Below, piece after piece: positions 1-43,543 of a DNA stretch of 43,543 nt (the first letter of the stretch is position 1; each line of letters starts with the position of its first letter). This stretch comes from Bacteroidota bacterium. GTDB taxonomy: Bacteria > Bacteroidota > Bacteroidia > Cytophagales > Cyclobacteriaceae. The stretch spans positions 1 through 43,543 of the forward strand of contig JACZXH010000023.1 of assembly GCA_022571715.1 (NCBI GenBank), read 5' to 3'. The notes beneath the pieces are model-generated. The model was given only the letters and a program-made list of their open reading frames with translations. It was not told the DNA's origin and ran no database searches. Made by a program: the position numbers and the translations under genes.

Positions 1-296
1 CTACCTTAACACACCCTGTAAATTTAACCTGAGTAAAGGCGGTGAGAAATCTTTACCGAATTGAGGTCAGATGGCTTTTCATTATCCACCGGCAAAGATC
101 CCTCATCCAGTTAAGCTGGATTCGGGATGACAGTAGTGTGGGAGTAACAGACGGCTGGATTCGATCTGTTAAGTGTAAACTTCATTCCACACACGCACTG
201 TCATTTCGAATCGCCACCTCATTTCCAATCATTTCGATCTACCGTAACACACCCTGTAATTTTAAACTGAGTACAGGCGGTGAGAAATCTTTATCA
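1..296. repeat. Intergenic REP-like repeat, two copies (1-58 and 239-296) with an inverted repeat between them
   Basis: Two direct copies of a roughly 58-bp unit begin CTACCTTAACACACCCTGTA at 1 and CTACCGTAACACACCCTGTA at 239. Both end in GGCGGTGAGAAATCTTTA. I count only a handful of mismatches. In the second copy CCTGTA and TACAGG form a hairpin stem around a 13-nt loop. In the first copy the stem has one mismatch. Between them, about 98-132, lies another inverted repeat: ATCCCTCATCCAG against CTGGATTCGGGAT, 11 of 13 pairing. The flanking words CATTTCGA and GAGAAATCT resemble repeats scattered through many Bacteroidota spacers; that comparison is from memory. The left end may be cut by the window edge. 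Confidence 0.7.
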
Positions 297-431
297 TTGT
301 GAAGATCAACTTCAGATTATTTGGTACCTGTGCTCCCTCTGAAAATGGATTAAAAACAATGAATAGTGATTTTATGATGCAACTTTCATTATTTTACAAA
401 TTCAACCTGTAACCTGCAAACAGCCCATACT

Positions 432-1286
432 ATGCAATCTTTTAAAATTGCGCTACTGGCGATAACCTTTGTTATGTTTTATCAATGCGAATCCGTAAAA
501 AATGAAGACACGGTCGATGCAAATGCAAAAGCAGGGAAAAAACGTCCTCTTTCCATTGAAAACGGAAAATTCTTTACTGTAAACGGCGAAAAGTATATGT
601 ATGGAGGAGAAGACTCTACGTGGCATTTCAATGTTACCAACAGTCTCCTAAAAGAAGAACAGTTTCATTACGGTATAGGACGCGAGAAATTTGATGCATT
701 AATTGCTCCCGAATTTATAAGCCGGAAAGAGGCCGACAACATTTTTCCTGATTCGGAACGTTTCCTTTCATTGAAAATAGGAGATGACATACGGGCCTAC
801 AGCATCAAATTACTCACACATCATGAAGTTGTAAATGATGTAGTAGACGGTAAGCCGGTAATGGTGGCGTATTGTGTACTGGCCGATCTGGGAGGTATTT
901 ATGACCGGAATATGGGCGGTGAAGTATTTACTTTTGCGTTGAGCGGATATACATACTATGATCCGGAGGTGTGGGATGGCCTCGATGGCTTTGTATTCTG
1001 GGATCGTGAAACTGAAAGCACCTGGTGGCCGCTGATCGGAAAAGGTGCTTCTGGCCCGATGCGTGATGTGCCATTGCAGGTATACGACAAACAATACTGG
1101 AAACAGACCACTTGGGGTGAGATTAAAAAAAAATATCCCGGACAGGAAATAAAGGTACTTAAACCCGGACAGGAAATGGATCCGCCAGAAGAGTGGAACA
1201 AATTTGATGAAGCCACTATACAGAAAGTGATCAACAACCTGGTAGAAGTGAATTCGGTAGCTCCAAAATGGGGTGACCAAAATTAA
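432..1286 (+). CDS. DUF3179 domain-containing exported protein
   Basis: This 284-residue protein matches the DUF3179 family, whose biochemical role is unknown. Recognisable stretches are HHEVVNDVVDGKPVMVAYC (about residues 136-154), then FTFALSG, FWDRETESTWW and the TTWGEIKKKYPGQEIKVL segment near the C-terminus. The N-terminus has a short hydrophobic stretch ending FYQC at Cys19, so it may be a lipoprotein, although the lipobox is not canonical. An oddity is that family members I know usually carry a Cys-Pro-Leu-Cys-like motif here, while this one reads YCVLADLG, so one of the paired cysteines is missing. The ATG at 432 is the first in frame and gives the signal sequence. An ABC permease follows 59 bp downstream on the same strand, but no functional link is evident. 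Confidence 0.85.
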   Translation: MQSFKIALLAITFVMFYQCESVKNEDTVDANAKAGKKRPLSIENGKFFTVNGEKYMYGGEDSTWHFNVTNSLLKEEQFHYGIGREKFDALIAPEFISRKEADNIFPDSERFLSLKIGDDIRAYSIKLLTHHEVVNDVVDGKPVMVAYCVLADLGGIYDRNMGGEVFTFALSGYTYYDPEVWDGLDGFVFWDRETESTWWPLIGKGASGPMRDVPLQVYDKQYWKQTTWGEIKKKYPGQEIKVLKPGQEMDPPEEWNKFDEATIQKVINNLVEVNSVAPKWGDQN

Positions 1287-1345
1287 CCGGAAGCTTTGTG
1301 CATAATAAAGTTCGGGTTCATTAAGTCAATAAAAACAGTTGTTAC

Positions 1346-2416
1346 ATGTTGAACCAAACCACACAGCTCATTTCTGTTACATTTAAGGAATTTTACCGCA
1401 ATCCGGGCATTATCTTCTGGTCTTTACTTTTCCCGGTGTTGATGGCCTGGGGGCTGGGGATTGCCTTTACCAAACAGGATGAATTGATCAGGAATGTTGC
1501 CTGGGTAAGAAATACGACTATGGAGGGGATCGTTGCACCGTGGGCAGATACGTCAAACCGGTTGATCGCAGGAAGCGATAGAACCGGCAAAGTCACCTAT
1601 CAGCTTATTGAAACCAGTTGGGAAAATGCGCTTTCCATGCTAAAGAAAGGTAAAGTTTCATTGATCATCGACGAATCAGAAAACAAGCCTGCGTACCGGT
1701 TCGATCCGGCGAATGCAGAAGCTCAGTTGGCTTATTTACATATTTCTGCCATGCTGGCGGGCAACATGATTATGCGCGAAGAGAAGACAGCCCGTGTTAA
1801 ACCCTTTACCCGAAAAGGTACACGTTATGTAGATTTTCTTGTTCCCGGCCTGCTTGCTATGAACATTATGATGTCATGCATGTGGGGTATCAGTTATTCC
1901 CTGATAGACAAGCGTATCAAGAAGTTACTTCGAAGGATGATTGCAACTCCGATGAAAAAGTCGTCGTTTATGCTGGCACAGTTTCTCGCCAGACTGGTGC
2001 TGAGCGGCCTCGATGTTTTTATTATTTTGTTCTTCACCTACCTGTATTTTGATATTTCGATGCAGGGAAGTATTACAGCATTTGCGCTTTTATATTTGGC
2101 AGGTAATATTGCTTTCACCGGTATTGCTATACTGATTTCTTCACGAACGGACAATGCACAGGTTGGTAACGGATTGATAAATGCAGTGGTCATGCCCATG
2201 ATGATCCTTTCTGGAATATTTTTCAGCTATCACAATTTTCCGGACTGGGCTATCGCATTTATTCAATGGATGCCTCTGACGATGCTTGCCGATGGCATTC
2301 GAAGTATATTTAATGAAGGTGCAATAATTATTGATGTGATTCCTACTTTTTTAATGCTTTGCATCGTTGGAGCAGGATCTTTTACGTTTGGTATGAAAAT
2401 TTACAAATGGTATTGA
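1346..2416 (+). CDS. ABC-2 type transporter permease
   Basis: This 356-residue integral membrane protein has the ABC-2 permease architecture. There is one N-terminal membrane segment (about residues 22-42, after the FYRNPGIIFWSLLFPVLMAWG start), an extracytoplasmic domain of about 130 residues, and then a block of five hydrophobic segments from about residue 165 to the end. The DFLVPGLLAMNIMMSCMWG and RRMIATPMKKSSFMLAQFL stretches are typical of the family just before and after the first helix of the C-terminal block. Such permeases pair with an ATPase and export drugs, polysaccharide, lipid or other substrates; the substrate cannot be read here. No ATPase gene lies next to it, which is unusual. 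The gene ends 8 bp from the convergent folB. Confidence 0.85.
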   Translation: MLNQTTQLISVTFKEFYRNPGIIFWSLLFPVLMAWGLGIAFTKQDELIRNVAWVRNTTMEGIVAPWADTSNRLIAGSDRTGKVTYQLIETSWENALSMLKKGKVSLIIDESENKPAYRFDPANAEAQLAYLHISAMLAGNMIMREEKTARVKPFTRKGTRYVDFLVPGLLAMNIMMSCMWGISYSLIDKRIKKLLRRMIATPMKKSSFMLAQFLARLVLSGLDVFIILFFTYLYFDISMQGSITAFALLYLAGNIAFTGIAILISSRTDNAQVGNGLINAVVMPMMILSGIFFSYHNFPDWAIAFIQWMPLTMLADGIRSIFNEGAIIIDVIPTFLMLCIVGAGSFTFGMKIYKWY

Positions 2417-2424
2417 TCCATAAA

Positions 2425-2796
2425 TCAAGACTTTTTGAGCTTCATTTTGACAACGGAGGCCTTGCAGGAGATGTCCAGTAATGGGGACATTTTAGCAATC
2501 CTGATCTTAACTTTTAAAACCTGAGGCATTTCATGTATGATCCGGGTAAGTATCCGGCTTGCGACATGTTCCAAAAGGTTTGAAGGAATTTGCATCTCTT
2601 CGTTGATGATATCGGCAAGCATTTCATAGTTTATGGCTTTATGAACCTCGTCCGATTCGGCCGCGGGCTGAAGGTCTCCCTTAACTTTAAGATCAACGCT
2701 GAATATACTCCCGTTTTTTCTTTCGTTTTCATGTACCCCATGATATGCGTTTATGGTAATGCCCTCCAGCTTTATCCAGCCTTTTAATTGCCTCAT
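2425..2796 (-). CDS. folB: Dihydroneopterin aldolase
   Basis: This 123-residue protein matches FolB in length and sequence along its whole span. FolB cleaves 7,8-dihydroneopterin to 6-hydroxymethyl-7,8-dihydropterin and glycolaldehyde in folate synthesis, in the cytoplasm. Family hallmarks are IKLEGITINAYHGVHENERKNG near the start (the YHG and the following Glu), FSVDLKV, the INYEMLADIINEEM helix, LLEHVASRI with the substrate-binding Glu, and KVRIAKMSPL with the conserved Lys (here KIRIAKMSPL). It sits 11 bp downstream of the DivIVA-domain gene on the same strand and is probably cotranscribed with it. No other folate genes are in the window. Confidence 0.93.
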   Translation of the reverse strand: MRQLKGWIKLEGITINAYHGVHENERKNGSIFSVDLKVKGDLQPAAESDEVHKAINYEMLADIINEEMQIPSNLLEHVASRILTRIIHEMPQVLKVKIRIAKMSPLLDISCKASVVKMKLKKS

Positions 2797-2807
2797 GCTA
2801 TTCGTTC

Positions 2808-3500
2808 CTATTCGATTTCATCAAAAAAAGAGTCGCTCTTTTTAACGTTTTCTCTCTCTTTTGTAGTTTCTTCAGGAGACTTAACGGACGAAGGCTTTTT
2901 ACGGTGTGTCGGGGATTCAGGTATATTATGCGGGCTCATAAACTGATTTATCCGATTTAATTGTTCATCCAGATTTATTGAAGTTATCTGACTGTCCAGC
3001 TTTTTTATTCGATCGAGGCTATCTTCAGACAGGTGTTTGATTTCGGCGAGCAATGTGTCTTTATGATTTTCAAGATCGCGGTAAATCGTATAAAGATCAT
3101 GGATATGTCGTTCCATATCATCAATCACCTTTCGTGAGCCTGCTTCTGCTTCTTCAAGCATATTTTTTGCTTTCATTTTCGACTCGTTCAGAATGGCATC
3201 CGCGTTCATCTGGGTTTCACGCATGTGCAGTTCGGCGGTTTTATTTGCCTGCTCGATCATGTTGGCGCCCGTATCTTCAGCAGTTTTCAGTGTTTTGAAG
3301 AGGGAACTTTCTACTTCGCGTAATTTTTGCACCTCTCTTTCAGCCGTTTCAAGTTTGATTTTCAACTCTTTGGTTATATCAATCATACGTTCCCATTCCT
3401 GCGATAAGGTGAGCAGAAAGGCGTTTACCTCATCCTTATCGTACCCTCGCAATTTTTTTTCGAAAGTCTTCTGACGTATTTCTAACGGGGTAATTTTCAT
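2808..3500 (-). CDS. DivIVA domain-containing protein
   Basis: This 230-residue, almost wholly helical protein begins with a DivIVA/GpsB-type N-terminal domain (about residues 1-60): MKITPLEIRQKTFEKKLRGYD followed by KDEVNAFLLTLSQEWERM. A long coiled coil follows to about residue 185, rich in Glu, Lys and Ala with heptad spacing (SKMKAKNMLEEAEAG and similar). The C-terminal tail is charged and low in complexity, with serines and prolines. In Gram-positive bacteria such proteins bind curved membrane and organise polar growth or division. In Bacteroidota their role is poorly known and may involve envelope or cell-shape scaffolding. There is no signal peptide, so it is cytoplasmic. It is the first gene of a likely two-gene unit with folB. 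Confidence 0.88.
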   Translation of the reverse strand: MKITPLEIRQKTFEKKLRGYDKDEVNAFLLTLSQEWERMIDITKELKIKLETAEREVQKLREVESSLFKTLKTAEDTGANMIEQANKTAELHMRETQMNADAILNESKMKAKNMLEEAEAGSRKVIDDMERHIHDLYTIYRDLENHKDTLLAEIKHLSEDSLDRIKKLDSQITSINLDEQLNRINQFMSPHNIPESPTHRKKPSSVKSPEETTKERENVKKSDSFFDEIE

Positions 3501-3864
3501 TATCTTTTTCTTTTATGATATGGATTAAAAATAAATTACAGTTTACTAAAAATAACGTATTCTTTTCAGTATAATAGCTGTGTTCCAGACATTTTTTCTC
3601 AGCCACAATTTACAAAATGTTTATCATCGGCACTAAACCCTTCAAGGTTGATTTTCCTATATTCTGTAGGCGTATAATTTTCTTAATTCGTTCATTTCGC
3701 TGTGGATGGGAGAAGGTGGTCGTAATGCAGATGGGAATCCACCTTTTCTTCCTTCGGCGTTACAATACTCCTCGGTTGATTCTTCCATGCAGATTACCGG
3801 AATAAAGGAAAAGATATAAAATTTATCCGCTTTTCATTAACGAATTTTAATTTAGCAGTTATAT
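3501..3864. other. Spacer between divergent genes, no convincing gene
   Basis: This 364-bp divergent spacer should hold the promoters of the DivIVA-domain gene (minus) and the phosphopantetheinyl transferase gene (plus). It contains a possible stem, AAGGTGG near 3713 against CCACCTT near 3740. It also contains short open frames, one of 62 codons at 3617-3805 and one of 37 codons at 3706, without recognisable content. I do not call either a gene. No exact TAnnTTTG promoter element was identified. Confidence 0.5.
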
Positions 3865-4503
3865 ATGCCACTGGAATCAATTACAAAGATAAATGATGCA
3901 TCTTCCTGGGTACTTTGGAAGATAGAGGAAGAAATAGGTAATTTTTTTATTGTTCTTGATTTGAAAAAAGAAGATATGGGTTCTTACGACAGCATATCAA
4001 ATCATTATAAAAAACTGGAATGGCTTGCATCACGTGTGGCCGCGAAGTACCTGCTTGAACAAGCAGGCGTTGACTATCAGGGTATTTCAAAGGACGAATA
4101 TGGAAAACCACACCTGGTCAATCTGAAAGGATTCATTTCAGTGTCACATTCATATCCGTATGTTGCAGTGATATATCATCAGCAGCAGGATGTAGGCATT
4201 GATCTGGAGAAACCCAGGGAAAGAATATTGAAAATATCAAAAAAATTCCTGAATGAAAATGAACAGGCGTACACTATGGAAGATACTCGAAAAATTACAC
4301 TTTTGTGGAGCGCGAAAGAAACATTGTATAAATTACATGGCAGGAAATTTGTGATATTTAAGGAGAATCTTGAAGTTGAGGCTTTTGACCTTAATTCAGA
4401 GGGAATTTTAACCGGCATTATTAAATTAAACGGAAAGGAATCTTTTTATAAAATAAAATATGAAAATCATAATGATTACCTTGTTTGCTATACAGTCAGA
4501 TAA
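3865..4503 (+). CDS. 4'-phosphopantetheinyl transferase superfamily protein
   Basis: This 212-residue protein has the motifs of Sfp/AcpS-type phosphopantetheinyl transferases. These move the phosphopantetheine arm from coenzyme A to a serine of acyl or peptidyl carrier proteins, using Mg2+. Visible are the substrate-recognition stretch KDEYGKPHL (about 77-84), FISVSHSYPYVAV (90-102), the metal-binding GIDLE (Asp113, Glu115) and the catalytic WSAKETLYK (Trp148, Lys151, Glu152, Lys156). The length fits the Sfp type better than the short AcpS type. Its target is unknown, since no carrier protein or synthase gene is in the window. The 3' end overlaps the start of the next gene by 44 bp, so the two are probably translated from one transcript. 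Confidence 0.9.
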   Translation: MPLESITKINDASSWVLWKIEEEIGNFFIVLDLKKEDMGSYDSISNHYKKLEWLASRVAAKYLLEQAGVDYQGISKDEYGKPHLVNLKGFISVSHSYPYVAVIYHQQQDVGIDLEKPRERILKISKKFLNENEQAYTMEDTRKITLLWSAKETLYKLHGRKFVIFKENLEVEAFDLNSEGILTGIIKLNGKESFYKIKYENHNDYLVCYTVR

Positions 4504-5086
4504 AGTTATCCGGTTGGTTCTGGTAGTGGCTATGCATTTGGTATGGATTAGACCGTTGCAGGCCCAAAAAGTGGTATCAAATATTACACTCACAGATGTG
4601 GCCGTTAAAAGAGGCGTTAGCTTTTCAGATTTTCAGGGTAAAAAAGCAATTGTACCCGTTTTCTTTTGCAACGGGTGTCCCTATTCCACGATCTATATTG
4701 ACCGGCTTAAAAATATGGCAGACTCATACGAAGATGTCCAGTTTTTACTTATCAATGCTTCCCCATACCTGTTCAATCCAGAAGAGTCGATTGAGAATAT
4801 GGCTAAATTTACCCTGGATCATCAACTCAACATGCCTTATCTCGAAGACAAACAACAGATTGCACTTAAATTATTAAATGCGTTGAAGTGCCCTGAGGCA
4901 TTTATACTTGTACCGGATGGATCAATATACAAGGTGGTTTATCATGGGGCAATTGATGATAACCCACAGGTTGTCAATGATGTAAAGGAGTATTATCTGA
5001 AAGCCGCACTAGACCAGGTACTATCGGACAATGTCCCTGCTGAGGCATATGTCCGGCCAGCAGGGTGCGTTATTAAAAAGAAGTAA
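4460..5086 (+). CDS. Exported thioredoxin-fold protein, PRX_like1 type
   Basis: This 208-residue protein resembles the peroxiredoxin-like group known as PRX_like1. It has KAIVPVFFCNGCPYS (Cys70, Cys73), then INASPY, a NMPYLEDKQQIALKLLNALKCPEAF segment containing the usual cis-Pro region, the GAIDDNP motif, and the characteristic C-terminal GCVIK (Cys203). The reaction is unproven; a thiol-disulfide or peroxide-related role is likely. The N-terminus, with Lys15 and Arg18 before a hydrophobic core ending LQAQ, looks like a signal peptide, giving a periplasmic location. The start at 4460 keeps the basic residues; 4472 is also possible. Both lie inside the upstream transferase gene. Family members often have HCPY with one cysteine here, whereas this one has a CxxC. 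Confidence 0.82.
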   Translation: MKIIMITLFAIQSDKVIRLVLVVAMHLVWIRPLQAQKVVSNITLTDVAVKRGVSFSDFQGKKAIVPVFFCNGCPYSTIYIDRLKNMADSYEDVQFLLINASPYLFNPEESIENMAKFTLDHQLNMPYLEDKQQIALKLLNALKCPEAFILVPDGSIYKVVYHGAIDDNPQVVNDVKEYYLKAALDQVLSDNVPAEAYVRPAGCVIKKK

Positions 5087-5106
5087 AACCCTCCTCCCGA
5101 TTTTGC

Positions 5107-5973
5107 TCAGTAGTCAATTTCATTGCCTTCAGTAATGGATTTCAGGAGGACTTTTACTTCTTCAGATTTGTAATGATCGCCTACATTATCAAAAGCAGCC
5201 ATCAGATTGCGCATCAACCGTCGGATAATATCTTTGTAGGTGCAGGGTTCATAAAAAATATCCATTGGGGTGAGATTGAGGTGCCCAATGTAGTTGCTGA
5301 TGTCTTCCCTGGTGAAAATTATACCTCTATTGAATGCATTTACGTAGAATTGCTGATCTTTAGTCTTATAAGTAAGGATGAACAAATTAGGCAGATTTAC
5401 ACCATAAACCGGCATTTTTAATTTCTGAGCCACCATCAGATAAATGGCACAAAGTGTAAGCGGATTACCTTTCCGGGTTTCCAGGACAATATTGATCATC
5501 GAATTTCCAGGGGCATGGAAATTCTTGGAATTTGGCATAAACTTAAGTTTATCAAACAACACACTGTTTAGGATTTTCACCTTTTCAAATGGGTTTGCAT
5601 CCGTTTTATATTCCAGCCAGGCTTCATAGTAGATTTGCTCGAGTTCACCCCTGATCTTATCAAATTCGAGATCAGGATACAAATAAGTGGCTACCAGCCA
5701 TATACCTTCCAGCAAATCCTGCTTTTTACTGTCTTTCCATGCAATAAGCCGTTGTTGTAAGTATAAAAACTGAAGGGAGTGAATGATGTCCTCAAGTTTT
5801 TTCTGAATTATGGGATTAAAGATAATTTCCCACTGTTCTTCCAGGTAAGGGATAACGACATTCCCTATTGATAATATCTTGCTTTCGACGTGCGTACAAA
5901 CCTCTTCATCATTGTCGTCCAGCAGGGAAACCAGGGCTTTAAGTTCTTTTTCGTTTATATCCTTTTTCTTCAA
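5107..5973 (-). CDS. SirB1/transglutaminase-like family protein
   Basis: This 288-residue protein fits the SirB1 (YchA-like) group of transglutaminase-fold proteins. The N-terminal 90 residues are helical and resemble HEAT-type repeats (LVSLLDDNDEEVCTHVESKIL). The core follows, with FEKVKILNSVLFDKLKF, NSMINIVLETRKGNPLTLCAIYLMVAQ (about 156-182) and MPVYGVNLPNLFIL, a pattern highly conserved in the family. The role is unknown; enterobacterial homologues are often annotated as regulators without firm evidence. The start is TTG at 5973, because no ATG is available in frame nearby. It lies 33 bp downstream of the carboxylase gene on the same strand and is probably the last gene of that operon. 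Confidence 0.85.
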   Translation of the reverse strand: MKKKDINEKELKALVSLLDDNDEEVCTHVESKILSIGNVVIPYLEEQWEIIFNPIIQKKLEDIIHSLQFLYLQQRLIAWKDSKKQDLLEGIWLVATYLYPDLEFDKIRGELEQIYYEAWLEYKTDANPFEKVKILNSVLFDKLKFMPNSKNFHAPGNSMINIVLETRKGNPLTLCAIYLMVAQKLKMPVYGVNLPNLFILTYKTKDQQFYVNAFNRGIIFTREDISNYIGHLNLTPMDIFYEPCTYKDIIRRLMRNLMAAFDNVGDHYKSEEVKVLLKSITEGNEIDY

Positions 5974-6006
5974 AACAATAACAGGTGAAAATTAACCCGC
6001 CAGGGC

Positions 6007-7635
6007 TTAAGTTTGTATCATACCTACATTATATTTATCATTAATCGGTGCATTGTCGGCCGCCTCAATACCTATTGAAATTATTTTACGGGTATCATGC
6101 GGATCAATGATCCCGTCAATCCATAGCCGTGCTGCCGCATAGTAAGGACTTAGTTTTGAATTATACTTATCTTCTATTTCGTTGAGCAGTTTTTTTTTGT
6201 CTTCAGCAGAAATCGTTTTACCTTTTGCTTTCTCAGATGAAACTCTGATTTGCAATAAGGTTTGTGCAGCCGCATTACCACTCATCACTGCTATTTGGGC
6301 TGTAGGCCAGGCAAATATTAGCCGCGGATTATAGGCTTTACCACACATGGCATAATTGCCGGCGCCGTAAGAGTTTCCTATTATAAATGTAAATTTCGGT
6401 ACGACTGAATTAGCAACCGCATTTACCATTTTTGCACCATCTTTTATGATTCCCCCGTGTTCTGCACGCTTTCCTACCATAAAACCGCTTACATCTTGAA
6501 GAAAAACGAGTGGAATTTTCCGCTGGTTGCAGTTCATAATAAAACGGGCTGCTTTATTTGCAGAGTCAGAGTAGATTACACCTCCCATTTGCATTTCACC
6601 GTTGCGGGTTTTTACAATTTTTCGTTGATTTGCAACAATCCCTATCGACCACCCGTCCACCCGTGCATAGCCACATAGGAGTGATTTTCCATAAAGTTTT
6701 TTATACTCATCAAATACAGAATTGTCAACCAACGACCTGATAACTTCCTTCATGTCATACGGTTTAGTCCGGTCTTCAGGTATCAGGCCGTATATATGTC
6801 CAGGATCGGAATCAGGCAGTGCAGGGTTGACCCTGTTAAAGCCTGCTTTTTCAAAATAACCGATTTTGGCCATTACCGAACGGATATAATCGAGACATTC
6901 TTCGTCGCTATCAAATTTATTATCGGTTACTCCACTGATTTCGCAATGAGTTGTAGCGCCACCCAGTGTTTCATTGTTCACTTCTTCGCCAATAGCGGCT
7001 TTTACCAAGTACGAACCTGCCAGGAAGATGGAGCCGGTTTTGTCAACAATCATTGCCTCGTCAGCCATTACCGGCAGGTAGGCCCCCCCAGCGACGCAAT
7101 TCCCCATGATGGCAGCAATCTGGATGATTCCAAGCGAAGACATACGCGCATTGTTCATAAACTGCCTTCCAAAATGTTCTTTATCGGGAAATATTTCGTC
7201 CTGCATAGGCAGAAACACACCAGCGCTGTCAACGAGATAGATTACGGGCAATCGGTTTTCCATCGCGATCTCCTGAGCCCTGAGATTTTTCTTGGCGGTA
7301 ATGGGAAACCAAGCCCCGGCTTTTACCGTTGCATCATTTGCTACAATCATACATTGCCGGTCTTTTACGTAACCGATGCCGGTTACCACACCTCCTGACG
7401 GACATCCCCCATATTCCTCATACATTCCATAGCCGGCAAATACGCCAATTTCCAGAAAATCAGAATTATCGTCGATAAGGTATGCGATGCGTTCACGCGC
7501 AGTAAGCTTCCCTTTTTTGTGATGTGCCTCTATTTTTACAGGCCCTCCGCCTTCCTTTACCTTTTCTGATTTAACCTTTAGTTTCGAAAGGAGATTTTTG
7601 AATGCGTCTTCATTTTTGTTGAAATTAAGATCCAT
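6007..7635 (-). CDS. Acyl-CoA carboxylase beta subunit (carboxyltransferase), methylcrotonyl-CoA carboxylase-like
   Basis: This 542-residue cytoplasmic enzyme subunit transfers CO2 from carboxybiotin to an acyl-CoA. Two crotonase-like carboxyltransferase halves are visible, about residues 30-285 and 290-540. The first has KLTARERIAYLIDD, GAWFPITAKKNLRAQEIA, YLVDSAGVFLPMQDEIFPD, NARMSSLGIIQIAAIMGNC and AGGAYLPVMADEAMIV. The second has the glycine-rich acyl-CoA site FLQDVSGFMVGKRAEHGG and GAGNYAMCGKAYNPR. The pattern is closest to the methylcrotonyl-CoA carboxylase beta subunit of leucine degradation, but propionyl- or geranyl-CoA specificity cannot be excluded. The biotin-carrying alpha subunit is not in the window. 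It sits 13 bp after the MCE gene and 33 bp before the SirB1-like gene. Confidence 0.92.
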   Translation of the reverse strand: MDLNFNKNEDAFKNLLSKLKVKSEKVKEGGGPVKIEAHHKKGKLTARERIAYLIDDNSDFLEIGVFAGYGMYEEYGGCPSGGVVTGIGYVKDRQCMIVANDATVKAGAWFPITAKKNLRAQEIAMENRLPVIYLVDSAGVFLPMQDEIFPDKEHFGRQFMNNARMSSLGIIQIAAIMGNCVAGGAYLPVMADEAMIVDKTGSIFLAGSYLVKAAIGEEVNNETLGGATTHCEISGVTDNKFDSDEECLDYIRSVMAKIGYFEKAGFNRVNPALPDSDPGHIYGLIPEDRTKPYDMKEVIRSLVDNSVFDEYKKLYGKSLLCGYARVDGWSIGIVANQRKIVKTRNGEMQMGGVIYSDSANKAARFIMNCNQRKIPLVFLQDVSGFMVGKRAEHGGIIKDGAKMVNAVANSVVPKFTFIIGNSYGAGNYAMCGKAYNPRLIFAWPTAQIAVMSGNAAAQTLLQIRVSSEKAKGKTISAEDKKKLLNEIEDKYNSKLSPYYAAARLWIDGIIDPHDTRKIISIGIEAADNAPINDKYNVGMIQT

Positions 7636-7648
7636 CTAATAAAGGCGT

Positions 7649-8593
7649 TTAATTGGCCGTGTCTTTTTGTTCCTGCTTTTTCCGGTCTTTTTCTATTTTC
7701 TTTCTTTTTTTACCTAGCGGGGCAAAAAAGTGTTTAGGATCTTCATTCATATGGATGAGCAATTCATCGAGGTCTTTCAGCGTCTGGTTAAGATTAATAT
7801 AAAGCGAATCTTCATTCATTAACCGCCCCAGCGTGCCGGTGGTTTTATTGAGATTTTTAAGCAGTAGATTGATCTGGGCCAGGGTTTCATTAAGATTTAT
7901 AGATTTCAGTGTATCAGCAAGTTCGCCGTATTTACCCATTACAGTTTCCAACTCGTCCAGGCGCATAATTAGTTTTTGTGTAGCTATTGCCATACCTTCA
8001 AGTGTTTCGTTTATTGAATTCGGGTTTTCACTTAATAACTTGTTTGTTTTGTAGGTTATTCCTTCCAGATTTTTTGCAATATTTTTTATTACTTCTGTGT
8101 TTTTTGAAAAATCCTCTAGCAGGGAATTGATACGTTGTATAGTAACCTTAAGGCCTTCAGCTACAGGCAATGCACTTTCTTTAAGTAGTTCATTCAGGGT
8201 AGGATCTACTTTAGCTGCTATGGTATCGCCGGGAGCAATCGGTTGTTTGATATCACCCACATCGAGGATAATAGAAACGCTTCCCAGCAGATCAATACGT
8301 AATAAGGCAACGGCATCTTTTCCTAAAATAATATCTGCAGAAATGTCCACCTCCACGGTGATCTTGTTCTCGAATTCCTGATTTATGGAAATTTTGCTGA
8401 CACGGCCTACTGTAAACCCGCTAATATTGACAGGGTTGGAAATATTTAAACCGGCGATATCGTCATAAATCACATAATACTTATTGGTTTTGTTTAGAAA
8501 ATCGATCCCTTTCAGGTAACTAAACCCGAAATACATGATAGCTAAACTGAGTATAGCAAATGCGCCTACCTTTACTTCTTTGGAAATTTTCAT
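7649..8593 (-). CDS. MCE (MlaD-like) family protein
   Basis: This 314-residue protein is anchored by one N-terminal transmembrane helix (about 7-27: VGAFAILSLAIMYFGFSYL). A single MCE domain follows at about 37-115, with YYVIYDDIAGLNISNPVNISG then FTVGRVSKI, and LLRIDLLGSVSIIL. The rest is a long helical region and a charged Lys-rich tail. MCE proteins form periplasmic rings that move phospholipids between inner and outer membranes, normally with an MlaE permease and MlaF ATPase; neither is nearby. The neighbours are a cell-wall amidase upstream and, divergently, an LptD-like gene, so the region is about envelope maintenance. The spacing to the carboxylase gene downstream is 13 bp. Confidence 0.92.
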   Translation of the reverse strand: MKISKEVKVGAFAILSLAIMYFGFSYLKGIDFLNKTNKYYVIYDDIAGLNISNPVNISGFTVGRVSKISINQEFENKITVEVDISADIILGKDAVALLRIDLLGSVSIILDVGDIKQPIAPGDTIAAKVDPTLNELLKESALPVAEGLKVTIQRINSLLEDFSKNTEVIKNIAKNLEGITYKTNKLLSENPNSINETLEGMAIATQKLIMRLDELETVMGKYGELADTLKSINLNETLAQINLLLKNLNKTTGTLGRLMNEDSLYINLNQTLKDLDELLIHMNEDPKHFFAPLGKKRKKIEKDRKKQEQKDTAN

Positions 8594-8705
8594 TTTTTAC
8601 ATTCGTACTTATTCAAAATGCCATCTGGCCTCATCCATTCACAATTTTGAAAGTATGATTTATATAGGAGAAAATAGTTGAAATAAGGAAAATATTTGTA
8701 ATAAA

Positions 8706-9488
8706 TTACTCCATTGCATCCATTTCTTCTTTATACGCTCTTACGGCTCTGAAAATACCGGAAGCAATATAATCCTGTTTAAGCTCGTTGTTAAGGTCTC
8801 TTTCTTCTCGTGGGTTACTCAAATATCCGGTTTCCACTAACACGCTCGGCATGGATGTACTCCATAACACCCAAAATCCTGCCTGCTTTACACCGCGGCT
8901 TCGTCGGCCAGCTCTTTTGGCAAATTGTATTTCAATTTTTGTGGCCAGATTGATGCTGTTGTTAAGAAAAGCAGTCTGGTATAGACTAAAAAATATATGT
9001 GATTCCGGTGATTTGGGGTCAAAATCCCCATACGTATCCTTGTAGTTATTCTCAAGGTAAATCACCGAATTTTCGCGAATGGCCACTTGAAGGTTTGCAT
9101 CTTCTTTATGCAGTCCCATCACATAGGTTTCTGTTCCATAAACGGTTGGGCTTGGAAAAGAATTACAATGTATGGAAATAAATAGATCGGCTCCGTTTCT
9201 ATTGGCAATTTGTGCTCTTTCTTCAAGCTCAACAAACTTATCATCGAATCGAGTGTAAATCACTTCCACACCCTTAAGGTTTTTATCAATGTATTCGCCT
9301 GCCTTCCGTGCGATCTTTAGGGCTATTTCTTTTTCAATAGAGAAGGCGCCATTTGTACCTGGATCTTTCCCTCCATGGCCGGCATCAATCACCACTTTTT
9401 TTATCTTTATATCCCTCACCCCCACTGTCGAAAACGAGTTTAGCAAGATTATTGCTGCAAGAAACGGAACAAGAACAATATTCTTCAT
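8706..9488 (-). CDS. N-acetylmuramoyl-L-alanine amidase (Amidase_3 family)
   Basis: This 260-residue exported zinc hydrolase cleaves the amide bond between N-acetylmuramic acid and L-alanine of peptidoglycan. A signal peptide covers about residues 1-22. The catalytic domain starts at KKVVIDAGHGGKDPG (zinc ligand His38). It continues with EKEIALKIARKAGEY (likely zinc ligand Glu in EKE), EVIYTRFDDKFVELEERAQIANRNGADLFISIHCNSFP (second zinc His, SIHCN) and the C-terminal VLVETGYLSNPREE with the catalytic Glu. There is no SPOR or LysM domain. It reads away from the LptD-like gene and upstream of the MCE gene (112 bp gap). The role is probably septal or general wall turnover. Confidence 0.93.
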   Translation of the reverse strand: MKNIVLVPFLAAIILLNSFSTVGVRDIKIKKVVIDAGHGGKDPGTNGAFSIEKEIALKIARKAGEYIDKNLKGVEVIYTRFDDKFVELEERAQIANRNGADLFISIHCNSFPSPTVYGTETYVMGLHKEDANLQVAIRENSVIYLENNYKDTYGDFDPKSPESHIFFSLYQTAFLNNSINLATKIEIQFAKRAGRRSRGVKQAGFWVLWSTSMPSVLVETGYLSNPREERDLNNELKQDYIASGIFRAVRAYKEEMDAME

Positions 9489-9518
9489 ATCAGTACGCTT
9501 ATGTTTGTGTTATTACGA

Positions 9519-9526
9519 TAACTTTG
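9519..9526 (+). promoter_or_regulatory. Possible -7 promoter element (TAACTTTG) of the LptD-like gene
   Basis: TAACTTTG matches the Bacteroidota sigma-factor -7 consensus TAnnTTTG exactly. A start of transcription a few bases downstream would fall before the TTG proposed as the LptD start at 9566. No clear -33 TTG is at the expected distance, so this is only suggestive. Confidence 0.35.
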
Positions 9527-9565
9527 TCAAAATTGCGAATTTTTGCCGCAAAAATTGAAAAGCGC

Positions 9566-12520
9566 TTGTATAATTCGAGAACAAAAATCTCATATTACGG
9601 AAAATCTATTTTTCTGCTGTTGATTCTTTTAATCAATTTTCAGGCCAAATGCCAGGAAGTAACTACTAAACCTGTACTGGTAAGTTCGCAAGATTCTTTA
9701 AAAACGTCAACTAAATCTCCTTTATTATCAGACACAATTTACAAAATAAAGCCTGACACTATCGCAGTTTTACTTACCGACACGATACCTGATATAAATT
9801 CTGATACAATCGCTAATATACAGACTGATACCATTCCGGGACTGCGTGCCGATACTATCCCAGACAAAAAGTCGCAGATCAGGCTTGATACCCTGCCCAA
9901 AATTGGGAGGTTAACCAAGGATACCACGAGACAGGATTCGCTAAAAAACGCCATACCCGTTGGAGATATTACAACTACAGTTGACTATAAATCTAGGGAT
10001 TCAATCAATCTCAATGTAAGGGATAAAATAGTGAAATTATACGGGCAATCGAAAATTGACTACAAGCCGATCGCGGTTGATGCTGCAATTATTGAAATAG
10101 ACTGGAATACCAATATCATGGTTGCAGTTGGAGTTGAAGATTCGTTAGGCAAACTGGTGGAAACGCCTGTGTTCAGAAATGGGAATGCAGTGTACGAAAC
10201 AAAAAATATACGTTATAATTTTAAGACACAGAAAGCCGTCATATCGGGGATGGTAACCGAGCAGGGTGATGGATTTATTCATGGTGACAAGGTTTTTAAG
10301 AACGAAAAAGACGAACTGTTTATTCCTTTTACAAAATATACGACCTGCAACCTTCGTAATCCACATTATTATATTGCCGCTCGGAATGTAAAGGCGATTC
10401 CGGGAAATAAAATGGTAACAGGCCCTTTTAATATGGTGATTAATGACGTGCCCACTCCACTGGGATTTTTTTTCGGTATGTTTCCCGAACAGAAGCAACG
10501 CACATCGGGCCTGCTCATTCCCAGTTATGGCGAGCAGACGCTCAAAGGGTTTTATCTTGAAAATGGGGGCTATTATTTTGCTTTCAATGATTACGTAAAC
10601 CTTGTCCTAACGGGTAGTATATATTCCAAAGGTGGATATGGGGTGAATGTAAGATCACAATACGTGAAAAGGTATAAATACAATGGTAACTTTCAGTTTA
10701 ACCTTACCAAACAAAACCTGTCTAGGAACCTGGAAGAGGATGCTGGAAAGATCACCGATTTCAGATTGACTTGGGGACATTCGCCAAAATCAAAGGGCTC
10801 CAGCCGGTTTTCTGCCAGGGTAAATGCTGCCACATCAACTTATAATGAGAACAATGTTCTTCCTAGTGTCGATGATCAGATCAATACTACACTAAGTTCA
10901 AGTGTGTCATTTTCAAAAACATTTCAAAGTACGCCGATAAGTATGGGTATTAATGGACGATTCAACCAAAATGTACGCACGAAAAAAGTGGATTTGTTGT
11001 TTCCGGAGTTCAGTTTGAATGTACAGAATATTTACCCGCTTCAGTCGAAAAGCGGAGGAAGCAACTCATGGCTTGACCGCCTCACATTGAGATATTCTAT
11101 GAATGGAGTAAATAAAATCACGAATCAGATTTCGTCTGACAGTATTGCTCCGTTTAATTTGGAAACGTTACCAAAGCTTATTGAAAATGCAAAAAACGGG
11201 ATAAAACATGTCATTCCGATGAGTACTTCATTAAAGGCATTCAGGTTTTTTACAATAAACCCTTCATTGAATTATCAGGAGTTGTGGTATAATTCAAAAC
11301 TTAACTTTCAGTACGATTCAGCCACGATGAAAGTGGTTACTGACACGTTGCAGGGTTTCAGCCGTGTGTATTCATACAGTGCAGGAGTTTCGTTAAATAC
11401 AAGAGTGTATGGCACGTTTTTTTTTAAACGCGAATTCGGAATTCAGGCCATTCGACACCTGATGACCCCTTCGATATCCTATAGTTACCGACCTGATTTT
11501 GCTGACCCAAAATTCGATTACTGGCAGGAAGTGCAGACCAATGAAAAAGGCGATACAAAGTTACGATCGCGTTATGAAGGGTTTGTATTTGGCAGCCCGG
11601 GCAGTGGGAAAGCAAGTTCTCTTTCATTCAGTCTTACTAATACGCTGGAAATGAAGGTAAAAAGTAAAAAAGACACAACTGGTAAATCTCAGAAAGTGAC
11701 ACTATTAAGAAATTTCGGGATAAGTACATCATATAACTTTGCCTTAGATTCATTTCAACTTTCAATTATTAGTGTCAAAGCAACCACTAATCTTCTAAGA
11801 AACAAGGAGGTTTTTAAGGGTAGTGCTACTATGCAGACTACGAGTATTAATCTTACCGGCAATATCGATCCTTATGTTTGGGTGCTGGATAGTGTAGGCG
11901 AGCAATCCGATGGAGAACAAATATTCTATCAGCGCCGGATCGACAAATTTGCATGGAACAATGGCGATGGACTTGGTACGCTCACAAATATCACATTTAA
12001 TATGAGAACCGGGATACGGGCCAAAGACAGAAAAAAAGGGGCCTCTTCAAGCAAGGATCAGGGAGGATATCAGGTAAATGAAATCGATCGTTTAACTAAA
12101 ATGCTTGAAAGTGGCACATTAAGCTATCAACAAGAACTAATGATCGAAAATATTCTTAAGTACCCACAGGCATTTGTAGATTTCAACATCCCCTGGAGTT
12201 TAAATGTAACATATTCATTGAATTTCAGAAGGGTTGGGGTAGCAAAGGGTGACGTTACTCAAACAATTCGTTTCAATGGTGATGTAAGTCTCACACCTAA
12301 ATGGAAGCTTACTTTCAATTCTGGTTATGATATAGAAAAGAAGGAATTTACCCAATCCCGGATCGGACTACACCGTGATCTGCACTGCTGGGAACTCAAT
12401 TTCGATTGGGTACCTTTCGGGCGGTTCACCTCTTACAATTTTACCATACGGGCAAAATCAAGCCTATTACAGGACCTGAAAATCAACCGCAGAAGGTCTT
12501 TTACGGATAATATCTTTTGA
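9566..12520 (+). CDS. lptD: Putative LPS-assembly outer membrane protein LptD
   Basis: This is about 984 residues from the proposed start. A signal peptide (SIFLLLILLINFQAKCQE) precedes a low-complexity segment of DTI octads (9731-9940). An LptA/OstA-like periplasmic domain follows: LNVRDKIVKLYGQSKIDYKP, VFRNGNAVYETKNIRYNF and the stretch around YTTCNLRNPHYYIAARNVK. The beta-barrel domain, about 600 residues, has alternating strands and many aromatic residues. LptD inserts lipopolysaccharide into the outer leaflet of the outer membrane. The open frame extends upstream to 9353, but that would overlap the divergent amidase and put about 70 unlikely residues before the signal peptide. With no in-frame ATG available, TTG at 9566 is the best fit. 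LptE is not in the window. Confidence 0.85.
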   Translation: MYNSRTKISYYGKSIFLLLILLINFQAKCQEVTTKPVLVSSQDSLKTSTKSPLLSDTIYKIKPDTIAVLLTDTIPDINSDTIANIQTDTIPGLRADTIPDKKSQIRLDTLPKIGRLTKDTTRQDSLKNAIPVGDITTTVDYKSRDSINLNVRDKIVKLYGQSKIDYKPIAVDAAIIEIDWNTNIMVAVGVEDSLGKLVETPVFRNGNAVYETKNIRYNFKTQKAVISGMVTEQGDGFIHGDKVFKNEKDELFIPFTKYTTCNLRNPHYYIAARNVKAIPGNKMVTGPFNMVINDVPTPLGFFFGMFPEQKQRTSGLLIPSYGEQTLKGFYLENGGYYFAFNDYVNLVLTGSIYSKGGYGVNVRSQYVKRYKYNGNFQFNLTKQNLSRNLEEDAGKITDFRLTWGHSPKSKGSSRFSARVNAATSTYNENNVLPSVDDQINTTLSSSVSFSKTFQSTPISMGINGRFNQNVRTKKVDLLFPEFSLNVQNIYPLQSKSGGSNSWLDRLTLRYSMNGVNKITNQISSDSIAPFNLETLPKLIENAKNGIKHVIPMSTSLKAFRFFTINPSLNYQELWYNSKLNFQYDSATMKVVTDTLQGFSRVYSYSAGVSLNTRVYGTFFFKREFGIQAIRHLMTPSISYSYRPDFADPKFDYWQEVQTNEKGDTKLRSRYEGFVFGSPGSGKASSLSFSLTNTLEMKVKSKKDTTGKSQKVTLLRNFGISTSYNFALDSFQLSIISVKATTNLLRNKEVFKGSATMQTTSINLTGNIDPYVWVLDSVGEQSDGEQIFYQRRIDKFAWNNGDGLGTLTNITFNMRTGIRAKDRKKGASSSKDQGGYQVNEIDRLTKMLESGTLSYQQELMIENILKYPQAFVDFNIPWSLNVTYSLNFRRVGVAKGDVTQTIRFNGDVSLTPKWKLTFNSGYDIEKKEFTQSRIGLHRDLHCWELNFDWVPFGRFTSYNFTIRAKSSLLQDLKINRRRSFTDNIF
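9731..9940 (+). repeat. Tandem 24-bp (8-residue) repeat inside the LptD-like gene
   Basis: Six units spaced exactly 24 bp apart begin at 9731, 9755, 9779, 9803, 9827 and 9851. They encode DTIYKIKP, DTIAVLLT, DTIPDINS, DTIANIQT, DTIPGLRA and DTIPDKKS. Two looser units (DTLPKIGR, DTTRQDSL) follow at 9887 and 9920. The protein repeat is clear while the bases have diverged, which suggests selection on the peptide or an old expansion. Confidence 0.8.
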
Positions 12521-12594
12521 TCCGATTTTTTTCCGGTTAGGATCTGGAATCGCGGAAAATATTTAATTTTACCTGTCTAAAATCACCCTTATAC

Positions 12595-12915
12595 GTGAAA
12601 TCTGTAAAAGTGTTTTCCTCAAAAGAGGCCGCCCATATCGCCCTGCCATTAAATCAGCCCAGGAAAGTGATAATATCCGGAAAGAATTATTGCTTTATAA
12701 GGACCTCTTCAGGAATTTATGCAATAGATGACGCATGCCCCCATCAGAAGACTTCGTTGAGTGGAGGTTTTGTAAATGCATTTGATGAGATTATTTGCCC
12801 GCTGCATGAGTACCGGTTTTCGTTAAAAGATGGTTCTGACTCAAGCATGCGAACCCATGGGGCTGAAACCTGGCTGGTTGAAATACATGCGGATGGCGTG
12901 TACATCAACCTGTAA
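12595..12915 (+). CDS. Rieske [2Fe-2S] ferredoxin-like protein (NirD type)
   Basis: This 106-residue soluble protein consists of a single Rieske domain. The cluster ligands are in ACPHQKTSLSGG (Cys48, His50) and ICPLHEYRFSLKDG (Cys68, His71), the C-x-H and C-x-x-H pattern of Rieske ferredoxins and nitrite reductase small subunits. It would carry electrons to an unidentified oxygenase or reductase. No such partner is in the window. The start is a GTG, preceded by an AT-rich spacer of 74 bp after the LptD-like gene. The M14 peptidase gene follows at 12993 on the same strand, 77 bp on. A transport or signal sequence is absent, so it is cytoplasmic. Confidence 0.87.
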   Translation: MKSVKVFSSKEAAHIALPLNQPRKVIISGKNYCFIRTSSGIYAIDDACPHQKTSLSGGFVNAFDEIICPLHEYRFSLKDGSDSSMRTHGAETWLVEIHADGVYINL

Positions 12916-12992
12916 TTTTGCCGGATAAACCAGGTGGCTTTGGAAGCACCCCGGATTTTACTAAATTCCGCACCGGTTTAAATCATATAAAA

Positions 12993-15527
12993 ATGAAAAA
13001 AGTAATTTGCCTGACTGTTTTGTCAGCGATAGTATCATTAGTAGTTGCTCAGGAGTTAAAATCACCAGAAGAATTTCTTGGATATCAACTCGGTGAAAGG
13101 TTTACCCGGCACTATCGTGTAGTGGATTATTTTAAACATGTTGCCAGTGTAATGACCAACATAAAAGTAGAACAATACGGTGAAACCAATGAACACCGAC
13201 CGTTGATTGTAGCCTATGTAACCTCTCAGAAAAATTTTGACAGGCTCGAAGAGATCAGGCAAAACAATCTTCGAAGAGCCGGATTAGAATCAGGAACATT
13301 TTCAGATGAGGAAATTGCCATTGTATGGTTAAGCTATAATGTTCATGGAAATGAATCATCGAGCACCGAAGCAACAATGCTTACCCTGTATGAATTGGCA
13401 AATCCATCCAATCAAAAGACACAAAAGTGGCTTGAAAATACCGTTGTTATTCTTGATCCTTGTATCAATCCGGATGGACGCGACCGATATGCTAATTTTT
13501 ATAACCAATACGGTAATAAAATTCCCAATCCCAACCTTGATTCAAAAGAACACCATGAGCCGTGGCCGGGTGGACGCGCAAATCATTACTTATTTGATTT
13601 GAACAGAGACTGGGCATGGATTAGCCAGGTTGAATCAATACAACGAATTAAATTATACAATACCTGGATGCCTCATGTGCATGTTGATTTTCACGAACAA
13701 TTTATCAATAATCCGTATTACTTTCCTCCCGCCGCGCAGCCGTACCATAACATCATTACGCCGTGGCAAAGTGAATTTCAGGCATTGATCGGGAAAAATC
13801 ATGCTAAATATTTCGATGAAAATGGATGGATATATTTTACCAAAGAAGTATTTGACCTTTTTTATCCCAGCTACGGCGATACCTATCCTACATTCAACGG
13901 GGCAATCGGTATGACCTATGAAAAAGGTGGCGGAGGCCTGGCAGGCCTGGCAGGCATGATGGAAAACGGCGACACAGTGAAACTCAAAGACCGGATCATG
14001 CACCATCATACCACAGGATTATCAACGGTAGAGGTAAGTTCGGTAAACGCAGACCGGCTCGTAAAGGAATTCGAGGCGTACTTCAGCAGGGCAAAAAACA
14101 ACCCTGCCACAACGTATAAAGCGTTCATAATTAAAGGAACCAACAATCCGGACAAGATTAAAACGCTAACTAACTGGCTGGATACGCATAAAGTACAATA
14201 CGGGAGCGGATCTTCAGGAAATAAGCGGTTAACAGGTTACAGTTACAGAACCAATACTACTGTACCGGTTACACTTTTGCCAAATGACATTGTTGTAAGC
14301 GCATACCAGCCAAAGTCAAATTTTTTAAATGTGCTTTTTGAGCCCAAATCCAAGCTTGTTGATTCACTTACGTACGATATCACGAGCTGGTCCATTCCAT
14401 ATATTTACGACCTCGACGCATATGCGGTTACAGAAAAAATAGCGGTCTCACCCCGCAGTAATCAGCCGGTAAGTTTCACCCCATTGGAGAGTGATAGTAA
14501 CGCATATGCTTACATTGGAAAATACGAATCGTTGCAAGATTTAAAATGGTTTGCCTGGCTACTGAAAATGGGGGTGAAAGTACGAGTAGCCCACAAAGCT
14601 TTTGCGATTGATGGCAAAACATATGAACGTGGAACCATCGTGGTACTGCGTTGGGACAATGAACACCTTAAAAATTTTGATAAATACATGGCCAATGGTT
14701 CTGATAAATTCAGGCGATCTACAACGAAAGTATATTCCGGGTATGTCTCATCAGGTAATGATTTTGGTTCGCGATACTATAAACTAGTTAAAGCGCCTGA
14801 AGTAGCTGTTCTTAGTGGAAATCAGGTACGTTCGCTTGATTTTGGTGAAGTATGGTATTATTTCGAAAACGACCTAAACTATCCGGTTACGATTATCGAT
14901 ACAGATTATTTTGACCGAATTGACCTGGATAAATATGATGTACTCATCGTTCCAGGAGGTTCTTATAAGATATTTGATGAAGATCGCAGAAAGACGCTTA
15001 CCAAATGGGTGCGGTCTGGAGGCCGTCTGGTGCTGATAAGCAATGCGCTCCGGTCTTTCGTTGACACGGAAGAGTTTTCACTGAAAAAATACCTTTCGGA
15101 AGAGGAGGAAACTGAAGCAGAAGAAATACAGGAAAAAAGGGTTGAAGAGCAAATGCTAAACCCGTATAAAGATGAATTAAGAACTCGTATTTCTGACCAG
15201 ATGCCTGGGGCAATTTATCAGGTGAAGCTTGACAACAGCCATCCGCTTGCTTTTGGTTATCGTGACAGCTATTATACCCTGAAATTAAACAGCTACAGGT
15301 ATGCCTACCTTGAAAATGGCAGAAACATAGGAATAATCGAATCATCTTCCAGCCTTGTTTCAGGCTTTGTAGGCGCCAATGTGAAGGATACCATTGGTGA
15401 AACACTTGTTTTCGGTGTGGAAGATATGGGATCCGGGTCGGTTGTTTATCTGGTTGACAATCCATTATTCCGGGCATTCTGGTATAATGGCAAACTTATT
15501 TTCGGTAACGCTGTGTTTATTCGCTAA
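12993..15527 (+). CDS. Secreted M14-family zinc carboxypeptidase with C-terminal glutamine-amidotransferase-like domain
   Basis: This is 844 residues from ATG 12993, which yields a clean signal peptide (MKKVICLTVLSAIVSLVVAQ). The frame stays open back to a TTG at 12918, but that adds 25 residues before the signal. The peptidase domain (about 40-360) has the zinc motif VHGNESSSTEA (His-x-x-Glu), DPCINPDGRDRY, and DFHEQF supplying the third ligand or substrate-binding His. A middle beta-rich region follows. A class I amidotransferase-like fold appears at about 600-700 (YDVLIVPGGSYK, KWVRSGGRLVLIS). Such proteins are common exported peptidases in Bacteroidota; substrates are probably peptides or proteins taken from the surroundings. 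The catalytic Glu of the C-terminal peptidase part was not pinned down. Confidence 0.88.
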   Translation: MKKVICLTVLSAIVSLVVAQELKSPEEFLGYQLGERFTRHYRVVDYFKHVASVMTNIKVEQYGETNEHRPLIVAYVTSQKNFDRLEEIRQNNLRRAGLESGTFSDEEIAIVWLSYNVHGNESSSTEATMLTLYELANPSNQKTQKWLENTVVILDPCINPDGRDRYANFYNQYGNKIPNPNLDSKEHHEPWPGGRANHYLFDLNRDWAWISQVESIQRIKLYNTWMPHVHVDFHEQFINNPYYFPPAAQPYHNIITPWQSEFQALIGKNHAKYFDENGWIYFTKEVFDLFYPSYGDTYPTFNGAIGMTYEKGGGGLAGLAGMMENGDTVKLKDRIMHHHTTGLSTVEVSSVNADRLVKEFEAYFSRAKNNPATTYKAFIIKGTNNPDKIKTLTNWLDTHKVQYGSGSSGNKRLTGYSYRTNTTVPVTLLPNDIVVSAYQPKSNFLNVLFEPKSKLVDSLTYDITSWSIPYIYDLDAYAVTEKIAVSPRSNQPVSFTPLESDSNAYAYIGKYESLQDLKWFAWLLKMGVKVRVAHKAFAIDGKTYERGTIVVLRWDNEHLKNFDKYMANGSDKFRRSTTKVYSGYVSSGNDFGSRYYKLVKAPEVAVLSGNQVRSLDFGEVWYYFENDLNYPVTIIDTDYFDRIDLDKYDVLIVPGGSYKIFDEDRRKTLTKWVRSGGRLVLISNALRSFVDTEEFSLKKYLSEEEETEAEEIQEKRVEEQMLNPYKDELRTRISDQMPGAIYQVKLDNSHPLAFGYRDSYYTLKLNSYRYAYLENGRNIGIIESSSSLVSGFVGANVKDTIGETLVFGVEDMGSGSVVYLVDNPLFRAFWYNGKLIFGNAVFIR

Positions 15528-15597
15528 ACAGGTTTTTTCTTTTCGGTGCCTAAATCTGAATTGTTTCATGTTATTAAATTGTTTGAGTTTGACCTTA

Positions 15598-15908
15598 TAG
15601 AATTAACCATTTAGATATTAATAATAAAACGAGTATAGCATTTGAAATTGCCCTTTAAAAAGATGATTTGAATAACTTAATAAATAATTCAGTTCTACCA
15701 ATAATTGAGATTGGTAAAGTATCATGGATAAATGCGAAATTTAATTATTGGATATTGAAGGGACCAACCTGACAAAGTTCAGCACCTATGTCCCCCTCTT
15801 CGAGGGGGCGTAGGGGGAGGAAAAATCAGGGTCGCTGTACTACTAAGATACATAAAGTAAATTATTACAAATGAATAGAAAATTTTAAAACTTAGATGGT
15901 TAATTCTA
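15598..15908. mobile_element. MITE-like non-autonomous element with 13-bp TIRs and 8-bp target duplication
   Basis: The element starts with TAGAATTAACCAT (15598-15610) and ends with its exact reverse complement ATGGTTAATTCTA (15896-15908). The inverted similarity fades out over the next few bases. It is flanked on both sides by the direct repeat TGACCTTA (15590-15597 and 15909-15916), as expected from an 8-bp target-site duplication. Inside there is no long open frame. There is a 7-bp hairpin, TACCAAT/ATTGGTA (15696-15716), and a C/G-rich hairpin, CCCCCTC/GAGGGGG (15792-15808), with a second G run that allows an alternative fold. No transposase is present, so it would need one in trans. The family is not recognised. 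Confidence 0.7.
15792..15818. repeat. C/G-rich hairpin within the MITE-like element
   Basis: CCCCCTC at 15792-15798 pairs perfectly with GAGGGGG at 15802-15808 around TTC. TCCCCCT at 15791-15797 can instead pair with AGGGGGA at 15812-15818. Words of this type are frequent in spacers of some Bacteroidota genomes, which is my recollection. A shorter, decayed version (CCCCCTAAAGGG) lies near 41301. Confidence 0.6.
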
Positions 15909-16034
15909 TGACCTTATTCTATTTACGTATTTCAAAAGATTAAATACAGGGAATAAAAAGTGTATTTATAATCCAGAGATTTTCTGAATTTAGGAAAAAT
16001 ACAAAGTGTATAATTTATTCACAGAAGTGGCCTT

Positions 16035-18257
16035 CTAATTACCCTCTTTAAACTTTTTAAATTTCGAATCAGTTTCACGTTTAGGGAAATAATTGTCTTC
16101 CACATTTGTATCGGCTGTTTCAAGATGCGGGTCAATGGTTATGTTTACGACCTCCTTGTCTTTAGTGAACACTTTGGTAACCTGCTCTTCGTTGTACCGC
16201 CAGATTTCTGCAGGAATTTGTTCAATTTCTGTTGTACCGTCCTTGTAGGTCCATTCGATTATTACCGGCGTCACCAACCCGCCCGTGTTTTTCAATGTCA
16301 CTTCGTACATATTCTTACCTGCAAGTATGGCGCGTACTTCATCATCGTTAATAGTGTTTCTGAATTCACCGTAAAACCCGGGATTTGTATCGGTAATGGT
16401 AATAAGTTCGTATCCATTACTGAAGTCGGTATAATTACCGTCTTCGTCCAGGTTTGAAGGGTTTTCGATTTTACCTTTCTGTGTGCGCCCTTCCAGTGCC
16501 GTTTCGGTATCCCTTATTTTATACCATTTTACATTTTCCACGGTCACGTCCACATGATCGATACCAAAAAACCAGCCTCTCCAGAACCAGTCGAGGTCAA
16601 CAGCAGAGGCGTCTTCCATAGTACGGAAAAAATCGGCAGGCTCTGGATGTTTAAAAGCCCAGCGTTGTGCATAGGTTTTGAACGCTTTGTCAAAAAGTTC
16701 AGGTCCCATTACAGTTTCTCTGAGAATGTTCATTGCCGTAGCCGGTTTGGCATATGCATTGTTTCCGAATTGAAGTAACTGCTCCGAGTTTGTCATGATG
16801 GGACGGATATTACTTTTGTCCCCTTTCATATACCGCACAATGTTTTTAGCCGGACCTCTTCTCGATGGAAAATTTTCATATTTCTCCACTTCGGTGCGAT
16901 ATTGTAAAAATGTATTCAGGCCTTCGTCCATCCAGGTCCATTGACGCTCATCCGAATTGATGATCATTGGAAAGAAATTGTGACCCACTTCATGAATGAT
17001 AACCCCGATCATCCGGTTTTTGGTGCCTTCTGAAAAGGTACCATCCGAATTGGGACGACCAAAATTGAAGCATATCATCGGATATTCCATTCCGATACTG
17101 GCTGCGTGAACGGATATGGCTTTGGGATATGGATAATCTATAGTGTATTTTGAATAGGTTTCGAGTGTATTTTTAACTGCAATAGTTGATTCCTGTTCCC
17201 ACAGTGGATTTCCTTCTTTCGGATAATACGACATGGCAAGAGGTGTACGGCTTCCCACATTCACTGCCATTGCATCCCAGATAAATTTCCGGGATGAGGC
17301 AAAAGCAAAATCCCTGACATTTTCAGCTTTGAAATGCCATGTACTCTTACTGGTCACCGGCGATTTTTCTTTCACTTCGGCTTCTTTCTGTGTTACAATG
17401 ATCACAGGCTTTTCAAAGCTGTTTTTTGCCTCTTCGAATCGTTTTTCCTGTTCTTTTGTTAATACTTCTTTGGGGTTTTGAAGTATGCCGGTAGCGCCAA
17501 CCACATGGTCAGAAGGTACGGTAATTTTTACATCATAATTGCCAAAAGTAAGTGCAAATTCGCCGCGTCCGAGAAATTGCTTGTTTTGCCAACCTTCAAC
17601 ATCACTGTACACGGCCATTCGGGGAAACCATTGGGCGATGGTGTATAGGTAATTTCCGTCTTCTTCGAAAAATTCCATCCCACCTCTTCCGCGAATAAGC
17701 ATCCGGTCGTTGATATTATACCACCAGTCGATTGAAAATGCCACTTTGTCACCAGGTTTTAATTCCTGGTCGAGGTCGATACGCATCATGGTTTTGTTGA
17801 TAGTGTAAGTTAGTCCGATTCCGGTAGCACTCTTTACCGCGGTGATCCGGAATCCACCGTCGTATCCGGTTACTGTGGTATTACCCATGGCCATAAAATA
17901 TGCCGGAACAGAATCGCCACGTATCGTCGAGGTCCTCACCAATGGAGAATCTGAGTCTTTTGCACGTATGTTTTGATCGAGTTGCACCCAAATATAACTC
18001 AGCGGATCAGGTGACTGGTTAAAATAAGTGATTGTTTCCGATCCTCTGATTGTCTGATTATCATCGTTAAGCTCTAATTCGATTACATAATCGGCTCGCT
18101 GTTGCCAGTAGGCAGGTCCGGGAGCTCCTGAGGCCGAACGGTATTCATTTGGCGTAGGAAGCATGGTTCCGAGTTGTTCAAATTTTTTACCCCATTCCTG
18201 TGCCCATAAATCCTGTCCGGAAAGGACTACCAGAATTGTTAAAATCAATCTTTTCAT
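16035..18257 (-). CDS. M1-family aminopeptidase-like metallopeptidase, exported
   Basis: This 740-residue protein has a signal peptide (residues 1-19, ending LWAQ) and the full M1 zinc motif. HEVGH gives ligands His422 and His426 with catalytic Glu423, and Glu445 in WTWMDEGLN is the third ligand, at the correct HExxH-x18-E spacing. The N-terminal part is the beta-saddle domain (ADYVIELELNDDNQTIRGSETITYF, with the expected M1 pattern). The C-terminal half is a beta-rich region with an Ig-like domain. The family usually has a GxMEN substrate motif; the corresponding segment here reads ASIGMEYPMICF, which suggests altered amino-terminal recognition. It lies 58 bp after the HupE-like gene and is probably cotranscribed with it. 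Confidence 0.9.
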   Translation of the reverse strand: MKRLILTILVVLSGQDLWAQEWGKKFEQLGTMLPTPNEYRSASGAPGPAYWQQRADYVIELELNDDNQTIRGSETITYFNQSPDPLSYIWVQLDQNIRAKDSDSPLVRTSTIRGDSVPAYFMAMGNTTVTGYDGGFRITAVKSATGIGLTYTINKTMMRIDLDQELKPGDKVAFSIDWWYNINDRMLIRGRGGMEFFEEDGNYLYTIAQWFPRMAVYSDVEGWQNKQFLGRGEFALTFGNYDVKITVPSDHVVGATGILQNPKEVLTKEQEKRFEEAKNSFEKPVIIVTQKEAEVKEKSPVTSKSTWHFKAENVRDFAFASSRKFIWDAMAVNVGSRTPLAMSYYPKEGNPLWEQESTIAVKNTLETYSKYTIDYPYPKAISVHAASIGMEYPMICFNFGRPNSDGTFSEGTKNRMIGVIIHEVGHNFFPMIINSDERQWTWMDEGLNTFLQYRTEVEKYENFPSRRGPAKNIVRYMKGDKSNIRPIMTNSEQLLQFGNNAYAKPATAMNILRETVMGPELFDKAFKTYAQRWAFKHPEPADFFRTMEDASAVDLDWFWRGWFFGIDHVDVTVENVKWYKIRDTETALEGRTQKGKIENPSNLDEDGNYTDFSNGYELITITDTNPGFYGEFRNTINDDEVRAILAGKNMYEVTLKNTGGLVTPVIIEWTYKDGTTEIEQIPAEIWRYNEEQVTKVFTKDKEVVNITIDPHLETADTNVEDNYFPKRETDSKFKKFKEGN

Positions 18258-18315
18258 TTTATTTATTTTTTATTTGGATGTTTGTTACTTATTGTATGTA
18301 AAGTCATTTTCATAG

Positions 18316-18900
18316 TTACCAGAATTTATTATCAGCCATCATCGTAAATGCAATCCCAATAATAGCCGAAGAAATCACAAGCCTCCAGTCTCTCCTGCTG
18401 ATCCGAAAAATATCAATAAAAATAAACGTAATTAGCAAGAAAAATGATACAACTATTATCTGACCTGCTTCTAAACCAATATTAAAGGCAAATAACTGGG
18501 TAAAGATGGATTCGTCTTTTCCAAGTAAGGCCCGCAAATAATTCGAAAATCCCATACCGTGTATAAATCCGAAAAATAAGGCTAAAATATAATTAGTTTG
18601 TATTTTACTTCGACGGATCGTGTTGGTACGGCTGAAAATATTAGATACAGCGGTGAGAAGAATAGTTACAGGGATCAGGAACTCGATCAGTGCCGTGTTT
18701 ACACGTATTACATTGAGAGTGGCTAGCCCCAGAGTAATGGAATGGCCTATGGTAAAGGCCGTAACAAGAATCAGTACTTTTTTCCAATCGCCGAATACGA
18801 ATACAGTACACAACGCAATTACAAACATAATATGGTCATACCCTCTTGGATCCAGGATATGCTCCATCCCCAGTTCGAAATACAACCTAAATTCTCCCAT
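18316..18900 (-). CDS. HupE/UreJ family membrane protein
   Basis: This 194-residue integral membrane protein has about six hydrophobic segments. Family signatures are ILDPRGYDHIMFVIALCTVF (about 15-34), AFTIGHSITLGLATL (about 48-62) and FFGFIHGMGFSNYLRALL (about 109-126). The histidines in these three stretches could bind metal. HupE and UreJ proteins are proposed nickel or cobalt permeases for hydrogenase and urease; no such enzyme gene is in the window. Larger family members carry an N-terminal extracytoplasmic domain which is absent here. The divergent DUF6702 gene, 66 bp away, may supply a related domain as a separate protein. The M1 peptidase gene is downstream on the same strand. Confidence 0.88.
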   Translation of the reverse strand: MGEFRLYFELGMEHILDPRGYDHIMFVIALCTVFVFGDWKKVLILVTAFTIGHSITLGLATLNVIRVNTALIEFLIPVTILLTAVSNIFSRTNTIRRSKIQTNYILALFFGFIHGMGFSNYLRALLGKDESIFTQLFAFNIGLEAGQIIVVSFFLLITFIFIDIFRISRRDWRLVISSAIIGIAFTMMADNKFW

Positions 18901-18940
18901 TCAAAACTTCAAAAAATATCGGAATGTAATGATAATACTA

Positions 18941-18948
18941 TAATTTTG
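18941..18948 (+). promoter_or_regulatory. Possible -7 promoter element (TAATTTTG) of the DUF6702 gene
   Basis: TAATTTTG matches TAnnTTTG exactly and lies 18 bp before the ATG at 18967. No -33 TTG is seen at the expected spacing, so support is limited to the position and the match. Confidence 0.3.
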
Positions 18949-18966
18949 GAATCACTTTAGTACAAT

Positions 18967-19461
18967 ATGATGACTGGCGCTATTATTTGGTTACTGGTAA
19001 TAACTAACTACAATGTCCATCCTTTTCACATCAGTGTGTGTGAAATAGAACATAATGCGGACGAAAAAATCCTCCAGATCACACATCATATCTTTTTGGA
19101 CGACCTGGAAGATGCTCTTAACGAAAAATACAACACGAGGATGGATATTATCCATCCAAAAGACAGAAGTGAAAGGGACCGCATGGTAAAAGAGTATGTA
19201 ACAGCGAATTTTTTTGTAGAAGTGGATGGAAGGCAAAAGGGATTGATTTACCTGGGTCATGAGATTGAAGAAGATGCTATTTACTGTTATATATCTGTGC
19301 CTGGAATAAAAAAGATGAAAAATATAAAAGTTACAAATACCATTCTGATAGAAAAGTTTGACGACCAGGTCAATCTAGTACATGTGCAATATAAGGGCGA
19401 AATCAAAAGCATGAAACTGGGGAAGTCTTATATATCAGACTTAATCATTTATATCGAATAA
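18967..19461 (+). CDS. DUF6702 family protein
   Basis: This 164-residue protein has a short hydrophobic N-terminus (MMTGAIIWLLVITNYNV) that may act as a signal peptide. HPFHISVCEIEHNADEKILQ and HHIFLDDLEDALNEKY follow, which together are the recognisable start of DUF6702 proteins of Bacteroidota. The function is unknown. The His-Pro-x-His beginning of the mature protein could bind metal. It is divergent from the HupE-like and M1 genes, an arrangement I recall from other Bacteroidota; that memory needs checking. An ATG at 18970 is an equally possible start. Confidence 0.75.
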   Translation: MMTGAIIWLLVITNYNVHPFHISVCEIEHNADEKILQITHHIFLDDLEDALNEKYNTRMDIIHPKDRSERDRMVKEYVTANFFVEVDGRQKGLIYLGHEIEEDAIYCYISVPGIKKMKNIKVTNTILIEKFDDQVNLVHVQYKGEIKSMKLGKSYISDLIIYIE

Positions 19462-19567
19462 GCGCGCTATTTATGTTCTGTACCTCATTAATATTTTCAG
19501 TAAGGAGCAGGACATCTTCAGGTGAATGATCCCAATTTTATCAGGGCTAAATTTCTGCATATCTGTT

Positions 19568-20146
19568 TTAAGCAAAGCTAAATTCTTTGTGGATTTCCCA
19601 GAATTTTCCATCGTGTTTCAACAGAACGATTGCTTTTACTTCAAATTCCCCGCTGAATTTTCTTGAAGCGAATTCCTTCCAGGCAGTCACAAAAGCCGGT
19701 CGCTGAAGATCCCTGAAGGCAACTGTAATATGAGGATGGAAAGCTCTGCCCTTGTACGCGGCATTATCAAGTTTAAGTGTTTCCCTTGCCATGAGAACCA
19801 GCCTTTTCTGAAGCTGATCCAACTCGCTGGACGGTCGAACATGAATGTAAATGACCCGGGGCGCAAAGGCGCCAAAATTTTCAAGACTTAGGTTAAAAGG
19901 TTGCCTGCCTATTGAAAAACTGGCTAAGGCATTAAAAAGATCGTTTTCTCTGTCTTCCCACCATCTGAAGGGCATATGCAAAGTGACATGCGGCGGTGAG
20001 CGGAGCGCGTGTCCGGAGTCGTAATGTAAAGTCATGTACTGCTTTATCTTCGTAACCTCATCTCTTAAAGGAAATCCGGGCACAACCGCGATAAAATAAA
20101 GCGGTGGAAGTAATTTCTTTTTTTTATTTTTTACGGTACTATCCAC
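19568..20146 (-). CDS. 2'-5' RNA ligase/2H phosphoesterase family protein
   Basis: This 192-residue cytoplasmic protein has the two HxT motifs of the 2H phosphoesterase superfamily: HVTLHMPF (His53, Thr55) and FHPHITVAFRD (His139, Thr141). The order and spacing fit a single-domain LigT/ThpR-like enzyme. These act on 2',3'-cyclic phosphates or 2'-5' linked RNA ends; the exact substrate is unknown. The start is a GTG at 20146, chosen because it is the start of the open frame and gives an N-terminus with a short Lys-rich leader (NKKKKLLPPLYFIAVVPG). The nearest ATG would be inside the domain. It is convergent with the DUF6702 gene, with a 106-bp spacer that lacks an obvious terminator. Confidence 0.88.
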   Translation of the reverse strand: MDSTVKNKKKKLLPPLYFIAVVPGFPLRDEVTKIKQYMTLHYDSGHALRSPPHVTLHMPFRWWEDRENDLFNALASFSIGRQPFNLSLENFGAFAPRVIYIHVRPSSELDQLQKRLVLMARETLKLDNAAYKGRAFHPHITVAFRDLQRPAFVTAWKEFASRKFSGEFEVKAIVLLKHDGKFWEIHKEFSFA

Positions 20147-20651
20147 ACAGAATCAAACAATAAACTTCATGCTTAAATATAATAAAACCATAGCTGCTAA
20201 CATACGTTAATTAAATTTGCGTCATTATCTTATTTGATCTTTCAATTCATTTTATCCATGTGGCTAAAACCCACCCACAGGATATTAATCCTAGAATTGT
20301 CATTAGATTTTGTTACGAAAACTCTAAGTTGATTTGCATCAGGTGCTTCCTCAGAAAGGATGCTAATTCAGTTACATACAACGTTAGCTACAAATACCGA
20401 CTATCGGACATCTAAATTGTTTCTGTTAAAACCTAAAAATTAATAACTACAAGGCGGGTATCACTCCTGATTGGGAATATATTCAGGAATACGGGTTCTG
20501 GTAGAAAAACCGTATCGAAGAATTAGTACTCTTGGAATATTTTACCGAACATTTTTAAGAGAAATTTATAATAATTTTTAACCAAATAATTAGATATGAA
20601 TGTCGAAATATCTAATTTTAGTACTTGGTTTTCAATATTTGATTTTTTACG
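20147..20651. other. 505-bp spacer upstream of nrdJ with possible decayed coding sequence
   Basis: This AT-rich divergent spacer lies before nrdJ. No cobalamin riboswitch consensus (a B12 box) was recognised. Two short stretches read like damaged protein-coding sequence: a 51-codon frame from GTG 20260 to 20415, and a frame at 20427-20558 broken by TAG at 20502, with ITPDWEYIQEYGFW before it and RIEELVLLEYFTEHF after it. Related short words AACATACGTTA (20200-20210) and ACATACAACGTTA (20374-20386) flank the first. Neither stretch matches a family I know. The 3' end holds the dyad listed separately. Confidence 0.4.
20580..20630. promoter_or_regulatory. Long dyad upstream of nrdJ (possible operator or leader hairpin)
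   Basis: AATTAGATAT (20588-20597) and ATATCTAATT (20608-20617) are perfect 10-bp inverted arms with a 10-nt loop. Outer arms AACCAA (20580-20585) and TTGGTT (20625-20630) are also complementary. The structure ends 21 bp before the nrdJ ATG. Its position fits an operator or a 5' leader hairpin. It does not resemble the NrdR box consensus that I remember. Confidence 0.55.
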
Positions 20652-23291
20652 ATGGTTACGAAAAAAAGGACTCCCCGCTACCAGATTACACTTGATTTCG
20701 ACAATCCCGGGAGCGTAAAACCTCTTGAAAGACCAAAATCAGACACGGAGCTGAAAGTACCGGTTCAGGAAACACCCCTTACCTCATATCCCAGGGAAGA
20801 GGTATTTGAGAAGACTATAGCCTATTTCAATGGTGACAGTCTTGCTGCAAACGTATGGATCAATAAATATGCACTGAAAGACAGTGGAGGGAATATTTAT
20901 GAACGTACCCCCAACGACATGCACTGGAGAATGGCACGCGAACTGGCCAGAATTGAAAAAAAATATCCCAATCCAGTCAGTGGTGAGGAGTTGTACAAGT
21001 TGCTTAAAGGGTTTAAATACATCGTGCCTCAGGGTGGCCCCATGTCGGGTATCGGAAACAATTTTCAATACGCATCTTTATCGAATTGTTTTGTAATCGG
21101 GCCCGGTGACCATTCTGACAGTTACGGATCTATTATGATGGCTGATGAGGAGCAGGTGCAACTGATGAAGCGACGTGGCGGGGTTGGCCATGATCTTACA
21201 CACATACGACCGAAAGGATCGCCTGTTTTGAACAGCGCACTCACTTCTACAGGTGTGGTACCATTTATGGAACGGTACTCTAACACAACCCGTGAAGTAG
21301 CCCAAGATGGGCGGCGTGGAGCTCTGATGCTTTCTATAAGTATTGAGCATCCGGATGCAGGATTATTTATCGATGCCAAAACCGATAAAACCAAAGTCAC
21401 AGGGGCAAATGTATCTCTACGGATCACGGATGATTTTATGGAGGCGGTCGTGAATGACCGGCAGTACACTCAAAAATTTCCTGTAGGCGCCCGTACTCCG
21501 AAATACGAAAAGCAGATCAGCGCCAAAGATTTATGGGCCAGAATTATACATAATGCATGGGCATCGGCTGAGCCTGGAATTCTGTTCTGGGATACGATCA
21601 TTAAAGAATCAGTTCCCGATTGCTACAGGGAATCCGGATTTGAAACCGTATCTACCAATCCGTGTGGAGAAATCCCGCTTTGTCCATACGATTCATGCCG
21701 TCTGGTTGCAGTAAATCTTTACAGTTATGTTGAAGATCCCTTTACAGAAAAAGCAGCATTTAATTTTGAGAAGTTCAGACAGCACATCCGGATCGCACAG
21801 AGAATCATGGACGATATTATCGATCTCGAACTAGAAAAAATAGATGCGATCATAGAAAAGATAAGAAGGGACCCCGAGCCGGAAGAGATAAAACGGAATG
21901 AATTGAAACTATGGGAAAAGATACGTAGTAAGTGTATAGAAGGGCGGCGTACCGGATTAGGTATAACGGCCGAAGGTGATATGCTGGCAGCGCTTTCGCT
22001 CCGGTATGGATGTTCCGAGGCAATTGAAATGGCTGTGGAGGTGCAGAAAACACTTGCTCTGACGGCGTACGGGTCTTCGGTTGAAATGGCTTCCGAACGT
22101 GGTGCATTTCCGGTGTACGATAAGGAAAAGGAAGCAAACAATCCTTTCATAAACCGAATCAGAGAGGCAGATCCGAAGCTATTCGAGCGGATGGAAAAGA
22201 ACGGCAGAAGAAATATTGCCCTGCTTACAATTGCGCCGACAGGTACGACCTCTATCATGACCCAGACTACTTCAGGTGTCGAACCCGTATTCAATATTTC
22301 TTATAAAAGAAGGAAAAAGATTAATCCCACAGAAGAAAATGCAAATGTTTCGTTTACGGATGAATCGGGTGATACCTGGGAGGAGTATTTTGTATTCCAT
22401 CCAAAGTTTGAAACCTGGCTCAGAATTAAGGGATATGATGATTCCATTGCCACAATGTCCGAGGAAAAACTGACATATCTTATCGAGCAGTCCCCATATC
22501 ATCAGGCAACGTCGGCCGATATCGACTGGATCAGTAAAGTGGAAATGCAGGGGAAACTTCAGAAATGGGTAGATCACTCCATTTCTGTAACGGTGAATGT
22601 TCCTAAGGATACCAAAGAAGAAGTGATCAACGAAATTTACCTGCAAGGATGGAAAAACGGCTGCAAAGGCGTTACGGTTTACAGAGAAGGATCAAGAGAC
22701 GGTGTGTTGATTTCGAATGAACCAACGAGCGAGTTGTTCAGCGAAACTACGGCTCCCAAACGGCCTAAGATAATCGAAGCCAAGGTGATCCGTTTCAACA
22801 ATAATGAAGAAAAATGGATTGCGGTGATCGGACTGCTTAATGACAAGCCGTATGAAATTTTTACAGGCAGCGCAGAGGACTCATTTGGTATTCCTGGATA
22901 TGTTGTGAAAGGTGAGGTTATCAAGAGTAAAATCGAAGAAAGTAAAAGCCGTTATGATTTCCGGTATAAGGACAGAGATGGATTCAATGTGACGATCGAA
23001 GGATTATCGAGGTCATTTGATCCCGAATTCTGGAATTATGCCCGGCTTATCTCCGGTATATTGCGTCATGGTATGCCACTTAAATATGTGATTAACATTG
23101 TCTCTAACCTGTATTTGAAAGAAGATTCTCTGAATACCTGGAAAAACGGAGTTGTCAGAGCATTGTCAAAACTTATTCCCGACGGCGTAAAACCGCTGGA
23201 TAATATTTGTAAATCCTGCGGGGCTGCTTCTCTGGTTTACGAGGAAGGTTGTCTTAACTGTAAAAGTTGCGGTTATTCGCAATGTGGGTAG
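20652..23291 (+). CDS. nrdJ: Vitamin B12-dependent (class II) ribonucleotide reductase
   Basis: This 879-residue enzyme converts ribonucleotides to deoxyribonucleotides using adenosylcobalamin to start the radical reaction, without needing oxygen. The catalytic set is present. NPCGEIP holds Asn336, the thiyl Cys338 and Glu340. Cys146 in LSNCFVIG and Cys349 in DSCRLV are the redox pair, with Cys338 and Cys349 separated by 11 residues as in the Thermotoga enzyme. PTGTTSIMTQTTSGVEPVF is the conserved phosphate-binding loop. The C-terminus has a zinc-ribbon-like CKSC...CLNCKSCGYSQCG. An N-terminal region of about 50 residues is poorly conserved. It is monocistronic; the next gene is convergent. 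Confidence 0.95.
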   Translation: MVTKKRTPRYQITLDFDNPGSVKPLERPKSDTELKVPVQETPLTSYPREEVFEKTIAYFNGDSLAANVWINKYALKDSGGNIYERTPNDMHWRMARELARIEKKYPNPVSGEELYKLLKGFKYIVPQGGPMSGIGNNFQYASLSNCFVIGPGDHSDSYGSIMMADEEQVQLMKRRGGVGHDLTHIRPKGSPVLNSALTSTGVVPFMERYSNTTREVAQDGRRGALMLSISIEHPDAGLFIDAKTDKTKVTGANVSLRITDDFMEAVVNDRQYTQKFPVGARTPKYEKQISAKDLWARIIHNAWASAEPGILFWDTIIKESVPDCYRESGFETVSTNPCGEIPLCPYDSCRLVAVNLYSYVEDPFTEKAAFNFEKFRQHIRIAQRIMDDIIDLELEKIDAIIEKIRRDPEPEEIKRNELKLWEKIRSKCIEGRRTGLGITAEGDMLAALSLRYGCSEAIEMAVEVQKTLALTAYGSSVEMASERGAFPVYDKEKEANNPFINRIREADPKLFERMEKNGRRNIALLTIAPTGTTSIMTQTTSGVEPVFNISYKRRKKINPTEENANVSFTDESGDTWEEYFVFHPKFETWLRIKGYDDSIATMSEEKLTYLIEQSPYHQATSADIDWISKVEMQGKLQKWVDHSISVTVNVPKDTKEEVINEIYLQGWKNGCKGVTVYREGSRDGVLISNEPTSELFSETTAPKRPKIIEAKVIRFNNNEEKWIAVIGLLNDKPYEIFTGSAEDSFGIPGYVVKGEVIKSKIEESKSRYDFRYKDRDGFNVTIEGLSRSFDPEFWNYARLISGILRHGMPLKYVINIVSNLYLKEDSLNTWKNGVVRALSKLIPDGVKPLDNICKSCGAASLVYEEGCLNCKSCGYSQCG

Positions 23292-23464
23292 GAGAGAGTA
23301 ATGACTAGTATTTTGTTGAGAAAATAAATCGAAATTTTCTAAAGGTCAGCTATTATTTTCAGGCCAACATTTTCACACACTCTGGCTATGCTATTCAATA
23401 TAGATAACCTAATGAAATGCATCCTGGCTTGATTTTGAAAACATAGCGTTTGTTTGAGATAATA

Positions 23465-24703
23465 TCAAAACTGACGACCTGACAATGAAATCACAGTATT
23501 TAGCAACACATTTGTACCGGCTATACAATCATCAGGACTGGAATACTCCTTTACGTTATGGCTGATCCCGTTTTTACTCGGAATGAAGATCATCGCTGCC
23601 GGACACACGCCTGCCATCAACTGGGCATCGTGTCCTGCGCCGCTTACCATTTTTTTTGTCGTATAACCAAGTGAACGTGCACTGTTTGTAATAGATGAAA
23701 CTACTCGTATTTCAAATATGACCGGATCAACACGTGTTAACGGCCTGATCTTAATTTCACAATTTTCGCCATACGAACACTCGTACGTAAATTTTTCCAA
23801 TTGAATTTCAGCCTTTTCAAGTATTTGTTTATCCGGACAGCGTATGTCAATGGAAATGGTTGCCTTACCTGCGATTACATTGATCAGGTTGGGCTCAAGT
23901 TCAATCAAGCCCGCTGTAGTACGTAATCCGGAGTATTTCCCCGCAAGCTGCCTGCAGTAGGCTGCAATTTGTGAGGCCACATATCCAGCGTCTTTTCTTA
24001 ATTCCATAGGAGTGGTTCCTGCATGGTTTGCTTCGCCGGTAATCACAAACCGGGTCCAGTATATTCCCTGAACAGACTCCACAATACCAATGGTAATTTG
24101 CTCTTTATCCAGCACAGGTCCCTGCTCAATGTGAAGTTCAACAAACGCGGCAGGCCTGAATAAGACCGGGTTTGTATTACCAAGATAACCGATCCGCTCA
24201 AGTTCTTCTTTCAGGATGGTATTGCTTTTTTTAAGATCGGTTGCATTCCAGGCTTTTTCGACACTTGTTTCGGCCGCAACCACCATGCTTCCCATCATAT
24301 CCGGGGCAAAGCGGGCGCCCTCTTCATTGGTAAAGTTGACCATGCATAATGGAATATTAGTAGTAAAATTCAAGTCATTTAATGTTTCCATAACTTCCAG
24401 TGCAGCCATTACGCCGAGGCTTCCGTCGAATCTGCCACCATACCCTACCGTATCAAGGTGCGAGCCAAATGCAACAGGTGCATTGTCTGTTTTTCCTTTG
24501 CGGCGTCCGTACATATTTCCAATTTTATCAATATCCACATCAAGACCGGCCTCAAGCATCCAAGTCTTCACCAGGTCACGGGCTTCTTTATCTTCATCTG
24601 TAAGCGATAACCTGTGAACTCCACTCTCGTTCACCGCTCCAATTTCCGCCATTTGTTCCATCCGGTTTAGCAACCTGCTTTCATTAATATTTTTGACATT
24701 CAT
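23465..24703 (-). CDS. M20-type Zn-dependent amidohydrolase (hydantoinase/carbamoylase family)
   Basis: This 412-residue dinuclear zinc enzyme is related to N-carbamoyl-L-amino-acid hydrolase, allantoate amidohydrolase and ureidoglycine hydrolases. Metal-binding motifs are GSHLDTVGYGGRFDGSLG (His82, Asp93), FTNEEGARF (Glu127/Glu128), LHIEQGPVLD (His191) and, near the C-terminus, SGAGHDAQLM. The dimerisation domain lies between, with NHAGTTPMELRKDAGY typical of the family. The substrate cannot be told from sequence alone. No purine or hydantoin pathway genes accompany it, so an amino-acid or pyrimidine salvage role is only a guess. It is convergent with nrdJ and divergent from the AsmA-like gene. 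No signal peptide is seen. Confidence 0.87.
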   Translation of the reverse strand: MNVKNINESRLLNRMEQMAEIGAVNESGVHRLSLTDEDKEARDLVKTWMLEAGLDVDIDKIGNMYGRRKGKTDNAPVAFGSHLDTVGYGGRFDGSLGVMAALEVMETLNDLNFTTNIPLCMVNFTNEEGARFAPDMMGSMVVAAETSVEKAWNATDLKKSNTILKEELERIGYLGNTNPVLFRPAAFVELHIEQGPVLDKEQITIGIVESVQGIYWTRFVITGEANHAGTTPMELRKDAGYVASQIAAYCRQLAGKYSGLRTTAGLIELEPNLINVIAGKATISIDIRCPDKQILEKAEIQLEKFTYECSYGENCEIKIRPLTRVDPVIFEIRVVSSITNSARSLGYTTKKMVSGAGHDAQLMAGVCPAAMIFIPSKNGISHNVKEYSSPDDCIAGTNVLLNTVISLSGRQF

Positions 24704-24862
24704 TATATTCAGGTTAATACAAAATCATACTTTCTTACTATCAACATGGAATTTACAATCAGGCTTCGAATCTTTCTCAACATAAAGGTTTTTTATTATT
24801 GGAAATAAAGGAGTAATTTTAGTGTTAAAATAACACAGAGGTCACTAAATATTCAACTGCAA

Positions 24863-27800
24863 ATGAAAAAATTTCTGATAATAATTGTTGCTATTTTGGG
24901 TTTCATTGTACTTGCACTTGCTGTAATTCCTGTTTTTTTTAAAGATGAAATAAAGGCGAAAATTGACGAAGAACTCAGTAAAACACTCGATGCTACTGTA
25001 GTATTCGATACGGATAATTTTCATCTTACGTTTTTCAGGAATTTTCCTAATATAACCATTGGCCTGGAGGATTTTGGAATTATAAATCATGCACCCTTTG
25101 AGGGTGAAGTACTCTTCGCTGTAAAAAAACTGAGTGTTGAAGTGAATGTGAAACGCATCCTGATTGATGGGGAAATAAGCGTGGAAGGTATTTATCTTGA
25201 AGAGCCAATCATTAACCTGCTGGTTAAAAAGGACGGAAAGGCGAACTGGGATATTTACATTGACTCGGGAGAAGAAGAGCCTGAAGAAGTAGTTACCAGT
25301 GATGAAGAGATATCGTTTGGGATTGAACGCTGGGAAATTATCAACGGATATTTTATTTACGACGATGCATCCATACCTGTTTCAGCGGAAATACGGGGCT
25401 TGAATCATTCCGGTAGTGGTGATTTTACGCTTACTGTATTTGATTTGGATACCCACACAACATTCGATACCATTAATGTGGAGTTTGACGGCACAACATA
25501 TCTGAAAAACAAAATGATATCGTTGGATGCTGTGTTGAATATGGACCTGGATGCATTCAAATTTACTTTCAAGGAAAATGAAGTTCGGGTTAATGACTTT
25601 AAACTTGGTTTCGATGGCTGGTTTGCGATGCCGGACGAAGGATTCGACATGGATATTTCGTTTGAAGCAAAAGATAATTCATTTAAAAGTCTGCTCTCAC
25701 TTATACCCGGTGTGTATATGGAAGGATTTGAAGAGCTGAAAACATCAGGTAGCCTTTCGTTCGGGGGAAACCTGAAAGGAACATATAATGAAGAACAAAT
25801 GCCGGCATTCACCATAAACCTAAATGTAAGAGATGGTATGTTTCAATATCCTGACCTTCCTACCGCAATCAGTAACGTAAATATGGATATGCTGATAGAA
25901 AACAAGGATGGCAATATTGACCACACCCTTATCGATATCAGCAAATTTCATATTGATTTTGGTAACAATCCTTTTGATGCCAATCTGAAAATTGCGAACC
26001 TGGTGAATTATCCGATCGAAGCGCGTGTGACCGGAAAAATAGACTTAGAAGAGATCATGACCATGTTTCCGATGGAGGGTTTGGAATTACGTGGGAAAAT
26101 GGAAATTGATATTTCGGTAAACGGGATTTATGATTCTGTTACATCAGTTATTCCAAAGGTCAATGCCTCATTTTTGCTTACTGACGGATATGCAAGTTCT
26201 TCCGAGGCACCTCTACCGCTTGAAAATATACATATTGACTCAAAAATTATTAACAGCACAGGAAAGTTGAAAGACACCAGGATTATTGTAGAATCGTTTA
26301 AAATGAAACTGCAGGATGAGGAGATTACTGCTTCATTATTGCTTGAAAACCTGGATGATTATACCTGGGATACACATATAACGGGATCGATAGATCTGCA
26401 AAAACTGATGCCTGTGATCTTTGCATACTATCCCATGCCAGGTACTAATCTGGAAGGCCTTATCAGTGCAACATTATCTTCTAAAGGCAAGATGTCGGAT
26501 CTGGAAGCAGAAAGGTATGCCGACATGCCCACTTCAGGAGAACTGAATATACGCAACTTTAAATACACTGATGAGGAGTTACTGCCTCAGGGATTTGTGA
26601 TAACCACCGCTTCCATGAATTTCAATCCTAAGGAAATTGCACTTACCAGGTTTGAGGGCAGTATAGGGCGGAGTGATATGAAACTTTCGGGAAGTCTGCA
26701 AAATTATATTGCCTATATTTTTAATGACGAAACCTTAAAGGGAAATCTGAACTTCAGTTCCACTATGCTCGACCTGAACGAGTGGATGGCCGAAGATGAA
26801 AGTGATCTGTCTGAAGAGGATACGCTTGCCCTGGAGGTTTTTCCAGTTCCTGAAAATATTGACTTTGTACTTATATCCCAAATTGATGAAATCCTGTATG
26901 ACAACATAACTTTGAAGAATGCGTCTGGGAAGATTGTGATCAGAAACGGAGAAGTACACATGAATAATTTTCGTTTTAATACACTCGGAGGTACCATCGT
27001 AATGAATGGCATCTATCACACCCACGATATTGAGCACCCATTTTTTGATTATAATCTTGGTGTACAAAACCTTTCGATAAGCGAGTCCTACGCAACATTT
27101 AATACCATTCAGAAAATGGCACCAATTGCTCAAAATATTACAGGAAAATATTCCACAGATTTTAAAATCAAAGGGAATCTGATGAGTGATATGATGCCTG
27201 ATTATGCTACCCTGGCGGGCGGGGGCCTAATCAAAATTGCGCAGGCCACGATGAGCGGATCAAAGATTATGCAGGGCATCAATGCCCTAACGAACCAGGC
27301 CAATTCGGATAAGGTAAATCTTGCGGATATAATTATGGAAGGTGAGATAAAGGACGGCCGCTTTTATATTAAACCTTTCAACGTAAAACTTGGTAATTAT
27401 GAAACCGAGGTAGCAGGTTCAAACGGCCTTGACGGATCGCTCGACTTCAAGCTGAAATTTGATATTCCGGCCGGTGAGCTAGGCCAGCAACTAAACCAGA
27501 CGATTGCCAGTATTACTGGCAGGCAGGCTGATGCCTCATCTACGATTAAACTTACCATTGGCCTTGGAGGTACGTATGATGATCCGAAACCAAAGCTGCT
27601 TGCTGCAGATGCAGGTGAAGGACTCAAAGAGCAGGTTACTGAAGTAGCAAAACAGGAGATTATCAAAACCATACAGGAAAAAACGGGGCAGCAGGTGGAT
27701 GTGGCTGATATACCTGATACCAAAGAGCTGAAAGAGGAAGCAAAGCAGGAATTGGATACAGCTAAGGCAGAAGTAAAGGATATTGCCAAAACCCAGTCCG

Positions 27801-27916
27801 ACAGCCTGGTACAGGGCCTTCTTAAAGGGGATTCAGTGAAAGTGGAAAAAGCAATTGAAGATGCTCAGGATAAGATCAAAAACTTGTTTAATCGTAAGAA
27901 AAAGAAGAAAAATTAG
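24863..27916 (+). CDS. AsmA-like envelope protein
   Basis: This 1017-residue protein has an N-terminal transmembrane anchor (about 1-24: MKKFLIIIVAILGFIVLALA then VIPVFF). An AsmA-type N-terminal domain follows (KIDEELSKTLDATVVFDTDNFHLTFFRNFPNITIGLEDFGI). Then come long repeating beta-strand blocks and the AsmA C-terminal region (about 760-930: TDFKIKGNLMSDMMPDYATLAGGGLIKIAQATMSGSKIMQGINAL). The last 90 residues are Lys/Glu-rich and probably helical, ending RKKKKKN. AsmA-like proteins are bridge-like lipid transporters between inner and outer membranes in proteobacteria, and the same is inferred here. It is a single gene with a divergent promoter region upstream and a convergent receptor gene downstream. 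Confidence 0.9.
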   Translation: MKKFLIIIVAILGFIVLALAVIPVFFKDEIKAKIDEELSKTLDATVVFDTDNFHLTFFRNFPNITIGLEDFGIINHAPFEGEVLFAVKKLSVEVNVKRILIDGEISVEGIYLEEPIINLLVKKDGKANWDIYIDSGEEEPEEVVTSDEEISFGIERWEIINGYFIYDDASIPVSAEIRGLNHSGSGDFTLTVFDLDTHTTFDTINVEFDGTTYLKNKMISLDAVLNMDLDAFKFTFKENEVRVNDFKLGFDGWFAMPDEGFDMDISFEAKDNSFKSLLSLIPGVYMEGFEELKTSGSLSFGGNLKGTYNEEQMPAFTINLNVRDGMFQYPDLPTAISNVNMDMLIENKDGNIDHTLIDISKFHIDFGNNPFDANLKIANLVNYPIEARVTGKIDLEEIMTMFPMEGLELRGKMEIDISVNGIYDSVTSVIPKVNASFLLTDGYASSSEAPLPLENIHIDSKIINSTGKLKDTRIIVESFKMKLQDEEITASLLLENLDDYTWDTHITGSIDLQKLMPVIFAYYPMPGTNLEGLISATLSSKGKMSDLEAERYADMPTSGELNIRNFKYTDEELLPQGFVITTASMNFNPKEIALTRFEGSIGRSDMKLSGSLQNYIAYIFNDETLKGNLNFSSTMLDLNEWMAEDESDLSEEDTLALEVFPVPENIDFVLISQIDEILYDNITLKNASGKIVIRNGEVHMNNFRFNTLGGTIVMNGIYHTHDIEHPFFDYNLGVQNLSISESYATFNTIQKMAPIAQNITGKYSTDFKIKGNLMSDMMPDYATLAGGGLIKIAQATMSGSKIMQGINALTNQANSDKVNLADIIMEGEIKDGRFYIKPFNVKLGNYETEVAGSNGLDGSLDFKLKFDIPAGELGQQLNQTIASITGRQADASSTIKLTIGLGGTYDDPKPKLLAADAGEGLKEQVTEVAKQEIIKTIQEKTGQQVDVADIPDTKELKEEAKQELDTAKAEVKDIAKTQSDSLVQGLLKGDSVKVEKAIEDAQDKIKNLFNRKKKKKN

Positions 27917-27929
27917 TAATAAACAGCCC

Positions 27930-27943
27930 TGCCAAATTTGGCA
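27930..27943. terminator. Convergent terminator candidate (TGCCAAATTTGGCA)
   Basis: A perfect 14-bp palindrome lies between the stops of the AsmA-like gene (27916) and the receptor gene (27947), both of which read into it. On the plus strand it is followed by an A/T-rich stretch (ATATTATTTTATT). The stem is short with a 4-nt loop, so termination strength is uncertain. Confidence 0.5.
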
Positions 27944-27946
27944 ATA

Positions 27947-30364
27947 TTATTTTATTGAATAAGGGATATTTATTTTAAAACTAATGTTTCTTCCCATATC
28001 GAATACTCCCATGCGTCCGGTTGCAGGATTTCCAGGGGCGTATTTTAGTCGTGATAGGTGGTTTTGATACGTCTTGTCAAACAAGTTATCCACAAGAATC
28101 ACCATGTTAAATAAGGTTCTGCCTTTTTTGCTTACAATGTCGGCTCCAATTCCGCCTTCAAACAATCCATAAGAGTCCGTAGGAGTTTCCGTATCAAATG
28201 CAGTATATACACGATTCTGCCTGAACGTATAGGAAACACCAAGTTTTACAAATATATTTTGGAATGTATGATCTGTATTTTCGAAATTACCTCTCAGCTC
28301 CGATCTGAAAACATGTGCAGGTGTAAGAGGCAGGTGTTTGGTGGAATCTGTTTCGTTATCCTGCCGGCTGTAAACAAGTGAGATGGAATTTTCAAGATGC
28401 AGCCAGTGCAATGGATGGGGATGAAAATCAAGAACTGCTTCGCCACCAAATAGCCACGCTTTTGTCTGTATGAACCGAAAAGCCGGAATGGGATCCGAAG
28501 GATCAGGTATTGAATCACCTCCCGAACTTCCCTGAAGTTTTTCAATGAAGATATAGTTAGTAATTGCATTCCTGAAGATGCTGATCTCAAAGTTCGAATG
28601 ATCCCCAGAATATATTGTACCTGCATCGATCTGAAAGCTGGTTTCGGGTTTCAGATCAGGGTTTCCGATCTCGTATCGGAATGTGCCTTCATGAACGCCG
28701 TTTGATCCTAATTCGGCAATATTGGGAGCCCGGTATCCGTTGGAAATATTAATTTTAAGAAGCGTTTTGTCAGAAACCTTCCAGGTAGCGCCGGCGCTAC
28801 TTGAATAACTTCCAGGGTTGGATTTGAATCCAGAAAATCTAATGGTCTCAGCGTCGAATTCATTGTCGACAGGCAGGCCGAAGGAATCTAGGAAGAGCGC
28901 CTTTGCATTCAGGCGACGGATATCATAACGGATACCACCAGATAAACTGAGTTGGCCAACTAATTTATTGGCTACCACAAATGCTCCAATATCTATCAGG
29001 TTGTATTCGGGAATCAGAAACTCCCTGCCTTTGTTTTTGTTCTCCTGATATTTACCACTTATGCCTGTAGCAATTTCCAATCCGGAAAGTTCAGGTAAAA
29101 AATATTTTAAGTTGTAATCCATGGTTTTCAGATCAAAATATAATCCGGGATCTGATTCAAGTGGATCTTCAAATTCTTTACGTATATTTTGCTGATATCC
29201 GATATTAAAGGTCAAATTTGATGATTTTAAAATAAAATTGTTATTTAAAGAAAAAGACAGCTGTTCAATTTTTTGTCTTGGATAATCAATATCATACCCT
29301 TTAAGATCGGATTCGGTGACTGGAACTTCCACTACATTACCATTTTTGATTTCCAGCTTTAAAAAATTACCATTGCTGTCTCTTTCGCCTTCCACAATTC
29401 CGATATTTTGTGAAAACCTGCTGAAATGAAGATGTGAAAAGCCCCATTTTCTATTCATGCCTATGTATCCACTAAAATCAAACTCATTAAAACCTGAATT
29501 ATACACCTTGACGTCGTATTGGTTACGGTAGTTTCCGGCAAGTTTTTTGCTGATATTGAATTGCCAGCTATTGCCGTTTAGGTTACCTGCATTAAAGAAA
29601 GACATACTCAAGTGGTTGTTGCTACTTTGGTAATTGCCGGCAAAATGCCCATTAATTACGCCCTGTGGAACCGGTTTGGGAGGCAGAAAGTTAATGACGC
29701 CCGCCATGGCATCTGAACCGTACATCAGACTACCGGGTCCTTTGATGATTTCTACACGCGCCACGGAGGAGGCGTCAATTGCGATGCCGTGTTCGTCGCC
29801 CCACTGCTGGCCTTCCAGCGGCTGTCCGTTATTTAATGTAACTACACGGTTAGATCCGAGTCCGCGTATTACGGGTTTCGAAATAGCAGGACCGGTTGTG
29901 ATCTGGCTTAACCCCGGCATTTTAGCAATTGCATCTACTACATTCGTTGAGGTGTTTTGATTTAAAAATTCATTGCTTACAAAACTATGTGCAATCGGAT
30001 CTTTTGATGCGTCTGATGCCGCTGATATTCCCGTTATAATTAATTCCTTTAATTCGGTCACGGATGGCTCTAATGTAAAATCAAATACAACATGTCCGAA
30101 AATTTCGATTGTTTTGATCAGGTTTGCATATCCGATGTAGCTAACCTGAATCAGAAATTTTCCGGAAGGCAGGTTGTTCATGAAGTAATACCCATCTGAA
30201 TTTGTTGTAGATCCCATTTTCAAGTCAGGGATATAAATAGTAGCCCCATACAAAGGATCTCCGGAAGACTCATCATTAATATGACCGGAAAGCGTGTTTT
30301 GAGAATACATTGAAAAGCTGATTCCGGTTAGCGACAAAAAGAGTATGGTTATGTATAGTTTCAA
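27947..30364 (-). CDS. TonB-dependent outer membrane receptor (probable metal uptake)
   Basis: This 805-residue protein has a signal peptide (to about residue 22), a CarboxypepD_reg-like domain (about 24-100: LSGHINDESSGDPLYGATIYIP), a plug domain (about 120-225, VVDAIAKMPGLSQ, RGLGSNRVVTLNNGQP, VEIIKGPGSLMYGSDAMAGVINFLPP) and a 22-strand-type barrel. QQWGDEHGIAIDASSVARVEI in the plug is a stretch I associate with ZnuD-like receptors, so zinc or another metal is plausible but not proven. The start is TTG, since no other start precedes the signal sequence. It is 89 bp downstream of a small His/Cys-rich membrane protein in the same direction, which supports a metal role. The C-terminal segment NISFKINIPYSIK is the last barrel strand. 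Confidence 0.9.
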   Translation of the reverse strand: MKLYITILFLSLTGISFSMYSQNTLSGHINDESSGDPLYGATIYIPDLKMGSTTNSDGYYFMNNLPSGKFLIQVSYIGYANLIKTIEIFGHVVFDFTLEPSVTELKELIITGISAASDASKDPIAHSFVSNEFLNQNTSTNVVDAIAKMPGLSQITTGPAISKPVIRGLGSNRVVTLNNGQPLEGQQWGDEHGIAIDASSVARVEIIKGPGSLMYGSDAMAGVINFLPPKPVPQGVINGHFAGNYQSSNNHLSMSFFNAGNLNGNSWQFNISKKLAGNYRNQYDVKVYNSGFNEFDFSGYIGMNRKWGFSHLHFSRFSQNIGIVEGERDSNGNFLKLEIKNGNVVEVPVTESDLKGYDIDYPRQKIEQLSFSLNNNFILKSSNLTFNIGYQQNIRKEFEDPLESDPGLYFDLKTMDYNLKYFLPELSGLEIATGISGKYQENKNKGREFLIPEYNLIDIGAFVVANKLVGQLSLSGGIRYDIRRLNAKALFLDSFGLPVDNEFDAETIRFSGFKSNPGSYSSSAGATWKVSDKTLLKINISNGYRAPNIAELGSNGVHEGTFRYEIGNPDLKPETSFQIDAGTIYSGDHSNFEISIFRNAITNYIFIEKLQGSSGGDSIPDPSDPIPAFRFIQTKAWLFGGEAVLDFHPHPLHWLHLENSISLVYSRQDNETDSTKHLPLTPAHVFRSELRGNFENTDHTFQNIFVKLGVSYTFRQNRVYTAFDTETPTDSYGLFEGGIGADIVSKKGRTLFNMVILVDNLFDKTYQNHLSRLKYAPGNPATGRMGVFDMGRNISFKINIPYSIK

Positions 30365-30430
30365 ATTCCTGATGAGGGTATATTACCTGATTTGTGTCTA
30401 GGCGTAATCTTCGGTTCAGAAAAGACTGAA

Positions 30431-30450
30431 GTTGCCAGTAATATGGCAAC
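30431..30450. promoter_or_regulatory. Inverted repeat between the small His/Cys gene and the receptor gene
   Basis: GTTGCCA (30431-30437) and TGGCAAC (30444-30450) are perfect 7-bp arms around a 6-nt loop. It lies in the 89-bp gap upstream of the receptor. No T-run follows on either strand, which argues against a simple terminator. An operator or RNA structure is more likely. Confidence 0.45.
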
Positions 30451-30453
30451 GAT

Positions 30454-30810
30454 TCAGGAATTCGGTGATCCTTTATTTAGTGTAATGTAATTGGACAACA
30501 ACGATTCAGACAAAGTTACCATCGTGTCACAATGCAATAAAACCGGGTACAGGTCAGGTAAGGTATAAAATGCAGGAAGAAGAAATTTTACTGTTATCGA
30601 ATAGTCACAAATCGTGCAATTGATTTGCTGCATGGAAAAATGTGAAATGTAACCGTTAACTGAATTATAACTGATAACAACTTTTTCATTAGAATGTCTA
30701 TGCATCAGTGGTGCAAAAATGAATGGAAATAAAAGTACTGTCAACAGAATGACAGCAACGATCTTCCGTTTATATAACGATGTTTTCAAAACCTGCAAAC
30801 GGATGTCCAT
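30454..30810 (-). CDS. Small membrane-anchored His/Cys protein upstream of a TonB receptor
   Basis: This 118-residue protein has a Lys/Arg-rich start followed by one hydrophobic segment (about 17-35). His37 and His39 (HRH), His57, Cys65 and Cys68 (CTIC) come next. The order, a signal-anchor then HxH and a CxxC and a short tail ending in GSPNS, resembles the small DUF2946-like proteins that in Bacteroidota often precede TonB-dependent receptors for metals; I give this from memory of the pattern. The function is not known; binding a metal or sensing it at the membrane surface is the natural guess. The ATG start at 30810 is the only one before the anchor. Confidence 0.6.
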   Translation of the reverse strand: MDIRLQVLKTSLYKRKIVAVILLTVLLFPFIFAPLMHRHSNEKVVISYNSVNGYISHFSMQQINCTICDYSITVKFLLPAFYTLPDLYPVLLHCDTMVTLSESLLSNYITLNKGSPNS

Positions 30811-30958
30811 GTGTATGTAAATTTATGAAATTAAATCTTTGAATGACGAGAAATTACTACAATTATAGTGCAACGTTGAGTCTCATTCATCCAAGTCCTT
30901 TCTCAGATTGTAGCGTCCACTTATCCGTCCGTGCCGGTACGGATGGGACTGACCTCAT
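30811..30958. terminator. Hairpin after gltD (30923-30944)
   Basis: ATCCGT (30923-30928) pairs with ACGGAT (30939-30944). An alternative smaller stem, CCGT/ACGG (30929-30932 with 30939-30942), uses the same right arm. It lies 15 bp downstream of the gltD stop (minus strand), where a terminator would be expected, but it has no clear T-run. The rest of the spacer shows nothing. Confidence 0.35.
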
Positions 30959-32461
30959 TCAATCTAATGCACTGGCCTGATTCAGCAATGATTTGTCTTT
31001 TTTCTCCAGGAAAGACTCACCGGCAAGATACGTATCTACTACTTCAGCAACTTCACGACCCTCAGAAATCGCCCATACTACCAATGATTGTCCGCGCAGC
31101 ATGTCTCCTGCAACGAAAACTTTTTCATTCCGGGTTTGAAAGTTATGCGCTTCTACGAGTCCTCTGTCATCCACATTGAAATCAAGGCCGGCTTTTAATG
31201 TATCTGTTTCGCCATGCAAAAAACCAACGGCAAGCAAGGCAAGGTCGCAGGGGATTTCCATCTCGGTTCCTTTTATTTCTTTAAAATGCATCTTACCGTC
31301 TGCATTATCGGACCATTCGATGTCCACTATTTTCAGCGCTTTCAGATTACCGGAGTCATCACCTAAATATTCTTTTGTAAGTACGGACCATATCCTTTCA
31401 CATCCTTCTTCATGCGAGGAAGACGTTCGCATGATTACGGGCCACAGAGGCCAGGGTTCTTTCGGTCCTCTTTTATCAGGAGGCTTGGGAAGCAACTCAA
31501 TTTGTGTAATACTTTTGGCTTTCTGCCGGTTTGAAGTACCCACGCAGTCCGAACCGGTGTCACCACCCCCAAGCACCACCACGTGCTTGCTTCTGGCAAA
31601 AATTTCTTCTTCCAGTATTATTCCACAATGGTTTATCCGCACATTTGCATCGCCCGAAACCCGGTTGTTTTGTTGTGACAAGAAATCCATTGCAAAATGA
31701 ATACCTTTTAGTTCACGGCCCGGGACGGTTAGATCTCGGGGTATGGTAGCTCCACAGCATAGCACTATTGCGTCAAAGTTGTCCAGTAAAACACTGACCT
31801 GTAGGTTTTTACCCACGTCGATGTTGGTTTTAAAGATAATACCTTCTTCTTCCATGATTTTTATACGCCGCTCTACCACCCATTTTTCGAGCTTAAAATC
31901 CGGGATTCCTAAACGCAATAATCCGCCGATATAAGATGCCCGTTCAAACACAGTAACTTCATGACCGGCCTTGTTGAGCTGGGCAGCACAGGCGAGTCCA
32001 GCCGGACCGGAGCCGATTACCGCCACTTTATTACCCGTGCGCCTTTCCGGAATAACTGGTACAATGAGGCCCATTTCAAAAGCTTTTTCAACTATAGATT
32101 TTTCAATAAGCTCGATTGCCACAGGAGGTTTGTTAATTCCCAATACACAAGAAGCCTCACAGGGAGCAGGGCATATTCTGCCGGTAAATTCGGGAAAATT
32201 GTTGGTGCTCGTTAATATTTCAATAGCCTGGTCCCAGTTTTCATCGTACACTGCGTCGTTAAAATCAGGGATCAGGTTACCAAGCGGGCACCCGGAATGA
32301 CAAAATGGGGTGCCACAGTCCATGCACCTTGCAGCCTGTTTTTTAGTTTTCTCTTCCCCAAACTCAAGATATACCTCTTTAAAATCGTTTATTCGTTCTT
32401 TCGGATCCCTTTTTTGAGGCAAATCCAAGCCAAACTCTAAAAATCCTGTTGGGTTTCCCAT
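30959..32461 (-). CDS. gltD: Glutamate synthase small (beta) subunit
   Basis: This 500-residue subunit takes electrons from NADPH and passes them through FAD and iron-sulfur centres to the large subunit. Cysteines for the [4Fe-4S] clusters are Cys46, Cys49, Cys54 and Cys58 (RCMDCGTPFCHSGCPLG) and Cys97, Cys101 and Cys105 (CPAPCEASC). The FAD-binding Rossmann motif is VAVIGSGPAGLACA (about 147-160). A second GxGxxG-type segment, VVVLGGGDTGSDCVG, binds NADPH. The length and organisation match the bacterial NADPH-GOGAT beta subunit. Its ATG directly abuts the gltB stop (no spacer), so translation is probably coupled. Confidence 0.96.
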   Translation of the reverse strand: MGNPTGFLEFGLDLPQKRDPKERINDFKEVYLEFGEEKTKKQAARCMDCGTPFCHSGCPLGNLIPDFNDAVYDENWDQAIEILTSTNNFPEFTGRICPAPCEASCVLGINKPPVAIELIEKSIVEKAFEMGLIVPVIPERRTGNKVAVIGSGPAGLACAAQLNKAGHEVTVFERASYIGGLLRLGIPDFKLEKWVVERRIKIMEEEGIIFKTNIDVGKNLQVSVLLDNFDAIVLCCGATIPRDLTVPGRELKGIHFAMDFLSQQNNRVSGDANVRINHCGIILEEEIFARSKHVVVLGGGDTGSDCVGTSNRQKAKSITQIELLPKPPDKRGPKEPWPLWPVIMRTSSSHEEGCERIWSVLTKEYLGDDSGNLKALKIVDIEWSDNADGKMHFKEIKGTEMEIPCDLALLAVGFLHGETDTLKAGLDFNVDDRGLVEAHNFQTRNEKVFVAGDMLRGQSLVVWAISEGREVAEVVDTYLAGESFLEKKDKSLLNQASALD

Positions 32462-35400
32462 TTAAACTGCCTTTTGCATTTCTTCCTTTTGCTCAAGCAA
32501 TATTCGCTTGTAGTCACGGGGCATAACCTTCACAAAATGCTTCAACGAATCCTGCCAATTATCAAGTAGTGCTTTTGCCGTATTACTTCCTGTATAATTA
32601 TAATGTTTTTCGATTAGTGTTTTTAGTGTTTCGATATCATCATATTCCAGGTCGTCAAAAGAGACAAGCTCCATATTGCAGTACTTGTGAAATGTATGAT
32701 CAGCGTCAAATACATACGCAATACCGCCGCTCATTCCTGCGGCAAAATTCCTGCCTGTTTTACCTAGAATAACAACAATCCCTGCGGTCATGTATTCACA
32801 ACCATGATCACCGACGCCCTCAACCACTGCTTTTACTCCTGAGTTTCGAACACAAAAGCGCTCGCCAGCCTGTCCCCTGATGAAAGCTTCACCTGAAGTG
32901 GCTCCATAAAAGGCTACATTCCCGATAATGATATACTTTTCCGGATCGTAGGATACATTCCTGTCAGGGTAGATGATAAGCTGCGCACCCGAAAGTCCTT
33001 TACCAAAATAATCGTTAGCTTCTCCTTCAAGCTCAAGCAGCAGGCCACGGGTTGCAAATACCCCGAAACTCTGACCTGCCGACCCCCGGAACCGAATATG
33101 AATAGTACCGTCAGGCAGACCTTCACCTTTATATTTTTTAGAGATCTCATTGGAAAGAATAGCTCCAACCGACCGGTTGGTATTAACAATGTCAAAATTT
33201 GCCTCTACTTTCTTTCCTGAAGCCAGCGACTCTTTGGCAACTTTCAGTAATTTCCAATCCAGGACATTCTCCAGTTCATGATGTTGATCTTGCTGCTTAT
33301 AGAGCCCTGTTCCCTGCAATGCAGGCTCTTGGTAAAGAATTTTATCAAACCTCAACTTTTTGAGTTTCCAGAATTCCCGGTTCTCAATAGGTCTCAGTAC
33401 ATCCGACTGTCCAATCATTTCGTTTACGGTATGGAATCCGAGTTTTGCCATTATTTCGCGCAACTCTTCCGTAAGGAAAATGAATAAGCTTATTACGTAT
33501 TCTGGTTTACCAGAAAACATTCTCCGTAATTCAGGATTCTGAGTTGCAATTCCGACAGGACAGGTATTCATATGGCATTTACGCATCATGATGCATCCTT
33601 CTGTGACCAGTGCGGCGCTGGCTACACCCCATTCTTCAGCGCCCAGCAAGGCTGCGATGGCAATATCCCTCCCGGTTTTTAACTGGCCGTCCGTTTGCAA
33701 TACAATACGGTCGCGGAGGCGGTTTTTTACAAGTGTCTGGTGTGCCTCGGCAAGACCAAATTCCCAGGGCAGGCCTGCGTGGCTTATGGAGCTTAAAGGC
33801 GATGCACCGGTTCCACCGTCAAGACCTGATATCAATATAACATCCGCTTTTGCCTTTGCAACACCTGCGGCAATGGTACCTACGCCTGTTTCTGCAACAA
33901 GTTTGACATTGATTCTTGCTGTCCGGTTCGCATTTTTAAGGTCAAAGATTAATTGTGCAAGGTCTTCAATCGAGTAAATATCATGATGGGGAGGAGGTGA
34001 TATAAGTCCTACTCCCGGCGTAGAGTGCCTAACACGGCCAATCCACGCATCCACTTTATGTCCTGGTAACTGGCCTCCTTCACCGGGTTTTGCTCCCTGG
34101 GCCATTTTGATTTGCAATTCATCGGCATTGGTAAGATAATAACTGGTAACCCCGAACCGGCCCGAAGCCACCTGTTTGATAGCCGATCGTTCCCAGTCAC
34201 CGTTAGGCTTAGGTTCAAACCGTGCTTCGTCTTCTCCGCCTTCACCGCTGTTGCTTTTTGCACCGATCCGGTTCATGGCAATAGCGAGAGTGGAGTGCGC
34301 TTCGTGAGAAATAGAACCAAATGACATGGCGCCGGTAGCAAATCTTTTAATGATATCTTTCTTTGGCTCTACTTCGTTGAGGGGTATGGGTTTGCGTTTG
34401 GTATAATCAAACTCCATCATCCCCCGTAGTGTGGCGTAGTTACCGTTTTGATGATTGACACGGGAAGAATATTGTTTAAAAATTTCGTAATCATTTTTTC
34501 TGGTAGCCTGTTGAAGGAGATAAATTGTTTCCGGATTGAACACATGAAATTCACCTCGCCTTTTCCATTGATACCGGCCACCTATATCCAATTTTAGTTG
34601 TGGAACCGGTCTGGAAGTGTAAGCAATTTTATGCCTGACAAGTATATCCCTGGCAATGCCATTGTAATCAATTCCGTGAATTCTTGAAACCGTTCCGTAA
34701 AAACATTTGTTGATAACACGCTGATTGATTCCGATGGCTTCGAATATCTGTGACCCCTGATATGACTGGAGGGTTGAAATCCCCATCTTAGAGAAAATTT
34801 TCAACAACCCGGCATTGATAGCATTAATGTAACCGCCCTGAATATCCTTGTTTGACAAGTCCTTCTGAAACACATTTTGCTCTTTAAGCGACAGCAGCGT
34901 TTCAAATGACATGTACGGGTTGACTGAACTTGCACCGTATCCCAGTAGGGTAGCAAAGTGGTGTGTTTCCCACACATCCCCGGCTTCAACTACCAACCCG
35001 GAGCGTACCCGTAAACGCTGCCGGATCAAATGATGATGTACGGCTCCCACAGCAAGCAGAGAAGGAATTGGCGCCCGGTTTCCGCTTATTTTTCTATCCG
35101 ACAGGATAACGATATTTACCCCATAGCGTACGGCATTTTCGGCTTTCCGGCAGATTTTGTATATGGCCTTTTCGAGCGCACCTATGCCGCCCTTTGCATC
35201 AAATGTGATATCAATTTCTTTTGACTTAAAAAAAGGATGTTCAATAAAACGTAGTTTATCGATATCATCATCCATCAGAACAGGATGATCCAGGTATATC
35301 TGTCGGCAATGTTCAGGTGTTTCATCAAGTATATTTTTGTTTGATCCAAACGATGAGTTGAGCGACATAACCAGACGTTCGCGGATGGGGTCAATAGGAG

Positions 35401-36985
35401 GGTTGCTAACCTGAGCAAATAGTTGTTTAAAATAGCTGGATAAATGCTGGCTCTTGTTTGATAGAACAGCCAGGGGAATATCTGCTCCCATGGACCCTAT
35501 TGGTTCTTTACCTGAAAGCGCCATGGGTTGCAGAATTACTTTCAGGTCTTCAGAAGTTAATCCGAACATGATCTGCCTTTTGGTGAGCGTAGTTCGATCT
35601 GGTTTGTACGAAGGTACATCGGACTTAGGAAGTGTTTTTAGCTCTACTTTATTAGCCTGAAACCACTCGCCATATGGCTTTGCAGTGCATATTTCCTTTT
35701 TTAATTCTGCGTCACTGATGATTCTGCCTTGTGTCAGATCGGCAATGAACATTTTTCCAGGCTGGAGCCTGTCTTTTAAAATTACGCTGGCGGGATCCAC
35801 AGGTAATGCACCTGCTTCTGAGGACATAATAATAAGATCGTCATTGGTCAGGCAATACCTAGAGGGCCTGAGTCCGTTACGGTCGAGTGTCGCGCCTACC
35901 AGGTTCCCATCTGTAAAACAAACGGAGGCAGGCCCATCCCAAGGCTCCATGATAGATGAAAAATAGGCATAAAAATCTTTTTTGTACGGTTCCATTAAAT
36001 CGTTTGACTGCCAGGCTTCAGGGATCATCATCATGAGTACCTTGGCAATCGAACGCCCACCCAAAACGAGCAATTCGATCATCCGGTCAAGATTTGCAGA
36101 GTCGGAATGCTCCGGATCGCAAATAGGAATCAGTCGTTCCATGTCTTCTTTGGAAAAATGGGCCGATTCCAGCAGCGCTTCATTAGAACTCATCCAGTTA
36201 AGGTTGCCTCTTATCGTGTTTATTTCACCATTATGAGCAATATATTTAAAAGGTTGAGCAAGTTTCCACTTTGGAAATGTATTAGTTGAAAACCTTGAAT
36301 GAACAAGGGCAAGTGCTGTTACCATGCGTTCATCGCTCAGATCAGGAAAGTAGGGCTTTAATTGCAGGGTAGTAAGCTGCCCTTTATATATCAGGGTTTT
36401 ATAGGATAAAGAAACAAAGTAAAATTCACCGTTGTTGTTATCCACATTGTGCTTTATGTAATGGGCGGTATATTTTTTCAGTACATATAACTTTCTTTCC
36501 AGTTCTGCCGGGTCTTTGATTGTTTTATGCCGTACAAATAACTGCTTAATTTTAGGTTCATATTTTTTAGCTGTAGCTCCGATGGGTTCACTATTCACCG
36601 GCACGTCTCTGTAGCACAGCAACTCAAATCCCAATTCTGAGATATGTTTATTCAATATTTTGCTGCATTCCTCCCTTACAAGCTGGTTTTTAGGAAAGAA
36701 AATCATTCCTACCCCATATTGCCCGAATTCAGGAAGCGTAATTCCTGATTTTTTACACTCTTCTGAAAAGAACCGATGGGGCATTTGAATGAGTATGCCT
36801 GCTCCGTCGCCGGTTTCTGGTTCGGCACCCCGCCCGCCGCGGTGATCCATATTTTCCAGCATCTGGATGGATTTCGCAATTATATCATACGACTTTTTAC
36901 CTTTCAGATTTGCCACAAATCCGATCCCGCATGCATCATGCTCCATTTCAGGAAGATATAATCCCTTATTGATTCGTTGTTCCAT
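32462..36985 (-). CDS. gltB: Glutamate synthase large (alpha) subunit
   Basis: This 1507-residue subunit makes glutamate from glutamine and 2-oxoglutarate, completing the GS-GOGAT route of ammonia assimilation. The ATG at 36985 is followed by an 18-residue propeptide ending before Cys19 (EHDACGIGF), the N-terminal nucleophile of the class II amidotransferase domain. The frame stays open to a TTG at 37009, but the ATG fits better. The FMN-binding synthase domain holds SGEGGEDEARF and LISGLDGGTGASPLSS. The [3Fe-4S] ligands are Cys1131, Cys1137 and Cys1142 (C-x5-C-x4-C), as in Azospirillum. The C-terminal GxG-rich beta-helix domain follows. It is the first gene of a two-gene operon with gltD. 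Confidence 0.96.
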   Translation of the reverse strand: MEQRINKGLYLPEMEHDACGIGFVANLKGKKSYDIIAKSIQMLENMDHRGGRGAEPETGDGAGILIQMPHRFFSEECKKSGITLPEFGQYGVGMIFFPKNQLVREECSKILNKHISELGFELLCYRDVPVNSEPIGATAKKYEPKIKQLFVRHKTIKDPAELERKLYVLKKYTAHYIKHNVDNNNGEFYFVSLSYKTLIYKGQLTTLQLKPYFPDLSDERMVTALALVHSRFSTNTFPKWKLAQPFKYIAHNGEINTIRGNLNWMSSNEALLESAHFSKEDMERLIPICDPEHSDSANLDRMIELLVLGGRSIAKVLMMMIPEAWQSNDLMEPYKKDFYAYFSSIMEPWDGPASVCFTDGNLVGATLDRNGLRPSRYCLTNDDLIIMSSEAGALPVDPASVILKDRLQPGKMFIADLTQGRIISDAELKKEICTAKPYGEWFQANKVELKTLPKSDVPSYKPDRTTLTKRQIMFGLTSEDLKVILQPMALSGKEPIGSMGADIPLAVLSNKSQHLSSYFKQLFAQVSNPPIDPIRERLVMSLNSSFGSNKNILDETPEHCRQIYLDHPVLMDDDIDKLRFIEHPFFKSKEIDITFDAKGGIGALEKAIYKICRKAENAVRYGVNIVILSDRKISGNRAPIPSLLAVGAVHHHLIRQRLRVRSGLVVEAGDVWETHHFATLLGYGASSVNPYMSFETLLSLKEQNVFQKDLSNKDIQGGYINAINAGLLKIFSKMGISTLQSYQGSQIFEAIGINQRVINKCFYGTVSRIHGIDYNGIARDILVRHKIAYTSRPVPQLKLDIGGRYQWKRRGEFHVFNPETIYLLQQATRKNDYEIFKQYSSRVNHQNGNYATLRGMMEFDYTKRKPIPLNEVEPKKDIIKRFATGAMSFGSISHEAHSTLAIAMNRIGAKSNSGEGGEDEARFEPKPNGDWERSAIKQVASGRFGVTSYYLTNADELQIKMAQGAKPGEGGQLPGHKVDAWIGRVRHSTPGVGLISPPPHHDIYSIEDLAQLIFDLKNANRTARINVKLVAETGVGTIAAGVAKAKADVILISGLDGGTGASPLSSISHAGLPWEFGLAEAHQTLVKNRLRDRIVLQTDGQLKTGRDIAIAALLGAEEWGVASAALVTEGCIMMRKCHMNTCPVGIATQNPELRRMFSGKPEYVISLFIFLTEELREIMAKLGFHTVNEMIGQSDVLRPIENREFWKLKKLRFDKILYQEPALQGTGLYKQQDQHHELENVLDWKLLKVAKESLASGKKVEANFDIVNTNRSVGAILSNEISKKYKGEGLPDGTIHIRFRGSAGQSFGVFATRGLLLELEGEANDYFGKGLSGAQLIIYPDRNVSYDPEKYIIIGNVAFYGATSGEAFIRGQAGERFCVRNSGVKAVVEGVGDHGCEYMTAGIVVILGKTGRNFAAGMSGGIAYVFDADHTFHKYCNMELVSFDDLEYDDIETLKTLIEKHYNYTGSNTAKALLDNWQDSLKHFVKVMPRDYKRILLEQKEEMQKAV

Positions 36986-37093
36986 CCGTATATGTTGAAT
37001 TTTGAACAATCTAAAAGAAGAGCCACCTGTAATCCGGAATCTGACTTAGATCTTTGAGATATTACGCCAGACAACGGATAGATTATTGTTTTA

Positions 37094-37129
37094 AGTTAAA
37101 GTGACTCACTATCCGAAGTAACTTTAACT
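37094..37129. promoter_or_regulatory. Inverted repeat upstream of gltB (possible operator)
   Basis: Perfect 9-bp arms AGTTAAAGT and ACTTTAACT are separated by 18 bp. A second GTAAC word follows at 37130. The position fits a regulator binding site for gltBD. No known regulator's consensus is recognised. Confidence 0.4.
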
Positions 37130-37412
37130 GTAACTAAGCCCCGATGAATTTAAGTCAACAAAAATAAGTAATTATTTTTTAATATTTGGCTGCAAACACA
37201 ATGAATGAAATAATGTATTTTGATATATGGTTTTTACAAGAGAACATATGTGAAAAACACAACAAAGGTACATTTAGGTATTTAAAATTAACGTAAAATG
37301 AGAAAGAGAAGGATTCAGGTGGTTTAAGGTACCTTCAGGTAACCAGGCTTAGGATAACCACTCTGTAACCGGAAAGTTATGTGAAGTATAACTGTTCCGG
37401 TTTAACTCTAGA

Positions 37413-37574
37413 ATGCTTTCAAATATAGTTGCTTTTGTAAAGGATAGGCTTGAATGGCTTTTTCATAACAATATGATAGTGTTAATGTTTCCTGTGGTAA
37501 GCTTTTTACATGAAACATCATATGAAATAGTAGAAGTACCAATAATTAATTTAAGCTGGTCATTGTATTTTTAA
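37413..37574 (+). CDS. Possible 53-residue small protein
   Basis: This ATG-initiated frame encodes MLSNIVAFVKDRLEWLFHNN followed by MIVLMFPVVSF and a tail ending LSWSLYF. It is a short hydrophobic peptide without known relatives. It stops 12 bp before the convergent TetR stop. An AT-rich spacer can produce frames of this size by chance, so this is only a candidate. Confidence 0.2.
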   Translation: MLSNIVAFVKDRLEWLFHNNMIVLMFPVVSFLHETSYEIVEVPIINLSWSLYF

Positions 37575-37586
37575 GGATGTTGGATG

Positions 37587-38201
37587 TCAATTCTTTGGTC
37601 TGAAAGTTTCAATAATCATTGCCGGCAATGCATTTTTTCGTTCAAGCATCAGTTCTTCAAATTTCTTGTCATCGATATCAAACATCCGGCTCATCATTGG
37701 TTGCACGATATACGGATATACAATAAGTGAAAGCAGGTTTATCAGAAAGGTATGAACAGTTGTTTCCACAATAGTTCCTTTTTCATATTCTTCATAAAGT
37801 TGTTGTTCGAGTTTTTGAAAGGTCAGGTGTTTTTTAGTCATAAGCAGTTCTTCGATTTTGTTGGGGTTTTCACGGATTTCGTTCAATACGAACATAGGCA
37901 GATCTTTATTTTTCAATAGCATTCGGGTATAAACATCCACCGTCCGGTAGATTTTCATATCAAGCGGCAGGTCTCCGTTGAGTATATTTATTACCGTCGG
38001 AATAAACTCACTAAAGGCTTCTTCAAACACTTGCCTGAACAACTTCTCTTTTGACCGGTAATAATAGTTAAGCAACGCTTTATTGACACCCGCCGTATTG
38101 GCAATTTCCTCCATTCGAGCACCGGAATAACCTTTCTTCTGAAAGACAATTCGTGCGGCATGCAATACCTTATCTTCTGTGTTATCTAACTGGTTAATCA
38201 A
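37587..38201 (-). CDS. TetR/AcrR family transcriptional regulator
   Basis: This 204-residue protein has a TetR-type DNA-binding domain at about residues 8-55 (DKVLHAARIVFQKKGYSGARMEEIANTAGVNKALLNYYY then RSKEKLF). The C-terminal domain is all-helical and variable, so its ligand is not predictable. The start is TTG at 38201, as no ATG lies in frame upstream of the helix-turn-helix. The AT-rich stretch upstream (GTTTAAATATATTATTTAA, about 38206-38224) has partial dyad symmetry and could be the site for autoregulation. No transporter lies beside it, so its target is unknown. Confidence 0.9.
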   Translation of the reverse strand: MINQLDNTEDKVLHAARIVFQKKGYSGARMEEIANTAGVNKALLNYYYRSKEKLFRQVFEEAFSEFIPTVINILNGDLPLDMKIYRTVDVYTRMLLKNKDLPMFVLNEIRENPNKIEELLMTKKHLTFQKLEQQLYEEYEKGTIVETTVHTFLINLLSLIVYPYIVQPMMSRMFDIDDKKFEELMLERKNALPAMIIETFRPKN

Positions 38202-38273
38202 TATGGTTTAAATATATTATTTAATTAAACGGTTAAAAATAGATTAAACTTTCAACATTTCCAAAATTTTATG

Positions 38274-38297
38274 GCCACGAATGCAATTCGCGGCTAC
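38274..38297. repeat. 24-bp palindromic intergenic repeat, copy 1
   Basis: The sequence starts GCCACGAATGCAATTCGCG and continues to GGCTAC. It is identical base for base to 43242-43265. It is nearly palindromic (GCCACGAAT against ATTCGCGGC). Both copies lie close to a second, less conserved word: GAATCTAACCTAATCTTGTG at 38364, and GATTCTAACCTGATTTGTTG at 43188. Confidence 0.75.
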
Positions 38298-38400
38298 CTA
38301 TATCTAATTTTTTTGTGAATAATATGGAGCGTTGCCTCAGATTGCAGATGTAGAGGCAATTCCGAATCTAACCTAATCTTGTGAATTAGAAATCCTAAAA

Positions 38401-38913
38401 TTAATCTATACGAGAATATTTTGTCTTGGAAGAGAAAACGCCTTTATCTATCATATACCGGAGTTCCTTACGGCTTGGTTCAATCAGGTAATAGTCCACT
38501 TTTCCATCGCTTTTTTCTTCAGCAGTTACTTTAGTAACCGTCATAAGCATATTTATCGCAACGCTGTCATCCCCATCCATCATTGATACCTCCAGTGTTT
38601 TGTTGTCTGTAAATCGGATCAGGTAAACATTCCAGTACCCATGTTGGTCTTCCCTTATGTTCAGGAAATAATAATTCTTCCATTTTTTTATTTCAATGCT
38701 ATCCGATATATAACCCTCGTCGTTACTGATTTCAAAGCTTACAGCATTTATCTGTAGGGTGTCTTTACCATCCAAATCAAGATAAAATCCGTGAAAATTA
38801 TCCGGGATCTGTTTCAGCGCTTTCTTACCTTCAGGCTGACTTTCAGTAAAATATACCTCGGTGCAGGCTGCCAGAAATAATAGCATAATTGAAATCATCA
38901 CTGGATTTTTCAT
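38401..38913 (-). CDS. Hypothetical lipoprotein
   Basis: This 170-residue protein has a lipoprotein signal peptide: MKNPVMISIMLLFLAAC, lipobox LAAC, lipid-bearing Cys17. The mature part looks beta-rich with many charged and aromatic residues (GFYLDLDGKDTLQINAVSFE, NVYLIRFTDNKTLEVSMMDG), suggesting a small beta-sandwich in the periplasm or at the inner face of the outer membrane. No family was recognised. It is flanked by repeats and an AT-rich spacer, and is divergent from the GMC oxidoreductase gene (140-bp spacer). Confidence 0.75.
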   Translation of the reverse strand: MKNPVMISIMLLFLAACTEVYFTESQPEGKKALKQIPDNFHGFYLDLDGKDTLQINAVSFEISNDEGYISDSIEIKKWKNYYFLNIREDQHGYWNVYLIRFTDNKTLEVSMMDGDDSVAINMLMTVTKVTAEEKSDGKVDYYLIEPSRKELRYMIDKGVFSSKTKYSRID

Positions 38914-39053
38914 GGCGGATATTTGTTAATTCAAAATATAATATAAATTCGTAACGTGGTAATGTTGTGTAATAATATAAATGCGGAGTCAATTTTTCGT
39001 TTTACAACCACATTTTTATTTTAGTAACACCAGATGTTTCCTAATTTACACTT

Positions 39054-40742
39054 ATGAAATCAGAAGTTTATGAATTTGACGCGATTGTAGTCGGATCTGG
39101 TATATCAGGAGGCTGGGCAGCAAAAGAATTGACCGAACAAGGTTTAAAGACCCTCGTGTTGGAACGGGGAAGGATGGTAGAACATATCAAAGACTACACT
39201 ACAACCAATATGTCGCCTTGGGAATTCCGCCACCGCAGTTATGACACATCAAAAATCAAGGAAGAGTATCCAATACAAAGCACAAATTATGCATTCAACG
39301 AGGCTACGATGCGCTATTTTGTGAACGATAAGGAAAATCCGTATTCGACACCTGACGACCAACCCTTTCGGTGGATAAGGGGTTACCAGGTGGGAGGTAA
39401 ATCACTGATCTGGGCCAGGCAGGTGTACCGGTGGAGCAAACTTGATTTTGAAGCAAATGCTAGAGATGGTTATGGTGTGGACTGGCCCATAAGGTATGAA
39501 GATATTGCCCCCTGGTATGATTACGTAGAGGAATTCGCCGGTATCAGCGGGCAATCAGAAGGGAATCAAATGATACCCGACGGACAGTTTCAGGCCCCTA
39601 TGGAAATGACATGTGTAGAAAAACATGTCCGGAATGAGCTGCAGAAGCACTGGAAGGACCGCCTCTTAACCATCGGCCGGGTTGCGCACCTGATGGAACC
39701 AAAGAAAAACAGGTCTAAATGCCAGTTTCGAGACCTGTGTTATCGTGGCTGTCCGTACGGCGCATACTTCAGCAGCAACAGTTCCACACTCCCTGCTGCC
39801 ATGGAAACCGGAAATCTCACGTTACGTCCAAACTCGATCGTGGAATCCATACTTTATGACGACAAGAAAGGGAAAGCCACAGGCGTCAGGGTGCTTGATG
39901 CTGAAACCGGAGAAACAAATGAATACAAAGCACGGATATTGTTTTTATGTGCCTCTACGCTGGGTACCACATGGATCATGCTGAATTCCCGGTCTTCACG
40001 TTTTCCTAACGGATTTGCGAACGACAGTGGAGTATTAGGCCATTACCTGATGGATCATCATGCGGAGGTAGTTTCTGCGGCTTCTTATGAGGCATTTAAC
40101 AATAAAACCAGCTATGGAGGTAGGCCAAATGGGATTTACATACCACGTTTTCAAAATGTAAAAGAGACACATTCAGATTTTATCAGGGGATACGGAATGC
40201 AGGGAAACAGCTACCAGACCAACTGGAGTTCAGGATTGGAAAAACCTGGATTTGGTGCCGAATTCAAAAAATCATTAACTTCAAACGGAACATGGATCAT
40301 GCTACTTGAAGCATTTGGGGAGTGCTTACCATATTATGACAACAAAGTTGAATTGGATACCGAAAAAGTGGATAAATGGGGTCTTCCTACCTTACGGATC
40401 AGCGCTGAATTCAAAGAAAACGAACAATCGATGCGTAAAGACATGGCCTTATCAACGGCTGAAATACTCGAAGCAACGGGAGGGAAAAACGTCAAAACAA
40501 ATATTTACGAAGATATACCAGGTTTTGCCGTTCACGAAATGGGCACCGCGAGAATGGGAAGGGATCCTGAGACATCGATTCTTAACGGGTATAACCAATG
40601 TCACAGCGTTTCCAACGTATTCATTACCGATGGATCATGTATGGTCTCGTCGGCATGTCAGAACCCGTCTATTACATATATGGCACTTACTGCAAGGGCA
40701 TGTGCTTATGCGGTTAACGAAATGAAAAAACATAACCTATAG
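39054..40742 (+). CDS. GMC-family oxidoreductase, probable periplasmic sugar dehydrogenase subunit
   Basis: This 562-residue FAD-dependent enzyme has the FAD-binding GxGxxG motif near its start (AIVVGSGISGGWAAKEL). The active-site pair is HEMGTARMG (His494) and CQNPSIT (Asn537). Cys223, Cys229 and Cys233 (CQFRDLCYRGC) have the C-x5-C-x3-C spacing of the [3Fe-4S] ligands of FAD-glucose dehydrogenase alpha subunits. No signal peptide of its own is present, as is usual, since such subunits leave the cell bound to their small partner. That partner follows 3 bp later. The expected reaction is oxidation of a sugar or glycoside, possibly at C3, passing electrons to a cytochrome. No cytochrome gene is in the window. 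Confidence 0.88.
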   Translation: MKSEVYEFDAIVVGSGISGGWAAKELTEQGLKTLVLERGRMVEHIKDYTTTNMSPWEFRHRSYDTSKIKEEYPIQSTNYAFNEATMRYFVNDKENPYSTPDDQPFRWIRGYQVGGKSLIWARQVYRWSKLDFEANARDGYGVDWPIRYEDIAPWYDYVEEFAGISGQSEGNQMIPDGQFQAPMEMTCVEKHVRNELQKHWKDRLLTIGRVAHLMEPKKNRSKCQFRDLCYRGCPYGAYFSSNSSTLPAAMETGNLTLRPNSIVESILYDDKKGKATGVRVLDAETGETNEYKARILFLCASTLGTTWIMLNSRSSRFPNGFANDSGVLGHYLMDHHAEVVSAASYEAFNNKTSYGGRPNGIYIPRFQNVKETHSDFIRGYGMQGNSYQTNWSSGLEKPGFGAEFKKSLTSNGTWIMLLEAFGECLPYYDNKVELDTEKVDKWGLPTLRISAEFKENEQSMRKDMALSTAEILEATGGKNVKTNIYEDIPGFAVHEMGTARMGRDPETSILNGYNQCHSVSNVFITDGSCMVSSACQNPSITYMALTARACAYAVNEMKKHNL

Positions 40743-40745
40743 CCA

Positions 40746-41270
40746 ATGAAAAGACGGGAAGCAATACGGAATGCAATAATGGTGTTGGGTGGAGTTGTAT
40801 CCATCACTTCGATTCCTGCACTCATGTCGGCCTGTGAATCAGACACTGAATTTGAAAGCAAATTATTTACAAAAAAGCAGTTATCAGTGCTTCAGGCAGC
40901 TATTGACCGGATCATCCCGGAAACGGATACACCTTCGGCTGTTCAGACCGGGGTGGACCGGTTTATAGAAGTAGTTTTAGTGGAATGCTTTCCTGATATA
41001 CGTAAAACCGTATTCCTTACAGGACTGAATGCGTTGATCGATCAGAAGTTCAGTACCCTGGAACCGGAAGCACAGGATCAATTACTTAGCTTGTCAGAGG
41101 AAAAGGATGACCCGTTTTTCAAGATGTTGAAAGAATTTACCCTTATTGGTTATTTTACCTCAGAGCAGGGAGTGACCCAAAATTTCAATTATATGCCTGT
41201 TCCCGGACGTTTTGACGGATGTGTGGATTATTCAAAAGGCATGAAGCCCTGGCGCGGATACAGGTTATAA
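40746..41270 (+). CDS. Gluconate 2-dehydrogenase subunit 3 family protein
   Basis: This 174-residue small subunit has a twin-arginine-type start (MKRREAIRNAIMVLGG, then VVSITSIPALMSAC), which would export itself and its folded partner through the Tat system. SAC at residue 29 could also serve as a lipobox. The body matches the family: FTKKQLSVLQAAIDRIIPETDTPSA, GVDRFIEVVLVEC, FFKMLKEFTLIGYFTSEQGVTQ and the ending VPGRFDGCVDY. It follows the GMC gene by 3 bp, so the two are cotranscribed. In relatives of this kind the small subunit often precedes the large one; here the order is reversed. Confidence 0.9.
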   Translation: MKRREAIRNAIMVLGGVVSITSIPALMSACESDTEFESKLFTKKQLSVLQAAIDRIIPETDTPSAVQTGVDRFIEVVLVECFPDIRKTVFLTGLNALIDQKFSTLEPEAQDQLLSLSEEKDDPFFKMLKEFTLIGYFTSEQGVTQNFNYMPVPGRFDGCVDYSKGMKPWRGYRL

Positions 41271-41329
41271 CATGCGGCTAAAATGGCCGGCTTGAGCTCA
41301 CCCCCTAAAGGGAAAAGCAAGTACACTCT

Positions 41330-41377
41330 ACCTGAAACCGTGTTATCAGTGTAATCGGTTTCATATGTTGTTCAGGT
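41330..41377. terminator. Long imperfect hairpin downstream of the dehydrogenase operon
   Basis: GAAACCG (41334-41340) pairs with CGGTTTC (41356-41362), and ACCTGAA (41330-41336) pairs with TTCAGGT (41371-41377), so alternative stems are possible. It lies 60 bp after the subunit 3 stop and 57 bp before the next ATG. A short T-run (ATTTTTGC) follows. Either a terminator or an attenuator fits. Confidence 0.45.
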
Positions 41378-41433
41378 AATTTTTGCATACCTCAATAATT
41401 TACCTAACTTAAATTTTCTTAACAAACGACGTC

Positions 41434-43155
41434 ATGAAAAACCAATTATTCCTACTAAGCGCTTTCATTTTCTTTTGCATTTCGTGCGAAGTGAAAGTGG
41501 ACAAAAGTCCGGTGTTTGAAATTTCATTTTCCGAAGCATTAAGTTCCGGATCATTTGACGGAAGATTATTGCTTTTGATCTCTACCAATGATGAAAATGA
41601 ACCCAGGTTCCAGATAAGTGACGGGACAACCACGCAGCAGGTGTACGGAGTAGATGTTGCAGGTATGAAGCCGGGCGAGGCGGTACGGGTGGATGGGCAG
41701 GCCTTTGGCTATCCCGTGCGGAGTTTAAGTGAACTGGAACCAGGCGAATATTATATACAGGCGTTTCTTCACAAATATGATACCTATGCGCTGGCCAACG
41801 GGCACACGGTGTCATTACCCGCAAGCTGGGCGGCCGGATCACGCTGGAACAGAGAGCCCGGCAACTACTACTCCACACCCGTCAAAGTTACCATTGGCTC
41901 CGGGAGTAATATTAAAATTATGATGGACCAGGAAATACCGCCTGTCACGGAACCGGAAGACACCAGATACATAAGGCATATCAAAATACAGAGTAAGCTG
42001 CTGACCGAATTCTGGGGCCGCCCTATCGAGCTGGGAGCACATGTGTTGCTGCCGGAGGGTTTCGACGCGCATCCGGAAGCCCGGTATCCCCTCATGGTTT
42101 TTCACGGCCATTTTCCCAGTGATTTCGGTGGATTCAGGACGGAGCCACCGGATCCTGGTCTTGAACCTGATTACAGCGAAAGGTTTCATCTAGATGGATA
42201 CAATATAATCATGCAGCAGGAGGCACATGATTTCTACAAAAAATGGATAAGCAATGATTTTCCACGGTTCATTGTCATACTGGTCCAGCACGCCAATCCC
42301 TACTACGACGATTCGTATGCGGTGAATTCGGCAAACCTGGGCCCGTACGGTGACGCCATCACTTATGAGCTGATTCCATATGTAGAAGAAATGTTCCGGG
42401 GTATTGGCGAAGGTTGGGCACGATTTCTTTATGGCGGCTCCACCGGCGGCTGGGAAGCACTGGCCGTACAGGTGATGTATCCGGATGATTACAACGGCTG
42501 TTTTGCCGCATGCCCCGATCCCATTGATTTCCGGGCCTATACGGTTGTAAATATTTATGAAGACGAAAATGCATATCGTATAAAAGGTGCGTTTAAAGAA
42601 ATAAAAAGGCCGGGACACCGGGATTACCTGGGCCACATCAGTTCTTTCCTTGAAGATATGAACCACCGGGAACTTGCACTGGGGACCCATTCCCGGTCAG
42701 GCCAGCAGTGGGATATCTGGGAAGCCGTTTATTCACCGGTGGGCGACGACGGATATCCGGCACGCATCTGGAACAAGGAAACCGGAGAAATCGATCCTAA
42801 AGTGGCAATATACTGGCGAGATAACTATGATTTGCGATACATCATGGAACGCGACTGGAAAACACTTGGACCCAAATTGAAAGGAAAATTGCATATCTAC
42901 TGCGGCGATATGGATAATTATTACCTGAACAATGCGGTTTATCTGACCGAAGAATTTCTGGAAGGCACTACCGACCCTTATTATGACGGTGAAGTGGATT
43001 ATGGCGACCGGGCCGAACATTGCTGGAACGGAGATCAGCAAAACCCGAATGCCATTTCGAGATTGAGATACAATACCATGTATCTACCGAAAATTCTTAA
43101 ACGCATAGAGGAAAGCGCTCCCAAAGGCGCGGATCTGACGAGCTGGAGGTATTGA
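41434..43155 (+). CDS. Exported alpha/beta-hydrolase (esterase-like) lipoprotein
   Basis: This 573-residue protein has a lipoprotein signal peptide (MKNQLFLLSAFIFFCISC, Cys18 in the lipobox). A beta-rich N-terminal domain (about 25-165) follows. The catalytic domain has the nucleophile motif FLYGGSTGGWEAL (Ser336 in GxSxG), then IYCGDMDNYY with the likely acid and AEHCWNGD with the likely catalytic His. It resembles esterase D-like enzymes that act on acyl or feruloyl esters of glycans, but no specific substrate can be read. Its DNA looks richer in G and C than most of the window. It follows the sugar dehydrogenase pair by 163 bp, so a shared role in processing extracellular carbohydrate is plausible. 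Confidence 0.82.
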   Translation: MKNQLFLLSAFIFFCISCEVKVDKSPVFEISFSEALSSGSFDGRLLLLISTNDENEPRFQISDGTTTQQVYGVDVAGMKPGEAVRVDGQAFGYPVRSLSELEPGEYYIQAFLHKYDTYALANGHTVSLPASWAAGSRWNREPGNYYSTPVKVTIGSGSNIKIMMDQEIPPVTEPEDTRYIRHIKIQSKLLTEFWGRPIELGAHVLLPEGFDAHPEARYPLMVFHGHFPSDFGGFRTEPPDPGLEPDYSERFHLDGYNIIMQQEAHDFYKKWISNDFPRFIVILVQHANPYYDDSYAVNSANLGPYGDAITYELIPYVEEMFRGIGEGWARFLYGGSTGGWEALAVQVMYPDDYNGCFAACPDPIDFRAYTVVNIYEDENAYRIKGAFKEIKRPGHRDYLGHISSFLEDMNHRELALGTHSRSGQQWDIWEAVYSPVGDDGYPARIWNKETGEIDPKVAIYWRDNYDLRYIMERDWKTLGPKLKGKLHIYCGDMDNYYLNNAVYLTEEFLEGTTDPYYDGEVDYGDRAEHCWNGDQQNPNAISRLRYNTMYLPKILKRIEESAPKGADLTSWRY

Positions 43156-43162
43156 ATTCGTA

Positions 43163-43181
43163 CCCCGGATTGCATCCGGGG
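43163..43181. terminator. GC-rich hairpin after the esterase-like gene
   Basis: CCCCGGAT (43163-43170) pairs perfectly with ATCCGGGG (43174-43181) around TGC. It starts 8 bp after the stop codon. No T-run follows, so it could be a repeat rather than a terminator. Confidence 0.5.
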
Positions 43182-43241
43182 GATCCAGATTCTAACCTGA
43201 TTTGTTGAATAACATAGAATCCGGTGTTTTATTGCGCATCA

Positions 43242-43265
43242 GCCACGAATGCAATTCGCGGCTAC
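43242..43265. repeat. 24-bp palindromic intergenic repeat, copy 2
   Basis: Identical to 38274-38297, in the same orientation. Here the companion word (43188-43210, with GATTCTA/TAGAATC arms) comes before the palindrome, whereas near 38274 it comes after, so the two modules move independently. Confidence 0.75.
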
Positions 43266-43399
43266 GAACACTCCGGGATTTTTTCCCTGACGTGAAAACA
43301 GGGTCGAAAATCTTGGTAGTAAATAAAAAAGTACAAATTCTTCTTGCATAATTTAAAATTTATTATATATTGTCTGATTCAATCCGAGGTTATTCGGTC

Positions 43400-43543
43400 A
43401 TGGGGCTAAAACTTTGTTTCCTCTTTATACTGCTGGCTTGTGCATCGTATGCACAACGTATTGATAACCTTACCACGGTCCTGGCCGGTGAGCACATCGA
43501 GATCACCTTTGACCTGATAGATGACGCGGGTGGCCAGACTTTT
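43400..43543 (+). CDS. Exported protein, N-terminal fragment, cut by the window end
   Basis: The 48 visible codons start with a signal peptide (MGLKLCFLFILLACASYAQ). A beginning mature domain follows, RIDNLTTVLAGEHIEITFDLIDDAGGQTF. This kind of start, a strand ending in a Gly-rich turn, is common in Bacteroidota exported proteins with beta-sandwich N-terminal domains. The rest of the gene is outside the window, so no function is assigned. The spacer before it (43156-43399) holds the hairpin and repeat listed separately. Confidence 0.6.
   Translation, partial: MGLKLCFLFILLACASYAQRIDNLTTVLAGEHIEITFDLIDDAGGQTF

Follow-up and report, generated by a model that had tools for sequence, protein, structure and literature searches.

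What is the short segment, free of open reading frames of at least 80 aa, that lies between two convergent peptidase genes in a Bacteroidetes genome, and how did it come to be there? The window, meaning the whole stretch of 43,543 nucleotides analysed here, belongs to contig C78 of the host genome (G000), a 3.47-Mb draft in 136 contigs; C-numbers denote contigs throughout, and G001 and G002 are sister species of the same genus. In the window, the gene of a Peptidase_M14 protein ends at 15527, and the opposite strand carries a Peptidase_M1 gene whose end is at 16035. A sequence-only reading had described the segment between them as a MITE-like element left behind by a DDE-type transposase, and had raised the possibility of a regulatory or RNA structure in its interior.

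The anatomy held up in full upon re-reading of the sequence. The element occupies exactly the coordinates first given for it, with 13-bp perfect terminal inverted repeats, an 8-bp direct repeat on both outer edges, a span of 311 bp between these repeats, and two interior hairpins, one of which is C/G-rich (Table 1). Consistent with the claimed lack of an open frame, no ORF of at least 80 aa, the lower limit of the ORF list, overlaps 15590–15916. Orientation was set so that TAGAATTAACCATTTAGATATT is the left end, and the end sequence of the family can also be written TAGAATTAACCATYTA.... With two mismatches allowed, the 13-mer alone is found twice in the window against a shuffle mean of 2.40, i.e., at chance level. 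The window contains one exact inverted 13-bp pair that is framed, within 1 kb, by an exact repeat of an 8-mer, none was present in 30 mononucleotide-shuffled windows, and the chance expectation for such an arrangement is about 2e-5. As a separate observation, the neighboring Peptidase_M1 gene seemingly has two relatives in G002 (C92 and C225), which are 86% and ~79–80% alike at the DNA level.

Table 1. Coordinates of the element, its edges and its internal features in the window
Feature	Position	Strand	Basis or remark
Target site duplication, left copy, TGACCTTA	15590..15597	.	8/8 identical to right copy
Very probable MITE, subfamily A, 311-bp copy with 24-bp internal deletion	15598..15908	+	sequence and copy alignment
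Terminal inverted repeat, left, TAGAATTAACCAT	15598..15610	+	sequence
AT-rich internal hairpin, CCAATAATT...AATTATTGG	15698..15751	+	RNA folding; arms 15698–15706/15743–15751
G/C-rich palindrome CCCCCTC-TTC-GAGGGGG, dispersed REP-like repeat type	15792..15808	+	similar stretches elsewhere in G000–G002
Third (purine) arm of REP-like unit, AGGGGGAGG	15812..15820	+	3 nt past palindrome; could pair with same pyrimidine arm
Junction of 24-bp deletion relative to five other full copies, approximate	15883..15890	+	copy alignment
Terminal inverted repeat, right, ATGGTTAATTCTA	15896..15908	-	sequence
Target site duplication, right copy, TGACCTTA	15909..15916	.	sequence

A search of the host genome, proposed along with the original description, showed the element to be multi-copy, with six full copies (C78, which is the window copy, C85, C72, C124, C84, and C106) and a half copy on C56 that consists of the left 105 bp. 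The five other full copies are 334–338 bp long, and the window copy is a deletion derivative that lacks 24 bp near its right end. Pairwise identity among the full copies is 95.8–98.5% over ungapped columns (15 pairs), and the terminal inverted repeats match at 13 of 13 positions in four of the six and at 12 of 13 in the other two. The target duplications are perfect at C78 (TGACCTTA, 8/8) and at C106 (AAAATTAA, 8/8), the latter being less telling because it lies inside a 7-bp tandem run, and they match at 7/8 in both C85 and C124. At C72 and C84 the match is 6/8 within each copy and a perfect 8/8 and 8/8 if the two are cross-paired, since the left repeat of C72 equals the right repeat of C84 and the left repeat of C84 equals the right repeat of C72. 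Moreover, on contig C107 of G001 the left flank of C72 adjoins the right flank of C84, with one target copy between them. The cross-matching duplications and the adjacent flanks therefore indicate that flanks have been exchanged between the two copies, either in the genome or in its assembly. The copies with swapped duplications are L003 (G000 C72:21282–21616) and L005 (G000 C84:13226–13561).

Comparison of orthologous loci, likewise suggested at the outset, was carried out with the joined flanks of five copies as queries, and it yielded uninterrupted sister sites for two insertions. At the C106 site, G001 C82 and G002 C280 read through without the element; divergence is evident near the junction, where the tandem run is incomplete. 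The TAAATATA insertion has its empty site at the C107 junction of G001. The window's own site is not cleanly empty. In G001 the orthologous gap holds an unrelated 74 bp and lacks the element. In G002 C225 a single TGACCTT follows 43 bp of aligned left flank (0/1000 shuffles as good). The match to the right flank is weak, and an alignment that extends a few bases into the element's end does equally well (score 45 against 40), so that this site counts among the absences of the element and not among the clean empty sites. Of the two C124 flanks, G001 yielded just the left one, and the C85 joined-flank query gave no match over the junction.

Two of the copies were seen to have other repeats nearby. 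On C56, the half copy (L007) is followed, after position 1605, by a different dispersed repeat (TTGGGGCGTT...CTTTTCCCATAGGGA...), which by eye is also present to the left of the C84 copy (L005). In G001, sequences on 17 contigs match the left flank of the C84 copy, with 24 matches in all, many of them close to contig ends.

At 311–338 bp and without a transposase gene (ORFs having been checked on the window copy), the element lies within the 50–1000 bp expected of MITEs, and it combines terminal inverted repeats, a target duplication of constant 8-bp length, several copies, and empty sites in relatives. The window element is thus, with high probability, a non-autonomous TIR/TSD element (MITE) moved by an enzyme that would act in trans. 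It has inserted at several sites with an 8-bp duplication and has undergone later decay and exchange. The family is real and new, and its kind is already known. The MITEs described in Porphyromonas gingivalis (PMC4596501), MITE239, MITE464/PgRS, MITE700, and BrickBuilt, resemble the present family in being short, gene-less, and bounded by inverted ends, and in nesting (MITE239 inside BrickBuilt_18). According to that source, several of the P. gingivalis elements have ends like those of host IS5-family elements, whereas TAGAATTAACCAT matches no IS found, and the duplications of BrickBuilt vary in length, unlike the 8 bp of the window family. The family is well defined, with empty sites as well as 8-bp duplications, in a genus of Bacteroidetes represented here by draft genomes only, and the two copies with exchanged flanks argue that elements of this sort have a part in shaping these genomes, or else their assemblies.

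The alternative that the window holds an assembly artefact or a chance inverted repeat deserves mention, given that the host assembly is a draft in 136 contigs and that the swapped duplications of C72 and C84 could conceivably reflect a chimeric join. This explanation is scarcely credible, as it is contradicted by six sites with their own duplications, by the empty sister sites, and by the very low chance expectation given above.

Among 59 genomes (host included), in most of which 12 candidates were scored, the host alone was found to contain the subfamily A element; short matches to the hairpin, to an end, or to part of the interior came from four of the other genomes. Plasmid and phage collections gave no full-length match. 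A second subfamily, B, was defined by end patterns and a B query, and has TAAAACTAACCACTTAAATATTA at its left end and ...AAAACTTAAATGGTTAATTCTA at its right. The B query matched 21 times in G001, nine times in G000, and twice in G002, with several of these matches being the ends of A copies. Three B copies possess both ends, with spans of 255, 388, and 458 bp; their flanking 8-mers, compared by eye, match at 6/8 (C87) and 7/8 (C170), and C165 shows no clear duplication. Between the interiors of A and B the similarity is not significant (shuffles did as well in 21, 36, and 61 of 500 cases), and the kinship of the two subfamilies therefore rests on the ends and on the central hairpin, which is common to A and many B copies. 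Because A is confined to the host among the 59 genomes and diverged B copies with related ends occur in the genus, subfamily A was probably amplified after the host split from its sister species.

A degenerate 23-base end pattern, run over the genome collection, identified 14 loci, six of them in the sister MAG JADFHN01 (Bacteroidetes bacterium B34T3L8). The other eight are single ends in other records, with no inward-facing second end in the stored stretch, and are regarded as chance or undecided matches. In the sister MAG, an isolated family end was seen by eye just after an apparent broken integron-type integrase (L101, ~6300–6850). A relationship of the TAACC/GGTTA ends to integron attC sites was considered and dropped following comparison with a consensus.

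The question of what moves these elements has a less direct answer. Of the original attribution to a DDE-type transposase, the movement itself is borne out by the copies, the 8-bp duplications, and the empty sites. An IS with matching ends, the third check proposed, did not turn up within the patterns, flanks, and families searched, nor did any other autonomous element sharing the ends, and the term "DDE-type" is thus read from the anatomy. The combination of terminal inverted repeats and a duplication of constant length would point to an unseen transposase of the DDE type acting in trans. IS families that generate 8-bp duplications include IS66, IS256, ISL3, IS1595, and IS6. Of these, the two families searched for, IS1595 (PF12762) and IS256 (PF00872), had no transposase in any of the three genomes of the genus. 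PF01609 transposases numbered zero in G000, zero in G002, and three in G001, and the IS4-type transposases of G001 (L114–L116) have no TAGAATTAACCA within two mismatches nearby. Across the 49 end-pattern loci of the three genomes, inward-facing end pairs spanned only 255–458 bp and none spanned 600–2900 bp, as seen with 1.5-kb flanks that would miss partners farther out. Orphan MITEs without an autonomous partner are known, and a partner is not required of every MITE.

The central G/C-rich hairpin introduces a second repeat type into the picture. Similar stretches occur outside the A element in G000, G001, and G002, with 84–92% identity over ~35–56 bp. They share the layout of a palindrome plus an extra arm, and some are located beside genes of the nuclease domain DUF559. 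The hairpin fits better as one unit of a distinct dispersed repeat type than as part of the regulatory or RNA structure that had been suggested for the interior. DUF559 (PF04480) ORFs, identified by HMM, number two in G000, four in G001, and two in G002. At L117 and L124, inverted hairpins clearly flank DUF559 on each side; they are degenerate or one-sided at others of the eight loci, with L118, which is without the motif, left out of this examination. In addition, tblastn placed DUF559 pieces in the G001 B copies on C2, C131, and C87 (36.9 kb) and beside C93, and at G002 C161 a DUF559 piece found by HMM is followed by B-like sequence. None was detected by tblastn (E 1e-3) in or around the seven A copies, so that the hairpin is the window's sole link to DUF559. 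DUF559 domains bracketed by inverted pyrimidine-purine hairpins were also noted at G000 C76 and C79, G001 C2, and G002 C95.

The hairpin is probably a nested unit of this other repeat type that the MITE carries as a passenger; to judge from subfamily B, it would have arrived by insertion and been trimmed by deletion. Alternatively, the DUF559 nuclease of some larger relatives could itself be the mover, in which case the small copies would be deletion derivatives of an element with the order TIR, hairpin, DUF559, hairpin, TIR. The DUF559 pieces in the G001 B copies and at G002 C161, along with the one that adjoins G001 C93, would fit such an origin, as would the failure to find a conventional transposase with the element's ends. 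Degenerate DUF559 look-alikes at G000 C27, G001 C63, and G002 C148 point the same way by eye only, having failed tblastn at 1e-3. However, no copy with both termini and an intact DUF559 was seen, and the score for DUF559 pieces in A copies is 0/7. In the rest of the class, hairpins form the boundaries of the DUF559 units, and inspection of 20 loci by eye revealed no flanking duplication. A nuclease of the DUF559 type is not known to join strands on its own. Nesting is the simpler account, and a DUF559 mover is very unlikely.

It is also conceivable that the family is a repeated functional regulatory leader or structured RNA, e.g., a mobile promoter or 5′ leader. The predicted RNA fold of the whole element is strong (-84.3 kcal/mol versus -55.3 ± 4.6 for shuffles, z -6.3), and still gives a z of -4.5 without the element ends (15625–15880), but folding is to be expected of any inverted repeats. 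Rfam found no family in the window and ARAGORN no tRNA; promoter-like sites are at background (4 against 3.1 ± 1.9), and terminator-like sites were not found. At 12 of 16 countable A and B right ends, a co-directional ORF starts in the right end or within ~60 bp of it, where one unclear end and one orthologous duplicate were dropped and C76 and C130 were counted without a fixed start codon. This bias is weak, with a one-sided binomial value of ~0.04, uncorrected, and the window copy itself sits between convergent genes. An orientation rule, by which the left end faces a gene's 3′ end, was dropped because B copies do not follow it: the pattern holds for 7/7 A copies, counting for C84 a doubtful ORF 584 bp away, and for B stands at 7 against 6. 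Gene context of the A and B copies gives no firm role, and a regulatory or RNA function for the family is unlikely, leaving a non-autonomous MITE as the favored explanation.

Some details of the right end are worth recording. Within the right terminal repeat lies ATGGTTAATTCT (M V N S), which is in frame with the downstream ORF at three loci (L066, 5253–5265; L004; and L073); at L066, the gene of a 3-hydroxyacyl-CoA dehydrogenase may take its start codon from it. For B copies, the idea of a conserved short peptide close to the right end was rejected, as the frames differ among copies.

The association between DUF559 and hairpins extends well beyond the genus. DUF559 was detected in 74 of 149 genomes of the class (E 1e-10), and 30 loci (L168–L197), one from each of 30 genomes and high-scoring, hence a biased part of the matches, were inspected under a single hairpin definition chosen after looking at examples. 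A hairpin was present on the 5′ side of DUF559 in 22/30, on the 3′ side in 27/30, and on both sides in 19/30, against 2, 0, and 0 of 30 in control stretches 730–900 bp away and 0.3 and 0.25 of 30 in shuffles. At 17 of the 30 loci, DUF559 shares a long open frame with domains of a host enzyme, namely LeuRS (nine), MetH (five), acetyl-CoA synthetase (two), or HsdR (one), and at six of these 17 it splits one host domain into two stretches. In a tree of 35 DUF559 domains, many of whose forks are weak, in-frame units stand apart from free-standing ones (2 changes versus 11.9 in shuffles), and single insertion sites do not form single clades.

Exact inverted hairpin ends of 20–25 bp, placed 521–555 bp apart, occur at four of 20 free-standing loci, and an exact inverted pair of at least 11 bp is absent from nine of the 20. 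The idea that terminal inverted repeats delimit the DUF559 units of other genomes in the class was set aside, as the long inverted pairs in 20 loci are the hairpins themselves or short, chance-like matches.

Taken together, we tentatively suggest, with somewhat less than even confidence, that the hairpin in the window is the solo end of an undescribed mobile unit of Bacteroidetes. Such a unit would consist of a DUF559 (Vsr-like) gene between inverted pyrimidine-purine hairpins, with no target duplication noticed. It would be capable of in-frame insertion into essential enzymes and, within the present genus, would be nested in, and perhaps once carried by, a TIR element. The DUF559 hairpin system looks new; no description of DUF559/PF04480 with palindromes, repeats, or in-frame insertion was found in the literature searched, which mostly excluded subscription journals.

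Two known systems invite comparison. REPs with HUH (Y1) transposases (RAYT/TnpA-REP; PMC6006769, PMC3733652) likewise feature a small dispersed palindrome plus an extra arm around a nuclease gene, and one TnpA-REP subclass of Bacteroidetes is described as flanked by atypical secondary structures (PMC6006769). The gene seen between the present hairpins, in contrast, is DUF559 and not an HUH transposase. If the suggestion is correct, the unit would be hairpin-ended and would employ a restriction-type nuclease in the role that an HUH transposase has for REPs. Rickettsia palindromic elements, inserted in frame in ORFs (PMC3733652), are similar to many DUF559 units in being palindrome-bearing units that are tolerated in proteins; they differ in that the DUF559 units carry a nuclease domain and recur in the same region of the same enzymes. 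The occurrence of hairpin-bracketed nuclease genes in frame in leuS, metH, acs, and hsdR raises the questions of how the units move and why these enzymes tolerate them. Finally, at L085, L086, L120, and L152, the loops of G/C-rich hairpins are, by eye, invaded by other palindromes (GCCTGCCTGCCGGCAGGC-like and GCACGCTGTCGCCGAAGCTTTAGCGCAGGC-like).
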